DNA from: an uncultured Clostridia bacterium
GTDB lineage: Bacteria; Bacillota; Clostridia; Oscillospirales; Butyricicoccaceae
Assembly: GCA_944375715.1 (NCBI GenBank)
Contig: CALWAP010000001.1
Location: 62,001-126,000 of the forward strand
DNA length: 64,000 nt
Reading direction: 5' to 3'
A program made the translations under genes and the position numbers. The notes beneath the pieces were generated by a model. The model had not been told where the DNA came from and did not search any database. It saw only the letters and a program-made list of their open reading frames with translations. This document shows, in pieces, positions 1 through 64,000 of this stretch (positions are counted from its first letter, which is position 1; each line of letters opens with the position of its first letter).

Positions 1-587
1 AGCCCGCCTTTTGAATCATATACCGCTTCGGGCTGTTGCCTGAGCATTTCGCTTAGGCTCTCCATGGCCCTGTCATAATAATCGGCGCAGGCGGAATATC
101 TTTCTGAAAGCTCTTTTGACTTATATTTGAAATCAGGAAGGTATATGTCGATATGTCCTTCGGCCATTTTAAGGGTTCTGGGGTTTTCATAACCGCCGCT
201 GTTAAAGACAACAGGCAAACCCAGGTCCCCCGCCATATCCAGCGCCGACAGCACCTGGGGCATAAAATGGCCAGGCGTCACCAGATCTATATTCCGGCAG
301 CCCATATCCTTAAGCTCTTTGAATATTGAAGCCAACTCCCACTCGCTGACCTTTTTCCCCAGCTTTCCACGGCTGACACCGTAGTTCTGACAATATACGC
401 ATTTTAAAGGGCAGCCCGAAAAAAACACTGTTCCCGAGCCTTCTTCCATGCCTATGCATGGTTCTTCCCACATATGGCGTCCGTAGTAGGCGATCCTTAC
501 CTCTCGCCCTTCGCCGCATATGCCCGTTTTAACCGTCCTGTCGGCCCCGCAATTTCTTGGGCACAGGCCGCAGTTTGTCATTTCCAT
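1..587 (-). CDS. PflX-type radical SAM protein (3' end outside window)
   Basis: Only the first 195 codons are present; the gene runs off the left edge. The start is the ATG at 587, behind GGAGG. The N-terminus has a cysteine-rich segment (CGLCPRNCG, then a further Cys in GICGEG), followed by HMWEEP and then SGCPLKCVYCQNYG, which carries the radical SAM CxxxCxxC triplet for a [4Fe-4S] cluster. This layout matches the COG1313 group, homologs of pyruvate formate-lyase activase. Their substrate is not established, so the reaction is left open. It is divergent from nadE. Confidence 0.85.
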   Translation of the reverse strand, partial: MEMTNCGLCPRNCGADRTVKTGICGEGREVRIAYYGRHMWEEPCIGMEEGSGTVFFSGCPLKCVYCQNYGVSRGKLGKKVSEWELASIFKELKDMGCRNIDLVTPGHFMPQVLSALDMAGDLGLPVVFNSGGYENPRTLKMAEGHIDIYLPDFKYKSKELSERYSACADYYDRAMESLSEMLRQQPEAVYDSKGG

Positions 588-615
588 AACTTCCTCCTTC
601 TCCGCTCACGTTTGC

Positions 616-644
616 TTGACGCGCCTTGAAGCTGCATTTATAAT
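616..644 (+). promoter_or_regulatory. nadE promoter
   Basis: TTGACG (616-621) and TATAAT (639-644) are separated by 17 bp, 40 bp upstream of the nadE start. Confidence 0.75.
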
Positions 645-683
645 ATTTATTGTTCCAGATTTTTGTATAAAGGAGCCAAAAAA

Positions 684-2588
684 ATGAATTATGGTTTCAC
701 CAACGTCGCGGCCGCCTGCCCCAAACTCATAGTAGCTGACTGCGACTTCAATACTGACGAAATAATCCGACTTGCGAAAAAAGCCGAAAAGGACAAGGTT
801 TCCCTGCTGGTGTTTCCCGAACTGTGCATTACAGGGGCTACCTGCGGAGACCTTTTCCTCCAGCAGTGGCTTTTAAGCTCGGCTTTAAAGTCCCTTGAAA
901 GGATCCTGGAGGCCTCCCACTCCATAACGGCTGCGCTGGTAGTCGGGCTGCCGCTTCAAAGCGGCTCCCTCCTTTTCAACTGCGCTGCGGTAATTTTCCA
1001 GGGGGATATCCTGGGCGTCGTTCCGAAATCGCATCTTTCGGCCAGGGACCTTAGGTGCTTCTCCCCGGCCTGCCGCGCCCCCGGCTCGATAGAGCTTTTC
1101 GGGAAAAGCATACCCTTTGAAAAGGAGCTTATTTTCTCCTGCCTCCGCGACAGCCGTTTCAGCTTTGGCGTTGAGATAGGCAGCGACAACTCGGAGGTCA
1201 TACCTGCCTCCGCTAAGCTTTCGTTAAACGGCGCTTTTATTATAGCACATCCCGACTGCACCCCCGAAAAGGCGGGGAATGCCGAAATAAGGCTCAGCTC
1301 AACTGCGGCGCAAAGCGCAAGATGCGTCTGCGCCTATATAGAAGCCGGCTGCGCCATGGGGGAATCTACCACCGATGAGGTCTTTTCGGGCCGCTGCGCC
1401 ATATTTGAAAACGGCGGGCTGCTGGCCGAGGCCGGGGCGTTTTCCGAAAAGGAATTGCTGCCGGCCCAGATAGACCTGGATCTTCTTTCCCAAAGGCGTC
1501 TTTCCTCCGGCTTATTCGGCCAGGCGGAAAAGGCAGATGTCATAACATTTGACGCATTTGTAGAGTGCCGCGAGATAACAAGGAATATACCAAGAGACCC
1601 CTTTATGCCCTTTGACGGGGACAGTGCGGAAAGATTCTGCTTGGATATATTTGCCATGCAGGCCGCGGCTTTGAAAAAGCGTTTTGAGCATACACATTCC
1701 CAAAAGGCCGTTATCGGCATATCGGGCGGCCTTGACTCAACGCTGGCTCTTCTTGCGCTCTGCAAAGCCTTCGACATGATGGAAAAACCCAGAGCCGACA
1801 TAACGGCGGTCACAATGCCCTGCTTTGGAACGAGCCGAAGGACCAGGGACAACGCCGAAAAGCTCTGCTCGGGGCTGGGCATAACATTGAAAGAAATCAA
1901 CATCACGCAGACGGTACTGAGCCACTTCAGCGATATCGGCCAATCCCCCGAAGATCACGGCGTAGCCTTTGAAAACAGCCAGGCCCGGGAGCGCACCCAG
2001 GTCCTTATGGACATGGCCAACCAGCAAAATGGGCTGGTTATCGGCACGGGCGACCTTTCCGAGCTGGCTTTGGGCTGGGCCACCTATAACGGCGACCATA
2101 TGTCAATGTACGGCGTCAACGGCTCCATACCCAAAACCCTGGTGCGCCATCTGGTTTCCTTCTGGGCGGGAAGCTGCGAAAACAGCGATGTATCAGATGT
2201 ACTGCTTGATATCCTTGACACCCCCGTTTCGCCCGAGCTTCTCCCGCCAGAGGAGGGCAAAATCTCCCAGGCCACCGAAGACCTGGTGGGGCCCTATATA
2301 CTCCACGACTTTTTTATTTACCATACCCTTAAAAACGGGTTCGGGCCTGCAAAGGTGCTGGCAATGGCCCAAAAGGCTTTTGAAGGGCAGTATGACCGTG
2401 CCTTTATCCTCCGGTGGATGAAGGTCTTTTACCGCAGGTTTTTCTCCCAGCAGTTCAAGCGCTCCTGCATGCCCGACGGCGCCGATGTCACAGGGATTTC
2501 CCTTTCGCCGCGAGGCGGCTTCGCCATGCCCAGCGACGCCGTTTCCAGGCTGTGGCTCGACGAAGTGAACAGGCTGGAAGCCGAATAA
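684..2588 (+). CDS. nadE: NAD+ synthetase, two-domain type with altered glutaminase site
   Basis: It makes NAD+ from deamido-NAD+, ATP and a nitrogen donor. The start is ATG 684, because AAGGAG (about 670) sits just before it; a TTG at 663 lies upstream of that site. At 634 residues it is the usual length for the fused form: an N-terminal nitrilase-fold glutaminase (about 5-270) and a C-terminal synthetase with the ATP-pyrophosphatase loop SGGLDS (347-352). In the glutaminase, Glu46 (FPEL) and Lys115 (VPKS) are kept. The position of the nucleophile, Cys in the family motif EICED, reads EIGSD here (Gly166). The synthetase half looks intact, so ammonia-dependent activity is the likely outcome (inference). 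Confidence 0.93.
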   Translation: MNYGFTNVAAACPKLIVADCDFNTDEIIRLAKKAEKDKVSLLVFPELCITGATCGDLFLQQWLLSSALKSLERILEASHSITAALVVGLPLQSGSLLFNCAAVIFQGDILGVVPKSHLSARDLRCFSPACRAPGSIELFGKSIPFEKELIFSCLRDSRFSFGVEIGSDNSEVIPASAKLSLNGAFIIAHPDCTPEKAGNAEIRLSSTAAQSARCVCAYIEAGCAMGESTTDEVFSGRCAIFENGGLLAEAGAFSEKELLPAQIDLDLLSQRRLSSGLFGQAEKADVITFDAFVECREITRNIPRDPFMPFDGDSAERFCLDIFAMQAAALKKRFEHTHSQKAVIGISGGLDSTLALLALCKAFDMMEKPRADITAVTMPCFGTSRRTRDNAEKLCSGLGITLKEINITQTVLSHFSDIGQSPEDHGVAFENSQARERTQVLMDMANQQNGLVIGTGDLSELALGWATYNGDHMSMYGVNGSIPKTLVRHLVSFWAGSCENSDVSDVLLDILDTPVSPELLPPEEGKISQATEDLVGPYILHDFFIYHTLKNGFGPAKVLAMAQKAFEGQYDRAFILRWMKVFYRRFFSQQFKRSCMPDGADVTGISLSPRGGFAMPSDAVSRLWLDEVNRLEAE

Positions 2589-2597
2589 AGCATTTTC

Positions 2598-2624
2598 AAA
2601 AGGCCCCATAGGGGGCCTTTTTTT
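2598..2624. terminator. Bidirectional terminator between nadE and the Gx transporter gene
   Basis: AAAGGCCCC and GGGGCCTTT are separated by a short loop and followed by seven T on the + strand. The reverse strand reads a hairpin followed by TTTT, so it can also serve the convergent gene. Confidence 0.85.
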
Positions 2625-3132
2625 ATTTTCTGTCAAAATCGGTTTTATCCCTGCGGTCTATAACAAAACCCGCGCACAGACCTGTAAATATGCCCGTCAC
2701 GATACCGGAAACAGTCAGAACGGGAAGGTATACCATAAGGGACGGGGTGCCTGTCACGGCTACCGCCGCCAGAAGCTGAAAAAGGTTATGCACCGCGGCC
2801 GCCAGGGCTGAACATATCCATATCCTATGGCTGTCAAAAAAACGCCTTAAAAGTACAGTCAGGCCGAAAGAGGCAAGGCCTCCGCTGAGGCTGTAGATCA
2901 AAGCGGAGGGCTGGGCGGTAAACACCGATCCCAAAATCACCCTTGCCAGAAGCACCGCCAAGCCGTCTCCGGCCCCAACGGCAAATACGGCATAAACCGT
3001 AAATATATTGGCCAGCCCCAGCTTTATCCCCGGCACGGGGGCCAAAGGAGGCAGCTGAGCCTCTATTACATACACAACAAGGGCCGCCGATATCAAAAAA
3101 GCGTCCCTCACCATTCTTTTTGTCCTGCCCAT
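2623..3132 (-). CDS. Gx transporter family membrane protein
   Basis: This 169-residue, very hydrophobic protein has about five membrane segments and a basic tail. It matches the Pfam family once named heptaprenyl diphosphate synthase component I, now called Gx transporter. Its ATG directly abuts the apbE stop (TAG-ATG), so the two genes are translationally linked. In Firmicutes such genes often sit beside apbE and NusG-domain-II genes, and a role in supplying a flavin-linked or quinone-linked redox system has been proposed. The substrate is not shown by the sequence. Confidence 0.8.
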   Translation of the reverse strand: MGRTKRMVRDAFLISAALVVYVIEAQLPPLAPVPGIKLGLANIFTVYAVFAVGAGDGLAVLLARVILGSVFTAQPSALIYSLSGGLASFGLTVLLRRFFDSHRIWICSALAAAVHNLFQLLAAVAVTGTPSLMVYLPVLTVSGIVTGIFTGLCAGFVIDRRDKTDFDRK

Positions 3133-4134
3133 CTATCCCTCCGATTTTATAACCAAAACCTCAAGGCCGCTTTCGGGCTCGAAAGAGCCTTCCAGGCCCT
3201 CGGTGATATAAATCGTACCCTCGCTGTCCAAAAGCAGCATTTCAAAGCCGCCCCACTGCCGCCAAAGCTCCTGGGCCCTTTCCCTTCCCATGACGAACAC
3301 CGCTGTGGAAAGGCCGTCGCACAGCGTGCCGTCAGAGCCCACTATTGTGACTGATGCAAGACCGCTGTCGGCGGGATATCCCGTTTTGGGGTCAAGTATA
3401 TGCCAATATATCTGTCCATCCTGCTCAAAATACCGCTCATACCCTCCCGAGGTGACAACGGCCATGTCCCTTATCGACAATACTCCCAAAATACCGCCGT
3501 CAGGCGATTTCACGCCAACGCGCCACTCTCCCCCGTCCGGCCGGGAGCCTACCGTCTGGATATTTCCGCCCAAGTCCAACACGGCCGAACTTATACCCTC
3601 ATCTTTGAGCAGTTTTGAAAGCACCGCCCCCGTATATCCCTTTGCTGTGCTCCCAAGGCTTATTTCGGCGCCGCCTTTGAGCCACGCCGCGCCATCTTTG
3701 AGCCATGCCTTGTCATACCCCACAAGGGACATAAGCTGCGCAATCTCCTCTTCGTCTGGCACACGGTAATCGCCGGAGATAAACCCCCATGCCTTTGTCA
3801 GCGGGTATACCGTTATATCCAGCGCCCCGTCAGTCATACGGCATATTTCCAGCGACTGCCTTAACAGCTCGCAGGTGTCAAAAGACAGCTCGGCGCTGCC
3901 GTTTTGGTTAAGGAGACTTATCTCGCTGCCCGTCTTTTCGGAGGAAAAGAGGCCTTCCAGCCGCTGCACCTCCTGCGTCAGATTTTGCAGCGTCTTATTG
4001 TCCCCGCCGTAAACCGTCATGGTCATGACGGTATCCATGGCAAAAACAGTTATGCTTTGTTCCTTCTGCTCTGAGCATCCGCAGAGCAGAAGGAGGGAAA
4101 AACATACCAAACATACACATGCCGCCTTTTTCAT
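3133..4134 (-). CDS. apbE: FAD:protein FMN transferase, lipoprotein
   Basis: ApbE attaches FMN through a phosphoester bond to Thr/Ser in target proteins such as Rnf or NQR subunits, on the outer face of the membrane. The start is ATG 4134 with GAAGGAG in front; upstream in-frame codons are not expected to be used. The first 25 residues form a signal peptide ending in the lipobox LLCGC, followed by FAMDTVMTMTVYG, typical of the family start, and an internal LGSTAKGYTGA and TSGGYERYF region. The 333-residue length is normal. It forms an operon with the Gx transporter. Its flavoprotein target is not in this window. Confidence 0.92.
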   Translation of the reverse strand: MKKAACVCLVCFSLLLLCGCSEQKEQSITVFAMDTVMTMTVYGGDNKTLQNLTQEVQRLEGLFSSEKTGSEISLLNQNGSAELSFDTCELLRQSLEICRMTDGALDITVYPLTKAWGFISGDYRVPDEEEIAQLMSLVGYDKAWLKDGAAWLKGGAEISLGSTAKGYTGAVLSKLLKDEGISSAVLDLGGNIQTVGSRPDGGEWRVGVKSPDGGILGVLSIRDMAVVTSGGYERYFEQDGQIYWHILDPKTGYPADSGLASVTIVGSDGTLCDGLSTAVFVMGRERAQELWRQWGGFEMLLLDSEGTIYITEGLEGSFEPESGLEVLVIKSEG

Positions 4135-4208
4135 CCATCGCTCCTTCAAACAGATCCTGTATGCTTTCAAAAATGCCGAAGGGCCCAAGGGCCCCCCGGC
4201 TGCAAATT

Positions 4209-4553
4209 CTAACCGCTGCTTCGAGAATACCTGGCCAATACGCTCCTGTCCTTTACATCAAAATCAATGATACGGCATATGACCTTGGTATTTGTGGAAA
4301 AACGCACCTCAATAAGGAAGAACTCCCCGACACCGTCATATATTCTTCCAGCTGACGCCGTACCGTTGGCCTTTGAAGTATTGCTGTTGGCCACATACCC
4401 GGCCGTCATGCCGCCCGGAGCAATAACACTTATGGCTTCGGTGTCGTAAGGGTTCATGGGGTCCTTTCTGCATAAAAGCCTGGCACCGATATACAACGGC
4501 ACTTTACCCTGATAATTATTGAACCCCGTGACAGTTATGTAAATTTCCGGCAT
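4209..4553 (-). CDS. Stand-alone HIRAN-domain protein
   Basis: The 114-residue protein is nearly all one domain. The stretch IGARLLCRKDPMNPYD followed by EAISVIA and AGYVAN fits the HIRAN pattern (Arg/Lys, Glu or Asp, then NPYD and a GYV strand). HIRAN domains bind DNA ends when fused to helicases such as HLTF. Short single-domain versions occur in clostridia with no assigned role. It has an AGGGG site and lies 16 bp after the DSD1-like gene, so it is probably in the same transcript. Confidence 0.6.
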   Translation of the reverse strand: MPEIYITVTGFNNYQGKVPLYIGARLLCRKDPMNPYDTEAISVIAPGGMTAGYVANSNTSKANGTASAGRIYDGVGEFFLIEVRFSTNTKVICRIIDFDVKDRSVLARYSRSSG

Positions 4554-4569
4554 ATCTATCCCCTGCCTT

Positions 4570-5628
4570 TTATATTGATTTTCCCCGGCTTACGACCGGC
4601 AGGCGGGCTATGACCTTTGCGTCCTTCTCAAAATATATTTCATCATAAAGGTTAACCGTCGAGCAGCAATGCCCGGGAATAACCAATACCTTGTCCCCAA
4701 CCGAAAGGTCATGGGCGCAGTAAAAAGAGGTGTGCTCCTCGCTGAGCGAAAGGCTTTCCGCATCGTAGCCCAGGACCCTCGGGGGCCCCTGGTCGGGACA
4801 GAGGCTCTTGACTCCCGCGTCTATGACAAACCTGCCGGGCTTTGCGGAAATGACTGTAGCCAAAACAAAAAGCGCGTTTTCAAACCCCAGATCCATCTGT
4901 CCATAGGTGTTGTCCATAAATATGTAAGACCCCGCCTGAAGCTCGGTATATACCCGGCTTTCGGCTTTGAAGGCGGAGGTACCCGTGCTGCCGCCGCTGA
5001 CCTCTTTTGAATCAATACCCCGCTCTCTTAAATATGCCACAAGGCCCTCTACCCTTTTTTCGTTTAAATCGGTTACCGCCATCCTTTTTTCACGGTCAAA
5101 CTCGTGAGCCATGTTGCCCGAATATGCCTGAACCCCCAGATATTCAAGCCCGGGAAGCTCCTTTATCAGCTTTGCCAGCTCATAAAACTCCTCGTATGTA
5201 TCGACTCCGCACCGTTTCATTCCCAGCTCCAGCTCGACATAGCAGTTTATGACGGCACCGTGAGACGAAGCCGCAGCCGAAAGAGCACGTATATTCTCCT
5301 CACAATCAGCGCAGACCGTCAGATGGCATCTTTTTGCAAGCTCGGCCAAACGGGAAAGCTTGCTTTCCCCTACTATCTGGTTTGCAATAAGTATATCCTC
5401 TATACCGCTGTCTGCAAGGTCTTCGGCTTCCGACAGCTTGGAGCATGTAATGCCCTTGGCCCCTGCCTTTATCTGCATGGCCGAGATATATGGGCACTTG
5501 TGAGTCTTGTAATGAGGTCTTAGCCGGGGGTTTTTCCCCTTCAGCATCAGCGCCATTTTATTTATGTTCCTTTCAAGAGCATCGGCCGACACCAAAAGGG
5601 CCGGGGTTTCGATATTTTCAATTTTCAT
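4570..5628 (-). CDS. PLP-dependent DSD1-type enzyme (D-threonine aldolase / D-serine dehydratase-like)
   Basis: The 352-residue protein has the alanine racemase-type barrel with the PLP lysine motif RPHYKTHK near residue 40, SGGSTGTS for phosphate binding in the middle, and a C-terminal domain ending in a VIPGHCCST segment that carries the His/Cys metal ligands of D-serine dehydratase-like proteins. Such enzymes cleave or dehydrate D-beta-hydroxy amino acids using PLP and a divalent metal. Sequence alone does not decide between D-threonine aldolase and D-serine deaminase activity. The gene overlaps the end of nnrD by 11 bp, and its GGAGG lies inside that gene. Confidence 0.85.
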   Translation of the reverse strand: MKIENIETPALLVSADALERNINKMALMLKGKNPRLRPHYKTHKCPYISAMQIKAGAKGITCSKLSEAEDLADSGIEDILIANQIVGESKLSRLAELAKRCHLTVCADCEENIRALSAAASSHGAVINCYVELELGMKRCGVDTYEEFYELAKLIKELPGLEYLGVQAYSGNMAHEFDREKRMAVTDLNEKRVEGLVAYLRERGIDSKEVSGGSTGTSAFKAESRVYTELQAGSYIFMDNTYGQMDLGFENALFVLATVISAKPGRFVIDAGVKSLCPDQGPPRVLGYDAESLSLSEEHTSFYCAHDLSVGDKVLVIPGHCCSTVNLYDEIYFEKDAKVIARLPVVSRGKSI

Positions 5629-6514
5629 GTGGTGCCTCCTCCATATTTTTTATGGCATAAGGTATGTTTTCAATGATATCCCGGGGCAGCATTCCGTATA
5701 CCCCCTTCTCAAGCCTAGCCAGCTTTCCGGCCTCGGCGTGGACACATACGCCCAGCAAAGCGGCCTCGTATCCCTTTACGCCCTGGGCCAAAAAAGAGCC
5801 TATGCACCCCGCAAGCACATCACCACTTCCGCCCTTGGAAAGACCGGAATTAGGCATGTTCAAAAGGAATGACCTCCCGTCCGGCGACGCCACCGCTGTG
5901 ACGCTCCCCTTGAGCACCGTCACAGCGCCGCGGCTTTTTGCAAAATTAAGGGCATGCCACATCGGGCTTTCGGAAATCTTTTCATATGCCTCTCCGGTCA
6001 GGCAGGCCATCTCTCCCCCGTGGGGAGTCACTACCGTTTCACCTTTTCTGTGAGACACATCAGGAAAATCCCTTCCGAAACTCGTCAGGCCGTCGGCGTC
6101 AATAACTAATGGCAGCTCCGTTTTTCTGAGCATCTCCAATGCCAAAGCGGCCGTTTCCGGCCTTTTGCCCATACCGCAGCCCAAAAGCAGCGCCGTGGCG
6201 CGCCTGTAACCTCTCAGTAAACCGGCAGCTTCTTGGGCTATAAAGCCCTTGCCGTCATCGGCCAAAGGCAGAAATATAGGCTCCCACAAAGACTGAGCCG
6301 CCCTTTCAATAACCCTTTCCACCGAAGCCAGCGCCACAAGCCCCGCGCCGCACCTTAATGCCGATGAAACAGCCATGCAGGCAGCTCCACTCATGCCGGC
6401 ACTTCCACACACGGCCAGAAGACATCCGAAATCCGCCTTGGAAGTATTATCACCCCGCAGCGGAAGAAACCATTTGCCCGTAATAAGAGCCTGGTCTTCC
6501 GGTTTTCCCCTCAT
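5618..6514 (-). CDS. nnrD: ADP-dependent NAD(P)H-hydrate dehydratase
   Basis: It repairs hydrated NADH and NADPH. The 298-residue protein covers only the YjeF C-terminal (ribokinase-like) domain; the epimerase half is absent. Visible motifs are GSAGMSGAA near the start, VIDADGL, TPHGGEMACL, LKGSVT and KGGSGDVLAG, the last carrying the catalytic Asp. It is first in a leftward group with the DSD1-like gene and has its own promoter. Confidence 0.92.
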   Translation of the reverse strand: MRGKPEDQALITGKWFLPLRGDNTSKADFGCLLAVCGSAGMSGAACMAVSSALRCGAGLVALASVERVIERAAQSLWEPIFLPLADDGKGFIAQEAAGLLRGYRRATALLLGCGMGKRPETAALALEMLRKTELPLVIDADGLTSFGRDFPDVSHRKGETVVTPHGGEMACLTGEAYEKISESPMWHALNFAKSRGAVTVLKGSVTAVASPDGRSFLLNMPNSGLSKGGSGDVLAGCIGSFLAQGVKGYEAALLGVCVHAEAGKLARLEKGVYGMLPRDIIENIPYAIKNMEEAPHEN

Positions 6515-6537
6515 AGTACCCCCTCCCTTTTGTGGTT

Positions 6538-6567
6538 ATTATAACCTGTAAACGTCCGCTGTTACAA
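6538..6567 (-). promoter_or_regulatory. nnrD promoter
   Basis: On the reverse strand, TTGTAA (6567-6562) and TATAAT (6543-6538) are separated by 18 bp, about 24 bp before the ATG. Confidence 0.65.
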
Positions 6568-6636
6568 GACACTGTTGTTTTTTTCAAAATTTGTGATATT
6601 ATTATATGGCTGTTTGCAAAAGCGGCAAAATAATGC

Positions 6637-6665
6637 TTGACCCATAGGGAAGTTTATGGTATAGT
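6637..6665 (+). promoter_or_regulatory. Promoter of the rpmG-secE-nusG-rplKA block
   Basis: TTGACC (6637-6642) and TATAGT (6660-6665) are separated by 17 bp, about 90 bp before rpmG. No other strong promoter is seen before rplJ. Confidence 0.8.
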
Positions 6666-6754
6666 AACTTTACCTGTCAGGGTCTTTTTTTGTTGTCCAA
6701 AAACAGGACTGTCCTTTCAGGGAGGCAACAATAAATTAAGGAGGTGCCGCAACA

Positions 6755-6904
6755 ATGCGAGTTAAGATCACACTTGCCTGCACAGAATGCAAACAGAGGA
6801 ACTACGATACCGTCAAAAACAAGAAGAACGATCCCGACCGTATCGAAAAGAACAAGTATTGTCCTTTCTGCAGGAAGCACACCTTACACAGAGAGACACG
6901 CTAA
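6755..6904 (+). CDS. rpmG: 50S ribosomal protein L33, zinc-binding form
   Basis: This 49-residue protein starts [13 protein letters not shown] and ends in a basic tail (KHTLHRETR). The two cysteine pairs, TECK preceded by ACT and then YCPFC, form the zinc ribbon of the C+ type of L33. The start ATG 6755 follows AAGGAGG. It lies 31 bp before secE, the standard order rpmG-secE-nusG. Confidence 0.97.
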
Positions 6905-6935
6905 AGGCTCTCCACATTAAAAAGCGAGGTGTAAC

Positions 6936-7229
6936 ATGTCTGAGCAGGAAAAAAGGTCTTCCCAGAGCGGAGGCAATACTCCCCAGCGGAAAACCGAAAA
7001 AAAGCCGGCCGCCAAAAAGCCGGGATTTTTTACGCGTGTGACTCACGCTGTTTCCAAATGGTTCAGGGATTTTAAGAGCGAAAGCAAAAAGATCGTCTGG
7101 CCTACCGGAAAGCAGGTCGTCAACAATACCGTCGTTGTCATTCTGGCCGCCGTTATCGTGTGCGTATTTGTATATGTCCTCGATGTTTCCTTCGGCTTTG
7201 TCAGAGATACGATAGTCAAGCTTGTTTAA
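6936..7229 (+). CDS. secE: Preprotein translocase subunit SecE
   Basis: The 97-residue protein has a charged, low-complexity first 30 residues, then the conserved SecE amphipathic segment (FRDFKSESKKIVWPTGKQ) and one membrane helix (VVVILAAVIVCVFVYVLD). This is the single-helix Gram-positive form. It belongs to the SecYEG channel. GAGGTG lies in front, and nusG follows after 13 bp. Confidence 0.97.
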   Translation: MSEQEKRSSQSGGNTPQRKTEKKPAAKKPGFFTRVTHAVSKWFRDFKSESKKIVWPTGKQVVNNTVVVILAAVIVCVFVYVLDVSFGFVRDTIVKLV

Positions 7230-7242
7230 GCAGGAGATAATT

Positions 7243-7767
7243 ATGTCTGACGGCGCAAGATGGTATGTGGTACACACATACTCCGGCTATGAAAATAAGG
7301 TAGCCGCGACTATTCAGAAAACGGTTGAGAACCGAGGCCTTCAGGAACTTATCTTTGATGTCCGGGTACCTATGGAAACGGTCACCGAAGTCCGTGATAC
7401 CGGTTCCAAGGAAGTCGAGAGGAAGCTTTTCCCCGGCTATGTCCTGGTCAAAATGATCATGAACGACGAAAGCTGGTACATTGTCCGCAACACCCGTGGA
7501 GTAACAAGCTTTGTCGGACCCGGCTCCAAGCCTGTTCCCCTTACCGATGAAGAGGTCATGGCCTTGGGCGTCGAATCCATGGAAATCAAGCTTTCCTTTG
7601 ATGTCGGCGACAGCGTCAAGGTCATAGACGGGCCCTTTGACGGCAACATCGGCATTGTCGAGGAAATATCCCTTCCCAAAAAGACCGTATGCATAAACAT
7701 AAGCATGTTTGGAAGGGAAATACCCGTGGAACTCAAGTTCAATCAGGTGGCGTCGCTGGAGAAATAG
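7243..7767 (+). CDS. nusG: Transcription termination/antitermination factor NusG
   Basis: The 174-residue protein has an NGN domain (ARWYVVHTYSGYENKV onward; FPGYVLVKM in the middle) and a C-terminal KOW domain (VGDSVKVIDGPFDGNIGIVEEI). It binds RNA polymerase and links it to Rho or to the ribosome. The start is ATG 7243 behind CAGGAG; an upstream in-frame TTG lies inside secE and is not used. Confidence 0.97.
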   Translation: MSDGARWYVVHTYSGYENKVAATIQKTVENRGLQELIFDVRVPMETVTEVRDTGSKEVERKLFPGYVLVKMIMNDESWYIVRNTRGVTSFVGPGSKPVPLTDEEVMALGVESMEIKLSFDVGDSVKVIDGPFDGNIGIVEEISLPKKTVCINISMFGREIPVELKFNQVASLEK

Positions 7768-7783
7768 CGTCCCGCCATAGCGA

Positions 7784-7812
7784 GTGGGAGGGTTTAGGCC
7801 CACTTTTACCAC
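7784..7812 (+). promoter_or_regulatory. Candidate L1-binding autoregulatory site in the rplK leader
   Basis: GTGGGAG (7784-7790) and TACCAC (7807-7812) flank a short GC-rich hairpin. GTGG pairs with CCAC, leaving an asymmetric internal loop. The L1 site in 23S rRNA (helices 76-78) has the same GUGGGAG...AUACCAC signature, so this is probably an mRNA mimic by which L1 represses rplK-rplA translation. It ends 26 bp before the rplK start. L1 control of this operon is known in other bacteria; its use here is inferred. Confidence 0.65.
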
Positions 7813-7837
7813 ATTTATTATAGGAGGTGCAACGAAA

Positions 7838-8263
7838 GTGGCACAGAAAGTAATTGGTTTAATCAAACTTCAGATCCCCGCAGGCAAGGCAACTCCCGCC
7901 CCCCCTGTCGGTCCTGCCCTTGGTCAGCATGGCGTCAACATCATGTCCTTCACCAAGGAGTTCAACGAGCGCACAAAGAATGACGGCGATATGATCATCC
8001 CCGTTGTCATCACGGTTTATGCCGACCATTCCTTTACATTTATCACCAAGACGCCCCCTGCGGCTGTCCTTATCAAGAAGGCCTGTAAGATCCAGAGCGG
8101 CAGCGGCGTTCCCAACAAGCAGAAGGTGGCTGAGCTTTCCAAGGAAGATCTCCGCAAGATAGCCGAGATCAAGATGCCCGACCTCAACGCCGCCAGCATC
8201 GAAGCTGCCATGAGCATGGTCGCCGGTACGGCCCGCTCCATGGGAATCACTGTCGAACAGTAA
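7838..8263 (+). CDS. rplK: 50S ribosomal protein L11
   Basis: The 141-residue protein has the L11 signature: [26 protein letters not shown] near the N-terminus and the RNA-binding C-terminal domain ending [10 protein letters not shown]. The start is GTG 7838, since AGGAGGTG (7822-7829) lies 8 bp upstream and the encoded N-terminus (VAQKVIGL) fits the family. L11 forms the stalk base with L10 and L7/L12. Confidence 0.97.
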
Positions 8264-8342
8264 TTTACAATTAACAGACGCGGCATTGCAGGCCGCTATG
8301 TGGGAGGATTATTCCGAAAAACCACTAAAGGAGGAAAAACAG

Positions 8343-9038
8343 ATGCGCAGAGGAAAGAATTACACAGAAAGCGCTAAACTTTACGATCGCACAAAGCTTC
8401 ACGATGTAGACGAAGCTATCGATATCATGCTTAAGACCGCCAAAGCCAAGTTTGACGAGACCGTCGAGGTCCATGTCAAGCTGGGCGTTGACTCCAGGCA
8501 CGCCGACCAGCAGGTCCGCGGTGCGCTGGTCCTGCCCCACGGCACCGGCAAGAAGATAAGGGTCCTTGTTTTTGCCAAGGGCGATAAGGCTGAGGAAGCC
8601 AAGGCCGCAGGCGCCGATTATGTTGGCGCCGAGGATATGGTCCAGAAGATCACTTCCGAGAACTTCTTCGATTATGAAGTCGTCATCGCCACCCCTGATA
8701 TGATGGGCCTGGTCGGACGCCTCGGCCGTATTCTCGGACCCAAAGGCCTTATGCCTAACCCCAAGGCCGGCACCGTCACCATGGATGTCACCAAGGCCAT
8801 CAACGACTCCAAGGCCGGCCGTATCGAGTACCGTCTCGATAAGACCAACATCATCCACTGCCCGCTGGGCAAGGCTTCCTTCGGCCAGGAGAAGATCATG
8901 GAGAACTTCAATGCCCTGCTGGGCGCCATTGTCAGGGCCAAGCCCGCTGCCGCCAAGGGCCAGTATATCCGTTCCTGTGTCATAGCTTCCACTATGGGCC
9001 CCGGCATCAAGGTCAACCCCGCCAAGCTCTCTAACTAA
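8343..9038 (+). CDS. rplA: 50S ribosomal protein L1
   Basis: The 231-residue protein starts [15 protein letters not shown] after AAAGGAGG and contains [21 protein letters not shown], the hallmark of L1. It binds 23S rRNA at the E-site stalk and probably the leader site described upstream of rplK. It is followed by a new promoter, so rplJL is a separate transcription unit. Confidence 0.97.
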
Positions 9039-9049
9039 TATTTTTTATA

Positions 9050-9078
9050 TTGACAGCCCCAAAGGCTTTTGATATAAT
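9050..9078 (+). promoter_or_regulatory. rplJL promoter, perfect consensus
   Basis: TTGACA (9050-9055), 17 bp, TATAAT (9073-9078). This is an exact consensus promoter starting just after the rplA stop, and transcription should begin near 9085. Confidence 0.9.
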
Positions 9079-9085
9079 ATTTTTG

Positions 9086-9202
9086 TTATCCATAGACAGC
9101 AGGAGAAAGTAAACGGCTGTGCCGTCCTGCCGAGGATGCGCACCGTTTATACACTTGTATTTACTATGTGCCTTCGTGTCTGTGGATGCGAAGGCACTTT
9201 TT
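9086..9202 (+). ncRNA. Ribosomal protein L10 leader RNA
   Basis: The leader contains AGCAGG and CCTGCCGAGG, the conserved elements of the L10-binding fold, and the pairing segments AAACGG and CCGTTT. It ends in a terminator hairpin. The L10(L12)4 complex binds this RNA and limits rplJL expression; the family is well known in Firmicutes. Confidence 0.85.
9168..9202 (+). terminator. Attenuating terminator of the L10 leader
   Basis: GTGCCTTCG (9168-9176) pairs with CGAAGGCAC (9189-9197), followed by five T. It lies 33 bp before rplJ, so it controls read-through into rplJL. Confidence 0.85.
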
Positions 9203-9234
9203 CTTCGCAAAATCTTCAGGAGGTGAAACCCAGA

Positions 9235-9777
9235 ATGCCTAACGCTAAGGTATTATCCGAAAAGCAGGCGGCCGTTGCCGCTTTGGCTGAAAAGATGAAG
9301 AACGCAAGCGCCGGCGTTTTTGTCGATTACAAGGGCATTACAGTCGAAGCCGACACCAAGTTCCGTGCCGACCTCAGAAAGAACAATGTCGAATATGCCG
9401 TTGTCAAAAACACTCTGACGCGCTTTGCTGCAAACCAAATCGGTTTTGAAGAGCTGGATCCCATTCTCAACGGCACCACGGCTCTCGCCATGAGCATGGA
9501 GGACCCCATTGCTCCCGCCAGGCTTGTCGGTGATTTTATCAAAAAGAGCGGCAAAACCAACTTTGCCGTCAAGGGCGGATTTGTCGAGGGTAAGGTCGTC
9601 GACATCGCCACAATCATGTCCCTTTCCGAGCTGACCAACAAGAACGATCTTATCGCCACGGTTCTCGGAACTCTTAACGCTCCTATTGCCGCTCTGGCCA
9701 GGGTCCTTAATGCCATCGCCGAGCAGCAGGGTGCAGGCGCAGCTCCCGCTGAAGCTGCCGAAGCCACAGCCGAATAA
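9235..9777 (+). CDS. rplJ: 50S ribosomal protein L10
   Basis: The 180-residue protein starts MPNAKVLSEKQAAV after AGGAGGTG and shows the L10 core FVDYKGITVEADTKFRADLR and VVKNTLTRFA. The C-terminal Ala/Glu-rich helix binds L7/L12 dimers. Its production is likely limited by its own leader RNA. Confidence 0.97.
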   Translation: MPNAKVLSEKQAAVAALAEKMKNASAGVFVDYKGITVEADTKFRADLRKNNVEYAVVKNTLTRFAANQIGFEELDPILNGTTALAMSMEDPIAPARLVGDFIKKSGKTNFAVKGGFVEGKVVDIATIMSLSELTNKNDLIATVLGTLNAPIAALARVLNAIAEQQGAGAAPAEAAEATAE

Positions 9778-9819
9778 TTTCAAAAAAACATTCACTTATT
9801 ATTTTGGAGGTAAATCAAT

Positions 9820-10197
9820 ATGGCTAGCGAAAACGTAACCAAGCTTATCGAAGAAGTCAAAGCTCTTTCCGTTCTTGAGCTTTCCGAGCTGGTAAAGGCT
9901 CTGGAAGAAGAGTTCGGCGTATCCGCCGCTGCTCCCGTTGCCGTTGCTGCCGCTCCCGGCGCAGGCGCTGCCGCTGCTGAAGAGCAGACCGAGTTCACCG
10001 TTATGCTCAAGGAAGTCGGCGACAAGAAGATCAACGTCATCAAGGTCGTCCGTGAGATCACCGGCCTCGGCCTTAAGGAAGCCAAGGATCTGGTCGATAA
10101 TGCTCCCAAGCCCATCAAGGAGAACATCGACAAGGCTGCTGCTGACGAAATCGTCAAGAAGCTGGAAGAAGCCGGCGCTAAGTGCGAGCTGAAGTAA
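9820..10197 (+). CDS. rplL: 50S ribosomal protein L7/L12
   Basis: The 125-residue protein has the N-terminal dimerisation region, an Ala/Pro-rich hinge (about 37-55) and the conserved C-terminal domain ([30 protein letters not shown]). It recruits translation factors. A strong terminator follows at once. Confidence 0.98.
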
Positions 10198-10212
10198 GTT
10201 TTTTATACATTC

Positions 10213-10240
10213 AAAAGGCATCCCAAAAGGGATGCCTTTT
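10213..10240 (+). terminator. rplJL terminator
   Basis: A perfect 12-bp stem, AAAAGGCATCCC / GGGATGCCTTTT, with loop AAAA, ending in a T-rich tail. The following 200 bp to the next gene hold only a weak promoter. Confidence 0.93.
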
Positions 10241-10376
10241 ATTTTACCCCCAAAATATAAGGCGGGTACTCAAAACCGCTTAAAAGCTCACTTATAGTAC
10301 AAGTATCCCCGTCTATTTCCTACTGTAAGAATTATTAGTCTATTAAATCTCCGCTTCACAAATTTAATATACTATG

Positions 10377-10405
10377 TCCACATACCCATATTCATGTGGT
10401 ACAAT
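10377..10405 (+). promoter_or_regulatory. Possible promoter and operator of the M20 gene
   Basis: TCCACA (10377-10382) and TACAAT (10400-10405) are 17 bp apart. The spacer is bounded by an inverted repeat, CCACAT (10378-10383) and ATGTGG (10394-10399), which could bind a repressor. The -35 is poor, so an activator or repressor may be involved. Confidence 0.4.
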
Positions 10406-10454
10406 GTAACAGTAAGTAAAAGCAACCAAAAATTATCTGTGCAAGGAGGTTTAT

Positions 10455-11696
10455 ATGGAAAACTATTGTGTTGACGACAAAATAAGCTCAGTCATTCAAG
10501 CCCTACTTTCCGATCCAAGGGTACAAGCGGCCCTGGCATACGCTGAGGAAGATGCTGAAAGAACCCTTGAACAGCAACTCGAGCTGGCATGCACTCCGGC
10601 ACCCACTTTCCATGAGGAGCAGAAAACACGTCTTTTTCGCGATATGCTTGCCCATGAGAGCCTGGAAAGCGCTTATACAGATAAAACAGGCAATGTGCTG
10701 GCCCCTCTTGGAGCATCCTCTTCTCCTGCCCTGCTGCTGGAAGCCCATTTAGATTCGGTGCATCCTTTGGGCACCAAAATGGACTGCAGGCGTGAGGGCA
10801 ATATCCTGTATGGCCCCACTGTCCGCCACAACTCCAGAGCCGTAGCAGAAATATTATCAGTCTTGCGGTGCATAAAATACAGCGGCATCAAGCTCGCAAG
10901 CACCGTGATCCTTGGCGGCACTGTCCGAGAGGAAGCTATGGGAGCTATGGAGGGTATGAGAAGCATACTTTCTGAAAATCCTGATATAAAATGCTGTATA
11001 AGCTTGGACGGAGCCATAAACGAACGGATAACATATCAGTCTACAGGTTTTGAAACCAGCGCCGTCACCTTCAGAGGAATTGGAGGACACGCCTACGGCA
11101 GTTTCGGAAAAATGGCAAACCCTCTTCATGCAGCTGCCAGGGCAATCGCTATAATATCCGATATCCAAGTCCCCGAAAGTCCAAAAACCACATTCAGCGT
11201 TTCGGTTGCCGATTCGGGCAACGACGCAGGAGTCCATGCCATACCACCTTACGCCACGATAAAATATAACCTGCGTTCAACAGCTGCTGAGCCTTTTGAA
11301 AAACTTTGCCAGGAGGTAAACGCCGCCATAGAAAAAGGCTGCCGCGACGAAAGCGAACGTTGGGGCAGAGACATTATAACCTTTGAAAAAAAGAATATGC
11401 TTTTTACCCCCGCACTATCCCAGGATATACACTCAACCGTTGTGCAGACTGCCTACGCCTGCATAAAGGCGCTGGGACGAGAGCCGATATTTAACGAGGG
11501 AGGCTCGGCCAATTCCTGTATACCTATCTCCATGGGAATACCTGCTATATGCCTCGGCGGAGAAATTGCAAACTTCATACCAGGGGAAAAAATAGAAAGC
11601 TTCGATGGTGAAGGGGCCTTCAAAGGCGTGCAAAGCCTTCTTTTGACTGTTCTTGCCATGAGCGGCGTAAAAGGCGTTACCTCCCCGCTTATATAA
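10455..11696 (+). CDS. M20-family peptidase/deacylase homolog with altered metal ligands
   Basis: The 413-residue protein has the M20 two-domain fold: HLD (H98, D100), REE (E159, E160), SLDG (D185) and the dimerisation segment GGHAYGSFGK (211-219). Three expected active-site residues differ. The bridging Asp in the usual DNSRG motif is His125 (RHNSRA), the Asp of the GSSD/GSTD motif is Asn353 (GGSANS), and the last His ligand is replaced (ANFIPG near 375). It may use another metal geometry, or be a binding protein or inactive homolog. It starts with ATG 10455 behind AAGGAGG and stands alone between terminators. Confidence 0.8.
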   Translation: MENYCVDDKISSVIQALLSDPRVQAALAYAEEDAERTLEQQLELACTPAPTFHEEQKTRLFRDMLAHESLESAYTDKTGNVLAPLGASSSPALLLEAHLDSVHPLGTKMDCRREGNILYGPTVRHNSRAVAEILSVLRCIKYSGIKLASTVILGGTVREEAMGAMEGMRSILSENPDIKCCISLDGAINERITYQSTGFETSAVTFRGIGGHAYGSFGKMANPLHAAARAIAIISDIQVPESPKTTFSVSVADSGNDAGVHAIPPYATIKYNLRSTAAEPFEKLCQEVNAAIEKGCRDESERWGRDIITFEKKNMLFTPALSQDIHSTVVQTAYACIKALGREPIFNEGGSANSCIPISMGIPAICLGGEIANFIPGEKIESFDGEGAFKGVQSLLLTVLAMSGVKGVTSPLI

Positions 11697-11700
11697 TGCA

Positions 11701-11733
11701 AAAAAAAGAAGCCCCTGCCCAGGGGCTTCTTTC
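11701..11733. terminator. Bidirectional terminator
   Basis: GAAGCCCC (11708-11715) and GGGGCTTC (11722-11729) flank TGCCCA. There is a T-rich tail on + and, through the seven A, on the reverse strand. It serves both convergent genes. Confidence 0.88.
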
Positions 11734-11734
11734 T

Positions 11735-13072
11735 TTATTCTTCTGCTTCTTCTCCATCTTCATTTGGAAGCTTGGTAACCACAGTCTTCTCTATCCTATG
11801 ATCCTTTATGACCAGCACCTGGACATGCAGACATCCGGCATCGGTTTCAAATACGCTGCCGTCATCAGGAATCGAACCATAAACCCCAAAAACAAATCCC
11901 CCAAAGGTATCATACTCATCGGTGGGAAGGGATACATCCAACGCGTCACATACATCATGCAAAGGAGCGCTTCCCGTAATCATCCAAGTTTCGTCATCCA
12001 TCTTGGAAATCTCGCAAAGCTCTGCCTCGGTAAAAGTGCCGTCATCAAGATCCCCTACTATCTGCTCCAAAAGGTCGTTCATGGTAACTATTCCCAAAAC
12101 CCCACCGTATTCATCCAAAACCACTGCAAAATGCTTTCTGCTGGCCTGCATCCTGCCGAAAAGAACATCGGCCCTTATGCTGCCCGGCACAAATCACGAG
12201 GGACGCACGGCTGTTTCCATAATGTTATCCAGCGACCTGTCGGTCAGGCGGAAATAATCTTTGGTATTCAAAACTCCCTTGACATCATCGGCTGTTTCAC
12301 CGCAAATAGGATATTGAGAATAACGGCTCTCTCTTATCGTCTTGTCCCATTGATCAAGGCTCTCCTCCTCCCAAAGGAAGGTTACATCTGTGCGGTGTGT
12401 GGCAAATTCGCTGACCGGCATATCGTCAAACTCAAAGATATTCTGGATCATCTTTTTCTCACTCTGATCGATGACACCCTTTTCACTGCCGGCATCAACC
12501 ATCATGCGTATCTCTTCTTCGCTGACATGCTCCTCTTCGGCATTAGGATCAATGCCAATGAGCCGCAAAACAGCGTTAGTTGAAGCCGTGAGGAGCCAAA
12601 CAAGCGGCGAAAAGAGCTTGGACATCACCGAAATAAAGCCCGATATCCCAAGTGCGAGAGGCTCAGCTTTTTTCATGGCGACACGCTTTGGAACCAGCTC
12701 GCCGAAAATAAGAGTAATATAGGAAAGTATAAGGGTTATCCCTATAACAGCAATGGTCTCCAGCGTCCCGACGGGCATTTTTACACCAAGGGAAAGCAGC
12801 CATTCAACCAGCACACCCGAAAAATTATCGGCGGCAAATGCGCTTCCCAGAAAACCTGCCAGGGTGATGGCTACCTGTATGGTAGCAAGAAAACGTGCCG
12901 GCTGGCTGGTCAACTTTGACAGCCTAGCGGCTCTTTTGTCACCCGCCGCAGTCATACGGGCCAGCTTTACATCATTGACAGATATGACCGCTATCTCTGT
13001 GCAGGCAAACACGGCGTTAAGCGCGATCAGCACGAACTGAAGCACCAACGGCCATAAGAAAGAGTCTTCCAA
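11735..13072 (-). pseudogene. CorC/HlyC-type CBS membrane protein split by an in-frame TGA
   Basis: The reading frame from TTG 13072 (GGAGG in front) encodes a DUF21 membrane domain (about 1-190, four helices) and a CBS domain. It stops at TGA 12196-12194 inside the second CBS repeat (VRPS-stop-FVP) and continues in the same frame to 11735 through the rest of the CBS pair (DEYGGVLGIVTMNDLLEQIVGD) and the CorC_HlyC C-terminal domain. Together they give one normal-length protein of about 445 residues. The downstream part has no ribosome site of its own. A base change of Trp, Arg or similar to TGA, or a sequencing error, are the simple explanations. Relatives are linked to magnesium or cobalt transport. 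Confidence 0.85.
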
Positions 13073-13126
13073 AATACTTCCTCCATATAGTTACTTGCAG
13101 CGTAAAACGCAGCTTTATTTTTTTTT

Positions 13127-13155
13127 ACGATATCATAAAATATCATTATTGTCAA
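13127..13155 (-). promoter_or_regulatory. Promoter of the CBS membrane protein gene
   Basis: On the reverse strand, TTGACA (13155-13150), 17 bp, TATCGT (13132-13127). Confidence 0.65.
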
Positions 13156-13202
13156 TCAACAGCTATACCACAGGGCGGTTTTTGTTAAAATATGTCAAAA
13201 AG

Positions 13203-13228
13203 AAAAGCCGCCTGATGGCGGCTTTTGC
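13203..13228 (-). terminator. Terminator of the polysaccharide deacetylase gene
   Basis: AAAAGCCGCC and GGCGGCTTTT pair around a 4-nt loop. On the reverse strand the stem runs into TTTTCTTTTT. Confidence 0.85.
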
Positions 13229-13243
13229 CTTTACAGTATTTTA

Positions 13244-14542
13244 TCAGTCCATCGGCGGCCTAGAAGGATCAAGCACCAAGGCGGGGTCAAAGAAATACTT
13301 GCTGACCCTTTCCGGATGGGTAATCATCGTATAGCCATCCAGGTTCAGCCTTTCCTGGAACATGACATCGCCGTCAAACCAGGTGTTCATGCCGGAACCC
13401 ACAGGGCAGTATATATGAAAACCTCCCGTTTCCACCAGATATCTGAACCGGACGTCACTGTTGTCAAAATTGACCCCAAAGGGAGAAATGAATATATTCG
13501 TATCCCCTACATACGGCTCTATCTCGTTTTTCCATCGGCCTGTGTCATAGCTCATCTGATCCATGGTTATAGATTTGGTGTTCCAATACTGATTATGTGT
13601 GTAGCTGTGGCTTGATATCTGCCACCCGCTGTTTCTTAAAGCCTCGGCCACCTGTCTGACCTTCTCCAGCATGGACCGACCCTCCTCAGGAGAATAAAGC
13701 TCAAGATCTGTTATGCGGTACCCGAAAGCGCCTGCATACCCTGTCTGAGCAACGATGCCCTTGGCCCCGCGGAATGAAAACTCGGGATGCTCATCCACAA
13801 AACTGTCAAGTATGGGCATGACATCACCGTCATATGTTACGCTCTCAACTCCGTTTGCGTCTTTGACAATGGTAACGACCCTGCCATTTTCGTCAACATC
13901 CAGCCTGTCGGCAAAACCGTCAGTTTTCATATAGTCATAATAGTTTACATCGTCAATGGAAATGACAAGCGGCTTTTTTCCCTCGGGCAGGAGTATTTGA
14001 GCGGCTCTGGCATTGCCCTGTTCATCAAACTCCACCATATCGGTAATATCGTAAAGGACAAAACCATTTTCCAAAAAGAGAGGGAGCATCTTTTTGAATT
14101 CACTCTGTGTAGTCATCCACATATTGTACCCTTCGGCCGAGTGCCCTACATTGTCAAAAGCAAGGCTCGTATCTATTATAAGGCTGTGGAAAAACACATG
14201 ATAAAGTTTTCCCGTATACGGCACAAGGCTGTCTCTGCCGCTTTGGCACATTTGCCTTACAGCATCGGCCTCCTCACCTTCAATATCCCTGACAAGCTCC
14301 TCGGCCTCATCATAAAAATAGCCGAGAGCCAGCTTCTGGGCCTGCTCAATAATTTCTTCATTCCCGGTCTCGCTGCCAGCCTGCACCCCATCAATATCAG
14401 GTTTGCCCCCTAGGTTGCCGTCAGATGCCGGCCAGAACCTGCAAAGGGCCAAAAGTGCCATAACCACGGCAAGCCCCGCCGCCGTCCAAAGCAGCCATAC
14501 CGGCTTTTTGCCCGTATATCCGCCATCATGCTTATTTGACAT
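13244..14542 (-). CDS. Membrane-anchored polysaccharide deacetylase family protein
   Basis: The 432-residue protein has a short cytoplasmic start, one N-terminal membrane helix (VWLLWTAAGLAVVMALLAL), an acidic spacer and helical region, and a C-terminal NodB-like domain. That domain shows LVISIDDVNYYDY (motif 1, Asp pair), SHSYTHN (motif 2, two His that bind metal) and ISPFG. Such enzymes remove N- or O-acetyl groups from peptidoglycan or other glycans at the cell surface. The region before the NodB core (about 90-190) matches nothing I recognise. It is a single gene with its own terminator. Confidence 0.82.
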   Translation of the reverse strand: MSNKHDGGYTGKKPVWLLWTAAGLAVVMALLALCRFWPASDGNLGGKPDIDGVQAGSETGNEEIIEQAQKLALGYFYDEAEELVRDIEGEEADAVRQMCQSGRDSLVPYTGKLYHVFFHSLIIDTSLAFDNVGHSAEGYNMWMTTQSEFKKMLPLFLENGFVLYDITDMVEFDEQGNARAAQILLPEGKKPLVISIDDVNYYDYMKTDGFADRLDVDENGRVVTIVKDANGVESVTYDGDVMPILDSFVDEHPEFSFRGAKGIVAQTGYAGAFGYRITDLELYSPEEGRSMLEKVRQVAEALRNSGWQISSHSYTHNQYWNTKSITMDQMSYDTGRWKNEIEPYVGDTNIFISPFGVNFDNSDVRFRYLVETGGFHIYCPVGSGMNTWFDGDVMFQERLNLDGYTMITHPERVSKYFFDPALVLDPSRPPMD

Positions 14543-14614
14543 TATCCCACCCCTTGTTATCTATATATACATACTTATGACCGCTTTATACCGAGCTTGT
14601 TCCCAAAGGCAAAA

Positions 14615-14645
14615 AAGGGACCGGCGTTTTCGCCGGCCCCCTTAA
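14615..14645 (-). terminator. Terminator of the M20D hydrolase gene
   Basis: A GC-rich stem, GGGGCCGGCG against CGCCGGTCCC with loop AAAA on the reverse strand, followed by six T. Confidence 0.85.
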
Positions 14646-14652
14646 GTAAGGC

Positions 14653-15945
14653 TTAAGCCTTAAGCTCGTCGAGCAAAGCGATGTACTGTTCCTTGGTCAA
14701 AGGAGCCTTGAAGTTCTTCTTTATCTCCAAAACCTTTTCTGCGCCGTTGGCCAGCAGGTCTACAACGGTCATAGCCAGCATCTTGGCTGCGACAATATAA
14801 GCCAAATTCTTATCAGCTATTTCAAAATCGGAGCTGTGGGAAACTCCAACCGCGCCGCCAATGGTTGCATGCACTGTGGGAAGAAGCTGAGAAACATCAT
14901 TCGCCTCGGTGGTGAATCCAACACCTTCAACTATCCTGTCCTCTCCCACAAGCTCAGCCAGATTGTCATGGACAAGGCTTTTAAGTTCAGGAGTCTCGTT
15001 GGCAAAGAGATATCCGGGGAGGTTATAGATCTCGCACTTGGCCCCAATAGCGTCGGCTCCGGCCCTCAAAGCCCTGTCTATCCTTGAGCTGGCATCCTTA
15101 ATAGCCTCGATGCTGCGACCCCTGACAAAGGTCTCTATCTGAACAAATCCGGGGACGACATTAACAAGATTTCCGCCCTTGGTGATAATGGGATGGAAAC
15201 GGATGCTGTCCTTATCCTGGAATGTGCTGCGGATGGCATCTACAGCCACCAGACCTACTTTGGCGGCATCAAGAGCGTTTATGCCCAGATGAGGAGAGGC
15301 AACATGGCACTCTTTGCCGTAATACTTGATTATCTTCGCGACAAAACCCATGCCGCCGGGACCGCCGGCCGTGACCTTGTCGCCGCCGATGGTATGCTGC
15401 ATTATCATTGCATCGATGTCGTCGAATACACCAAGCTTAATGAACTCCTGCTTTCCGCCGAGATAGGATATTTTCCCCTGCTGCATAAGATCATTGCGGT
15501 ACTCAAGCTCAACGCCCTCCTCGGCGGGAACAGCCATCAATGCAACATCTCCGCCCAGCTCGGGAAGTATACCGCTGTCCTTAAGGCCATAGGCAACGCC
15601 CAGCATGGAAGCTATCTGAGCATGATGTCCGCAGGAATGAGCAGCGCCCGTTTCGGGATCGGCGCAGCGATGCTCGGGACAGACAACGGCATCCAGCTCA
15701 CCCATAACGGCGACCTTGGCGTTATGCTGTCCTCCGGGAGCAGTAGCGACAACACCCGTTATTGCTATGCCGTCCTTATAGGCAAAGCCCAGCTTGTCAA
15801 AAACAGCTTTTACCTTTTCGGCAGTTTTAAACTCCTTATAACCGAGTTCGGGCTCGGCAAATATGCTTTCGGCAACATCTATGATGTTATCGGCATTCTT
15901 ATCAATGGCCTCACAGACCAGCTTTTTCATTTCCTGAACTGTCAT
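14653..15945 (-). CDS. M20D amidohydrolase (aminoacylase / AbgB-like)
   Basis: The 430-residue protein has the M20D motifs GELDAV, HSCGHHAQIASMLG (with the metal Cys and His), VPAEEGVE (catalytic and metal Glu), MQHT and VSHSSDF near the C-terminus. Family members hydrolyse N-acyl amino acids, indole-amino-acid conjugates or p-aminobenzoyl-glutamate; the substrate is not clear here. All expected ligands are present, unlike the M20 homolog at 10455. The start is ATG 15945 behind GAGGTG. Confidence 0.88.
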   Translation of the reverse strand: MTVQEMKKLVCEAIDKNADNIIDVAESIFAEPELGYKEFKTAEKVKAVFDKLGFAYKDGIAITGVVATAPGGQHNAKVAVMGELDAVVCPEHRCADPETGAAHSCGHHAQIASMLGVAYGLKDSGILPELGGDVALMAVPAEEGVELEYRNDLMQQGKISYLGGKQEFIKLGVFDDIDAMIMQHTIGGDKVTAGGPGGMGFVAKIIKYYGKECHVASPHLGINALDAAKVGLVAVDAIRSTFQDKDSIRFHPIITKGGNLVNVVPGFVQIETFVRGRSIEAIKDASSRIDRALRAGADAIGAKCEIYNLPGYLFANETPELKSLVHDNLAELVGEDRIVEGVGFTTEANDVSQLLPTVHATIGGAVGVSHSSDFEIADKNLAYIVAAKMLAMTVVDLLANGAEKVLEIKKNFKAPLTKEQYIALLDELKA

Positions 15946-16037
15946 TTTTGCACCTCTTCTTGTTTTTTTATGTAAAGCCTTAGCTTACCTCTTTTGTATT
16001 TTAGCATATCTGCCTCTTAAAAAAAAGACTTTTCCTA

Positions 16038-16065
16038 TTGCATTTGGTTATTTTGTGTGTATAAT
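16038..16065 (+). promoter_or_regulatory. Promoter of the NrdD-like small gene
   Basis: TTGCAT (16038-16043), 16 bp, TATAAT (16060-16065), about 40 bp before the ATG. Confidence 0.7.
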
Positions 16066-16103
16066 AGTAGTCGGACACAAAATATAGTACGGAGGAGATA
16101 TAT

Positions 16104-16364
16104 ATGACAGTAAATGTTGAAGGCGGTACCCTGCCCCGCAAAGAAATACAGGCCTATATAGACTATATCCAAAATAAAAATCATCAGAAGGTCGACGAGC
16201 TTACCATTACGGTAGACGGCGAATATGTCGATCTCAATTACACCCTGGTGCCCGTCCCCTTCGAAAGGATACGCAGAATAACAGGATACCTGGTCGGCAC
16301 AATGGATCGCTGGAATGACGCCAAAACCGCGGAAGAACGTGACAGAGTCAAGCACAGCCTGTAA
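16104..16364 (+). CDS. Small protein resembling an anaerobic ribonucleotide reductase-associated family
   Basis: This 86-residue protein has a clear GGAGGAG site. The C-terminal half, ERIRRITGYLVGTMDRWNDAK then AEERDRVKHS, recalls the small clostridial family often labelled anaerobic ribonucleoside-triphosphate reductase, whose motif resembles the zinc/C-terminal region of NrdD. It has no glycyl-radical motif and no cysteines, so it cannot be a reductase itself. No nrdD or nrdG is nearby. Function unknown. Confidence 0.6.
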   Translation: MTVNVEGGTLPRKEIQAYIDYIQNKNHQKVDELTITVDGEYVDLNYTLVPVPFERIRRITGYLVGTMDRWNDAKTAEERDRVKHSL

Positions 16365-16372
16365 TTATGAGT

Positions 16373-16399
16373 CCCTTCCCATATGGGAAGGGTTTTTTT
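16373..16399 (+). terminator. Terminator after the NrdD-like small gene
   Basis: CCCTTCCCAT and ATGGGAAGGG form a 10-bp perfect palindrome followed by seven T. Confidence 0.9.
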
Positions 16400-16421
16400 A
16401 TGTAGTTTTTTAGCAAAAACA

Positions 16422-16449
16422 TTGGACTTTTGCTTAAAAATAGTATAGA
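16422..16449 (+). promoter_or_regulatory. Promoter of the AEC carrier gene
   Basis: TTGGAC (16422-16427), 16 bp, TATAGA (16444-16449). Confidence 0.55.
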
Positions 16450-16490
16450 ATATTTATTTGCGATATATAAAACCAAAGGGAGGTCGGAAA

Positions 16491-17399
16491 ATGTCCGTAT
16501 TTCAAACAATGCTCAACCTTCAGCTGTCGCTTTTCGCGATAATGCTGATCGGATTTTTCTGCCGCAGGAAAAACCTTATTGACGAGAAAACCAGAGGTGT
16601 CCTTTCCGACCTTCTTATCAATATAATCCTGCCCTGCAACATCTTGGGCTCATTTAGAATGGAGGTCACCGACGAGCTTCTGCGGTCGGCCGGCATGGTT
16701 TTTGCCCTTTACATGGGCGTGCAGGTTTTTTCCTACCTTTTGAGCCGTGTGGCCTATCTCAAAGTGCCCATGGATAAACAGGTCATACTGCGCCACGGCA
16801 CTATAACCTCCAACGCCGGCTTTTTGGGAAACCCCATAACATACGGTGTTTTCGGTGCCGAAGGGCTGCTTTATGCCTCGATAGCCCTAATACCCGTCAG
16901 GATATTTTTGTGGTCGGCCGGCCTTAGCCTTTACACAAAAACCGACAGCAAATCGGTTATAAAAAATCTTATGACCCATCCCTGTGTCGTGTCGGTTTTT
17001 GTTGGCTTTGTCCTGATGTTCCTTCCCTTTGAATTGCCGGTGTTCGTCACCAATACCATAGACTATGTCGGCGGCTGCACCACTGCCGTTTCGATGATGG
17101 TCATAGGCGCTATTTTGGCTGATATAAAGCTGGACAACATATCCAAGGGTCTTTTGGCCTATTACAGCTTTATCCGCCTTATCTTTATACCGGCCTGCGT
17201 ATTCATCGTCCTCAGCCTTTTCCATGTCCAGCCCCTGCTGACCGGTGTATGCACGCTCCTTTCCGGTATGCCGGCCGCCTCTATGACAGCAATCCTGGCA
17301 GCCAAATACAATGGCAATTATGAATTCGGCTCCCAGGTGGTATTTGTCTCCACGGTCCTTTCGGTGGTAACAATTCCCTTGATGACCCTGTTCTTCTGA
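16491..17399 (+). CDS. AEC-family (auxin efflux carrier-type) membrane transporter
   Basis: The 302-residue protein has about ten membrane helices in two halves of five, with the family features NIILPCNILGSF in helix 2 and GMPAASMTAILAAKYNGN in the second half. The start is ATG 16491 behind GGGAGG. Family members move organic acids such as malate or malonate, or other small anions. No linked enzyme gene gives a substrate. Confidence 0.85.
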   Translation: MSVFQTMLNLQLSLFAIMLIGFFCRRKNLIDEKTRGVLSDLLINIILPCNILGSFRMEVTDELLRSAGMVFALYMGVQVFSYLLSRVAYLKVPMDKQVILRHGTITSNAGFLGNPITYGVFGAEGLLYASIALIPVRIFLWSAGLSLYTKTDSKSVIKNLMTHPCVVSVFVGFVLMFLPFELPVFVTNTIDYVGGCTTAVSMMVIGAILADIKLDNISKGLLAYYSFIRLIFIPACVFIVLSLFHVQPLLTGVCTLLSGMPAASMTAILAAKYNGNYEFGSQVVFVSTVLSVVTIPLMTLFF

Positions 17400-17519
17400 T
17401 TTTCCGATATATTGCGGTCTGTTATCATTAAATGCCTGATATCTTGTGTTTTTATCGGCATTTTGGCGTTTTAGCTAAAAAAAACAGCTGAAATATTACA
17501 GCGAGTTTTAAAAAAGCTC

Positions 17520-17548
17520 TTTACTGTTTAAGTTTTTGGCGGTATACT
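17520..17548 (+). promoter_or_regulatory. Possible promoter of the XRE regulator gene
   Basis: TTTACT (17520-17525), 17 bp, TATACT (17543-17548). Apart from this the 220 bp between the carrier and the regulator show only AT-rich sequence. Confidence 0.45.
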
Positions 17549-17620
17549 TAATTTAATCATTGTCGCTTTTACGGCGTTTTTGCCATAATTGCGGCGGAAG
17601 GTTTTTGGAGACACTGAAAG

Positions 17621-18298
17621 ATGGTCAACGATTTCCCACGGACTTTGTCACTTCTCAGAAAAGAAAAGAAAATAAGCCAAAGAAAAGCCGCGGGAGATCT
17701 CGGTGTCTCCCAGGCTCTTTTGTCGCATTATGAAAACGGCGTCAGGGAGCCCGGTCTGGAGTTTCTTGTCAAAGCCGCCGATTATTATGGTGTATCGTCC
17801 GATTACCTGCTTGGACGCACGATGGCGAGAGACGGTTCAGCCATTGATGCCGAGACCCTTCCCGATGTCATGGCCCAGAAGGACAACGTACTCAAAGGCA
17901 GCGCCATGGCTCTGTTCACAAGGAAGGTCCTTACAAACTCTTTATCGGTATTTTTCGATATCCTGGGGCGTCACGGCGACAGGAAGCTTATAACCGAATG
18001 CGGACTTTACCTTTACACCGCTGTCTACAAGCTCTACCGTTATGTATACTCCATGGGTTCCCAAAACCCCGACAGTGCCTTCCCTGTCCCCTTTTCTCAG
18101 GTGGATGTCATGTGTGATATACAACTTAAAAAAAGCGAACTTTTTATGCGCAAGGCCTCTTCAGAAATCTCCGATGATACTCTGACAGAGCTTACGATAA
18201 GCAAACTTCAGGCGGATTATCCTCAGCTTGCTCCATCGATGCTCAGTCTTCTTCATACTGTTTCCGATAATCTTGAGGGCAAAAAAAACGGGCTTTAA
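17621..18298 (+). CDS. XRE-family transcriptional regulator
   Basis: The 225-residue protein has an N-terminal helix-turn-helix (about 7-65: SQRKAAGDLGVSQALLSHYENGVREPG) ending in SSDYLLGRT, typical of Cro/CI-type regulators. The C-terminal 150 residues are helical with no recognised sensor domain. It stands alone and its target is unknown; clostridial relatives regulate development or stress genes. Confidence 0.85.
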   Translation: MVNDFPRTLSLLRKEKKISQRKAAGDLGVSQALLSHYENGVREPGLEFLVKAADYYGVSSDYLLGRTMARDGSAIDAETLPDVMAQKDNVLKGSAMALFTRKVLTNSLSVFFDILGRHGDRKLITECGLYLYTAVYKLYRYVYSMGSQNPDSAFPVPFSQVDVMCDIQLKKSELFMRKASSEISDDTLTELTISKLQADYPQLAPSMLSLLHTVSDNLEGKKNGL

Positions 18299-18320
18299 TT
18301 TAATCAATCGTATATTATAA

Positions 18321-18355
18321 AAAAAGAAGCGTTTAAAACGCTTCTTTTTATTTTT
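18321..18355 (+). terminator. Terminator of the XRE regulator gene
   Basis: GAAGCGTT and AACGCTTC around TAA, with A-run before and T-run after. Confidence 0.9.
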
Positions 18356-18375
18356 GCCTATGTGCACTTATTAAA

Positions 18376-18400
18376 AGGGCGGCAGAATTTCTGCCGCCCA
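18376..18400 (-). terminator. metNIQ terminator
   Basis: GGGCGGCAGAA and TTCTGCCGCCC pair almost without a loop. On the reverse strand the stem is followed by TTTTAAT, just after the metQ stop. Confidence 0.82.
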
Positions 18401-18406
18401 TCTTTT

Positions 18407-19216
18407 TTACCATGTGACTATATAAGAGCCTTTATACTGCTCAGCGATTATTTCGGCCACCTTATCTGTGCGGTAATACTCAACCACCTTATTCAAAATC
18501 TCGTTGTCCTTATCCTCGGTGCGGGCGACAATAACATTTATATAGGGATTTTCTGTTTCTCCGCCGGCACTTTCGAGATATATGGCATCTTCCGATGGGA
18601 TAAGGCCGTTGTCAACGGCATGTCCGCCGTTTATAACGGCCGCCGTCACATCGGGCAGCAGACCTGCCGTCAAGGAAGCATCAACCTCTATGAACTCAAG
18701 TTCCAGGGGATTGTCGGTAATGTCGGTGACAAACGGGGTGTAGCCCGCCTCGGGATCCACCGTGATAAGCCCGGCCGCTTCCAGCATTTTTAAAGCCCTG
18801 CCTCCGTTTGTCATGTCGCTGGGAACAGCTATGCTGTCACCTTCAGAAAGCTCGGAAAGATCGGTTATTTTATTGCTGTAAACTCCCAGCGGCGCAATTA
18901 CCGTTTCACCTATGACTGTCAGATCATACCCGTTCGTTTCAATATCGTTTTCCAGATAGGCATAATGCTGGAAGGAGTTAAGGTCGATCTCGCCATCGGC
19001 CAGCGCCCTGTTGGGAAGGGTATAATCCGAAAATGCGACTATCTCAAGCGTAATGCCCTCGCTTTTCAGCTTCTCTATGACCGGCTGCCAGGCCTCGTTG
19101 GCCTCACCGACAACTCCGAGCTTTATAACGGCATCATCTTCCTCCCTGCATCCCGCAAGGGCAAATGCCAGCAATATAATGGCAAGTATAAGACAGAATA
19201 TTTTCTTCATTATCAT
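18407..19216 (-). CDS. metQ: Methionine ABC transporter substrate-binding lipoprotein
   Basis: The 269-residue protein has a signal peptide and lipobox (LAFALAGCRE), then the NlpA/MetQ pattern: IKLGVVGE, LNSFQHYAYLEN, GVYSNKITDLSELSEGDSIAVPSDMTNGGRALKMLE and a C-terminal YKGSYIVTW. It captures methionine (D- or L-) and delivers it to MetNI. Two ATG codons (19216 and 19210) follow AGGAGAG; the choice does not affect the mature protein. It is last in metNIQ. Confidence 0.94.
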   Translation of the reverse strand: MIMKKIFCLILAIILLAFALAGCREEDDAVIKLGVVGEANEAWQPVIEKLKSEGITLEIVAFSDYTLPNRALADGEIDLNSFQHYAYLENDIETNGYDLTVIGETVIAPLGVYSNKITDLSELSEGDSIAVPSDMTNGGRALKMLEAAGLITVDPEAGYTPFVTDITDNPLELEFIEVDASLTAGLLPDVTAAVINGGHAVDNGLIPSEDAIYLESAGGETENPYINVIVARTEDKDNEILNKVVEYYRTDKVAEIIAEQYKGSYIVTW

Positions 19217-19226
19217 TTCTCTCCTA

Positions 19227-19904
19227 TCAATGTGCCGTTTTGCGTATTATAAAATTGCCGACGGCCTGGACTGTGAAAACTATCAGCAATATCACTATAA
19301 GGGCCGCGTATGTGGCATCGGTCTTCCCTCTCTGATGGCCCCACATAACGGCAAAATTGCCAAGGCCGCCTCCGCCGACAGCTCCCGCCATGGCCGTAAG
19401 GCCAATAAGGCTTATAAGGGTTATCGTTGCTCCCCTGGTAAGGGCAGGTATGCTCTCCCGCAGGTATATGTTGAAAATAAGATCTCCCGGCCCGTCGCCC
19501 ATACTCTGGGCCGCCTCAATAAGCCCCGGGTCTACCTCGGCCATAGCCGCTTCCGCCTGCCTGGCAAAAAAAGGAGTGGTGCCGACGATAAGAGGTATTA
19601 TGGCTCCTTTTGTTCCTATGGCAGTACCGACAACAGCCCTGGTAAAGGGCATCAGGGCCGTCAGCAGTATTACAAAGGGCACGCTGCGCAGTATATTGAT
19701 GCATTTGTCCAAAACAGAGTAAATTATTCTGTTTTCAAGTATTCCTCCCTTTTTAGTGACGATAAGCACTATGCCCAGCACAAGGCCCAGAGCAAAGGAC
19801 ACGATTCCCGAAACGGCCGTCATCTGCAGGGTTTCCGCGATGCTTTCCAAAAATTCCGGTATCTTATCCATAGTATTGGGAAAAAGAGTTTGCAGCAGAT
19901 TCAT
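19227..19904 (-). CDS. metI: Methionine ABC transporter permease
   Basis: The 225-residue protein has five membrane helices and the EAA loop (EAAQSMGDGPGDLIFNIYLRESIPAL) that docks on MetN. The start is ATG 19904 behind GGAGGTGA and overlaps the metN stop as ATGA. Confidence 0.95.
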   Translation of the reverse strand: MNLLQTLFPNTMDKIPEFLESIAETLQMTAVSGIVSFALGLVLGIVLIVTKKGGILENRIIYSVLDKCINILRSVPFVILLTALMPFTRAVVGTAIGTKGAIIPLIVGTTPFFARQAEAAMAEVDPGLIEAAQSMGDGPGDLIFNIYLRESIPALTRGATITLISLIGLTAMAGAVGGGGLGNFAVMWGHQRGKTDATYAALIVILLIVFTVQAVGNFIIRKTAH

Positions 19905-20935
19905 CTTTTGATCACCTCCACAGCGACGCCGTTTTGGCTCAAATGCCATACGGCGGCTTTTATATCTTCCTCGCGGCCTTCGAAAATAAGGCTCAGGGTG
20001 CCTATGGTCGAACCCTTTACTATTTCCATATTGCCGAAAATTATATTGCAGCCCACATTGTAAAGCCTGGAAACCTCCGAAATAAGGGCCTTGTCGGCGC
20101 TGCTTCCCAGATACTTGAGCCTGGCCAGCACCTGTCCCGGCTTGAGCCTGACGCAGGAAGCGCCTTCCTCCAAAAGCTTTGCGAGCTTATGGGTCCCCGT
20201 AACACTTTCGACAAAAGAGCGGGTGACAGGAGCCTCAGGAGAGGTGAATATCCGGGCCACATCGCCCGTTTCGGCAATGATGCCATTTTCCATAACAGCC
20301 ACACGGTCGCATATCTCCTTTACCACGGCCATCTCGTGGGTTATAACGACCATCGTGATCCCCGTTTCAGTGTTTATCCTTTTAAGCAGTGCTAAAACCG
20401 ACTGAGTTGTGGCCGGGTCCAAAGCCGAGGTAGCCTCGTCACACAAAAGCACTTTTGGCCTTGGCGCGATAGCCCTGGCTATGGCCACCCTCTGCTTCTG
20501 GCCGCCCGAAAGGTTCCCGGGATATGAGTTTTCCTTGTCCTCCAGCCCCACCGTTTCCAGCAGCTCCTTTACCCTTTCTTTTATTTCTGCCTTTGCCATG
20601 CCCGATTTCCTTAAGGGATAGGCTATGTTCTCACCCACCGTCCTGGAGGGCATCAGGTTGAAATGCTGGAATATCATGCCCACCGACTGTCGCTTTTGCC
20701 TCAGTTCCTTTTCATAAAGCGAGGTTATCTCCGTGCCGTCTACTATGACCTTTCCCTTTTCGGGCCTTTCCAAAAGATTGATGCATCTGACCAAGGTAGA
20801 TTTCCCGGCCCCAGAAAAGCCTATTATGCCGAAAATCTCCCCTTTTTTTATGTCAAGACTGACATCTTTAACGGCCTCGACCCTCATTTGGCCCGTTTTG
20901 AATGTTTTTGAAATATTTTGAAGGCTTATCATCAT
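19901..20935 (-). CDS. metN: Methionine ABC transporter ATP-binding protein
   Basis: The 344-residue protein has Walker A GFSGAGKST, the signature LSGGQKQR, Walker B VLLCDEATSALD and a switch His (VITHE). The C-terminal 90 residues form the NIL/ACT-type domain that senses methionine and closes the transporter when the cell is full. It is the first structural gene after the Met/Cys leader-peptide attenuator. Confidence 0.95.
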   Translation of the reverse strand: MMISLQNISKTFKTGQMRVEAVKDVSLDIKKGEIFGIIGFSGAGKSTLVRCINLLERPEKGKVIVDGTEITSLYEKELRQKRQSVGMIFQHFNLMPSRTVGENIAYPLRKSGMAKAEIKERVKELLETVGLEDKENSYPGNLSGGQKQRVAIARAIAPRPKVLLCDEATSALDPATTQSVLALLKRINTETGITMVVITHEMAVVKEICDRVAVMENGIIAETGDVARIFTSPEAPVTRSFVESVTGTHKLAKLLEEGASCVRLKPGQVLARLKYLGSSADKALISEVSRLYNVGCNIIFGNMEIVKGSTIGTLSLIFEGREEDIKAAVWHLSQNGVAVEVIKR

Positions 20936-20968
20936 TTTCTCTCCTTTTTGATATTTTAAAGGTGAGAA

Positions 20969-21004
20969 TCACATTCGCCTTCCCTTGTGTCTTATATCCC
21001 CCAT
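20969..21004 (-). CDS. Possible 11-codon ORF after the attenuator
   Basis: ATG 21004 follows a near-perfect AAGGAGGA at 5 bp spacing and encodes a basic 11-residue peptide (MGDIRHKGRRM). It lies between the terminator and metN and ends 33 bp before the metN start. A strong ribosome site on so short a frame suggests a translated leader or a ribosome stand-by role, but there is no conservation data. Confidence 0.35.
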   Translation of the reverse strand: MGDIRHKGRRM

Positions 21005-21026
21005 AAGCATCCTCCTTCCGGCAAAT

Positions 21027-21064
21027 AAAAAAACCGGTCATCCTTAAAAAGGATGACCGGTTTT
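21027..21064 (-). terminator. Regulated terminator of the metNIQ leader
   Basis: A 16-bp stem, arms 21064-21049 and 21045-21030, with a 3-nt loop and seven T. Its core repeats GGTCATCCTT / AAGGATGACC, the same sequence found inside the leader ORF. Confidence 0.9.
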
Positions 21065-21095
21065 AAATAAAGCCCTAAATTGCCTTAAAATATGC

Positions 21096-21212
21096 CTATT
21101 CCAAAGCCAAGGCCGTATGGTCATCCTTATTTTTGGGCATGCACATGCACATGGTGCACATTTCATGCATCATGCCGCACATTATCATCATGCCAAAGGA
21201 ATGACCTGTCAT
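21096..21212 (-). CDS. Met/Cys-rich leader peptide of metNIQ
   Basis: A 38-codon ORF that starts at ATG 21212 behind AAGG. Residues 8-25 contain nine Met and four Cys of 18 (examples: GMMIMCGMMHEMCTMCMCM). The tail is PKNKDDHTALALE. It has no membrane helix and no domain. Placement between a strong promoter and a terminator that precedes metN makes a sulfur-amino-acid-sensing leader peptide the best reading. A metal-binding peptide is the main alternative, given the Met/Cys/His content. Confidence 0.72.
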   Translation of the reverse strand: MTGHSFGMMIMCGMMHEMCTMCMCMPKNKDDHTALALE

Positions 21213-21245
21213 GTTTAAGCCTTGCCTTTCTTCGGAATTGCTCTT

Positions 21246-21274
21246 ATATTACCGCCTTAAAATGCCGTTGTCAA
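21246..21274 (-). promoter_or_regulatory. metNIQ promoter
   Basis: On the reverse strand, TTGACA (21274-21269), 17 bp, TAATAT (21251-21246), about 35 bp before the leader ORF. Confidence 0.85.
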
Positions 21275-21287
21275 GTTTTTTTAAAAT

Positions 21288-21317
21288 AAAAGGCGCGGGA
21301 ATTTTCCCGCGCCTTTA
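21288..21317 (-). terminator. Purine operon terminator
   Basis: AAAGGCGCGGGAA and TTCCCGCGCCTTT pair around a short centre just after the purL stop, with TTTATTTT following on the reverse strand. Confidence 0.9.
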
Positions 21318-21326
21318 AAGCCTGGA

Positions 21327-24300
21327 TTATTTGAAATACTCCACGCCGCCTTCGAACAGAGGCTGGTATTTGTCACCCGGAATGTTCTTGGCGATATTGC
21401 TGCCCGAACGCTCGGAGTGTCCCATCTTACCCAGGACCCTGCCGTCGGGGCTGGTTATGCCCTCTATGGCAGCTACGGAACCGTTGATGTTAATATCGGA
21501 ACCCATATTGGGCCTGCCCTTTTCATCGCAGTATTGGAAGGCTATCTGGCCGTTTTTGGCAAGCTCTTTTAAAGTCTTGCTGTCCGCCATGAAGCGTCCC
21601 TCGCCATGGGAGAATGGTATATTGTAAACATCTCCGACCTCGCACTTAAGCAGCCAGGGGGACTTGACCGACGATACCCTTGTATAGGAATAGATCGACT
21701 GATGGCGTCCTATCGTATTGAAGGTAAGGGTCGGGCATGAACTGTCCAGCGGGCATATTTTGCCGAAAGGCAGAAGGCCCAGCTTTATAAGCGCCTGGAA
21801 GCCGTTGCATATGCCCAGCGCCAGGCCGTCACGGCTGTAAAGCAGCTCGTGTACGGCGTCGGTGACCGCCGGGCTGCGGAAGAAGGCCTGAATGAATTTG
21901 CCGCTGCCGTCAGGTTCGTCGCCGCCTGAGAACCCGCCGGGGATAATCAGCATCTGGCTTTCCTTAATGGCTTCGATAAGCTCTTTTGCCGACTCCTCCA
22001 GCATAGCGGGGGAAAGGTTGCGAACAAGGACTATCTTCCCTTTGCCTCCGGCGCGTTCCACTGCCCTTAATGTGTCGTACTCGCAGTTGGTGCCGGGGAA
22101 TACGGGTATGACGGCCTGGGGCTTGGGCGACTTGAAGGTCGAGGCCGCGTGCCTTGTCTTACAGGCAAAAGCCGGGACCTCCCTTTCGCTCTGGGCGGTG
22201 CGGGTAGGATATATGGCCTCCAGCGTATCGCCCAGCGCCTTCTTTACGGTATCAAGGGATACCTCGCAGGTATTGAGCTTTATGCTCTTGCCGCCGGTAT
22301 AGCCCAAAAACAGCCCGAAATCAAGGCCGTTTATACTTTCAAGGCTGTCAAGCTCGGCTACAATGCTGCCGAAAGGAGTTTTGAACAGCTCCTTCTCGGA
22401 GATATTCTCATCCAGCTCAAAGCCGATATCGTTGCCTATGGCCATCTTGCATACGCCCTCCAAAGCCCCGCCGGCCGTCACCGACCAGGCCGAAAGGACA
22501 TGGCCCTTTTCGGTAAGCGCATGGAATTTTTCAAGGAAAGGAAGTACCTCGTCTATATCTGAGGGGCACTCAAAAAGGCAGACAGGGCTGTACTTTTCCT
22601 TGAACTCAGGGGAAAGCACCTTGCCGGCGCTGAGGGTCGTGATGGCAAAGGAAATGAGGGTGGGAGGGACATCGATATCGTTGAATGTGCCGCTCATCGA
22701 GTCCTTGCCGCCTATGGCCGCCATTTTAAGGGCGTTCTGCGCCCTATAAGCACCCAGCAAAGCGGCAAAGGGCTTGCCCATCCTCTCGGGCACACGGTTG
22801 GGCTTTTCAAAGAACTCCTGAAGGCTGAGGTAAACCCCCTTGGGGTCGCAGCCGGCCGACACCAGCTTTGAAGCCGAGGAAACGACCGACATAATGGCTC
22901 CCTTATAAGGGTTTTCTGCCATCAGATAAGGGTCAAAGCCATATGCCATGACCGACGATGTATTTGTATTTCCGTTTAGTACAGGCAGTTTGGCCGCCAT
23001 GACCTGGGTCGGGGTCAGCTGGTTTTTGCCGCCGTAGGGCATAAGGACCGACGCTGCGCCTATAGACCCGTCAAACCTTGTGCCCAGGCCCTTCTGAAGG
23101 CATACCCTCTGGCTTTTTAGCATTTCTATAAGCTGGGCCGCTGTATCGCGGCAGGTGCCGTCTTCCTTCTTTTCAAAGGGGGCGGGAACGAATATATCGG
23201 CGTGCTTCTCGGCTCCGTTAGAGCTCAAAAAGTCGCGGGAAATATCACATATAACCTTGCCGCGCCATGTCATTTTAAGCCGGGGCTCCTCGGTGACCCT
23301 GGCCACGACAGCCGTTTCAAGGTTCTCGGAAGCGGCAAGCTCTGTAAAGCGCTCAACGCTTTCGGGCGCCAGAACGACAGCCATCCTCTCCTGGGACTCG
23401 CTGATGGCAAGCTCGGTGCCGTCAAGGCCGTCATACTTTTTGGGCACCTTGTCAAGGTCTATCTCAAGGCCGTCGGCCAGCTCGCCGATGGCGACGGATA
23501 CGCCGCCCGCACCGAAGTCGTTGCACCTTTTTATAAGCTTTGTGGCTTCGGGGTTTCTGAACAGGCGCTGGAGCTTCCTTTCCTCGGGGGCGTTGCCCTT
23601 TTGGACTTCGGCCCCGCAGGTCTCAAGGCTCTGACTGCTGTGGCTCTTGGATGAACCCGTGGCACCGCCGCAGCCGTCCCTGCCTGTCCTGCCGCCCAGC
23701 AAAACGATTATATCGCCGGGCTCGGGCGAAAGCCTTACGACATTTTCCTCGGGTGCGGCCGCCACAACGGCGCCCGTTTCAAGCCTTTTGGCCACATAGC
23801 CAGGATGATAAAGTTCGGAAACAAGGCCGGTGGAAAGGCCTATCTGATTGCCGTAGGAGCTATAACCCTGCGCAGCCTTACGGCAGATGGTCCTCTGGGG
23901 CAGCTTGCCTTCCAGAGTATCCTCCAGGGGCAAAGTGGGGTCGGCAGCCCCCGTCACCCTCATGGCCTGATAGACATAGGCCCTGCCCGAAAGGGGATCC
24001 CTTATGGCCCCGCCCAAACATGTGGCGGCGCCGCCGAAGGGCTCTATTTCGGTGGGGTGGTTGTGGGTCTCGTTTTTATACATCAGAAGCCAGGGCTCTT
24101 CCCTGCCGTCTATATCGGCCGTTATCTTTATGGAGCAGGCGTTTATTTCCTCGCTTTCATCCAAAGCCGTCAAAACGCCCTGTTTTTTAAGCACCTTGGT
24201 GCCGGCGGTAGCTATATCCATAAGGGTCACGGGACGGCTTTCAGCCCTTTCGCCATAAACCTCGCGCCTTCCTTCAAGGTAAGACTCATAGGCCTTTTTG

Positions 24301-25025
24301 ACATCCTCGTCCTCGATCTCGATATTGTCAAGACGGGTCTGGAAGGTGGTATGGCGGCAGTGATCCGACCAATATGTGTCTATCATCCTGAGTTCTGTAA
24401 GCGTAGGCGCCCTGCCCTCGCTTTTGAAGTAATCCCTTAAAAACTCCAAATCGGCGCTGTCCATGGCAAGGCCATAAGAGGCTATATACCCATCCAGATC
24501 GGCGCAATCCATAAGATCGCCCAATACCGAGACATCCGAAGGCTCGGGATAGCTTTCTTCCAGCGTTTCAGGCTTTTCGTCGGAAGCTTCCCTGCATTCC
24601 ACCGGGTTTATAAGGCTCTTTGATATCTTTTCCTTGTCTTCCTGGGTCAGATCGCCGTAAAACACATAAACCACGGCATTTTTTACCAAAGGCCTTTCGC
24701 CCATGGTCATAAGGGCTATGCACTGACGGCAGGAATCGGCCCTCATATCAAACTGACCAGGCAAAGCCTCGACCCTGAGAACCCAATCGCCCTCAAAAGG
24801 CAGCGTCTCGTGATATACATCGTCGCAGGCAGGCTCGGAAAAGACCCCGGCGCAGGCCATTTTATAAGTTTCCTCATCAATGCCCTGGCAGTCATACCTG
24901 TTTAGTATCCTGACCCTCTGAAGGCCCTTTATGCCTTCCTCGGTCCTGAGCCTTGAAAGAAGCCCTTTGGCCTCGGTGTCAAAGCCCTGTCTTTTTTCCG
25001 TATAGCATCTGAAAACCTGAGCCAT
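21327..25025 (-). CDS. purL: Phosphoribosylformylglycinamidine synthase, single-chain PurL-PurQ type
   Basis: It turns FGAR, glutamine and ATP into FGAM (step 4 of purine synthesis). The 1232 residues have the N-terminal PurS-like part, the synthetase core (YWSDHCRHTTF, MYKNETHNHPTEIEPFGGAATCLGG) and a C-terminal class I glutaminase (about 960-1232) with PVFPGTNCEYDT, the nucleophile in LGICNGFQAL and the His/Glu in FSHGEGRF. All three glutaminase residues are kept, so this enzyme should use glutamine. It is the last gene of the operon. Confidence 0.95.
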   Translation of the reverse strand: MAQVFRCYTEKRQGFDTEAKGLLSRLRTEEGIKGLQRVRILNRYDCQGIDEETYKMACAGVFSEPACDDVYHETLPFEGDWVLRVEALPGQFDMRADSCRQCIALMTMGERPLVKNAVVYVFYGDLTQEDKEKISKSLINPVECREASDEKPETLEESYPEPSDVSVLGDLMDCADLDGYIASYGLAMDSADLEFLRDYFKSEGRAPTLTELRMIDTYWSDHCRHTTFQTRLDNIEIEDEDVKKAYESYLEGRREVYGERAESRPVTLMDIATAGTKVLKKQGVLTALDESEEINACSIKITADIDGREEPWLLMYKNETHNHPTEIEPFGGAATCLGGAIRDPLSGRAYVYQAMRVTGAADPTLPLEDTLEGKLPQRTICRKAAQGYSSYGNQIGLSTGLVSELYHPGYVAKRLETGAVVAAAPEENVVRLSPEPGDIIVLLGGRTGRDGCGGATGSSKSHSSQSLETCGAEVQKGNAPEERKLQRLFRNPEATKLIKRCNDFGAGGVSVAIGELADGLEIDLDKVPKKYDGLDGTELAISESQERMAVVLAPESVERFTELAASENLETAVVARVTEEPRLKMTWRGKVICDISRDFLSSNGAEKHADIFVPAPFEKKEDGTCRDTAAQLIEMLKSQRVCLQKGLGTRFDGSIGAASVLMPYGGKNQLTPTQVMAAKLPVLNGNTNTSSVMAYGFDPYLMAENPYKGAIMSVVSSASKLVSAGCDPKGVYLSLQEFFEKPNRVPERMGKPFAALLGAYRAQNALKMAAIGGKDSMSGTFNDIDVPPTLISFAITTLSAGKVLSPEFKEKYSPVCLFECPSDIDEVLPFLEKFHALTEKGHVLSAWSVTAGGALEGVCKMAIGNDIGFELDENISEKELFKTPFGSIVAELDSLESINGLDFGLFLGYTGGKSIKLNTCEVSLDTVKKALGDTLEAIYPTRTAQSEREVPAFACKTRHAASTFKSPKPQAVIPVFPGTNCEYDTLRAVERAGGKGKIVLVRNLSPAMLEESAKELIEAIKESQMLIIPGGFSGGDEPDGSGKFIQAFFRSPAVTDAVHELLYSRDGLALGICNGFQALIKLGLLPFGKICPLDSSCPTLTFNTIGRHQSIYSYTRVSSVKSPWLLKCEVGDVYNIPFSHGEGRFMADSKTLKELAKNGQIAFQYCDEKGRPNMGSDININGSVAAIEGITSPDGRVLGKMGHSERSGSNIAKNIPGDKYQPLFEGGVEYFK

Positions 25026-25027
25026 AA

Positions 25028-26296
25028 CTACTCCTCCCTGATAAGCGAAGCGTCCTTGCTTCCTATATCCTTACGGTAAAAGGCCCCTTCAAACTTGATA
25101 AGCTCGACGCCACGGTAGCAGTTCCTCAGCGCCTGCCTCAGGCTCCTGCCCAAGGAAGACACGCAGAGCACCCTGCCGCCCGAGGTGACGAATGTGCCAT
25201 CAGGCCTTTTCTGTGTTCCGGCGTGATAAATAATGCCGTACTTCTCGGCCTCCTCCAGGCCCGTTATTACCTTGCCCTTTTCATAAGCCGAGGGATAACC
25301 TTCGCTGGACATGACGACGCAGGCGGCGCAGCTGTCCAAAAACTTGACCTTGGCCTTGTCAAGCTTGCCGGCCCTTATGGCTATCATGATATTAAGAAGA
25401 TCGGAATTCAAAAGTGGCAGCACAACCTGGGTCTCAGGGTCACCGAAGCGGGCGTTGTACTCGATGACTTTGGGGCCGTCGGAGGTCAGCATAAGACTGA
25501 AATAAAGTATTCCCTTAAAGGGCGTACCCTCTTGCTCCATTCCCCTAATGGTGGGCAGGAATATCTCATTCATGCAGCGGTCGGCTATCTCCTTGGTGTA
25601 AACACTGACGGGAGAATAGGCTCCCATACCGCCCGTGTTGGGGCCCTTATCGCCGTCGTAGGCCCTTTTGTGGTCCTGAGCCGCCGGCATGGGTATTATG
25701 GTCTTTCCGTCGGTAAAACACAAAACCGATACCTCGGGGCCGCTGAGCATCGTTTCAAACAGCATCGGCTGGTCACTCTTACCGTAAGAAAGCTGAGCCT
25801 GGGCTGCCACGGCCTCCTCCCTGGTCAAAGCCACTATTACTCCCTTGCCCTGGGCCAGACCATCTGCCTTAACGACCACGGGCACGGGGCATTTTTTTGC
25901 ATAGGCTTTGGCCGCCTTGCCGTCCTCGCAAAGATGGTAATCGGCTGTGGGTATGCCATACTTGCGCATGAACTCCTTGGCATAATGCTTCGACCATTCA
26001 AGCCTGGCTGCCGCTTTGGTAGGACCGAAGCAGGGTATGTCATTTTCCTCCAGAAGGTCGACCATGCCCATGGCCAGCGGATCATCGGGGGTAACGACGA
26101 CAAAATCCGGCCTATTTTCCAGGCAGAAAGCAAGTATGCGCTTTATATCGGTGGCGGCAATGTCAACGTTTTCGCAGAAACAAGCCGTGCCGCCGTTGCC
26201 GGGGGCGACCCAGATCTTTTCTACCGCCACATTTTTAGCCAGTGCCTTGGCGACGGCATGCTCCCTGCCGCCGCCTCCTATAACAAGTATTTTCAT
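25028..26296 (-). CDS. purD: Phosphoribosylamine-glycine ligase
   Basis: It joins glycine to phosphoribosylamine with ATP (step 2). The 422-residue protein shows the ATP-grasp pattern: ILVIGGGGREHAVAKAL at the start, VVKADGLAQGKGVIVA, DHKRAYDGDKGPNTGGMGAYSP and YNARFGDPETQVVLP. It is 2 bp upstream of purL. Confidence 0.96.
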   Translation of the reverse strand: MKILVIGGGGREHAVAKALAKNVAVEKIWVAPGNGGTACFCENVDIAATDIKRILAFCLENRPDFVVVTPDDPLAMGMVDLLEENDIPCFGPTKAAARLEWSKHYAKEFMRKYGIPTADYHLCEDGKAAKAYAKKCPVPVVVKADGLAQGKGVIVALTREEAVAAQAQLSYGKSDQPMLFETMLSGPEVSVLCFTDGKTIIPMPAAQDHKRAYDGDKGPNTGGMGAYSPVSVYTKEIADRCMNEIFLPTIRGMEQEGTPFKGILYFSLMLTSDGPKVIEYNARFGDPETQVVLPLLNSDLLNIMIAIRAGKLDKAKVKFLDSCAACVVMSSEGYPSAYEKGKVITGLEEAEKYGIIYHAGTQKRPDGTFVTSGGRVLCVSSLGRSLRQALRNCYRGVELIKFEGAFYRKDIGSKDASLIREE

Positions 26297-26321
26297 AAAA
26301 GTCCTCTTTCAAACAGGGTCA

Positions 26322-27854
26322 TTAATGCCTGAAATGGCGCACACCCGTGAATATCATGGCTATGCCGTACTCATCGCAGGCCTTTATGGAATCCTCATCC
26401 TTTACCGAACCGCCGGGCTGGACGATGGCCGTTATGCCAGCCTCGTGTGCAGCCTTAACACAGTCGTCAAATGGGAAGAAGGCGTCGGAAGCCATTACGC
26501 TTCCCTTTGCCCTCTCGCCGGCATACTTGATGGCCAGCTCCAATGCCGTTATACGGTTGGTCTGGCCTGGGCCGATGCCCAGGGAAGCATTATCGTTTGT
26601 AAGCACAATGGCGTTGGACCTTGTGTGCTTAACGACCTTCCAGCCGAAAGCCATGGCAGCAAGCTCCTTTTCGGTGGGAGCCCTTTTGGTGACGACCTTA
26701 TAATCACCCAGCTCGCTCAAACTGTCCTTGCTCTGGACCAAAAGCCCGCCGTCAATCTTCTTTATGTCAAAGCCCTTATAGCCGCCCTCGCCGCAGCCTT
26801 CAAGCTGCAGAAGCCTTATGTTCTTCTTTTTGCCAAGGATGGCAAGGGCCTCTTCGGAATATTCGGGAGCCACGATGACCTCCAGGAATATCTCGGAAAG
26901 CTTCTTGGCCGTTTCGGGGTCTACCTTGCGGTTAAGAGCCACTATACCGCCAAAAATGGAAATGGGATCGCTGTCATATGCCCTTGTGTAAGCCTCGAAA
27001 AGGGTGTCTCCAATGCCGACGCCGCAGGGGTTTGCGTGCTTTACGGCAACGGCGGCGGGAGTGCCGGCAAACTCGTTGAGCATCGATATGGCGGCTGCCG
27101 TATCGTTTATGTTATTGAAGGAAAGCTCCTTGCCGTGAAGCTGCTTTGCCGCAGCCAGCGTGCCCTCGGTCCCCAGGCCCTCTTTATAAAAAGCAGCCTT
27201 CTGGTGGGGGTTCTCGCCGTACCTAAGGTCCTGTACCTTTTCATATGTAAAGGATATCTTAGAGGGGAAGTCAAGTCCCTCTTTCTCGGCCAGATACCTG
27301 GCTATCATGCTGTCATAATTGGCCGTATGCTCGAATATCTTCTGGGCCCAGGCAAACTTCTGCGCCTTATCGGGGCCGCCGTTTTCCAGGGCCTCTATAA
27401 GGGTATCATAGTCGTTTACATCGGTGATGACGCACACATCCTGCCAATTCTTGGCCGCCGCCCTGAGCATGGTGGGACCGCCGATATCGATATTCTCAAT
27501 GGCCTCTTCCAGGCTGACATCCTTTTTGGATATAGTAGCCTTGAAGGGGTACAGGTTTATGACAACAATGTCAATGGTATCTATACCCAGCTTTTTAAGC
27601 TGCTCCATATGCTCAGGCTTTGAACGCATGGCCAGAATACCGCCGTGTACCGCGGGATGAAGGGTCTTCACCCTGCCGTCAAGGCACTCTGGGAAACCCG
27701 TTATCTCGGAAACATCGGTAACATTTATCCCGGCCTTTCTCAAAGCCGAGGCGGTGCCGCCTGTGGAAAGGATCCTGTATCCCAGCTTTTCCAAACGAGA
27801 AGCCAGGCTCTCGACCCCCGTCTTATCGGAAACGCTTATAAGCGCACTTTTCAT
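26322..27854 (-). CDS. purH: Bifunctional AICAR formyltransferase / IMP cyclohydrolase
   Basis: It carries out the last two steps to IMP. The 510-residue protein has the N-terminal cyclohydrolase ([36 protein letters not shown]) and the C-terminal transformylase ([44 protein letters not shown]). Both active sites look complete. Confidence 0.96.
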
Positions 27855-27855
27855 A

Positions 27856-28497
27856 TTATTCCTCCGCTTTATTCTCGTCTATGAACACCCTGCCGTCCTT
27901 AACGGACAAAGCGCCTTTGCAGAAAAGCCTTACGGCTCTCGGCAGAAGGATATGCTCGGCTTCATCCATTATCCTTTTCTGAAGGACCTCGGGCGTATCG
28001 CCTTCATGCACCTCTACCGCCTTCTGAAGTATTATCGGCCCGCCGTCGGTGACGGCGTCAACAAAATGCACCGTGGCTCCACTGACCCTGACACCCTTTG
28101 CAAGCGCGGCCTCATGCACCTTGAGCCCGTACATGCCGTCACCGCAGAAGGAGGGTATCAGCGATGGGTGTATATTGATTATCCTGTTTTCGTACTTTTT
28201 GCAAAACCCGGCGCTTAAAACCTTCAGAAATCCGGCTAAAACCACCAACTCGGGCTTTACCTCATTTTCCAGAAGCTCGCAAAGCCTGCTGCCGTACTCA
28301 TCTGTGGTAAGACCTTTTCCGGAAAGCACATACCCTTTTATTCCGGCAGCCTCGGCCCTTTTAAGGGCATAAGCGTCCTTCCTTGAGGAAACGACGGCGG
28401 CAATCTCGCCGCCGCCGAGCCCTTCCTTTTCGCTGCTGTCTATCAGGGCCTGGAGATTGGTCCCGCCGCCCGATACCAGAACCGCTATTCTCAGCAT
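27856..28497 (-). CDS. purN: Phosphoribosylglycinamide formyltransferase
   Basis: It formylates GAR with 10-formyl-THF (step 3). ATG 28497 ([18 protein letters not shown]) is the start, overlapping the purM end by 7 bp; an upstream in-frame start lies deep in pur[13 protein letters not shown] and GATVHFVD are the expected active-site segments with Asn, His and Asp. It has 213 residues. Confidence 0.95.
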
Positions 28498-29528
28498 ATT
28501 TCTATGCCCTTTTCGCCGCTTACGCATTTGCCCAAAACAGCAGCCTTTTCTCCAGAGTCCTCCAAAGCCTTTATGGCCTTTTCGACGTTTTCAGGAGCAA
28601 CGCCTATGACCAGCCCGACACCCATGTTGAAGGTATTGTACATATCCCTTTCAGGGATATCACCCTTTTCCCTTATCAGGCTGAATATCTCGGGCACAGG
28701 CAGGGCATTTTTGTCCAGCACAGCCTTTATGCCCTCGGGCAGGGAGCGGGGAATGTTCTCATACCATCCGCCGCCTGTGACATGGGCCACCGACTTTATC
28801 TGGCAAGCCTGCCTTACGGCCTCCAAGGCCTTTACATATATCCTTGTGGGCACCAAGAGGGCCTCACCCACTGTCGTATTCCCCATCTTCTTTGAAAGGC
28901 TCTCTTTATCATCACCCAGGACCTTCCTTGCAAGGGAGAAACCGTTGGAGTGCATACCCGACGAGGCTACGCCGATAAGTATGTCGCCCTCTTTAAGCAG
29001 GCTTTCTTCCAGCATTTTTTCCCTGTCGACAATACCTACGGCAAAACCGGCCAGGTCATACTCACCAACAGGGTAAAAGCCCGGCATTTCGGCTGTTTCT
29101 CCGCCGACCAGCGCACAGCCTGCCTGGCGGCAGCCCTCTGTCACGCCGGAGACTATCTGGGCGGCCACCTGGGGATCAAGCTTTCCCACCGCCAGATAAT
29201 CGAGGAAGAAAAGGGGCTTTGCACCCGAGCAGGCTATGTCGTTGACGCACATGGCAACACAGTCTATCCCCACCGTGTCATGCTTTTCCAAAGTAAACGC
29301 TATCTTGAGCTTGGTACCGACACCATCCGTGCCCGAAACCAAAACCGGCTGTTTCATGCCGCCTACATCAGGGGCAAACATACCGCCAAAGCCACCTATT
29401 GAACCTATAACACCCGGGATATAGGTACTTTCGACCATCGGCTTTATCCTGTTTACCGTTTCATAACCGGCAGTTACATCAACGCCGGCCTTGGCATAGC
29501 TTTCGCTGTGGCTGTCTTTATGACTCAT
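28491..29528 (-). CDS. purM: Phosphoribosylformylglycinamidine cyclo-ligase
   Basis: It closes the imidazole ring to give AIR (step 5). The 345-residue protein shows SYAKAGVDVTAGYE, SGTDGVGTKLKIA, GGETAEMPGFY, GVASSGMHSNGFSL and VAHVTGGG, all standard AIR synthetase motifs. Confidence 0.96.
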   Translation of the reverse strand: MSHKDSHSESYAKAGVDVTAGYETVNRIKPMVESTYIPGVIGSIGGFGGMFAPDVGGMKQPVLVSGTDGVGTKLKIAFTLEKHDTVGIDCVAMCVNDIACSGAKPLFFLDYLAVGKLDPQVAAQIVSGVTEGCRQAGCALVGGETAEMPGFYPVGEYDLAGFAVGIVDREKMLEESLLKEGDILIGVASSGMHSNGFSLARKVLGDDKESLSKKMGNTTVGEALLVPTRIYVKALEAVRQACQIKSVAHVTGGGWYENIPRSLPEGIKAVLDKNALPVPEIFSLIREKGDIPERDMYNTFNMGVGLVIGVAPENVEKAIKALEDSGEKAAVLGKCVSGEKGIEIC

Positions 29529-29532
29529 GGCT

Positions 29533-30951
29533 CTATTCCTTTCCTGTCCAGCAGTATGTGCAGATATTCTCAGGGTCTATGCCTATTGAATCAAGCTCGC
29601 CCTGTATGGTCTGGAATCGCAGGGATGAGAAATGCAGCTCCTTGCTGATCTCTTCTATCATGGCCCTGCCCCTTTCGGTCTTTATATCCGAATATTCGTT
29701 TAAATGCTCAAAGCCCTTGTCGCCTTCCAGCTTCATGACTACCCTGCGGGCGATAAGCTCCATTTCGGAACGCGAACGGGAGAAATTGAGGTATTTACAG
29801 CCGTAGGTTATCGGCGGGCAGGCAGAGCGGATATGCACCTCTTTTGCCCCTTCCTCGTAGAGAAACTTTACTGTTTCCCTGGTCTGAGTGCCCCTGACTA
29901 TAGAGTCATCGACAAACAAAAGTTTTTTCCCGTTTATCAGTTCCTTGACGGGCACCAGCTTCATGCGAGCCACCAGATTCCGCATGTTCTGATTGGTAGG
30001 CATAAAGCTGCGGGGCCATGTGGGGGTGTACTTTATAAAGGGCCTGGCAAACGGGATATGGGCCTCGTTTGCATAGCCGATGGCATGTGCCGTGCCGCTG
30101 TCGGGTATCCCGGCAACAAAGTCACAATCACCCGCAACGCCCTCCTCAATATCATGCTGGGCCATTATCTCGCCGCAGCGATATCTCATAGTCTCGACCG
30201 TGACCCCTTCGTAATGGGAATTGGGATAGCCGTAATAGGTCCAGAGAAAGGCGCATATACGCATTTTCTTCCTGGCGGGGTATTCAACAGTGACCTCCTC
30301 GGGCGTCACCCTGACTATTTCCCCAGGCCCCAGGTCCCTGAGGTCGGAATATCCGACCTTCTGATACGCAAAAGACTCAAAGGAAACCGCGTAGCCGTCC
30401 TCCCTTTGGCCCACCAGGACAGGCAGCCTGCCGTAAAGATCCCTGGCGGCGTAAATGCAGTCCCCCGTCAGCACCAGCACCGACATGGAACCGTCGATCA
30501 TCTCCTGGGCATGGCGTATGCCCTCGGGTATGCTTGCAGCCTCGTTTATCAGGGAGGCCACCAGCTCGGTGGCGTTTATCCTGCCGCCGCTCATTTCAAG
30601 GAAATGCCTGTTCTGGTCCAGGACATGGGCCGCAAGCTCGTCCTCATTATTTATCTTTCCTACCGTCGTAATGGCGTAATTGCCCAGGTGGGAGCGTATA
30701 AGAAGGGGCTGGGGCTCATAATCGCTTATGCAGGCGATACCCAGGTTTCCGCGCATTTCGTTGACATCATGCTCAAACTTGGTGCGGAAAGGCGAGTTTT
30801 CTATATTATGAATGGCCCTTTGAAAGCCCAGCTCCTTGTCGTACATGGCCATTCCGCCGCGCCTGGTGCCCAGGTGGGAATGGTAGTCGACGCCGAAAAA
30901 CAGGTCATATCCGCAGGACGCTTTTGAAGCTATGCCGAAAAATCCTCCCAT
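29533..30951 (-). CDS. purF: Amidophosphoribosyltransferase-like protein lacking the N-terminal cysteine
   Basis: PurF makes phosphoribosylamine from PRPP and glutamine (step 1). The 472-residue protein has the C-terminal phosphoribosyltransferase domain with an intact PRPP loop (LLFVDDSIVRGTQTRE) and a C-terminal NICTYCWTG motif. The N-terminus reads MGGFFGIAS, where active PurF enzymes have MCG or a processed Cys1; Cys1 is the glutaminase nucleophile. The usual HNGN oxyanion region reads VGKINNEDEL. Either ammonia is used directly, or a separate canonical PurF exists elsewhere. Annotated homologs with MGGFFG starts occur in other anaerobes, so this is a subfamily rather than damage. Confidence 0.85.
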   Translation of the reverse strand: MGGFFGIASKASCGYDLFFGVDYHSHLGTRRGGMAMYDKELGFQRAIHNIENSPFRTKFEHDVNEMRGNLGIACISDYEPQPLLIRSHLGNYAITTVGKINNEDELAAHVLDQNRHFLEMSGGRINATELVASLINEAASIPEGIRHAQEMIDGSMSVLVLTGDCIYAARDLYGRLPVLVGQREDGYAVSFESFAYQKVGYSDLRDLGPGEIVRVTPEEVTVEYPARKKMRICAFLWTYYGYPNSHYEGVTVETMRYRCGEIMAQHDIEEGVAGDCDFVAGIPDSGTAHAIGYANEAHIPFARPFIKYTPTWPRSFMPTNQNMRNLVARMKLVPVKELINGKKLLFVDDSIVRGTQTRETVKFLYEEGAKEVHIRSACPPITYGCKYLNFSRSRSEMELIARRVVMKLEGDKGFEHLNEYSDIKTERGRAMIEEISKELHFSSLRFQTIQGELDSIGIDPENICTYCWTGKE

Positions 30952-30953
30952 TT

Positions 30954-31664
30954 TTATTCTCCAATCATTCTGCGCATGATCTCCTGATATGCGCCTTCGA
31001 CATTGCCAAGATCCCTGCGGAAACGGTCCTTATCCAGCTTTTCGCCCGTCTTGCTGTCCCAGAAGCGGCATGTATCGGGGGATATCTCGTCGGCCAGCAC
31101 GATGGTGCCGTCGCTCAGCCTGCCGAACTCCAGCTTGAAATCGACCAGGTCGATGCCGATGCCCTTCATGAACTTCTTGAGGAAATCATTTACGGCGAAG
31201 GCGTATTTCTTGATGGTTTCTATCTCTTCCTTGGTGGCAAGCTTGAGCGCCAGGGCATGATAACTGTTGATAAGGGGGTCGCCCAGGTCGTCGTTCTTAT
31301 AGGAGAACTCAATGGTGGGCTCGTCAAACACTATGCCTTCCTTAACGCCGTACCTTTTGGCAAAAGAACCGGCCGAAATATTGCGGATTATGACCTCCAG
31401 CGGCACAATGGAGACCTTTTTGACAAGTGTTTCCCTTTCGGAAAGCTCTTTCACGAAGTGGGTGGGTACCCCTTCCTTTTCCAAAAGGCCCATAAGATAA
31501 TTGGTCACCCTGTTGTTGATGACCCCCTTGCCGGCAATGGTGCCCTTCTTCTCGCCGTTAAAGGCGGTGGCGTCGTCCTTGTAATCTACTATAAAGAGTT
31601 CGGGATCGTCGGTGGCAAATACCTTCTTGGCCTTGCCTTCGTAAACCTGCTCAAGCTTTTTCAT
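30954..31664 (-). CDS. purC: SAICAR synthetase
   Basis: It adds aspartate to CAIR with ATP. The 236-residue protein starts [16 protein letters not shown] and contains [28 protein letters not shown] and [14 protein letters not shown]. It overlaps purE by 4 bp (ATGA). Confidence 0.96.
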
Positions 31665-32170
31665 ATTCTTACCTCCGTTGTGCTGTACTGTTTTCTTATA
31701 TTCCTGTCCTTTTCCAGAACCTTTTCTTCCATGGCCTTTTTATAACCGGCAAAAGCGTCCCTTAAGGAAGGCTCGCTTAATGCCAATATCTGCACAGCCA
31801 GAAGCGCGGCGTTCTCAGCCCCGTTTATGGCCACCGTGGCAACGGGTATGCCCGAAGGCATCTGCACTGTTGAAAGCAAGCTGTCAAGACCGTCCATCGT
31901 GCTGGATTTGATAGGTACGCCTATAACGGGCAGCACGGTATTAGCCGCCATGACCCCGGCCAGATGGGCAGCCTTTCCGGCGGCGGCTATAATGACTCCG
32001 GCCCCGCTCTGTTCAGCCGTTTTCGAAAGTTCCTCGGCTGCGGCGGGGGTCCTGTGGGCCGAAACTATCCTTACCTCAAAGGGCACATTAAAACTGCCCA
32101 GGGTCTTCAATGCTCCTTCCATTACCTGAAGGTCCGAATCCGAACCCATGACAACAATGACCTTTTTCAT
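31661..32170 (-). CDS. purE: N5-CAIR mutase (class I PurE)
   Basis: The 169-residue protein has [18 protein letters not shown] and [23 protein letters not shown], the CO2/N5-CAIR binding pattern. It is the first structural gene of the operon. purK and purB are not present, so they must be elsewhere or replaced. Confidence 0.95.
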
Positions 32171-32237
32171 TGTCCCACCCTTTCATCTGATTGACTTTAT
32201 TCGCGTCCTGCCTGCCGTTTTCTGCCTAAAAGCAAGT

Positions 32238-32260
32238 AAAGCACCCTAAAGGGGTGCTTT
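32238..32260 (-). terminator. Possible attenuator hairpin before purE
   Basis: AAAGCACCC and GGGTGCTTT pair around CTTTA. The T-tail (ACTTGCTTTT on the reverse strand) is weak, so it may be a partial terminator or a regulated one. It lies 68 bp before the purE start. Confidence 0.5.
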
Positions 32261-32263
32261 TGT

Positions 32264-32356
32264 TCACCAAAGGCTTGGATATATAAGCGCAAATATCCCG
32301 CTGAACCCGAAAGAGCAATACTCTATTAAGCCCGAAAATCCGACGATCAGCTCCAT
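32264..32356 (-). CDS. Possible 30-residue leader ORF before purE
   Basis: ATG 32356 follows GGAGG at 10 bp and the frame ends 4 bp before the hairpin. The product is hydrophobic (MELIVGFSGLIEYCSFGF and on to a C-terminal SLW), rich in Gly, Ile, Leu and Phe. The position is that of a leader peptide, but no codon run points to a sensed amino acid. It could also be untranslated structured leader RNA. Confidence 0.35.
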   Translation of the reverse strand: MELIVGFSGLIEYCSFGFSGIFALIYPSLW

Positions 32357-32394
32357 GACAGCAAGGCCTCCGAATGCTTATTAAATACACAAAT

Positions 32395-32423
32395 ATGATA
32401 CTATAAATTGTAAGATTTTGCAA
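32395..32423 (-). promoter_or_regulatory. Purine operon promoter
   Basis: On the reverse strand, TTGCAA (32423-32418), 17 bp, TATCAT (32400-32395). The transcript leader is about 220 nt. I see no guanine riboswitch core, PRPP/ppGpp riboswitch core or clear PurBox. Confidence 0.7.
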
Positions 32424-32533
32424 CATAAAGCTTTATTTCCAAAAGCATTTTGGCGTTTTGTCCACAAATGCGCCGAGGTGAAAAATAAAAGATAGCTGTT
32501 TTGCAATGCCTCTATGACCCTTTTCGGGCCTTT

Positions 32534-32571
32534 GTCTTTGTATTGAAACAAAGACCCGGAACAGTTATAAT
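32534..32571 (+). promoter_or_regulatory. Promoter and palindromic operator of the Cys-rich redox gene
   Basis: TTGAAA (32543-32548), 17 bp, TATAAT (32566-32571). A perfect inverted repeat, GTCTTTGT (32534-32541) and ACAAAGAC (32548-32555) with a 6-bp spacer, covers the -35 box and looks like a repressor site. The rest of 32427-32533 is AT-rich with no gene. Confidence 0.6.
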
Positions 32572-32628
32572 AATTATATACCTGTGTACCGATATATCAA
32601 CGACCATTTTGTGAAAGGAGAAATCATT

Positions 32629-33075
32629 ATGGAAAAACTTTACGGAAGAGATCTTATGATAGACGGCTGTAACTGCGCCCAGGCCGTTTTGGTATCGCTT
32701 TGCCATGATATTGGCCTTTCTGAGGATATGGCCATGAAGCTTTCATGCCCTTTGGGCGGTGGCTGCCGCGCAGGTGAAATATGCGGAACTGTTACAGGGG
32801 CGCTTCTGGCCCTGGGCTTTGTCACCGGCAACACCGACAGACATGATAAGGATGCAAGGGAAGAAGCTTACAAGAAATATATTGAGTTTGACCGCAGGTT
32901 CAAAGAGAAATACGGCAGCCTGGTCTGCCGCGAGATTCTTGGATGCGACACTTCGACCCCCGAGGGCAAGGAGCACATGAAGAATCATCCGGAACTCAAG
33001 CTGAGGTGCCATGAAAGGGTAGATGGGGCAATAGCCCTCGTAAAGGAAATGCTGGCTGAGGAAAAAAGCAAATAA
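32629..33075 (+). CDS. C_GCAxxG_C_C family redox protein
   Basis: The 148-residue protein starts at ATG 32629 behind AAAGGAG. It shows the family's spaced cysteines: GCNCAQAVL near residue 16, GGGCRAGEICGTVTGALLALG near 50, then CREILGCD and RCHERV. These proteins are thought to bind metal or do thiol redox chemistry, often near electron-transfer genes, but no reaction is proven. The -35 palindrome suggests regulated expression. The MFS gene follows after 69 bp. Confidence 0.85.
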   Translation: MEKLYGRDLMIDGCNCAQAVLVSLCHDIGLSEDMAMKLSCPLGGGCRAGEICGTVTGALLALGFVTGNTDRHDKDAREEAYKKYIEFDRRFKEKYGSLVCREILGCDTSTPEGKEHMKNHPELKLRCHERVDGAIALVKEMLAEEKSK

Positions 33076-33079
33076 TATG

Positions 33080-33108
33080 TTTACATCGGGCGGCCTTTCT
33101 GTTATATT
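33080..33108 (+). promoter_or_regulatory. Possible MFS gene promoter
   Basis: TTTACA (33080-33085), 17 bp, TATATT (33103-33108). Confidence 0.5.
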
Positions 33109-33144
33109 ACGTTAGTATAATCAATCCTTCTGCGAGGTGTCCTT

Positions 33145-34431
33145 ATGGGACTTTACAAGGAATTGCGGCGCAGCCTTAGGGCTCATATGGCCTTTGAGGA
33201 GCCGAACACCCTCCTCATTATGTCAGAGGCCCTGTTTGCCGGTATGGTGCTTCAGCTGACAAATCCGTTTTATCAGCTGTTCGCAACAGCCATGGGAGCT
33301 GACAGCGTTGCTGTTGGCCTTATCAGCTCTCTGCCTTCGTTCTGCGCTCTATTTGTGCTGCTGCCCGCCTCATTATACATAGACCGAGTCAAGGACAAAA
33401 AACATTTTTTATGCACGGCCATCACAATATGCGGCGTGATACTTCCCCTAGTCGCCCTGTCACCTTTTCTGGGTGACAGAGGATATTGGTTCTTTATCAT
33501 AGGCATTTCCCTTTGGAACATACCCTATATCTGCTATACCGTATCATGGCAGAGCTATTTTTCCGACCTTTATCCCCCTGCCAAAAGGGCTATGCCTTAT
33601 GCCAGAAGACAGATGATGACAAACGCCGTGCCTGTCGTCACTATAATGGCTGGCGGCCTTATTTTAAGCTATCTGTGCAAAAGCCAACAGCAGAAGATCC
33701 TGGCATATCAGATATTTTATTTTGTCGCCTTTTTGGCCTCGATATTCCAGCGCAGATCTATAATGAAGACCCATGTCGGTGAGGACTTTGTTCCAAAGCG
33801 TCCTCCCGAGGGTACGTCGCCCATAATAGAGTTCATAAATGCAATAAAGCAGCTTAAAAACAATCCCAGGTTCTGCATATTCCTGGTGCTGCTCTTTATT
33901 TTCTACTTTTCATGGCAAATGGCCTGGCCGATGTTCTTCATCTTTCTTGTCAAGGAGGTCGGATTTAACGAGGCTACAAAAAGTCTTTTTGATGTTGTGT
34001 CCTATCTTTCTGTCACATTGATGTCCACCTGGTGGGGCAAGCGTATTGAAAAATACGGCCCCCGCGGCTCAACTGTAATTGGACTTTTCAGCTGCGCCCT
34101 GGTCCCTGCCTGGACGGTGATTACCCGCAACTTCTGGGTCATATTTGTCAGCTATATTTTCAGCGGCGGCACCTCCCCCGGTTTTCAGCTGGGACTTTTC
34201 AACGACATGTTGGAAAACCTGCCCGAGGAAAATAAATCCCTTAACATCGGCATTTACAACATGGTCATGCAGATATCAAACTTTGTGGCCCCTTTAGTAG
34301 GCGTTGCCCTTTACACTGCCATAGGTTCGGTAAATACCATGTATATTTCCAGCGCCTGCCGCTTTGGTGCCGCGTGCCTCTTTGCCCTGCGCTTTATCCT
34401 GCTTCGCAAAAAGAGCAGACAGCCGGTTTAA
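33145..34431 (+). CDS. MFS transporter
   Basis: The 428-residue protein has twelve predicted helices. The loop YIDRVKDKK between helices 2 and 3 fits the MFS A-motif, and a long central loop (about 205-235) separates the two halves. It resembles clostridial MFS proteins with the start ...MAFEEPNTLLIMSEALFAGM, whose substrate is unknown. The terminator after it is shared with the convergent cluster. Confidence 0.85.
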   Translation: MGLYKELRRSLRAHMAFEEPNTLLIMSEALFAGMVLQLTNPFYQLFATAMGADSVAVGLISSLPSFCALFVLLPASLYIDRVKDKKHFLCTAITICGVILPLVALSPFLGDRGYWFFIIGISLWNIPYICYTVSWQSYFSDLYPPAKRAMPYARRQMMTNAVPVVTIMAGGLILSYLCKSQQQKILAYQIFYFVAFLASIFQRRSIMKTHVGEDFVPKRPPEGTSPIIEFINAIKQLKNNPRFCIFLVLLFIFYFSWQMAWPMFFIFLVKEVGFNEATKSLFDVVSYLSVTLMSTWWGKRIEKYGPRGSTVIGLFSCALVPAWTVITRNFWVIFVSYIFSGGTSPGFQLGLFNDMLENLPEENKSLNIGIYNMVMQISNFVAPLVGVALYTAIGSVNTMYISSACRFGAACLFALRFILLRKKSRQPV

Positions 34432-34449
34432 CTCAAATCAAGCTCAAAA

Positions 34450-34479
34450 AACAAGGGCCTTGCGGCCCTTGTTTTTTAT
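34450..34479. terminator. Bidirectional terminator
   Basis: AACAAGGGCC and GGCCCTTGTT around TTGC, with T-run on + and AAAAA (T-run on -) on the other side. Confidence 0.9.
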
Positions 34480-34751
34480 TGCGCCAGCAGCATAAAGTCC
34501 CCGGCAATACCCAGAAATAACCTTCCTCCAAAATCGTAAACCGAGCAGACCTTATAATCCTTTCTTATCTGCCCTCCGCTTTCAAGGCTGTGCCGTATCT
34601 TATCGCCTGCCGGAAGTTTTTCCAAAAATGCGCTTTCTGACTGCCAATTACCTTCCTCATAATAATCCCCAAACTCATCCATTGAAGGATTTGTTTTATA
34701 AAGAGTAACGGCCAGCGCCGCCGTCAGCGTAAGGATCAAAAACTTTTTCAT
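34476..34751 (-). CDS. Small exported protein, last gene of the actin/tubulin-like cluster
   Basis: The 91-residue protein has an N-terminal hydrophobic signal or anchor (FLILTLTAALAVTLY) and then NPSMDEFGDYYEEG. The NPS-x-x-x-FG-DYY pattern recalls the DUF4359 family. There is no enzyme motif. It is 15 bp after the preceding gene, so it belongs to the same transcript. Confidence 0.6.
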   Translation of the reverse strand: MKKFLILTLTAALAVTLYKTNPSMDEFGDYYEEGNWQSESAFLEKLPAGDKIRHSLESGGQIRKDYKVCSVYDFGGRLFLGIAGDFMLLAQ

Positions 34752-34766
34752 GTTTTCCCGCCTTTC

Positions 34767-35528
34767 TCATATGCTTTCGGTCAAAATACTGCCTTTTCTC
34801 AACAGCACATACGTGCCGTCCATTCCTTTTGACAGGGTGGCCGGACCTCCTCCACGCCTTAATACGCAGGCGTCGCCGCCAAAAGAGGTCATATCGAAAA
34901 GGAATCGGAACTGTTCGTTTTTCAGCTCCTCTTTTCCGACCTTCTTACCATACCAATGTTCAGATGGCTCCAGAAAGTATGCGTTTCCCGCCTGGTAAAC
35001 CGTGAAGGTTCCTTTGCGGCTTATTATCCTCATTATCGGGGCCTGACCAAACATTATGTCCTGGCGGTTGGCTATCTCTGCATATCCAACCATCTCCCCT
35101 GACTTTAAAGTCGCTTCCGGATAGGCCGCTTTTGAATCGGAAGGAGCTTTGGAAGGATTAAAGCTTTCCTCCCAGCCTTTGAAAAAATCGGCTTTTTCCC
35201 GAATGCCTTCAAGCGGCTTCTGTTTTTCAGCAATACCCGCTTCCTCATCAGCCAGCTTAATCCCCAGGGGCTTTTCTTCCACTTTTGGACGCACATCGTT
35301 TTTTCTGTCCTTTTTCTGAGTCCTGTCGTTAAAGCCTCCCCAGCCATCCAGCACCTTCAATACTCGCGAGGACACCACCAGGATGCAAAGGGTACACAAA
35401 AGGATATTGGTCAGTACCTGCTGGCCCCTGATGCCGTCCCCCATGGACGGCACCAGGCGGCATGTAAGAACTACGGATATTACGGCCAGAAGGCATACGC
35501 CAAGTCTCAAAAGGGCCAATCTCTTCAT
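34767..35528 (-). CDS. Two-helix membrane protein of the actin/tubulin-like cluster
   Basis: The 253-residue protein has two N-terminal membrane helices (about 6-22 and 37-53), a highly charged linker (about 65-130) and a C-terminal globular region with AEIANRQDIMFGQAPIMRI and a Gly-rich RRGGGPATLSKGMDGTYVLLRKGS. I recognise no family. ATG 35528 overlaps the stop of the actin-like gene; GTG 35537 is an alternative start. The soluble part should face the cytoplasm if the two helices form a hairpin, which would let it meet the cytoskeletal-type proteins (inference). Confidence 0.7.
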   Translation of the reverse strand: MKRLALLRLGVCLLAVISVVLTCRLVPSMGDGIRGQQVLTNILLCTLCILVVSSRVLKVLDGWGGFNDRTQKKDRKNDVRPKVEEKPLGIKLADEEAGIAEKQKPLEGIREKADFFKGWEESFNPSKAPSDSKAAYPEATLKSGEMVGYAEIANRQDIMFGQAPIMRIISRKGTFTVYQAGNAYFLEPSEHWYGKKVGKEELKNEQFRFLFDMTSFGGDACVLRRGGGPATLSKGMDGTYVLLRKGSILTESI

Positions 35529-38500
35529 GCCCTCCACCCTCTCTCGCCGCGCTGCTTTATCAGCAGGTTACGGTTTGCGATATTAAAGGCCACGAGATAA
35601 TGCATCATGCGGCGGTTAAGCTCGCCATTATCGGCTACCATCGGGAAGCTCTCCAATGTCTCGCTGACAAGGGACTCGAAGCTGTCAAAGCCGCCCAGCG
35701 TTTCGGGCGTATAAGCCAGCAGTTCATATACGCTGGATATGCCGAAACATTCGTCCTCATCCTGTTCCTCGCCTATCAGCGCCTGTTCCGAAAGCCCCCT
35801 TACAAACTCGGCGTAGGTATGCTCATTCACACCGGCCGCAACACATCTTCCGGCCAGCAGTTTTGCGTCGCTCAGCTTGACCCTGCCGCTTGCGGCAGCG
35901 CACTTCAGCTCCTTTTCAAGGCCGGGCGCCGAGCCTTCCTGCAGCGACGCCATAGCTTCCTTAAGTATCCTTGCGGCCATGACGGAATCGGCATCTCCTG
36001 CCTGGGGCGTATATACGGCCTTTTTAAAATAGGCCTCTATCATGCCCCTGGATACCTCCGGTTTACCGTCGGAGGCCACAAAGGCCGCCTTTACGGTCTT
36101 GCCGCTGACATCTGCCACATACTGCCAGACCCTGCGGTCGAAATCAGGATCTGCTTCCAGCACGCCCTTCAAAAACAGAGAGCCGCTGCCGACAAAGGCA
36201 ATTACCGCCGATGAGCCTTCTATATAGCAGGCCGCCGATGCGATTATATCAACTATAGGCAGTGTCCACAGCTGGTGCCAATGGGTTATGAAACTGTCGC
36301 CGGCCGGCATGCTCCATTTTTCGGTGCGGTAAAGCTGCTCCAAAAGCTTGCGGTTGGAATTATCGTATACACAGCTTATCATATCGGCAACACTGTTTTG
36401 ATCCATAACCCTTTCAAGGCTTTGGGATATACCCCCGGCCAGCTCGGCGCCGTCGCCCGAACGGACCCTGCCGACGCCGGGGAAAATGGAATTGATTATC
36501 GACTCCGGTCCCGCCTTGCCCCACATATCCAAAGCCTGTTTGTGGGGCCTTCTCATAAGGGCAAGACCGGCGCTGAGCTGAGATATCATCGAAGCATAGC
36601 TGTAAGACTGCGACATGACCGTCTCGCCGCCGGCACTTACATCCACATCAAAGCTCAGACCTCCCAGGTCACCTACGACCAGACAGGCGTGCTCGGGTAT
36701 TGGCAGACCGTCGGGCCTGACCTTCCTCACATATTCACCCGCAGCCAGGCTTTCGGGATAAACATTCGCCTTCAGCTCGACGCCGCTTTCTTCCTCGACC
36801 ATTTTCAAGGCCTCGGTAAATACCAATGTGCTCCTTAACCCTTTGGGATAGGCGAAAAGCACCCGTATTTTGCTTTGTCCCCTGGACAAAAGCCAAAGGC
36901 TCCCGAGCTTGATGTATGTAGCTATGGCCATAATATAGGCCTGGCGGTTAGCTGCGGCCCTGTCGGCATTCTGATCGGTATCTGAGGCCTTCATATTGAT
37001 GAAAAGATCCCTTCCATAGCTTTTATCGGTTATCATCCTTGCCAGCTCGGAAGAACCGTAAGGAATGAGCCTGCCGCTGCCGTTGGGGAAGTTAAGAAGA
37101 GCGGGAGATGAGGATATCCTGAAACGCTGCACCGCCGTGGGATGGAGGCTTCCCTTTATATCGGGAAGCATGATGGCCGAGCATATGTTATCAAACTGCT
37201 CTTTGGACATGGGAGTGACCGGCTGGCACATATCGTCGGCCGCAATTTCCAAAGGCACTGAGTCTGGATCGTTGAGGGTATCAACAATAACTTCGGCATG
37301 TGTGGTCGTGGTGCCGCAGTCAAGGGAAATGACACCCTCGCCGCCGCATTTTACCAGGCCTGCCTGGGGCTTGGGAGGGAAGGTCACCAGGTTTACAAGC
37401 TCGGTCATATCCTCTGCCATTACTGTAACATACCTTGTGGCGACGCCTGTTTTGTAAAGCACCCATTCGGCCATGACCGAACCTATCTGGAAGCCCTCGC
37501 ATGTGCTGCCGTTGGGCCTGAAGGTCTCGGGCAGCGGGGCCAGGGCGGGCATTTCCATGCCGATATCGTCAAGATTGTTGACCGACTGCGCCATGTAGTT
37601 TGTCGCAAGCAGGATCCTTCCCTGCCAGCTTTGATCGTCTATGCCATCCATATGGTACTGCTGGGCTGCATGGGGGATATGGCTTAAATCAATCATTTCG
37701 CCTATCTGGTAAAAACGGCTTCGAACCACCGTTTCGTTGCCGTCGCGGGCCGTGACTGTCACATTTACTCCCCTGATGAGGCATCCGAAACGGTCGTCAT
37801 CGGGCGACTCTTCAAAATCCACGGCCATTATCCTCAGGCCCGAGTCCAGCAGCTGACGGCTGAGCGGAGGGATAAAGCTCAGAGTGGCAACACTCACATC
37901 CCCGCCTCCGCGGCGCCAGCCTATTTCCTTGACGCTGCCCATAAAGGCGGCGTCGCAGCACTGCATGACGGCCAGCTTGGGGGTGAAGAACTCGGGCAGG
38001 CCTCCTGCATACCCCGCCGGGGTCATGCTCAAAAGCTTGTCGGCCCCTATAAAGGCCCTGACCTCGGCGTCGGCATCTGATGCCTGGGAAAGGCCCGAAA
38101 GCCTGCGGGCCTCGCTGTCGCTGATGACGTCGGCATACTGCGCCAAATACTTCGCCATGCCGGGATACTCCTTTGCAGGATAGCAGCGTCCCAAAAGCAT
38201 AATCAGTCTCTTGCGCTGGTCATCGGCCAAAAACGGCATGGGGTCAAGCCATCTGGCCTCCCCTCTGGCCACCTTGAGGTATGGCTGGTCGAGTTTTTCA
38301 CCCAGCTCTGCGGTTATGCCGGCGGCGGGCACCAAGCCCAAATCGCCGTAATAAAGGGCCAGAAGATCGCTGCCGCAGACAAGGGCGCAGTATTTATCCC
38401 TGTGGTTCATATCATTTTTAAGCCTGTCGGCTATCACGCCGGTAAAGCTGTCCTCCCTGCCGAAGGGGAAAACCGCCAGCCTGAGGATATCGCCTCTGCA

Positions 38501-38773
38501 TATCCTCAAAGCGTGAAGCCCTGCTATGGCATATATCTCCTCGGTAAAGCCTTCGCCTTTAAGGGCCGCCCTGGCCGTCTGATAAGGCCTGTTAATGCCT
38601 ATTTCCAGCTGGCTTCTGCGCACAGGGTCCACATTGTCGATGCCCTCGGCCTCTTCCAAAGCTTTTGTCAGGATATCGGACGGCACGACGGCAAAGCCGC
38701 CTTCCTGGCTCAAACCGGCCGAAAGGATCTCGTTGCGCTTATCGTCAAGGTGCATATTCATTTTCTTTGCCAT
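35525..38773 (-). CDS. Giant actin/Hsp70-like ATPase
   Basis: The 1082-residue protein has an actin-fold ATPase in the middle: phosphate-1 loop ISLDCGTTTTHAE (483-493), a connect-like YPESLAAGEYV (672-682), phosphate-2 loop VVGDLGGLSFDVD (699-711) and an adenosine-type loop FVGSGSLFLKG (860-870). The order and spacing fit Hsp70/actin/FtsA-type ATPases. The N-terminal 470 residues and the last 200 match nothing I know. It has no signal or membrane helix, so it is cytoplasmic. It lies 16 bp after the tubulin-like gene. Some bacterial Hsp70-like proteins of about 1000 residues (SrfB type) have a similar size, but I cannot confirm kinship. Confidence 0.75.
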   Translation of the reverse strand: MAKKMNMHLDDKRNEILSAGLSQEGGFAVVPSDILTKALEEAEGIDNVDPVRRSQLEIGINRPYQTARAALKGEGFTEEIYAIAGLHALRICRGDILRLAVFPFGREDSFTGVIADRLKNDMNHRDKYCALVCGSDLLALYYGDLGLVPAAGITAELGEKLDQPYLKVARGEARWLDPMPFLADDQRKRLIMLLGRCYPAKEYPGMAKYLAQYADVISDSEARRLSGLSQASDADAEVRAFIGADKLLSMTPAGYAGGLPEFFTPKLAVMQCCDAAFMGSVKEIGWRRGGGDVSVATLSFIPPLSRQLLDSGLRIMAVDFEESPDDDRFGCLIRGVNVTVTARDGNETVVRSRFYQIGEMIDLSHIPHAAQQYHMDGIDDQSWQGRILLATNYMAQSVNNLDDIGMEMPALAPLPETFRPNGSTCEGFQIGSVMAEWVLYKTGVATRYVTVMAEDMTELVNLVTFPPKPQAGLVKCGGEGVISLDCGTTTTHAEVIVDTLNDPDSVPLEIAADDMCQPVTPMSKEQFDNICSAIMLPDIKGSLHPTAVQRFRISSSPALLNFPNGSGRLIPYGSSELARMITDKSYGRDLFINMKASDTDQNADRAAANRQAYIMAIATYIKLGSLWLLSRGQSKIRVLFAYPKGLRSTLVFTEALKMVEEESGVELKANVYPESLAAGEYVRKVRPDGLPIPEHACLVVGDLGGLSFDVDVSAGGETVMSQSYSYASMISQLSAGLALMRRPHKQALDMWGKAGPESIINSIFPGVGRVRSGDGAELAGGISQSLERVMDQNSVADMISCVYDNSNRKLLEQLYRTEKWSMPAGDSFITHWHQLWTLPIVDIIASAACYIEGSSAVIAFVGSGSLFLKGVLEADPDFDRRVWQYVADVSGKTVKAAFVASDGKPEVSRGMIEAYFKKAVYTPQAGDADSVMAARILKEAMASLQEGSAPGLEKELKCAAASGRVKLSDAKLLAGRCVAAGVNEHTYAEFVRGLSEQALIGEEQDEDECFGISSVYELLAYTPETLGGFDSFESLVSETLESFPMVADNGELNRRMMHYLVAFNIANRNLLIKQRGERGWRA

Positions 38774-38789
38774 TTTGTTCTTCCCCCTT

Positions 38790-40382
38790 CTATATCGAAA
38801 GCTGCCTGTAAAACTCGACCAGGAAATCGGCTGCCTGAGCGCCCCTGCTTATCCTTGACACCGCTTCGTTATAGGCCGAACCGACCGTCACATCGGTCCT
38901 GACTATATTAGCTGTGCCGTCTCCCTTTGTATATTCTGTGAGCCTGTCGGGGTCAAATGCATTGACCTCCTTTTCGGGAACATCACCATTAAGTATGCTT
39001 TTTATGGCATAAGGGTTAAAAAGGGTAGTGTCTTCGGCTGTAAGTGTGACAACTCCGCCGCTCCAATCGGTACCGCTGGCCCCTATTTCCATAAATGCGC
39101 GCAAGGCGTCTTCTGCAATGTTTATCATAGCCTGTATCGGGGTTATGACCCGTTTTTCCAACATATCAGCCGGCGCGTTTTTGCCCAGCATTTTTACCAC
39201 ATGGGGTGCTACGCTGACCTCCTGGTGGGAAACTACAGTCATGGGCTTGAGTTTGAGCACGACGGCGGCACAGAACCTGAGGTAATTGACATAGGTCTCC
39301 ATAAAACTGCTGTCGGAAAGGTGGCTCCAGCCGAACCTCCTTTCATCGTTGGTTATGGGAACAAAGACCCTGTAACCATCCATGGTGTGGTCAAAGGCCG
39401 TTTCGCCGCTGTCTTTTATGGCAGCAAGGCAGAGCATATCTCCCAGGCAGTAATGTCTGCCCTGGTCGCCGCCGCGGGCATAGCGGTCATAGCAGAGGGC
39501 AGGCGCGGCGTTGACAAAATAGGTGCGGTTGACGCATTTGTCGGCACCGCTTGCCCTGCGGTTGCGGTACCAATTAAGCACCCTCAGGTCATCTTCGGTG
39601 CAGTCCAGCTTGAAGCCGCTGTCGCCATCCTCTCCTGACGGATGCACGGCATAGCCCAAAAGCACTATCGAATGGATCCTAAGATTATCCATCAGCTGGT
39701 CGTTGGCCCTGAGGCAGCGGTAATATATGTGCTGGGAAAGGCTGTTTAAGAATGTGGCTCCCGTTGCCCCCGTGGCCGAACCTGTTATGCGTACAAGCAC
39801 CCTCTTGCCGTCCAGGAAGGCCCTGAGGATGCGGCTGAGTATGTCTTCCACGCTTTCCACCTTGAATACCGAACTCTGCCATATTTCCACCAGCCTGGGC
39901 TTTCCCTGGCCGCCCACCTCCCTGGGGAGAAGCGACTCCTCTTCGGTAAGAACGGCGTTCTGCATATGCTTTGACGCCAGGTCGTCATCGGCTATCATAT
40001 CATTTATCGTCGTCTGTTCCCCCTTGGAGCCTTCCAGGCGGGTCGAAATGGCGGCGTTAATTATGTTGTTGTAGCCGAAAGCCCTGCCGTTTTCGTCGGC
40101 TATGGCCAAAGCATTGAGCCTGCTTTCGGTAAGAGACATCTTCTCGATGCCCTTGGAGCCTGCGTCCATATCAATGACATAGGTGGTCGGCATTGTCAGT
40201 TTGGGCGTGCCTTCCTTAGCGGCCAAAAGCGCCTCGGCCGGTGAGGTTATGCAGTGAAGGGCGCCGATGGCTCCTCCGCCTCCGCCGGCATAAATATCAA
40301 AGCAGACAAGATTGTCCCTGCGGCTTTCAACAAACTCCAAAGCCGCGTCATTTTTCCTTCTGAACATATTGAATATTGCCAT
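38790..40382 (-). CDS. Tubulin/FtsZ-like NTPase (divergent)
   Basis: The 530-residue protein has a Gly-rich first loop, YAGGGGGAIGAL (31-42), as in the T1 loop of FtsZ, and RITGSATGATGATFL (198-212), which fits the tubulin signature GGGTGSG in order and context. Between them lies VIDMDAGSKG (69-78), possibly a T3-like loop. The spacing T1 to T4 of about 165 residues is longer than in FtsZ and closer to tubulin and tubulin-like families. The C-terminal half is unassigned. No GTPase T7 Asp motif could be placed with certainty. Function not established. Confidence 0.6.
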   Translation of the reverse strand: MAIFNMFRRKNDAALEFVESRRDNLVCFDIYAGGGGGAIGALHCITSPAEALLAAKEGTPKLTMPTTYVIDMDAGSKGIEKMSLTESRLNALAIADENGRAFGYNNIINAAISTRLEGSKGEQTTINDMIADDDLASKHMQNAVLTEEESLLPREVGGQGKPRLVEIWQSSVFKVESVEDILSRILRAFLDGKRVLVRITGSATGATGATFLNSLSQHIYYRCLRANDQLMDNLRIHSIVLLGYAVHPSGEDGDSGFKLDCTEDDLRVLNWYRNRRASGADKCVNRTYFVNAAPALCYDRYARGGDQGRHYCLGDMLCLAAIKDSGETAFDHTMDGYRVFVPITNDERRFGWSHLSDSSFMETYVNYLRFCAAVVLKLKPMTVVSHQEVSVAPHVVKMLGKNAPADMLEKRVITPIQAMINIAEDALRAFMEIGASGTDWSGGVVTLTAEDTTLFNPYAIKSILNGDVPEKEVNAFDPDRLTEYTKGDGTANIVRTDVTVGSAYNEAVSRISRGAQAADFLVEFYRQLSI

Positions 40383-40396
40383 TTAACTTACCTCCC

Positions 40397-40831
40397 TTAA
40401 ATCTCCCTGCATATCTGCATTGCCGCGTAAAGAAGCCCCGATGCCAAAGCAGCCGCAGCTACGCCTATCACCGTCGAGAACATCAAAGCTCCCCAATCGT
40501 CAAAACCTATATTAACTATGGCAAGGACTGCGTACAGCGCTATCGATATAACGGCCGTCATGGTCATCGTGCTGCTGCACTTCATGTCGACCAGCCCGGG
40601 ATTGATGGCCTGTTCCATCTTCTTTGTGAGCCTCAAATACCACGCAATAAAGGCCACGGTGGACACAAGGCCCATCAGCATCATTATGGCCGTCATCGAG
40701 CTGACGAAGTTCTCGCTTACATCAAACACCCTGACTACCGGCCTTATGACAAGCCCCGATATGGCCATCATGCCCAGGAGGGTGACCGCGACGCCCTTCA
40801 AAACATTCCCAAAAAACTTACTGTTGCTCAT
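40397..40831 (-). CDS. Four-helix membrane protein of the actin/tubulin-like cluster
   Basis: The 144-residue protein has four predicted membrane helices (about 12-32, 46-64, 88-107, 115-137) with a short charged loop (LRLTKKMEQAINPG) in the middle. No family recognised. It lies 12 bp after the lipoprotein gene and 14 bp before the tubulin-like gene. Confidence 0.75.
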   Translation of the reverse strand: MSNSKFFGNVLKGVAVTLLGMMAISGLVIRPVVRVFDVSENFVSSMTAIMMLMGLVSTVAFIAWYLRLTKKMEQAINPGLVDMKCSSTMTMTAVISIALYAVLAIVNIGFDDWGALMFSTVIGVAAAALASGLLYAAMQICREI

Positions 40832-40843
40832 GTGAGTTCCTCC

Positions 40844-42355
40844 CTATCTTTCAATCGTTATGGTTATGTGTTCCACAATTTTCTCTCTTGTTACCGATCC
40901 GCCCAAAAGCCTGTCAATATCGGCAAGGTCAAGGGTCTTTGAAAGTATGTCGGTGGCCCCGGCCTTCCACTTAAGGCGGTTTGCGGCGCTGCCCGGCTCC
41001 AAAAGCCCGCTCAGCGACTGAAATTCGTAAATACCCGCCGAAAAACCGTCTATCCAATCGCTGCTTGCGACCTCGGCCATTATGTCAAACTCTATTTGGT
41101 ATCTGCCCTTCGGCATATCGCTTATGCTGAGCATGACGCTGACAACGGGGGTTTTTGATATCTTGTTCAAAGCCTCGCTGCGCTCGGCACCTTCCTTCCA
41201 GGCATCCAAATGCTCCAAAACCTCGATATAAAGCTCCGCATCAAGCTTTTCTTCTCCGGCCTTTTTGTCAAGAGGCGTTACTTCAAGGCCTTCGATATAA
41301 AGGCCGCCCTCTATAAACGGGCTGTCTTCGGATATATCCGATATAAGCGACAGCTGTACGCTGTCCTTGTGCCCAAAGGAGGTGTGGGACGAGCTGTATT
41401 CAAAATCCATCCCTCCCAGGTTTTCGGCATTAACAGTATAATTCAGTGTCTCGGCGTTGCCGCCGCTTATCTTCCTGTCCAGGCTCTGAACGGCCCTGAA
41501 TTCCGAAAGGCCCGTATAGGACGGATACTTTTCATCGTTCACATAAAGGGCTTTGTTCACCTTAATGCTGCCGTCAAGCTGAGTCTCAAACCTCTGGCAA
41601 AACCCTTCTACCTCACTTACAGGACCAATGGCCAGAATATAGAAAGCGGCACTGCCGCGGTAGCCCTCAACCGTCTTGACAGAGCTCCCGTTTGTCGTGT
41701 AGGAGGGAAAGCTCATATTTCCACTGAAACCGTCGCATGAGAAACCGTAAAGCACGGCCTCCACCCCATCCCTTTGGGTAAGCACCTTCGACAGTTCGGC
41801 CGCTATCTGCGAACCTCCGAACTCATTTTCCATAAGATCGGTAAAAATGATGTTCAGGTTTCCGCAGTCCAAAACCCCGTCCTCGAACAAAAGCCCCAAA
41901 GGCCCTTTGTCGTCCAGCTTTGGCACCTCGCCGTTCTGGGCGAAGGTGTAAAGGCTTTTATCGGAAAAACAGGTCCTGAGTGCGTTGAACTCCAGCTCCT
42001 GCCAATGCAGAAAGCCTACCAGATCGCCCGTTTCCTCGTCGGTGCGGCCGTTTCTTATCCGCAGGACATATCCTTTGGGCGACCTTAGGGTCTCGGCCTG
42101 AAAAACGGCATGGGCTATGCTCAGGTAGCCGGCGCTGGAAACAAAGCTGTAAGCCGTCTGGGTATTGTCATAAAATATGCTGTCTGTCCCCGTATAAACG
42201 AACTCTTCCTCGTCGTTTTCCAGCGGTTTTTGGACTTCTGTATCATTGTCGTCCCTTCCGTTTGAGGAAAAGACCCCGAAATCGATACCGCATCCCGAAA
42301 GAAAAATCAGGGACCATGCCGCAAGCAGTGCCGCCCATCTTTTTATTTTCTTCAT
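40844..42355 (-). CDS. vWA-like lipoprotein, first gene of the actin/tubulin-like cluster
   Basis: The 503-residue protein starts at ATG 42355 (AAGGGGGA in front) with a signal peptide ending in the lipobox FLSGC. The exposed part begins with IFYDNTQTAYSF near residue 60, which resembles the metal site DxSxS/DxTxT of von Willebrand A domains, and later has LNIIFTDLMENE (about 170), the usual position of the third vWA metal Asp. The C-terminal half is beta-rich. A vWA fold is inferred from these short motifs only. It is followed at 12 bp by the four-helix protein. Confidence 0.6.
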   Translation of the reverse strand: MKKIKRWAALLAAWSLIFLSGCGIDFGVFSSNGRDDNDTEVQKPLENDEEEFVYTGTDSIFYDNTQTAYSFVSSAGYLSIAHAVFQAETLRSPKGYVLRIRNGRTDEETGDLVGFLHWQELEFNALRTCFSDKSLYTFAQNGEVPKLDDKGPLGLLFEDGVLDCGNLNIIFTDLMENEFGGSQIAAELSKVLTQRDGVEAVLYGFSCDGFSGNMSFPSYTTNGSSVKTVEGYRGSAAFYILAIGPVSEVEGFCQRFETQLDGSIKVNKALYVNDEKYPSYTGLSEFRAVQSLDRKISGGNAETLNYTVNAENLGGMDFEYSSSHTSFGHKDSVQLSLISDISEDSPFIEGGLYIEGLEVTPLDKKAGEEKLDAELYIEVLEHLDAWKEGAERSEALNKISKTPVVSVMLSISDMPKGRYQIEFDIMAEVASSDWIDGFSAGIYEFQSLSGLLEPGSAANRLKWKAGATDILSKTLDLADIDRLLGGSVTREKIVEHITITIER

Positions 42356-42385
42356 AAAAATTCCCCCTTCCCGGTTTCTGATTTC

Positions 42386-42413
42386 ATTATAAGATGGCGC
42401 ATTTTGCTTGTAA
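42386..42413 (-). promoter_or_regulatory. Promoter of the actin/tubulin-like cluster
   Basis: On the reverse strand, TTACAA (42413-42408), 16 bp, TATAAT (42391-42386), between the sucD terminator and the lipoprotein gene. It gives the cluster its own transcription. Confidence 0.55.
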
Positions 42414-42439
42414 GAAGCCCCTTGGTTTTTTAAAGTCCG

Positions 42440-42475
42440 AAAAAAAGAAAGCATAGAGCCAAGCTCTGTGCTTTC
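42440..42475 (-). terminator. korDABC-sucCD terminator
   Basis: GAAAGCA-AGAGC and GCTCT-TGCTTTC arms (one mismatch) around TTG, followed by seven T on the reverse strand. Confidence 0.88.
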
Positions 42476-42491
42476 AAGCGATTATGGTATT

Positions 42492-43397
42492 TTATTCGGC
42501 TATAAGGCAGCTTTCGTAAATGCCGGCCTTCTTCAAAGCCTCTATCATGGTCTCACCCATCTTGTCGGGGGTCTCGGCCACAGGTATGCCGCAGGCATTC
42601 AAGGCCGCCGTTTTGCCGGCCGCTGTGCCGGCGCCGCCCGAAATGATGGCTCCGGCATGTCCCATGCGTTTTCCCGGAGGTGCCGTCCTGCCCGAAATAA
42701 AGGCGGCCACGGGCTTTTTCATGTTTTCCTTTATCCACTGTGCGGCCTCTTCCTCGCCGGTGCCGCCTATCTCACCTATCATAAACACGGCATAGGTCTC
42801 AGGGTCCTCGTTGAACCTTTTAAGCACATCGACAAAGCCCACGCCCCTGATGGGGTCGCCGCCGATGCCGACAGCGGTAGACTGCCCGATGCCCTTCTGG
42901 GAAAGCTGATGGACAGCCTCGTATGTCAGCGTGCCAGAGCGGGATATGACTCCCACATGGCCCTTTTTGCAGATATATCCGGGAAGTATTCCGGCCAGGC
43001 TCTCGCCCGGGGTAATAAGGCCGGGGCAGTTGGGTCCGATAAGGGTGGTGTTCTTGCCCTTCATGTACTGCTTGATGCGGGCCATATCCAAAATTGGTAT
43101 GCCCTCGGTGATGCAGACGACCAGCTCAATGCCGGCATCAATCGCCTCCAATATGGAAGCGGGGGCAAATGCGGGGGGGACATATATGATAGACGCATTG
43201 GCGCCCGTTTTGGCTTTGGCCTCGGCAACGGTATTGAATACCGGAAGGCCCAGAACCTCCATGCCGCCCTTGCCCGGCGTCACGCCTCCGACTACATTGG
43301 TGCCGTACTCCAGCATACGCTGGGTGTGGAACCTGCCCTGGCCGCCGGTTATGCCCTGGACCAGAAGGCGGGTGTCTTTATTTATAAATATGCTCAT
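42492..43397 (-). CDS. sucD: Succinyl-CoA synthetase alpha subunit
   Basis: It interconverts succinyl-CoA and succinate with ATP or GTP formation. The 301-residue protein has the CoA-binding Rossmann part ([17 protein letters not shown]), [13 protein letters not shown] and the phosphohistidine loop [10 protein letters not shown]. It is the last gene of the kor-suc operon. Confidence 0.96.
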
Positions 43398-43409
43398 TGA
43401 CTGCCTCCT

Positions 43410-44564
43410 TTAAACTCTGGCGACACTCAGGCGGGCTGCCTCAGCGATGTCGCCGGCCGAGATTATATCCAGGCCCGATTTGTCAAGTATCTCCTTGCCC
43501 AGATTTGCGTTGGTGCCCTCAAGCCTTACGACCAGCGGCACCTTGACGCCCAGCTTCTTGGCGGCTTCCACAATGCCTTCGGCAATAATATCGCACTTCA
43601 TTATGCCGCCGAAAATATTGACCATGATAGCCTTGACATTGCTGTCTGACAGAAGTATCTCAAAGGCCCCGGCAACCTTTTCGGCAGTAGCGCCGCCGCC
43701 TACATCCAGGAAATTTGCAGGCCTGCCGCCGCAGCTCTGGATAATATCCATGGTAGCCATGGCCAGACCGGCGCCGTTTACCATACAGCCGATATTTCCC
43801 TCCAGCTGGATATAATTGAGGTCATACTTGGAAGCTTCGACCTCCTTGGGGTTTTCCTCGGCAATATCCCTCAAAAGGGCCATGTCGGGGTGGCGGAACA
43901 TGGCGTTGTCGTCAAAGGTCACCTTGGCGTCCAGAACGCACAGCTCGCCTTCACCCGTGATGACCAGCGGGTTTATCTCGATAAGGGAGCAGTCCTTTTC
44001 CATGAAGAGCTTATACATATTCTTCATCATGGCGTTAAAGGGCTTTAAAAGCTCATTGGGAAGCCCCAGAGCGTCGGCCACGGCCCTTATCTGGTAATCC
44101 TTCATGCCCATCATGACCGAAACGGGCTGCTTTATGATCCTTTCGGGGTTCTTTTCGGCAACCTCTTCTATTTCGGTGCCTCCGTCGGCCGAAGCGATTA
44201 TGACCAGCCCTGCGCCGTCGTTGTCAACCGTAAGGCTGAGGTAAAATTCCTTTTCAACATCAACGGCAGCCGTCACAAAAAGCTTGTTTACCACCTTTCC
44301 CTCGGGGCCTGTCTGCTTTGTAACAAGGGTGCTGCCCAAAAGCTTTTCCGATACCTCTTTGGCCTCCTGGGCGCTTTTCACCAGCTTTACGCCGCCTGCC
44401 TTGCCGCGCCCGCCCGAATGTATCTGGGCCTTTACGACGCATGTGCCGCCCAGCTTGACAGCGGCCTCATAAGCCTCCTGAGCATTTTCGGCCAGATATC
44501 CCTCGGGAGAGCCTATGCCGTATGATGCCAAAAGCTGCTTTGCCTGATATTCATGTATTTTCAT
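43410..44564 (-). CDS. sucC: Succinyl-CoA synthetase beta subunit
   Basis: The 384-residue protein starts at ATG 44564 behind AGGAGG (MKIHEYQAKQLL). It has an ATP-grasp domain (QIHSGGRGKAGGVKL) and the C-terminal power-helix domain with NIFGGIMKCDIIA. With SucD it would conserve energy from succinyl-CoA made by KorABCD. Confidence 0.96.
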   Translation of the reverse strand: MKIHEYQAKQLLASYGIGSPEGYLAENAQEAYEAAVKLGGTCVVKAQIHSGGRGKAGGVKLVKSAQEAKEVSEKLLGSTLVTKQTGPEGKVVNKLFVTAAVDVEKEFYLSLTVDNDGAGLVIIASADGGTEIEEVAEKNPERIIKQPVSVMMGMKDYQIRAVADALGLPNELLKPFNAMMKNMYKLFMEKDCSLIEINPLVITGEGELCVLDAKVTFDDNAMFRHPDMALLRDIAEENPKEVEASKYDLNYIQLEGNIGCMVNGAGLAMATMDIIQSCGGRPANFLDVGGGATAEKVAGAFEILLSDSNVKAIMVNIFGGIMKCDIIAEGIVEAAKKLGVKVPLVVRLEGTNANLGKEILDKSGLDIISAGDIAEAARLSVARV

Positions 44565-44574
44565 TAAAAACCTC

Positions 44575-45108
44575 CTAATCCAAAAGGGCTTCGCCGGCCA
44601 GAAGGGCCTTGGTATTGAGTTCCTCGGTGCCCTTGGGCACATGCATATGTACTGCCTTAAGGATATCCTCGTGGGAAACTATGTTCAATGCCTTGTTTAT
44701 GGCGCCGACGGCTACTATATTGGCCGTCATTGCCCTGCCTACCTTTTCCGCCGCCGTATCGAGTATCGGAAGCGAGTATACCTTTTTGCCCTCAAGGCAT
44801 TTGGGCAGGGTAAGACTCGAGTCGATCATTATAACGGCGTCGTCCGACACATTCCCTGCGAAATTATCCAGGGCCTGCTGGGTAAGTGCCAGCAGGAAAT
44901 TAGGCGTCTGTATTTTTGTGAACCATATGGGGTCATCGGAAACTATGGTCTCGGCCTTGCACATGCCGCCCCTGGCCTCAGGCCCGTAAGCCTGGGACTG
45001 AACGGCCTTCTTGCCTGCCAACAGAGCGGCCTCCGCCAGGATTATTGTAGCCAAAATGACCCCTTGGCCGCCCGAACCGCTTAAGCGCAAATCCAACCTT
45101 CTGCTCAT
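44575..45108 (-). CDS. korC: 2-oxoacid:ferredoxin oxidoreductase gamma subunit
   Basis: The 177-residue protein starts LDLRLSGSGGQGVILAT and includes AYGPEARGGMCKAE, the standard gamma-subunit pattern of the pyruvate/2-oxoglutarate:ferredoxin oxidoreductase family. It overlaps korB by 4 bp. 2-oxoglutarate is inferred as substrate from the adjacent sucCD. Confidence 0.92.
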   Translation of the reverse strand: MSRRLDLRLSGSGGQGVILATIILAEAALLAGKKAVQSQAYGPEARGGMCKAETIVSDDPIWFTKIQTPNFLLALTQQALDNFAGNVSDDAVIMIDSSLTLPKCLEGKKVYSLPILDTAAEKVGRAMTANIVAVGAINKALNIVSHEDILKAVHMHVPKGTEELNTKALLAGEALLD

Positions 45109-45929
45109 TTTCTTCCCTCCGCCAGACGGTCTATGATTTTCTGATATTCGGCTGTGAACTCGGGATAATCGCTGCGGCTTAAAACACCTATGACAAGCTT
45201 GCCGCGCTTTTCCTCCTCGGTCATACCTGCGGCCTTCTCGGCCATAACGGCATTATCCCTCTGCCATTTCATCATTTCCACAGCATCGCCCTTTTTGTTC
45301 TTCCTTCCGTAATAGGTAGGGCATACGCTGGCGCAGTCTATAAGCGAAAAGCCCTTGTGGCTTATGCCCTGCTCTATCATCTTGATGGTCTGCATGGCAT
45401 GAAAAGCGCTGCCCCTGGCTGTAAATGACGCGCCGGCACCGGCAGCCAGCGCCGCTATGTCAAAGGGCCGCTCGACCGTGCCGTAAGGGGCCGTGGTGCC
45501 CCGTTCTCCCTGGGGAGTCGTGGGGGAGTACTGACCACCTGTCATGCCATAGATATTGTTGTTAAAGACAACGACCGTAAGGTCTATGTTTCTTCTGGCG
45601 GCGTGGATAAGATGGTTGCCGCCGATGGCCGCGGCGTCGCCGTCGCCCGTAACTACTATGACATGCATGTCGGGACGGGCCAGCTTTATGCCTGTGGCAA
45701 AGGCGATGGCCCTGCCATGGGTAGTATGTATCGTATTGAAATCCATATAGCCCGCAGCCCTGGAAGAACAGCCTATGCCCGAAACCAGGCAGACATTGTC
45801 CCTGTCTATCCCCAGGTTGTCAATGGCCTGGGCCACATCCCTCATGAGTATGCCGTTGCCACAGCCCGGGCACCAGATGTGGGGCAGGTGCTGCTGGCGC
45901 ATATATTTTTCGATCAAAGCGCTGGCCAT
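45105..45929 (-). CDS. korB: 2-oxoacid:ferredoxin oxidoreductase beta subunit
   Basis: The TPP-binding subunit, 274 residues, with WCPGCGNGI (Fe-S cysteines), GIGCSSR, THGRAIAFATGIK and VTGDGDAAAIGGNH...NNNIYGMTGGQ (TPP/Mg). It starts at the korA stop (TAATG). Confidence 0.94.
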   Translation of the reverse strand: MASALIEKYMRQQHLPHIWCPGCGNGILMRDVAQAIDNLGIDRDNVCLVSGIGCSSRAAGYMDFNTIHTTHGRAIAFATGIKLARPDMHVIVVTGDGDAAAIGGNHLIHAARRNIDLTVVVFNNNIYGMTGGQYSPTTPQGERGTTAPYGTVERPFDIAALAAGAGASFTARGSAFHAMQTIKMIEQGISHKGFSLIDCASVCPTYYGRKNKKGDAVEMMKWQRDNAVMAEKAAGMTEEEKRGKLVIGVLSRSDYPEFTAEYQKIIDRLAEGRK

Positions 45930-47059
45930 TATGCTTCCTCCTTTACAGCGTCATAAACCTCAGTAGGTGGTATAACTGTGCCGTTTATGCGGCCCAGGAA
46001 ATCAATCTTGCAGGCTTCATCGGCACATCTTTCGACCTCACGCACCAGCTGGCCGTAATTGTGCTCGACCACCAATATGCGCTTTACCTTTTTTGAAAGC
46101 TCCTTTATCTGCTTTTCGGGGAAAGGCCAGATAGTTATGGGGCGGAACATCCCGACCCTGACACCTTCGCTTCTCAGCTTTTCAATGGCTTCCATGACGC
46201 TTCTCGTTGTGCCGCCATAGCATATAACGGCCGTATCGGCGTCATCGAGGTACTTTTCCTCATAAGTTATGATATCATCGACATTTTTCTCTATCTTTTC
46301 CAGAAGACGTCTGCAAAGCTTGTCAGCCTCTTCGTTTGAATTGGTGGGGAAGCCTGTGTCGTCATGGATAAGTCCGGTTATATTATACCTCATCCCGCTG
46401 CCGAAAGGCGGTATGGCAGGGACATATTCCCCTTCCTTAACCTTATATGGCCTGTCGCCGTCCATGCTCTCAGGCATTTTCCTGCTGATTATCTCAATCT
46501 CGCTTTCGTCGGGAAGCTCGATGCCCTCCCTTAAATGACCGACCATTTCGTCCATCAGGAAAATTACCGGCGTACGGTATTTCTCCGCCAGGTTGAAACA
46601 GCGGATAGCCAGATCGTACGTTTCCCTTACCGACGAGGGGGATATGGCGATTACAGGATGGTCGCCATGGGTGCCCCATCTGGCCTGCATAACATCGGCC
46701 TGTGACGGGGAGGTAGGAAGGCCTGTCGAAGGACCCGAACGCTGTACATCGACTATGACGCATGGCACCTCTGCCAAAGAGGCATAGCCTATATTCTCCT
46801 GCTTTAAGGAAAAACCCGGTCCGCTGGTGGCGGTCATAGCCTTTACCCCGGCCACCGATGCGCCTATGACAGCAGCCATGCTGGAAAGCTCGTCTTCCAT
46901 CTGAATAAACCTGCCGCCCACCATTGGCAGCCTTACCGACGCCGTTTCTGCTATTTCGGTGGAAGGCGTTATGGGATATCCGGCATAAAAGCGCATGCCG
47001 GCAGCCAGCGCCCCTTCAACGCAGGCTTCGTTTCCCTGCATAAGTACCGTTTTACCCAT
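45929..47059 (-). CDS. korA: 2-oxoacid:ferredoxin oxidoreductase alpha subunit
   Basis: The 376-residue catalytic subunit has GNEACVEGALAAGMRFYAGYPITPSTE, MEDELSSMAAVIGASVAG, ATSGPGFSL and the C-terminal transketolase-like domain (VVEHNYGQL). It oxidises 2-oxoglutarate to succinyl-CoA with ferredoxin as acceptor, or works in reverse. Confidence 0.94.
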   Translation of the reverse strand: MGKTVLMQGNEACVEGALAAGMRFYAGYPITPSTEIAETASVRLPMVGGRFIQMEDELSSMAAVIGASVAGVKAMTATSGPGFSLKQENIGYASLAEVPCVIVDVQRSGPSTGLPTSPSQADVMQARWGTHGDHPVIAISPSSVRETYDLAIRCFNLAEKYRTPVIFLMDEMVGHLREGIELPDESEIEIISRKMPESMDGDRPYKVKEGEYVPAIPPFGSGMRYNITGLIHDDTGFPTNSNEEADKLCRRLLEKIEKNVDDIITYEEKYLDDADTAVICYGGTTRSVMEAIEKLRSEGVRVGMFRPITIWPFPEKQIKELSKKVKRILVVEHNYGQLVREVERCADEACKIDFLGRINGTVIPPTEVYDAVKEEA

Positions 47060-47258
47060 CTTGCTCCTCCTTCAGATATATGGCGAAATCTGGGCAGCGG
47101 AGTTCGCACTGCCCACATGCGATACAGGACCCTGCGTTGACTATTTTAGCCTTACCATGGACGATTTGAAGTACATTTTTGGGGCAGAATGCGGCGCATA
47201 TACCGCAGCCCTTGCACCAATCGGTGTTAAGCATAAGCTTTCGCTGGACTTTTACCAT
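47052..47258 (-). CDS. korD: 2-oxoacid:ferredoxin oxidoreductase delta (ferredoxin) subunit
   Basis: A 68-residue 2[4Fe-4S] protein with WCKGCGICAAFCP and SCIACGQCELRCP. The start is ATG 47258, about 10 bp after AAGGAGG; the ATG at 47267 is too close to that site. It overlaps korA by 8 bp. Confidence 0.92.
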   Translation of the reverse strand: MVKVQRKLMLNTDWCKGCGICAAFCPKNVLQIVHGKAKIVNAGSCIACGQCELRCPDFAIYLKEEQDG

Positions 47259-47382
47259 GTGACCCATTCCTCCTTTTAAAGATTTTACCCGCTCTCCTTA
47301 TAATATATATTTAACCATTTTTCATCTTTAATAAGAAACACTTTTTACATGAAACTGCCACAGCCTTTTTGTTGTTGCGCGC

Positions 47383-47411
47383 TTGATTTGAAGCCCCCGC
47401 GGCATTATACT
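47383..47411 (+). promoter_or_regulatory. Promoter of the LysR gene
   Basis: TTGATT (47383-47388), 17 bp, TATACT (47406-47411), with the start codon 37 bp on. The 190-bp gap to korD should hold LysR-type operator sites. Confidence 0.6.
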
Positions 47412-47447
47412 TAATATGCCGGATATTAAAAGCGAGGAGGCGTCACC

Positions 47448-48428
47448 GTGAATTTTTTGAACCTTCAGTATTTCCTGGCCGTTGCCCAGGAACTCAACAT
47501 CACTAAAGCGTCGCAGCAGCTGCGCATATCACAACAGTCCCTTTCCAACCATATACTCAAGCTGGAAAAGGAGCTGGGGACTCAGCTTTTCGTCAGGACA
47601 CCCACTCTTTCGCTGACATATGCCGGAAGGACCCTTCAGAAATCGGCGTCGCAGATGCTGGACCTTAAACGGCAGATGGTCAGCGAAATAGAGGATATAA
47701 GCAACAACCACCGCGGCGAGCTGAGGATAGGCATATCCTTCACAAGAGGGCAGACCATACTGCCCGATATCCTCCCTCGATTTAAAAAGACCCATCCCTT
47801 TGTCGACATATCCCTGATGGAACAGAATTCCGAAGCGCTGGAATCGGCACTTCAGCACGGGCTGATAGACCTTATGATAGAATTTACGCCCATAAGGCTG
47901 GAGTCGGCGGAATCAATACAGATATTCAAAGACCGCCTGTTCCTTATAGTGCCGAGAAGCTATATGGACGAGCTTTACGGAAGCAGGGCCGACGATATGC
48001 GCGCCCGTTTCGAAACCGATGTAGACATTACGGCCTTTAAAGAATATCCCTTCCTTATGCTCAAAAAGGGCAACAAGGCAAGGTCTATAATGGACGAATA
48101 CTTCCTTCGCCACGGCATAACGCCCCATATCCTCATGGAAACCGAAAATACCCAGACCGCCTTCGCCCTGGCCGTCCAGGGCATGGGTATAGCGGTATAT
48201 CCCGAAATGTTCCTTTGCAGCCGCCATGCACTGTCTCTGCCCAACCTAATGTCTCCTCCCGTCGACTGTTTCCCGTTAAACGATCCTCTTACGGTCAGAA
48301 TGCTGGCAATAGCCTATGATAAAAACAGGTATGTTACCAATGTCATGAGGGATTTTATTGATCTGTCAAAGGAGGTATTCAGCAGGGGGTTTGTACCCAG
48401 CGATTTTGGAAGGGGACGCACATTTTGA
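47448..48428 (+). CDS. LysR-family transcriptional regulator
   Basis: The 326-residue protein starts with GTG behind GAGGAGG. It has an N-terminal winged helix-turn-helix (about 1-60: YFLAVAQELNITKASQQLRISQQSLSNHI) and a periplasmic-binding-type effector domain. It is divergent from korDABC-sucCD, and LysR proteins usually control the divergent neighbour, so it may respond to a C4 or C5 dicarboxylate (inference). Confidence 0.9.
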   Translation: MNFLNLQYFLAVAQELNITKASQQLRISQQSLSNHILKLEKELGTQLFVRTPTLSLTYAGRTLQKSASQMLDLKRQMVSEIEDISNNHRGELRIGISFTRGQTILPDILPRFKKTHPFVDISLMEQNSEALESALQHGLIDLMIEFTPIRLESAESIQIFKDRLFLIVPRSYMDELYGSRADDMRARFETDVDITAFKEYPFLMLKKGNKARSIMDEYFLRHGITPHILMETENTQTAFALAVQGMGIAVYPEMFLCSRHALSLPNLMSPPVDCFPLNDPLTVRMLAIAYDKNRYVTNVMRDFIDLSKEVFSRGFVPSDFGRGRTF

Positions 48429-48439
48429 AAAGTTTGCAA

Positions 48440-48468
48440 AAAACGGGCGCACTACGCCCGCTTTTTTA
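48440..48468. terminator. Bidirectional terminator
   Basis: CGGGCG and CGCCCG around CACTA with A-run and T-run on either side, between convergent genes. Confidence 0.85.
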
Positions 48469-49236
48469 AGCAATAAGGTCATATATAAGCTTGACAAATA
48501 AAAGCACCAAAACGATAAGCATCATTTTCCGCACCTTTGAGCTTCCGCCCTTTACGGCGTACCTTGCCCCGGCATAACTTCCCAGCATGGAGCACAAAGC
48601 CGCCGGTACGGCGATGCCGTACATTATCTTGCCGCTGGAGGCATAAAGGACTATCGAGGTAAAATTGGAAGCCATGTTTGACACCTTGGCGCAGCCCGAA
48701 GCCCTCAGAAGGTCTATTCCCAAAAAACCCGTAAAGCCCAATATAAGGAAAGTTCCGGCGCCCGGGCCTATAAGCCCGTCATACATGCCGACCACAAGCC
48801 CTATAAGGAAGGACAAAAGGGCCTGTTTTTTCCTCTCCATCTCAAAAGGTTCGGAAACATCCCTGCCCATGTCCTTTCGGCCCAAAAGGAATACCGCCAC
48901 TATCGGTATGGCAACCAGCATTATCATTCTCAGCGTACGTTCTTCAAAATAAAGGGCCAGGCGTGTTCCCATGCCGGCTCCGGCGACACAGCCCAGCGCC
49001 GACCACAAAGCAACAGCCATATAGACCTTGCCCTCTTTTATATATTTAAAAGAGGCAGAGGCCAGCCCGCAGCAGGAGGAAAACTTTCCCGTCCCTGCGG
49101 CATAATGGGCAGGAAGCCCGGCAAAAAGGTAAGCCGGCAGGGATATAAGCCCGCCGCCTCCGGCTATCGAATCGATAAACCCCGCGAGAAATATAAGAGG
49201 ACATACTATAATCAGCATTTTGATATATTCCTGCAT
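48466..49236 (-). CDS. TSUP (TauE/SafE) family permease
   Basis: The 256-residue protein has eight predicted helices in two repeats, with GFIDSIAGGGGLISLPA at the first repeat and GMYDGLIGPGAGTFLILGF at the second. Members carry sulfite, sulfoacetate or similar organosulfur anions out of the cell. The substrate is not deduced. Confidence 0.9.
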   Translation of the reverse strand: MQEYIKMLIIVCPLIFLAGFIDSIAGGGGLISLPAYLFAGLPAHYAAGTGKFSSCCGLASASFKYIKEGKVYMAVALWSALGCVAGAGMGTRLALYFEERTLRMIMLVAIPIVAVFLLGRKDMGRDVSEPFEMERKKQALLSFLIGLVVGMYDGLIGPGAGTFLILGFTGFLGIDLLRASGCAKVSNMASNFTSIVLYASSGKIMYGIAVPAALCSMLGSYAGARYAVKGGSSKVRKMMLIVLVLLFVKLIYDLIA

Positions 49237-49300
49237 AAACCGACCGCCTTTTTATCTTTATGCAACAATTCTATCATAAACGCTGCCGCCTGAAAAGAGA

Positions 49301-49330
49301 AAATCCCCGCATCAAAGCGGGGATTTCAGT
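49301..49330 (-). terminator. Terminator of the MacAB-like/SLH operon
   Basis: AAATCCCCGC and GCGGGGATTT around ATCAAA, followed on the reverse strand by TTTTCTCTTTTC. Confidence 0.85.
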
Positions 49331-49337
49331 ATTTTTA

Positions 49338-51185
49338 TTATTTTTCGGCTACCAGCACCCTGAGGCAGCCCCCCTCAGAGCTTTTCTTGTCATAATAGCC
49401 CTTTAGCGTATATCCGCCGCCCGTTACCTCGCTTATGGAAGAAAGATAATAATCATCGCCGTTTTTGACATAAACCTGAAGGGAGCCGGAGGTCTTTATA
49501 TCTCCCGTACCGCTCAGAACAGCCGATATGCCGTTTACCGAAAGCACCTTTTCGCCCGTCAGACTTTTTATCGTCTTTACGCCGCCGTCGGTATCATACT
49601 CCACTGAGCACGGGCCCTCTTTCACAGGGAATGTCCCCTGCTTTGAAAGGGTATGCCCAACGCCGTTTACAATATATGTATAGCTGCTGGCCGAAGTCAT
49701 TATATCGGGGCTTTTGACCGAAGATGCAAGCACCCCGTATTCAAGGCAGTCACCCGTCAGGTTGTCAAGGAAAAGGGATTTTATTTCTCCTTCACTGTCC
49801 AGCGAGCAGTAAATGACATCCGACGAGCTTATCCTGACCCCCTCCAGGCGCTGGGCAGTAACGGCAACGCCCCTGCCTGCACAATAATCGATGATTCCGG
49901 CATTTTTAAGGGAGCGGCCTTCTATAACGCCCCCTGCCACGCTGCCGCCAAGACTGTGGCCGCTTCCCGCCCTGGATATCTTGACTCCGTCTGCGGAAAC
50001 CGACGCCGAAACGGCGTCTCCCGCCTCCAAGCTGCCGCTTAAATAGGGGTAGCTGTAGACCCTTCCGTCGGACGACATTATGCTTATATACCTGCTCTGG
50101 CTCTGCTGGCCAAACTGATTTTCATTTGGCACTGTGCCGACCGAAAGAACTATCCCCTCCACCGTCTGGGACGCGTTTTGCCCCTCCAGCACAAAAACGC
50201 ACTGACCCCCGGCACCCAAAAGCAGGGTAACGCTGTCACCCACCTTAACGGTGCCAAGGTCCGAAAAGCTGTATTTTGCAGAGGAACTGCCCAGAGTGCA
50301 GGTCTGGCCCGATACCGTCACGGCGGAAGGCGAAGCCGTCGACGGGCTTATGGCCTGCACCACGCCGCTTATCTTTTGTGAATAGGCCCAGACGGTCTTT
50401 ACTTCCTCTGTGTAGTAAAGGACGTCACCCGCCGATATGCTGCTTTTTGACGCAGGCTGCCTGTCTCGGTAAACCGTCAGTGGTTCAAACCCTATATCTT
50501 CAAAAAGGGAAGTACCTGTGCAAAGCACGGGGCCTTTGGCGGCGCTGGCAGTCAGAAGGGCATAATCAAGATTGCCCGTCATATCCACCGAATACCCAAG
50601 CTCTTGGGCATATATCTGCCCCGACTTGGCCTTGGCCGTCAGGGCGTTATATATCAGCCTGGCGCAGTTTTCCCTGGTCATTGCCTGACCCTGGGAACAG
50701 GTTAACCCCTTATCCATATCAAGAGAGGAATAAAGTGAAAGATGAGATGCCGGATAGCCCATGGTGAAATCCTCGTCGGAATACCCCATCACCTTAAGCA
50801 TTATGGAAACGGCCTCCTCCAGCGTCACATTCTGCTCGGGGCGGAAGCTGCCGTCAAGATAGCCCGATACATACCCGCAGTCCCTGGCCGCCGCCACATA
50901 TCCGGCGTACCATGCCGATGCCGGCACATCGGAATAGGGCGATATATTGCTCTGGTAGACCGCTTTATCCTTGTTGACAGAAGCAGCAACGGCCATCTTG
51001 ACAAACTCGGCCCTTGTCACCAGGGCCGAAAGGTTCAGATTTCCCCTTTCGTCACCGTTCATTACTCCCATGACGGCCAGGACCGACAGCATCTCGCTGC
51101 CATCTTCAACCGCATAAACTCCCGCTGATACGGGCCCCAACGCAAGGCACAGCATCACTGCCAGCGCCGCCGCTTTTCTAAGCAT
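49338..51185 (-). CDS. SLH-domain cell-surface protein
   Basis: The 615-residue protein has a signal peptide (about 1-25) followed by two S-layer homology repeats (about 35-175: MGVMNGDERGNLNLSALVTRAEFVKM and YSDVPASAWYAGYVAAARDCGYVSGYLDGSFRPEQNVTLEEAV) and probably a third degenerate repeat. The remaining 430 residues are beta-rich, Ser/Gly-rich, without a known catalytic motif. It would bind secondary cell-wall polymer. It starts 17 bp after the ABC permease and is the last gene of the export operon. Confidence 0.87.
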   Translation of the reverse strand: MLRKAAALAVMLCLALGPVSAGVYAVEDGSEMLSVLAVMGVMNGDERGNLNLSALVTRAEFVKMAVAASVNKDKAVYQSNISPYSDVPASAWYAGYVAAARDCGYVSGYLDGSFRPEQNVTLEEAVSIMLKVMGYSDEDFTMGYPASHLSLYSSLDMDKGLTCSQGQAMTRENCARLIYNALTAKAKSGQIYAQELGYSVDMTGNLDYALLTASAAKGPVLCTGTSLFEDIGFEPLTVYRDRQPASKSSISAGDVLYYTEEVKTVWAYSQKISGVVQAISPSTASPSAVTVSGQTCTLGSSSAKYSFSDLGTVKVGDSVTLLLGAGGQCVFVLEGQNASQTVEGIVLSVGTVPNENQFGQQSQSRYISIMSSDGRVYSYPYLSGSLEAGDAVSASVSADGVKISRAGSGHSLGGSVAGGVIEGRSLKNAGIIDYCAGRGVAVTAQRLEGVRISSSDVIYCSLDSEGEIKSLFLDNLTGDCLEYGVLASSVKSPDIMTSASSYTYIVNGVGHTLSKQGTFPVKEGPCSVEYDTDGGVKTIKSLTGEKVLSVNGISAVLSGTGDIKTSGSLQVYVKNGDDYYLSSISEVTGGGYTLKGYYDKKSSEGGCLRVLVAEK

Positions 51186-51202
51186 ATTTTATTTTACCTC
51201 CA

Positions 51203-52378
51203 TTAATCATATCTCAGAGCGTCTATCGGGTTAAGCTTGGCGGCCTTGTTGGCCGGCAGGTATCCGAATATTACGCCCACTGCCACCGAAACACCGAAGG
51301 AAACGGTTATGGCCGTCACCGAAGGAACGGCCGTTATCCCCACAGCATTTCCAGCCACCGAAGCCATCGACACGCCGAGTATTATCCCTATAATGCCTCC
51401 TACCGCGCTGGTGGTTCCGGCCTCTATGATAAACTGACTGCGTATGTCACGTTTTTTTGCCCCAAGAGATTTCCTGATGCCTATTTCCCTGGTCCTTTCG
51501 GTGACCGATACCAGCATTATGTTCATTATCCCTATCCCGCCTACCAGAAGGGATATACCGGCTATGGCCACCAGCACGCTCAGAAGAGTGTCCTGTATAG
51601 TCGACATTATATCCAGCATTTCCGACATGCTGATTATCGTATAGGCGTTTTTGTCCTCAAAAGTCTTTTGAAGCCTGTTTTCTATCAGCCATTTGGCCAT
51701 GTCGGTGGCCTCCGGCGACGCCGCGCTGAAATAATATGTGCTTACCCTGCTGCTTTTGTTGATTCTCTGGGCGTTGGTATAGGGTATATACACATAATCG
51801 TCATCCGAGCCCTTACCGTACCCGGCCTTTTCATCCAAAACGCCAACTATGCTGTAACTTTCCCCTGACACTCTCAGGGTCTCCCCCAGGCCGCCGCCCG
51901 AGAAATATTCGTCACTGACATAAGAGCCTATGACGCACACCTTGCTCATCTCAAGCATATCGGCATACTGAAGGAACCTTCCCGAAACAAGCTCCAGGCC
52001 CTTTATATCGGCATACTGCTCTGAAATGCCCGACAGTGAGGTAGAGTCAAGCGGCTCGCTGCCCGCCTTTATTTTTGAATAGCAGCTGACAACAGGGCTG
52101 ACCGCAGCTATCGAATCGGTGTTGTTTTCGGCCAGGCTGAACATTTCCTCCTCAGAAATGCTCCTGGATGAATTCCTGCCCATTACGCCGACCATTATAA
52201 GGTTGGTGCCCATGCTCTCGAAATTCTCATTGACCATGTTCTGCATACCGTCGCCCAGGCTTATAATGACTATTACGGCCCCGACGCCGATTATTATGCC
52301 CAGCATTGTCAAAAGCGCCCTAGCCTTGCTGACCATAAGCGACTTTATGGCCATGACAAAGGATTGCTTGAAGTCCAT
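51203..52378 (-). CDS. MacB/FtsX-type ABC permease
   Basis: The 391-residue protein has an N-terminal helix (KARALLTMLGIIIGVGAVIVI), a large extracellular MacB_PCD domain (about 45-240) and three C-terminal helices with the FtsX region TERTREIGIRKSLGAKKRDI and the ending LNPIDALRYD. It works with the ATPase and the HlyD-type protein upstream. Confidence 0.92.
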   Translation of the reverse strand: MDFKQSFVMAIKSLMVSKARALLTMLGIIIGVGAVIVIISLGDGMQNMVNENFESMGTNLIMVGVMGRNSSRSISEEEMFSLAENNTDSIAAVSPVVSCYSKIKAGSEPLDSTSLSGISEQYADIKGLELVSGRFLQYADMLEMSKVCVIGSYVSDEYFSGGGLGETLRVSGESYSIVGVLDEKAGYGKGSDDDYVYIPYTNAQRINKSSRVSTYYFSAASPEATDMAKWLIENRLQKTFEDKNAYTIISMSEMLDIMSTIQDTLLSVLVAIAGISLLVGGIGIMNIMLVSVTERTREIGIRKSLGAKKRDIRSQFIIEAGTTSAVGGIIGIILGVSMASVAGNAVGITAVPSVTAITVSFGVSVAVGVIFGYLPANKAAKLNPIDALRYD

Positions 52379-53092
52379 CTAATCCTCCTCCTGCGGCGTG
52401 ACCACCGCCTGCGGGGAGGAGGCGTCGCCGTCATATACTATCCGGCCGTCCGACAGCCTGACAATGCGTTTTGCTTTAAGGGCAATGGAATTGTCATGTG
52501 TTATAAGCACTATGGTCCTGCCGTCGTCATTAAGCTCTCTTAAGAAGTTTATGACATCCCTGCCCGTATGCGAATCCAAAGCGCCCGTCGGCTCGTCAGC
52601 CAGAATGACCGAAGGGTCGCCCGCCAAAGCCCTGGCTATCGACACCCTCTGCTGCTGGCCGCCCGAAAGCTGTGAGGGCCGGTTGCCGGCCTTGTCGGAA
52701 AGTCCTACCCTGTCAAGGGCTTTCAGGGCCCGCCGCCGCCTTTCGGAGCTGCCCATGCCCGAGTACAAAAGGGGAAGCTCGACATTTTCCACCACCTTGA
52801 GCTTGGGTATCAGGTTATACTGCTGAAAGACAAAGCCCAAAAAACGGTTCCTTATAACGGCCAGGCGGTCATCATCCATGGTTGAAACATCTATTCCGTT
52901 CAGCCTGTACGTCCCCGAAGTAGGCACATCGAGACAGCCTATAATATTCATGCAGGTCGATTTGCCCGAACCTGACTGTCCCACAATGGCGACAAACTCG
53001 CCCTCATCTATATTAAGATTTATCCCGTCCAGCGCCCTTACAACGGTATCGCCCATATGGTAAAGCTTATATATATCCCTGAGCTCTATCAT
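52379..53092 (-). CDS. MacB/LolD-type ABC ATPase
   Basis: The 237-residue protein has Walker A GQSGSGKST, Q-loop FQQYNLIP, signature LSGGQQQR, Walker B VILADEPTGALD and HDNS. The start is ATG 53092 behind GGAGGAG; it lies one base after the HlyD-type stop (TAA-T-ATG). Confidence 0.93.
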   Translation of the reverse strand: MIELRDIYKLYHMGDTVVRALDGINLNIDEGEFVAIVGQSGSGKSTCMNIIGCLDVPTSGTYRLNGIDVSTMDDDRLAVIRNRFLGFVFQQYNLIPKLKVVENVELPLLYSGMGSSERRRRALKALDRVGLSDKAGNRPSQLSGGQQQRVSIARALAGDPSVILADEPTGALDSHTGRDVINFLRELNDDGRTIVLITHDNSIALKAKRIVRLSDGRIVYDGDASSPQAVVTPQEED

Positions 53093-53093
53093 A

Positions 53094-54767
53094 TTACCGC
53101 TCCTCCGGGCCTCCGCCCTGTTCCTGGGGAGGAGCACCCGTCTGGACGGTCATCATCTGCTCCAGAAGGCTCGTAGTCTGGGTGCTGACCCCGACCTTGT
53201 CGCCCTCATTAAGGCCCGAGGTTATTTCTATGTAATCATCATCGCTCCTGCCCAGCTCCACCGGCACGCTGCGGTACCCTTCAGGAATGCCATTTTGGCT
53301 GTCGCCAGAGCTTTCCGGATCGACTACCAAAACCGTGTTGCCGCGGTTTACGGCGCTTATGGGTACGGTCAGTACATCAAGCGCCTGCTCAATTATTATT
53401 TCAGCCGAGGCATTCATGCCGGGCATGAGTCCCTCATAATCTTCGACCAATATTCTTACAGGATATGTGGTTACGCCATCGGCCACCGTGCCATTGACCC
53501 CTATCCTGTCTACATACCCTTCATAAGTCCTTCCGGAAGCGGCCTCAACCTCCAGCTCGACCTTCTGCCCCAGCTTTACCGAGCTGATATCCAGCTCGTC
53601 AATATTTAAGGTAAGCGTCAGGTATGACATGTCGTAGATAACCGCCATAACCCCTGAGCTTCCGCCGTCCAGCTTGTCGCCCGCTTTAAGATTCTTTTCA
53701 ACAACCGTGCCCGATATGGGGGCCGTTATCGAATATTCATCCAGCACCTCAAGGGCATTTTCCAGCGAAAGCTCGGCCGAACGGACATTAAGTCCGGAGC
53801 TTTCCATCTGCCTTTCGGCGCTGTCGCTTTCCATCGAAACAAGGGCCGTGCCCGGGGACACACGCTGCCCTTCCGAAACATTGACCGAAGTTATGTATCC
53901 CTCGGCGGGTGCCGTCACGGTTTCAGACGCGCCCGATTTGAAGGTCCCTGCCTGGGCACAGTATATATCCCCGACCCTGGCGGTGGCAGTGCCACCCTCG
54001 TTTATACCGCCGGGGTTTAAGACTTCGATTTCCACTTCGGACAAAAGGGAACCTCCGCCGCCCGAGGAAGAATAGCCCGAAACATGGCTCACACTGCCGT
54101 AAAGCACCTCTCCCGTACCCGTCATGGTGACAACAGCCTGCTGTCCTTCAAAAATGGAGGACGTCTGAGCGGCATTAAAATATACCTCCAGCGTCATATT
54201 GTCGCTGTCCTTTATATCAGCTATTTTATCTCCGGGATTAACCTTGTCGCCGCTTTTGACATAAAGGCAGCTGACCCTGCCCGATATCGAAGCCGATGGC
54301 CTAAGGGCGTCAAACGAGTCAACAGCCGAGTCATATGCCAGCCTGGCGTTTTCCAACGCTATCTCGGCCTGGCTTATGCTCTTTTCGGCGTCCGAGCTGT
54401 CTATGCTGTAAAGCAGCTGGTCCTTTTCGACATAATCGCCTTCCTCGAAATCGGCCGACAGGATATCACCACTTATTAAAGATGTTATGTTATATGAGTC
54501 GGCCGGCATCAGAGCGCCGCTTCCTCCGATAGAAACGGTAATGTCCCTTTTTTCGGCCACAAAGTTTACATATCCCGTATCTTTCTCCTTTTCGGGCCCG
54601 AAAATAGCCGGCCTTACGCCGAACCACAATATGGCGGCGGCAAGTATGCCGGCAATGATCCTTCTTTTTTTCTTTTTTCGTTTGGCGTCCGACGACATCA
54701 TTTCCTCAAGCCGCGCGTCGGCCGCTTCGGAGCTGTTTGCCTCGGCCTTTTCTTTTATTTCGGCCAT
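53094..54767 (-). CDS. HlyD/MacA-type membrane fusion protein
   Basis: The 557-residue protein has a long charged cytoplasmic start, one membrane helix (about 38-55), a barrel-sandwich (lipoyl-like) hybrid domain, a helical hairpin (about 130-155) and beta-barrel domains. It contains two separate lipoyl-like halves (GDKVNPGDKIADI and GQRVSPGTALVSM) and ends in a Pro/Gly/Gln-rich tail. In Gram-positives such proteins link ABC permeases to the cell-wall space. The exported substrate is not known. Confidence 0.88.
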   Translation of the reverse strand: MAEIKEKAEANSSEAADARLEEMMSSDAKRKKKKRRIIAGILAAAILWFGVRPAIFGPEKEKDTGYVNFVAEKRDITVSIGGSGALMPADSYNITSLISGDILSADFEEGDYVEKDQLLYSIDSSDAEKSISQAEIALENARLAYDSAVDSFDALRPSASISGRVSCLYVKSGDKVNPGDKIADIKDSDNMTLEVYFNAAQTSSIFEGQQAVVTMTGTGEVLYGSVSHVSGYSSSGGGGSLLSEVEIEVLNPGGINEGGTATARVGDIYCAQAGTFKSGASETVTAPAEGYITSVNVSEGQRVSPGTALVSMESDSAERQMESSGLNVRSAELSLENALEVLDEYSITAPISGTVVEKNLKAGDKLDGGSSGVMAVIYDMSYLTLTLNIDELDISSVKLGQKVELEVEAASGRTYEGYVDRIGVNGTVADGVTTYPVRILVEDYEGLMPGMNASAEIIIEQALDVLTVPISAVNRGNTVLVVDPESSGDSQNGIPEGYRSVPVELGRSDDDYIEITSGLNEGDKVGVSTQTTSLLEQMMTVQTGAPPQEQGGGPEER

Positions 54768-54807
54768 TTTGCTTCTCCTTCCTGCCTATGGGTCAATATT
54801 CATGTTT

Positions 54808-54835
54808 ATTTTACTATACCGAAGCGCCCTGTCAA
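54808..54835 (-). promoter_or_regulatory. Promoter of the MacAB-like/SLH operon
   Basis: On the reverse strand, TTGACA (54835-54830), 16 bp, TAAAAT (54813-54808). Confidence 0.7.
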
Positions 54836-54878
54836 TAAAAGACACATATTGTTAAATGAATTATTACAATTCGCCTTT

Positions 54879-55625
54879 TCACCTGAGCTTTTGGCAGTAT
54901 TGTGTGCAAAGCTTATCGGTACATTCCGAACATTTAAGCGCAGCATTGGTCATTTCGCAGAACCTCTCGGGATAGATCATGACGCATACCTCCCACACAA
55001 GCCATGCCGCAAAGGCCAGCACTACCAGAGACAGGCAGTAAAAACCCCCGGCGAAAATCAAAGGCGAAAACATCATAAGGTGGTCCCAATTAAAAATGCG
55101 GCATGTGGTGCAGCATTTGTTTTTCATTATCAGCCTGAACGGACACCATATAAGGACGCATATCAGATCACACACATAAAATGCCACCGATATCAAAAAA
55201 AGCTGCGTCCTGTTTATGGCGCCGCCGTAATAGAGCGCACCTATGGCAGCTATAAGAGCGCCCCACAGTGCAAAGACCTTGTATGCCGCCTTGGTGGTGG
55301 TTTTTACATACTCAGAAAGTGCCTTATAATTTATCTTCTCCATTATCGGCCTGAACCTTAAAGCAAAAAGTTTCTGGGAGCCCAAAGCCACCTTATTTTT
55401 TACCGGCACTATCTGCAAAAACATATCGAATACCCATATCACCCACAGGACATGCAGCGGGGAAAAGCCTGAAAAAAAGCCCTCGGTAAGCACCGAAAAG
55501 GCGCCGCTGCCATCCAGGTAAAGCCGCAGGCATACCCCAAAAATAACCAGCCTTGCCGCAAGGCGTAAAAAATAACGCTTCCTGGTCTCTGACATCCGAT
55601 TTACCGCCGTGTATTCCTTCTGCAA
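54879..55625 (-). CDS. Membrane protein with cysteine-rich tail
   Basis: The best start is TTG 55625, 7 bp after AAGGAGGG, giving 248 residues. It has about five membrane helices, a KNKCCTTCRIFNWDHLMM motif in a loop near residue 170, and the tail CSECTDKLCTQYC, with four closely spaced cysteines that could hold an Fe-S cluster or zinc. I have seen this pattern in clostridial proteins of no assigned role. It sits alone, separated from the dehydratase genes by a terminator. Confidence 0.6.
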   Translation of the reverse strand: MQKEYTAVNRMSETRKRYFLRLAARLVIFGVCLRLYLDGSGAFSVLTEGFFSGFSPLHVLWVIWVFDMFLQIVPVKNKVALGSQKLFALRFRPIMEKINYKALSEYVKTTTKAAYKVFALWGALIAAIGALYYGGAINRTQLFLISVAFYVCDLICVLIWCPFRLIMKNKCCTTCRIFNWDHLMMFSPLIFAGGFYCLSLVVLAFAAWLVWEVCVMIYPERFCEMTNAALKCSECTDKLCTQYCQKLR

Positions 55626-55718
55626 GCCGATCCCTCCTTTTTCAAGCGTCAGCGTATACAATATATCCTATAACAACTTTAAAGCGTGCGCAAGCTCACT
55701 CCGGGGCCCGTACATAAA

Positions 55719-55762
55719 AAAAGCCCTCCCCGACAGTCCAAAAGAACCACACAGGGAGGACC
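55719..55762 (-). terminator. Terminator of the dehydratase operon, long loop
   Basis: On the reverse strand CCTCCC and GGAGGG pair across a loop of about 24 nt, followed by seven T. The loop has a weaker GTCC/GGAC pair. Confidence 0.6.
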
Positions 55763-55779
55763 CAATATTGTTGTATGCT

Positions 55780-56538
55780 TTATTTTATCTGCCTGTACCC
55801 AATAACAGCTGCCCCGATAGCTCCGCAAAGCTGACTCTGTGGATGAGTGACGACCTCACGATCGAGCATGTTGCTGAGATTTTCTTTAAATACATTGAAC
55901 CTGGCCAGCCCACCGCTGAAAAATACCCTTCCTTCCATAGGCAGCTTAAGGGCAAACGAAGCCGTACGCCTGCAAATCGAACGTATTACCCCCAGGGCTA
56001 TATCACCCCTGTCAGCCCCTTGGGCCAACAGGCTTATGATTTCACTTTCGGCAAAAACAGTGCACATGCTCGTTATGTCCACCGGCTCGCCCGTCTGTTT
56101 GAAGGTATCAAGCTCATCTCCCGAACATTCAAGTATCCTGCACATCATTTCAATAAATCTGCCTGTGCCGGCAGCACATTTGTCGTTCATGAGGAAATCC
56201 TTGACATGTCCGTTTGGCTCAAGCAATATCGCCTTGCTGTCCTGTCCTCCTATGTCTATAAGGCCCCCAAGGCTTCCGGCAAGAAAATGTGCGCCCTGGG
56301 CATGACAGGTTATTTCAGTGACCCTCTTATCGCTTTCTTTAAGAAGCTCCCTGCCATAGCCCGTCGTGACGACATACCCCACATCCTCATTGTAAAGGGC
56401 GTCATATATCTCCTTCATCCTGCGCCCAGGGCGTGCGCTGGTGGGCAGCAGCATGGTCTTGACTATTTCCTCCCCGTCAAAAAGGGCTCCTTTGACCGTG
56501 GTGGACCCGCAGTCAATACCCAGACTCAGAACCGCCAT
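55780..56538 (-). CDS. 2-hydroxyacyl-CoA dehydratase activase (BcrAD/HgdC family)
   Basis: The 252-residue protein has an ASKHA ATPase fold (LGIDCGSTTVKGALF, GLIDIGGQDSKAI, FSGGLARF) and the cysteines that bind the dimer-bridging [4Fe-4S] cluster (NDKCAAGTGRFIE and TSMCTVFAESEIISL). It uses ATP to give a low-potential electron to its partner. The neighbour at 56540, one base upstream, is that partner. Confidence 0.92.
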   Translation of the reverse strand: MAVLSLGIDCGSTTVKGALFDGEEIVKTMLLPTSARPGRRMKEIYDALYNEDVGYVVTTGYGRELLKESDKRVTEITCHAQGAHFLAGSLGGLIDIGGQDSKAILLEPNGHVKDFLMNDKCAAGTGRFIEMMCRILECSGDELDTFKQTGEPVDITSMCTVFAESEIISLLAQGADRGDIALGVIRSICRRTASFALKLPMEGRVFFSGGLARFNVFKENLSNMLDREVVTHPQSQLCGAIGAAVIGYRQIK

Positions 56539-56539
56539 A

Positions 56540-57688
56540 TTAGAGCATCTCTATAAACGCACCAATCCTTGTGTTGACCTGACCGGCATCGGTAGAGGAA
56601 TAGTCAGTCTCCAGGAACAGGTAGGGTACGTTCTTCTTTTCGGTGACAAAGTTCTTTATCTTATATGACTCAACATTGAAGGTATGGCAGGCCTGAAGCA
56701 CGACCTCAACTACGGCATCAACCTTATACTCGTCAATCAGCCTGTCCATAAGCTCCAGCCTGCCGGGGTTGGGTGACATGCAGGAGCAGGGTATATTGAT
56801 ATACCTCTTTGAAAGGGCGTTGTAAACATCAGGATCGTTTTCATCAACCAGCTCGTCCACCGACCTTGCGCCGCCGCAGTTTTCATAACAGACAACAACG
56901 CCGCCGTTATCCTCGATTGCCTTTACCACTTTTTCGGTGGAGCATCCTATTGGGCTGCCCGTTATCAGGATACGCTTACGGCCCTTATACTTTTCGGGGT
57001 CATATTCATCCTTTATCTTCTGTGTAAGCGCCTTTATGTCCTCGGTAGCTGCGGGTATGTCAAAGCGGAACTGAACGCCGTCCAGGACCTTGTGCATATC
57101 CATCCCGCCCATGGGAGGAGGATCCATCTTCTGCAGGCCATAAAACTCCTTAAGCGCCACCCTCTGCTCATTATAGACCTTTATGGCCCTTCTTATATCC
57201 TCTTCGGTAATGGTGGTGCCGAACTGCCTCTCCAGCTCTTCCTTGAGCCTTACTATCTCGCCCTTGAAAAGCTCGATGCCCATTTTGCTCTGGCTGTTGG
57301 GAAGCTCCATTACATGGACATTTTTAAACTCGCCCAGCATTTCGTACATCTTTTTTTTGCCGTCACAGGTAGTCTCACCGACTATCAGATCGGAAAAATA
57401 AAAGAATGGACACTTGTCAGTCTTGGCAAAGCCATAGCTAGATTTGATAAGAGGACACAGATTCCTGGGCAGGTCCTTCTCCGCATCGGGGATGGTCTCG
57501 CCCGTTTTTGAGCACAGTCCTACCATACAGGCGCCCATGGCATATGCCAGCTCCTTGGGAAGGTATGTGCAGAAACCGCCCACAAAAGGTATGCCCTTCT
57601 GCTTAAGTTCATAGGCCTCAACAAACGATTTTTTGCGCTGTTCGGAAAAGCTGTCGAATATTTCCGGAAGTTCTTTTATCAGTTCCAT
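56540..57688 (-). CDS. Double-cubane-cluster reductase of the 2-hydroxyacyl-CoA dehydratase family
   Basis: The 382-residue protein has the family layout with cysteines at [40 protein letters not shown] and QACHTF. One polypeptide instead of two subunits points to the single-subunit double-cubane reductase type (YjiM-like) rather than a true dehydratase. It probably reduces small molecules with electrons from the activase; the substrate is not known. Confidence 0.85.
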
Positions 57689-57721
57689 TTTCTTCTCCTT
57701 GAAATGATTTTTACCGACTTT

Positions 57722-57750
57722 ATTTTATTGTATGTTCGGCAATAAATCAA
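57722..57750 (-). promoter_or_regulatory. Promoter of the reductase/activase operon
   Basis: On the reverse strand, TTGATT (57750-57745), 17 bp, TAAAAT (57727-57722). Confidence 0.6.
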
Positions 57751-57827
57751 ATAGCGTTTATCAATAAAGTCCCATTCGTTTATCGGCCTTTTAAATCGCA
57801 GGGAAAAAGCGGCCTAATAAGCTTTCC

Positions 57828-59624
57828 TCAAAGGGCAAAAACACCTGCCAGCTGGGCCAGAAGTCTTAAAGCCTCCCCATCTTTATAACCCCAACTACTG
57901 CTTTTGCCGTCATTGTCAAAAGCTACCATGCCCACCTCTTTGCCGTTCTTTTTTACCGCACACCGCACAAAACTTTCGGTGCCCGGACATGCCACAGCTG
58001 CCCTTTGCTCGGGAGTATACGCAGACATATCAGAACAGAAAAAGCAGCCTTTGCTATCAAAATCCCCCAGCAGCCCCATTTGCAGCTTTACCTTCATACC
58101 CGCCGTTCCCTCTATTCCAAGGCGGTTCCAGAAATACTCCAGCATATAGCCTTCGGAAGTTTTGCGGCATATGGCCGCGGCTGAAGCACCATATCTTATA
58201 CATATAAGCTCCAGGATATTCTCTATAGACCGGCGGGTCAAATCGGAATCGTAAAGCATACGGAAAATATACTCGGCAAAACCCCGTCCGCCTCCATCTT
58301 CGGCAGCATCCGTCATAGGCACACCTGTGTCGATTTTTCCTACGGCTGTGCGATAGCCTCCCAGAGATTTGTCAAGCATATTTTCCTCAAAGAAAGCAAA
58401 TCTGTTTTTGCCGTCAGTTTTGGCTCTGTAAAGCGCAGTATCGGCATTTCTGTATATGGTAATGTAATCCGAACCGTTTTCCGGAGACAGGGCAATACCG
58501 ATGGAGCAGGATACGCCATAGTCATGCTTTTCACGAAAAACCTCTGTTATCGTACTCAAAAGCCTGGCCGCTTTTTTACCTGCCACGTCCGCAGAAGGTA
58601 TGTTTTTCATAAGGACGGCAAACTCATCGCCCCCAATCCTGCCGACAATGTCTCCATCTCTGAACATTGTCTTTATCGTATGAGCCACATCTGCCAGAAA
58701 AATATCTCCGCCCAGATGTCCCAGAGTATCGTTGACAGATTTAAAATTGTCTATATCTATTATCATCAGGGCGCAGAGCTCGCCCTCCGCCTGCCTAATG
58801 TATCTGTCGGAATATCTTTCAGCGGCTTCCTTATTGTAAAGGCCTGTCAGACCATCACTTTCTGCTCTTTCAATAAGGCGTATTTCCTTCTGCTTTTCCT
58901 TGTCAACATTATTAAGCACACCTATCACTCTATGCCCGGGAATATCGGAAACTGCCTTAAGCCGGAACCAATTATATCCACTGTCCAGCTTTATTCTGAC
59001 ATCTGCTCCGACACAACTCTCCTTTCCTGTTTTAAGGTTTTCAGCCATTTCGTTGACTATCGGAACATCTGAAGGGTGTATGCCCAGCTGTTCAAGACAC
59101 TTTGCCAAACTATCCTCACGCTTTGTCACCCTGCTATCTTGTGAATTAAAGAAAAACAACAGGATGTCACTTTTCCAATCCCACTCAAAAATCAAATCAT
59201 CTGATCTTTCAAAAACTATTCTGTATCTCTCCAGAGCTTCAGAAAGCCGGAATATATTTTCCTGCTCTTTTGACGTTATACGATATCCCACCATCGATAT
59301 ACCGGAATCTTTATTCCATATCAAAGATACCGTCATATCCCATAACACTCCTGAACGCCTTATGGTACCTACCGCTGTAGCCCACCAGATACTGCTGTCT
59401 ATCTCTTCATATTCGGTCACATAACGTCCTTCAGTACATGCCGCTGCCATTACACCCTCAAAACAGGCGGTAAGCTCGGCTTTTCCCCTGTGCAAGCCCC
59501 TCGAATAAGGCGCCGAACACAAAACATCGTCTTTGCAATTTTTCAAAAGTTTTTCACAGCTTTTATTGACAAACAGATCCTCAAATATTTCATCTGCCTG
59601 CTTTTTGATTTCGGGCAGCATCAT
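57828..59624 (-). CDS. Multi-domain diguanylate cyclase
   Basis: The 598-residue soluble protein starts with a SnoaL-like region (about 1-115), then a PAS-like domain (about 130-245), a GGDEF domain (about 255-415) with the active-site GGDEF at 331-335 and the inhibitory RxxD site at 322-325, and a C-terminal GAF-like domain (about 450-598) with three Cys near the end. It makes c-di-GMP, with feedback control expected from the intact I-site. There are no membrane helices, so it senses something cytoplasmic. It stands alone and has no clear terminator. Confidence 0.87.
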   Translation of the reverse strand: MMLPEIKKQADEIFEDLFVNKSCEKLLKNCKDDVLCSAPYSRGLHRGKAELTACFEGVMAAACTEGRYVTEYEEIDSSIWWATAVGTIRRSGVLWDMTVSLIWNKDSGISMVGYRITSKEQENIFRLSEALERYRIVFERSDDLIFEWDWKSDILLFFFNSQDSRVTKREDSLAKCLEQLGIHPSDVPIVNEMAENLKTGKESCVGADVRIKLDSGYNWFRLKAVSDIPGHRVIGVLNNVDKEKQKEIRLIERAESDGLTGLYNKEAAERYSDRYIRQAEGELCALMIIDIDNFKSVNDTLGHLGGDIFLADVAHTIKTMFRDGDIVGRIGGDEFAVLMKNIPSADVAGKKAARLLSTITEVFREKHDYGVSCSIGIALSPENGSDYITIYRNADTALYRAKTDGKNRFAFFEENMLDKSLGGYRTAVGKIDTGVPMTDAAEDGGGRGFAEYIFRMLYDSDLTRRSIENILELICIRYGASAAAICRKTSEGYMLEYFWNRLGIEGTAGMKVKLQMGLLGDFDSKGCFFCSDMSAYTPEQRAAVACPGTESFVRCAVKKNGKEVGMVAFDNDGKSSSWGYKDGEALRLLAQLAGVFAL

Positions 59625-59704
59625 ATCACTCCCGCAAACGGTTTATAAATAAAATAATAATATAATACCAAATTAAAAGCAACCTGCTCTTTTTGAGCTG
59701 ATAT

Positions 59705-59735
59705 AAAAAAAGCCGCCATAAGGCGGCCTTTTTTA
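59705..59735 (-). terminator. copA-csoR terminator
   Basis: GCCGCC and GGCGGC around a 4-nt loop with A-run and T-run on either side, next to the csoR stop. Confidence 0.9.
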
Positions 59736-59996
59736 TCACATAATTTTTTCAAGCAGCTTTATCATTTCCTCTATCTTTTCTTCCCGTTCCTCGTCGGTAC
59801 GGGCCTCCATGACACAGCCATTCATATGGGCCGTGACGACCTTGCGGTTAGCCCTTTGCAGGACCTTCTCAGCCGCCATTATCTGGTTGGAGATATCCAG
59901 ACAATAGCGATCCTCCTCGACCATCTTCATGACGCCCTCAATCTGTCCCGCCGCCGTCTTCAAAAGACGCATGACTGACGCTTTATCGGCTTTCAT
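59736..59996 (-). CDS. csoR: Copper-sensing repressor CsoR
   Basis: The 86-residue helical protein has the Cu(I) ligands C32, H57 and C61 in the W/X-Y-Z pattern of CsoR. It represses its operon until Cu(I) binds. It overlaps the copA stop by 4 bp and would be autoregulated through the site at 62564. Confidence 0.9.
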   Translation of the reverse strand: MKADKASVMRLLKTAAGQIEGVMKMVEEDRYCLDISNQIMAAEKVLQRANRKVVTAHMNGCVMEARTDEEREEKIEEMIKLLEKIM

Positions 59997-62545
59997 TCTA
60001 TCGATGTCACCTCATATCCAGCGTCCTCGACAGCTTTTTTGAGCATCTCGTCGGTAACCGACCTCTCGGCCTCGACAAAAGCCGTAGCCTTTTCCAGATC
60101 CACTGTAGCTTTTACACCTTCAACGGCATTAAGAGCCTTTTCCACCCTGCCGCTGCAATGAGCACACATCATTCCTTCGATTTTGAGCTGCTTTCTGATC
60201 ATGGTATTCTCTCCTTTTTTATCGTTTACAACAGTAGCCGGTGACGCTTTTTCTTCATATTCGGCCGCCTGTACAGTTCTTACCTCGGGTTTGAAAAAAT
60301 TGAGCCTTAAGGCATTGGTAACAACGCATACCGACGAAAGGCTCATGGCTGCGGCCCCTATCATCGGGCTCAGCCTAAGGCCAAAAGGCTCGTAAAGCAA
60401 CCCAGCTGCCAGAGGTATTCCGATGGCATTGTAAAAGAAGGCCCAAAACAGGTTTTCCTTTATATTCTTTATAACGGCACGGCTCAGCCTGTACGCCGTA
60501 ACGCCGTCCAGAAGGTCGCTTTTCATCAGAACTACATCGGCACTTTCTATGGCTATATCGGCACCCGCACCGATAGCTATGCCTACATCAGCCCTGACCA
60601 GAGCCGGGGAATCATTTATACCGTCCCCTATAACAGCCACTTTCCTGCCCTGTTCCCTGAGCCTGCGGACTTCGCCTTCCTTATCAGAGGGCAGAACTTC
60701 GGCCCTGATATTCTCTATCCCGAGGCTTCCGCCTATGGCAGCCGCCGCAGCTTTATTATCTCCCGTAAGCATGACTGCGTCAAGCCCCAATGCCCTGAGT
60801 CTTTCGATTGCCCTGCGTGAAGTCGGTTTTATGCTGTCGGCGACAGCTATAAGCCCCAAAACCTTTCCTTCCCGGGCCACGGTCATCACCGTTCTGCCCA
60901 TGGAGTGCAGCAAAGCCTCCCTATCCCTCCACTCATCAGCGTCAATACCAGCTTTTTGCATGAGCTTCGGGTTCCCGCAGTAATATCTGACGCTGCCTAT
61001 TGCGGCAGATATGCCCATACCTTCATGATTTTCAAAATCGCTGCAAGGCGGAATATCTATATTCTCAGACTCGGCCTTTGAAAGTATAGCTTCAGCCAGG
61101 GGATGACTGCTGGCCTTTTCCAAAGCAGCTGCCACCTTTAAAAGTTCAGCTTCCCCTACGCCTTCCGAACATATTATCTCGGTGACTTCGGGCCTGCCCT
61201 GTGTAATGGTCCCCGTCTTATCAAGAACAACTGTATCTATGCTGTGCAGGGTTTCCAAAGCGGCGGCATTTTTGAACAGTACACCGTTCCTGGCTCCGAC
61301 ACCCGTCCCCACCATTATGGCCACCGGCGTAGCCAGGCCCAGCGCGCAGGGGCAGGATATGACAAGCACCGAAATGGCGCAGGATATGGCAAATTCCAAA
61401 GTCTGGCCGGCAATGAGCCAGCCTGCCGCCGTCAGAATGGAAATCGTCATGACAACGGGCACGAATACCGAAGCAACCCTGTCAGCCAGCTTGGCAATGG
61501 GAGCTTTTGATGACGAGGCTTCTTCCACCAAAGCCACTATCTGAGAAAGGGTAGTATCCTGCCCGACCCTTGTTGCCCTGAACTTTATAAACCCGCTTTT
61601 GTTGACCGTGGCTGAAATGACCAAGCTTCCCTCTGACTTTTCCACGGGAATGCTCTCGCCTGTAATCGCCGATTCATCGACCGTTGTATACCCTTCGGTG
61701 ACGACGCCGTCAACAGGTATGCTTTGCCCCGGTCTTACGACGACTATATCATCCTTAAGCACGTCTGATGCGTTTATACTGACCTCTTTCCCGTCCCTTA
61801 TGACAAAAGCTGTCTTGGGCGCCAGGTCGATGAGCTTGGATATGGCTTCCTTGGCCCTGCCCTTGCTCTTTTCCTCCATAAACTTGCCGACGCCCACCAG
61901 CGTCACTATCATGGCGGCGCTTTCAAAGTAGAGATCCATATGATAAGAGTGCACCAGCTGCATATCTCCCGCGCCCAGGCCCCAGCTCATGCGGTAAATG
62001 GCAAATATCCCATATACCAGCGCAGCCGAAGAGCCGACAGCAATAAGGCTGTCCATATTGGGCGCTCCGGAAAAAAGCCTCTTGAATCCGTTTGTAAAAT
62101 AATGACCGTTCAGTATCAATATTGGTATGGTTATCAGGAGCTGGGTAAAGGCAAAGGAAACGGCGTTTTCGGTGCCGCTTAAAAAGAATGGCAAAGGGAG
62201 CCCTGCCATATGCCCCATGGAAACATACATAAGGGGCAGAAGCAGGGCTATTGACCATAAAAGCCTGTGCTTTGTCCTTTGAAGGGCTTTCTGGTCCTCC
62301 TTTATGTTGTCCGCGGCCGCCGTGTTTTTGACCTCTCCGTGGACAAAAGCTCCGTATCCCGACTTCTCTACCGCATCAATTATATCGCCTGTATTCAAAA
62401 TTCCTTCATCAAAATCCACCTTCATGCTGTTGGTCATCAGGCTGACAGTGGCCTCGCGCACTCCCTCAAGCTTGGAAACTGCTTTTTCCACATGGGCAGA
62501 ACAGGCAGAACAGGTCATACCCGTTATGTCAAAGCTCTGTTTCAT
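59993..62545 (-). CDS. copA: Cu(I)-exporting P-type ATPase with N- and C-terminal HMA domains
   Basis: The 850-residue protein has an N-terminal metal-binding domain (GMTCSACSAHVE), eight membrane helices, SGES/TGES (AITGESIPV), the transport motif SCPCALGLATP, DKTGTIT, HP (KASSHPLAEA), TGDN and GDGINDSPAL. A second HMA domain (GMMCAHCSGRVE) is fused at the C-terminus after a charged linker, in place of a separate CopZ chaperone. It exports copper. It forms an operon with csoR. Confidence 0.95.
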   Translation of the reverse strand: MKQSFDITGMTCSACSAHVEKAVSKLEGVREATVSLMTNSMKVDFDEGILNTGDIIDAVEKSGYGAFVHGEVKNTAAADNIKEDQKALQRTKHRLLWSIALLLPLMYVSMGHMAGLPLPFFLSGTENAVSFAFTQLLITIPILILNGHYFTNGFKRLFSGAPNMDSLIAVGSSAALVYGIFAIYRMSWGLGAGDMQLVHSYHMDLYFESAAMIVTLVGVGKFMEEKSKGRAKEAISKLIDLAPKTAFVIRDGKEVSINASDVLKDDIVVVRPGQSIPVDGVVTEGYTTVDESAITGESIPVEKSEGSLVISATVNKSGFIKFRATRVGQDTTLSQIVALVEEASSSKAPIAKLADRVASVFVPVVMTISILTAAGWLIAGQTLEFAISCAISVLVISCPCALGLATPVAIMVGTGVGARNGVLFKNAAALETLHSIDTVVLDKTGTITQGRPEVTEIICSEGVGEAELLKVAAALEKASSHPLAEAILSKAESENIDIPPCSDFENHEGMGISAAIGSVRYYCGNPKLMQKAGIDADEWRDREALLHSMGRTVMTVAREGKVLGLIAVADSIKPTSRRAIERLRALGLDAVMLTGDNKAAAAAIGGSLGIENIRAEVLPSDKEGEVRRLREQGRKVAVIGDGINDSPALVRADVGIAIGAGADIAIESADVVLMKSDLLDGVTAYRLSRAVIKNIKENLFWAFFYNAIGIPLAAGLLYEPFGLRLSPMIGAAAMSLSSVCVVTNALRLNFFKPEVRTVQAAEYEEKASPATVVNDKKGENTMIRKQLKIEGMMCAHCSGRVEKALNAVEGVKATVDLEKATAFVEAERSVTDEMLKKAVEDAGYEVTSIE

Positions 62546-62563
62546 ATAATAAAACCTCCTCGA

Positions 62564-62582
62564 ATACCCCCGGGGGGTGTAG
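62564..62582 (-). promoter_or_regulatory. CsoR operator
   Basis: A G/C-rich palindrome, TACCCCC and GGGGGGTGTA on the + strand, sits just after the -10 box. CsoR operators have this TACCC...GGGTA form. Confidence 0.75.
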
Positions 62583-62586
62583 TATC

Positions 62587-62615
62587 AATATATACTATTT
62601 CAGTCGTTTTGTCAA
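62587..62615 (-). promoter_or_regulatory. copA-csoR promoter
   Basis: On the reverse strand, TTGACA (62615-62610), 17 bp, TATATT (62592-62587). Confidence 0.85.
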
Positions 62616-62624
62616 GGCGGTGTG

Positions 62625-62653
62625 TTGCAAAGCACAATTATCTGTGATATATT
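62625..62653 (+). promoter_or_regulatory. Promoter of the 97-residue orphan gene
   Basis: TTGCAA (62625-62630), 17 bp, TATATT (62648-62653), divergent from the copA promoter. Confidence 0.7.
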
Positions 62654-62711
62654 TATTTCGGCATAAAGTCTCTTAAAAACTTTGTACATGAGGAAAATGG
62701 AGGTTTTTGAA

Positions 62712-63005
62712 ATGAAGGTATACGACAGGATAAAGAAGGAAGATCTTGATCTCACCACAGAGCAGCTGATTGACCTGGTTGCCAACCATAACCGTCAGGT
62801 CGATCTGGTATTTGACCATGTCAGGACCGACGCCGATGGCTATCTCAAATGGGACGCTGAGAATTGGACTTCTGTTGACGGCAAACGCTTTATCCGCTGC
62901 TATTCTCTGGAAGGCAGGGTCCTTAATGACTCAACGGGACACAACAAATATGACCTGGCAGGTTATTTTACCCCCGAAGAAGCTAAAGAAGTCATTTTGG
63001 GTTAA
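62712..63005 (+). CDS. Uncharacterised 97-residue soluble protein
   Basis: The start is ATG 62712, 8 bp after GGAGG; earlier in-frame starts lack such a site. It begins MKVYDRIKKEDLDLTTEQLIDLVANHN, is mildly acidic, and contains WDAENWTSVDGKRF and YDLAGYFTPEEAKEVI. No family recognised. It has its own promoter and terminator. Confidence 0.8.
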   Translation: MKVYDRIKKEDLDLTTEQLIDLVANHNRQVDLVFDHVRTDADGYLKWDAENWTSVDGKRFIRCYSLEGRVLNDSTGHNKYDLAGYFTPEEAKEVILG

Positions 63006-63016
63006 AAATATTTTTA

Positions 63017-63045
63017 AAAAAAGCACCGCTTTGCGGTGCTTTTTT
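63017..63045. terminator. Bidirectional terminator
   Basis: AAAAAAGCACCGC and GCGGTGCTTTTTT around a 3-nt loop, between convergent genes. Confidence 0.92.
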
Positions 63046-63056
63046 ATCACGGTTTT

Positions 63057-63629
63057 CTACATATCCCTGAATATATGGGCTTTTCTAAGAGCGGGCCTCA
63101 ACGAAACAGTCAGTGCCACCGAAACGCAGACGGCTATCAGTCCATTTATAAGGGATATGATGCCTTTTTGTATGGCGACGGCGTAAACGGTCGTCCAAAC
63201 ACCATTATTTATGAAATACTGTACGATGATGGTTTTGGAAATATAAAGTATTACATAGGTCACCGAACCGCATATGCCGCCGATAATAGTAAAAAGATTT
63301 TCCATTTTAATCCCCTTACCTCTGCCCGCACGGCACACAAGCCCCGCAACAAAGCCCATCATGAATTTGTTTATGAAAGTTATCCATGCCTCTGGTGCAT
63401 ATGCAGGGTCGATAAGGTCGTAAAGGGCAGAGCCTATACCGGCTGACAGACCGCCCGTCAAAGGCCCGAACAAAAGTCCGCCCAGGACACATATTACATT
63501 TCCCAAATGAAGCATCGTTTTGCCCAAAGCCGTCGGGATATCTATGTGAAGATATGTGCCGGCAAATACCATCGCCGACAGTATACCTATAATAGCGATA
63601 TCCTTTGTCGTGAATTTCTTTTTATCCAT
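63057..63629 (-). CDS. ECF transporter S component
   Basis: The 190-residue protein starts at ATG 63629, 8 bp after GAGG. It has five or six helices, the ECF S-type region with ALGKTMLHLGNVICVLGGLLFGPLTGGLSAGIGSALYDL near the start, and a basic C-terminus. It gives vitamin specificity to an energy-coupling module that is not in this window. The vitamin is not deduced. Confidence 0.82.
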   Translation of the reverse strand: MDKKKFTTKDIAIIGILSAMVFAGTYLHIDIPTALGKTMLHLGNVICVLGGLLFGPLTGGLSAGIGSALYDLIDPAYAPEAWITFINKFMMGFVAGLVCRAGRGKGIKMENLFTIIGGICGSVTYVILYISKTIIVQYFINNGVWTTVYAVAIQKGIISLINGLIAVCVSVALTVSLRPALRKAHIFRDM

Positions 63630-63651
63630 GATTGCCACCTCTTTGTATTTT

Positions 63652-63678
63652 CGCCCCGTCAGCCGAAGCCCTACGGCG
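63652..63678 (-). promoter_or_regulatory. Leader hairpin of the ECF S gene
   Basis: CGCC and GGCG enclose a stem capped by TTCG (GGC-TTCG-GCT), about 11 bp in all, 20 bp before the ribosome site. No T-run follows. A small riboswitch or a stabilising hairpin are both possible; no known riboswitch core was recognised. Confidence 0.35.
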
Positions 63679-63684
63679 TAACCC

Positions 63685-63722
63685 TATTGTATTATTCAAC
63701 TGACTATATTTAAATAGTCAGT
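63685..63722 (-). promoter_or_regulatory. Promoter with long palindromic operator for the ECF S gene
   Basis: On the reverse strand a TTTAAA-17-TACAAT promoter overlaps a perfect inverted repeat, ACTGACTAT (63699-63707) and ATAGTCAGT (63714-63722), with a 6-bp centre. This looks like a TetR- or GntR-type site. The stretch 63723-63930 holds no gene I can support. Confidence 0.55.
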
Positions 63723-63914
63723 TTATGTTTTTTTAATAATACCAAACAGAGGCAAAATTGGCTCTTTTATTTCTGCGTATCTCAGGCAAGTCTCCTTGAT
63801 ATGTACTGCTTCACGGACGCATAATTTTGAAAAAGTTCCTGAAGGCACACGAAATATGTATTTGACAAAAAACTTTGGACAAGCATTACGCATTAAATAG
63901 CCCAGAAAAAGCAA

Positions 63915-63956
63915 AAAGGGAGAGTATCTCCAAAACTTGAGGAAATACTCTCCCAA
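63915..63956 (-). terminator. Terminator of a gene to the right of the window
   Basis: GGGAGAGTAT and ATACTCTCCC arms enclose a second small stem (CTCC/GAGG). On the reverse strand it is followed by TTTTTGCTTTTT. Confidence 0.75.
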
Positions 63957-63968
63957 ACTTCTATAAAT

Positions 63969-64000
63969 TTATATCTCCATTATGCTCTCCTGCCTGCCGA
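63969..64000 (-). CDS. Possible C-terminal end of a leftward gene
   Basis: One reverse-strand frame reads to the right edge and ends in GRQESIMEI and TAA (63971-63969), just before the terminator. Too short to identify. Confidence 0.35.
   Translation of the reverse strand, partial: GRQESIMEI

Follow-up and report, generated by a model that had tools for sequence, protein, structure and literature searches.

Six open reading frames (ORFs) follow one another on the minus strand from 42355 to 34476 of the window (the whole 64,000-nucleotide stretch of clostridial DNA that was analysed), all present and in the order given by an earlier note on this sequence. The features are listed below, where G243, G240 and G241 denote genomes of three congeneric species.

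42386 to 42414, minus strand: promoter-like site CTTACA-17-TATAAT ahead of gene 1, at a fitting position
40844 to 42355, minus strand: gene 1, exported lipoprotein of 503 aa, weakly vWA-like (ORF, lipobox LSGC, homologues in G243, G240 and G241)
40397 to 40831, minus strand: gene 2, four-helix membrane protein of 144 aa (ORF, hydropathy, homologues in G243, G240 and G241)
38790 to 40382, minus strand: gene 3, probable tubulin/FtsZ-superfamily NTPase of 530 aa (ORF, homologues, profile tests)
35525 to 38773, minus strand: gene 4, actin-like protein of 1082 aa (ORF, structure and profile matches, invariant nucleotide motifs)
34767 to 35528, minus strand: gene 5, two-helix membrane protein of 253 aa (ORF, hydropathy, homologues in G243 and G241)
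34476 to 34751, minus strand: gene 6, small exported-type protein of 91 aa (ORF, homologue in G243)
34445 to 34478, minus strand: intrinsic terminator with a 15-pair stem, between the operon and a convergent MFS gene

The ORFs and the lengths of their gaps (12, 14, 16 and 15 bp, plus one ATGA overlap of the gene 4 stop with the gene 5 start) agree with the operon claimed for this location, with spacings of 16 bp or less or overlaps, and a Shine-Dalgarno-like stretch was found at every start (6/6). The shared terminator was borne out by the 15-bp stem at 34478-34445. As for a promoter of its own, the site upstream of gene 1 is suitably placed but such consensus sites are no commoner in the region than chance predicts (11 found versus 7.8 expected), so the promoter is plausible only. 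The six genes are not chance ORFs, since homologues in the same order and with 22-54% protein identity are encoded in other species. Hydropathy analysis agreed with the four-helix and two-helix membrane proteins described earlier, placing four membrane helices in gene 2 and two in gene 5. Gene 2 features a conserved A[IV]NPG loop and has counterparts at the equivalent position in G243 and G240 (22-23% identity) and another in G241, gene 5 has, besides its two helices, a linker and a C-terminal domain that is conserved, and gene 6 bears an N-terminal signal/anchor and has a homologue at the equivalent place in G243 (54% identity).

The carriers are four related gut-type Clostridia species, namely that of the window, G243, G240 and G241. 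All six genes are present in unchanged order in G243, genes 1-4 are followed by the contig end in G240, and the locus of G241 is split over two contigs, one with genes 1-2 and the start of gene 3 and the other with the remainder of gene 3 and genes 4-5. The proposal of the earlier note, which hung on homologues of these genes occurring together, survived on this point because the three large genes (1, 3 and 4) co-occur perfectly, in an identical 4 of the 87 genomes of the family. The six genes are one conserved unit. Homologues of genes 1, 3 and 4 outside those four species were not found in the samples searched, and a profile of the actin-like gene 4 protein run against 398 genomes of the phylum returned only short matches to the MreB phosphate-2 region and no orthologues.

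Within the genus the operon is patchy, being carried by four of seven genomes, and matching flanking genes are present with the operon missing beside them in three congeners. Operon proteins share about 22-54% identity between carriers, far beyond the divergence of the flanking genes, most of which share 70-85%. Such patchiness and divergence are what would be expected of a conflict system (defence or interbacterial), a surface-exposed and fast-evolving module guarding against phage or rivals. This explanation is quite improbable, as none of the six proteins matched the anti-phage defence profiles of PADLOC, the PHROGs search gave nothing above noise for any of them, and no toxin, nuclease or effector domain was found among them with Pfam. 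The base composition resembles that of the neighbours as claimed (53.1% GC versus 51.6-52.5% in the flanks). These data also agree with the further claim that the locus does not look like a recent acquisition, although its distribution is patchy and its genomic placement differs in G243. A prophage or plasmid origin was dropped, given the GC content similar to the flanks and the lack of matches: no relatives of the gene 4 protein were found in plasmids, none of the gene 3 protein in phages and none of either in viral contigs.

Scans of all six proteins against Pfam and NCBIfam gave no family match, and routine annotation would therefore miss the system, as its six families lie outside the annotation libraries searched. 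The assignments of the large proteins draw on structure comparison, family profiles and motifs.

Structure comparison assigned residues ~478-926 of gene 4 to an actin/MreB/Hsp70-type ATPase domain, flanked by ~477 aa on the N-terminal side and ~155 aa on the C-terminal side. The predicted model (residues 478-917) aligned with MreB at Z 16.8 over 271 residues and 4.8 A, a strong match nonetheless obtained with a low-confidence model (mean pLDDT 42). All 50 matches listed in the fold search were members of the actin/Hsp70/sugar-kinase superfamily or complexes containing such members, Foldseek gave E 6e-7, and the phosphate-2 region matched the MreB profile at E 1e-6. The nucleotide motifs occur in the correct order: phosphate-1 D485/G487/T489 (DxG.T), E674 of the connect motif and phosphate-2 D702/G704/G705/D709 (DxGGxxxD) are invariant in 4/4 species, and the adenosine motif G862/G864 (GxGS at 862) is invariant in three, the G240 sequence stopping before it. 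Together, the MreB match of the model and the invariant motifs confirmed the actin fold predicted for the 1082-residue protein, at least for its ATPase domain. The Pfam MreB model itself reached only E 0.06, in one homologue of gene 4, and the FtsA profile PF14450 left the family unmatched (E 0.18 only, in one homologue). Membership of this ~1000-aa protein in SrfB (SrfABC) was rejected, as neither gene 4 nor any homologue matched PF07520 at E<=1.

Instead of forming a filament, gene 4 might be a chaperone-type or signalling switch of the Hsp70/ASKHA type that regulates the assembly or turnover of a lipoprotein/membrane complex, with gene 3 as a non-polymerising Rossmann-like regulator. Hsp70-type chaperones and sugar kinases, with Z 14.7-15.8 and so within about 2 of MreB, are among the fold matches of gene 4, and an ATPase domain set inside 1082 aa with large extra regions is unlike simple filament formers; a degenerate motif of gene 3, described below, points the same way. 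We consider this alternative unlikely, since the top profile and fold matches of gene 4 are to MreB and no Pfam match to the Hsp70, DnaJ or GrpE families was found in the operon.

Gene 3, whose homologues share 38-45% identity, displays a T1-like GGGGGAIGAL, a DxD after S2, a T3-like GGxGxPR and a T4-like GSATGATGA, arranged in tubulin order in all four species. The T1-like loop is clear, while T4 is degenerate, with GSATGATGA in place of GGTG[ST]G. None of 60 shuffles reached the score of the N-terminal segment against the FtsZ profile, and none of 60 that of the T3-T4 segment against the Tubulin_2 profile. In an ordered motif-chain test of single sequences, the gene 3 protein (P0002) and two homologues scored above the decoy mean and below the best decoys. 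When the test was applied to the family profile, 2/200 shuffles reached the score if Tubulin_2 and FtsZ blocks were mixed and 8/200 if only Tubulin_2 was used; one decoy family followed closely, so that the result is no more than suggestive of tubulin likeness. No member of the gene 3 family matched PF13809 (Tubulin_2) at E<=1, nor was a member of PF13809 found in the window's own genome (G000), and gene 3 did not match PF00091 (Tubulin/FtsZ). The AlphaFold2 model had a mean pLDDT of 37 and its fold search returned no match; the missing tubulin matches carry no meaning because the model is too poor.

Thus, of the tubulin-type assignment made in the earlier note, the ordered motifs and the segment scores above shuffles stood, but single sequences did not beat decoys, Pfam Tubulin and Tubulin_2 were unmatched and the model was poor. 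Gene 3 probably belongs to the tubulin superfamily, as judged from sequence motifs and profiles. It could alternatively be an alpha/beta protein unrelated to tubulin, with loops rich in glycine, which would leave the operon with an actin-type ATPase and its partners in the membrane and at the surface; the missing Pfam and fold matches, the single-sequence motif chains and the degenerate T4 would fit this. That is rather doubtful in view of the correct motif order in 4/4 species, the two separate segments that beat all shuffles against tubulin-superfamily profiles, and a parallel clostridial neighbourhood that combines Tubulin_2 with an exported MIDAS protein. The strict-sense paralogue of cell-division FtsA/FtsZ was dropped, owing to the lack of a PF00091 match and to the separate standard FtsZ encoded by a different gene of the same genome (G000:C4).

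In the parallel neighbourhood, four of five clostridial Tubulin_2 loci sampled have, directly upstream, a gene for an exported protein bearing a DxSxS motif of the MIDAS type; of those proteins that were scanned, one is matched by Pfam VWA_2. A scan of the five loci for the actin-type phosphate-1 motif, and for that motif only, found none. Gene 1 carries MIDAS-like DN[ST]QT and TD.MEN motifs, and its homologues in G243 and G240 share 40-45% identity. The best of its profile matches, to clostridial vWA-type proteins, coincides exactly with the MIDAS-like DNSQT and was reached by 0/150 shuffles, but Pfam vWA models left it unmatched and the MIDAS metal Asp is replaced by Glu in G241, so that the lipoprotein described earlier as vWA-like keeps a weak sequence likeness. 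An SPFH/flotillin gene adjoins the operon in three of the four carriers, and none was found in the window's own genome.

We regard it as a serious possibility, if still short of probable, that the six products make up a single cytoskeletal machine with two NTPases, anchored at the membrane and driven by nucleotides. Genes 3 and 4 would supply its cytoplasmic assembly, probably a filament and adaptor pair in the manner of FtsA/FtsZ. The membrane proteins of genes 2 and 5 would anchor the NTPases and relay force or signal outward, to the gene 1 lipoprotein at the outer face and to gene 6, the small exported protein. In most carriers the site of action would probably be flotillin membrane microdomains, and the likely task would be to shape or organise the envelope locally, through membrane remodelling, the formation of vesicles or the assembly of surface complexes. 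This task is likely not cell division, because a separate standard FtsZ is present in the genome and congeners live without the operon. Polymerisation, a physical complex and the task itself are what we infer for such a machine. More tentatively, the locus may represent an undescribed accessory cytoskeleton confined to one clostridial genus, in which actin-type and tubulin-type NTPases of new families join a surface lipoprotein and flotillin microdomains in a single machine that spans the membrane.

The two great families of nucleotide-driven filaments are the actins and the tubulins, and to our knowledge few bacterial systems (division and magnetosomes) employ both for a single dedicated task. 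The ATPase domain of gene 4 finds its best match, by structure and by profile alike, in MreB/Mbl, and gene 4 adds ~477 N-terminal and ~155 C-terminal residues to this domain. The ftsA-ftsZ pair yields an actin-type and a tubulin-type NTPase from one locus (the dcw cluster), acting at the membrane, as the present operon would. In contrast to that pair, gene 3 lacks the PF00091 signature with standard FtsZ elsewhere in the genome, gene 4 has 1082 aa and matches MreB as well as FtsA in fold, and the six-gene operon is dispensable in congeners and includes a lipoprotein, a partner lacking in dcw.

Makarova and Koonin described in 2010 operons pairing tubulin-like genes with secreted vWA genes, termed vWA-FtsZl1 (Pfam Tubulin_2, PF13809), and proposed that they remodel membranes (PMC2875224). 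Those operons encode a cytoplasmic tubulin-like protein next to a vWA protein, exported or in the membrane, and further membrane proteins, an arrangement that the present operon would share; in both cases a normal FtsZ is also encoded in the genome, and long inserts separate the T1-like and T4-like loops. The present operon differs in that neither gene 3 with PF13809 nor gene 1 with vWA models gave a match and no P-loop GTPase, kinase or OmpA partner of the kind described there is recognisable, while it contains an actin-type ATPase, of which none appears in the main text of PMC2875224. The six genes match no catalogued system. The claim that no described system has this composition must be corrected, since ftsA-ftsZ unites both NTPase types in one locus, and operons of tubulin-like and secreted vWA genes are known (PMC2875224). 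By analogy, the best reading is that the operon may work like FtsA-FtsZ and the predicted vWA-FtsZl1 membrane-remodelling systems, belonging to neither. If true, this would add an actin-type partner to the vWA-tubulin membrane-remodelling proposal and offer a compact, cloneable six-gene system for how both filament types cooperate at a membrane.

The magnetosome island likewise devotes an accessory actin-like protein, MamK, and an accessory tubulin-like protein, FtsZm, from one gene set to one membrane structure. MamK is encoded in the mamAB operon. FtsZm is encoded in the mamXY operon (PMC4902198). MamK and FtsZm thus come from separate operons and are both of ordinary size, unlike the proteins of the present operon, and named magnetosome families in Pfam and NCBIfam were matched by 0/6 genes. 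In the structure comparison, gene 4 aligned with the MamK filament at Z 16.5.

The six-gene operon described in an earlier note was recovered on the minus strand with all six ORFs:

42355 to 34476, minus strand: six tightly packed genes (ORFs)
gene 1, minus strand: exported lipoprotein, 503 aa
gene 2, minus strand: four-helix membrane protein, 144 aa
gene 3, minus strand: probably tubulin-like protein, 530 aa, with glycine loops
gene 4, minus strand: actin-like protein, 1082 aa
gene 5, minus strand: two-helix membrane protein, 253 aa, its ATG overlapping the gene 4 stop (ATGA)
gene 6, minus strand: small exported-type protein, 91 aa

Apart from the ATGA overlap of genes 4 and 5, the intergenic gaps measure 12-16 bp, and a Shine-Dalgarno-like stretch precedes every one of the six genes. 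A strong terminator at the 3' end separates the operon from a convergent MFS gene, in agreement with the shared terminator claimed earlier, while the claimed promoter corresponds to a promoter-like site upstream of gene 1, of a class no commoner than chance in the region. The base composition resembles that of the neighbours as noted (53.1% GC vs 51.6-52.5% in the flanks).

Among 87 family genomes, a search with the gene 4 protein uncovered four carriers, all of the window's own genus, and the profiles of genes 3 and 1 returned exactly the same four, so that homologues of the three large proteins do occur together. The uncultured Clostridia MAG G243 (locus L007) bears six of six genes with the order kept; the congener G240 (L008) bears genes 1-4 in order up to the contig end; and in G241 two contigs (L005, which comes from a goat colon MAG, and L081) divide the operon into genes 1-2 with the start of gene 3, and the remainder of gene 3 with genes 4-5. 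Identity to the window homologues is 34-45% for genes 1, 3 and 4, 22-33% for genes 2 and 5 and 54% for gene 6, whereas the value for most of the core flanking proteins is 70-85%; by this comparison the operon genes encode real proteins that are under selection and unusually fast evolving, and the operon is a conserved unit. Neither 291 genomes of the class nor the plasmids searched yielded a relative of the actin-like protein, as far as the content of those samples reaches, and no true orthologue was present among 398 phylum genomes sampled. Likewise, the 295 order genomes and the phages searched contained no relative of the tubulin-like protein, and the viral contigs searched no relative of either.

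Only for gene 4 is a superfamily membership established, in the actin superfamily, in line with the actin fold claimed for this protein of 1082 residues. In its AlphaFold2 model, built from three sequences and of low confidence (mean pLDDT 42, about 50-69 across much of 600-940), Foldseek ranked MreB/Mbl at the top (E 6e-7), and VIA-align of residues 478-917 matched MreB with Z 16.8 over 271 residues, the 50 matches listed all being actin/Hsp70/sugar-kinase superfamily members or complexes containing them. Independently of the structure model, the family profile matches the MreB phosphate-2 motif (hhalign E 1e-6); 23 phylum genomes match this profile at the phosphate-2 spot only, and nine of the matching proteins, when inspected, proved MreB-like. 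D485, G487, T489, E674, D702, G704, G705 and D709 are invariant across four species, as are G862 and G864 in the three species with sequence extending that far. The domain would be an active ATPase; about 477 N-terminal and about 155 C-terminal residues, both unassigned, flank it.

For gene 3, noted earlier as tubulin/FtsZ-like, a tubulin fold is rather probable. In all four homologues the first strand is followed by a T1-like loop (YAGGGGGAIGAL, FAGGQGNVIGAL, GFGGSGSFILAL and IGGGGSGGAAAA) and the next one by D[ML]DA, the counterpart of NTD in FtsZ and DTD in Tubulin_2 (Pfam PF13809, FtsZl1). They also share a T3-like GG[QY]Gxx[RK]; their T4-like loop G[SA][AC][TI]GA[TM]G deviates from GGTG[ST]G. 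In-register alignments were obtained between the N-terminal segment and the FtsZ profile and between the T3-T4 segment and the Tubulin_2 profile, with scores reached by 0/60 column shuffles in both cases; several segment-template pairings were run, and these two came out best. Paired with Tubulin_2, the N-terminal segment had its score reached by 5/60 shuffles and its alignment fell on T4, and in earlier profile tests based on fewer sequences the counts were 4/150 and 12/150. No Pfam model matches gene 3, its single-sequence motif chains scored no higher than decoy proteins, and its structure model is too poor for fold assignment.

The lipoprotein may be vWA-like at best weakly. It was compared by profile with four clostridial exported proteins, which are termed vWA because they bear a DxSxS motif and of which one passes Pfam VWA_2. 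The best match coincides with the MIDAS (DNSQT vs DNSGS) and lies above 150/150 shuffles; but no Pfam model matches gene 1, and the MIDAS aspartate is replaced by glutamate in G241.

In three congeners the flanking MFS gene and the adjacent PurE or other shared genes are kept and the operon is absent. In the window the operon and the MFS gene converge, but in G243 the operon shares a strand with the C_GCAxxG and MFS genes and is located upstream of them, so it has moved or been newly inserted within one neighbourhood. The MFS and C_GCAxxG stretches (33145-34431 and 32584-33075 in the window) form a genus-level variable site, where congeners differ in carrying the operon, other genes or another order. 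A flotillin (SPFH) gene adjoins the lipoprotein gene in the other three carriers:

L007 (G243), 3332-4828: flotillin gene beside the operon
L008 (G240), 20-1525: flotillin gene beside the operon
L081 (G241), 3875-4237: flotillin gene beside the operon

The G243 flotillin matches Pfam Band_7 and Flot, and none was found in the three operon-less congeners or the window's own genome. Between G243 and G240 evolutionary rates contrast strongly, flotillin being 89% identical, the large operon proteins 41-45% and the four-helix protein 23%.

Pairs of an actin-type and a tubulin-type NTPase are familiar from ftsA-ftsZ. The magnetosome proteins MamK and FtsZm, the latter encoded in mamXY (PMC4902198), form another known pair of these types, and the earlier statement that no described system has this composition had overlooked both. 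A membrane-remodelling role has been proposed for vWA-FtsZl1 operons (PMC2875224). The operon's parallel with known systems lies in gene context: of five clostridial Tubulin_2 loci examined for comparison, 4/5 have an exported protein bearing a MIDAS-type motif just upstream. Two of the five also encode a protein of about 650-670 aa and a large membrane protein downstream; no Pfam model above cut-off was found for the downstream proteins checked. Because the operon fails the profile tests of the Tubulin_2, FtsZ, SrfB, vWA and PADLOC families, it is not assigned to any of them. What is new is the combination, in one operon, of an unusually large accessory actin-type protein, a tubulin-like protein and partners at the surface; all six families are unregistered and, as sampled, confined to four species of one genus. 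The observation in the earlier note therefore stands and its interpretation is supported in part: the operon is a real, coherent, unannotated module of narrow distribution, with two cytoskeletal NTPases, one firmly and the other probably assigned.

The operon is accessory rather than a division machine, because the window genome encodes a separate standard FtsZ and congeners live without the operon. By analogy with FtsA-FtsZ and vWA-FtsZl1 operons, the two NTPases would assemble on the cytoplasmic face, where the small membrane proteins would hold them, and from there would work on the lipoprotein at the surface, at flotillin microdomains in most of the carriers; that the products polymerise and form a complex is inferred, as is their task.

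Two contigs deserve mention. In L081 (G241:C144), the tubulin-like ORF at 238-1077 enters, after GGQGRSKLAESW, sequence resembling by eye a DUF4143-type ATPase tail; as the remainder of the G241 gene lies on contig C288, this ORF is probably an assembly chimera. Positions 1-3343 of L009 (CALUXW010000054.1), labelled a Candidatus Gastranaerophilales MAG, differ from window 36392-39734 at 13/3343 bases (99.6% identical), so that this contig belongs to the window's Clostridia species, binned in a foreign genome, and carries a second strain of it.
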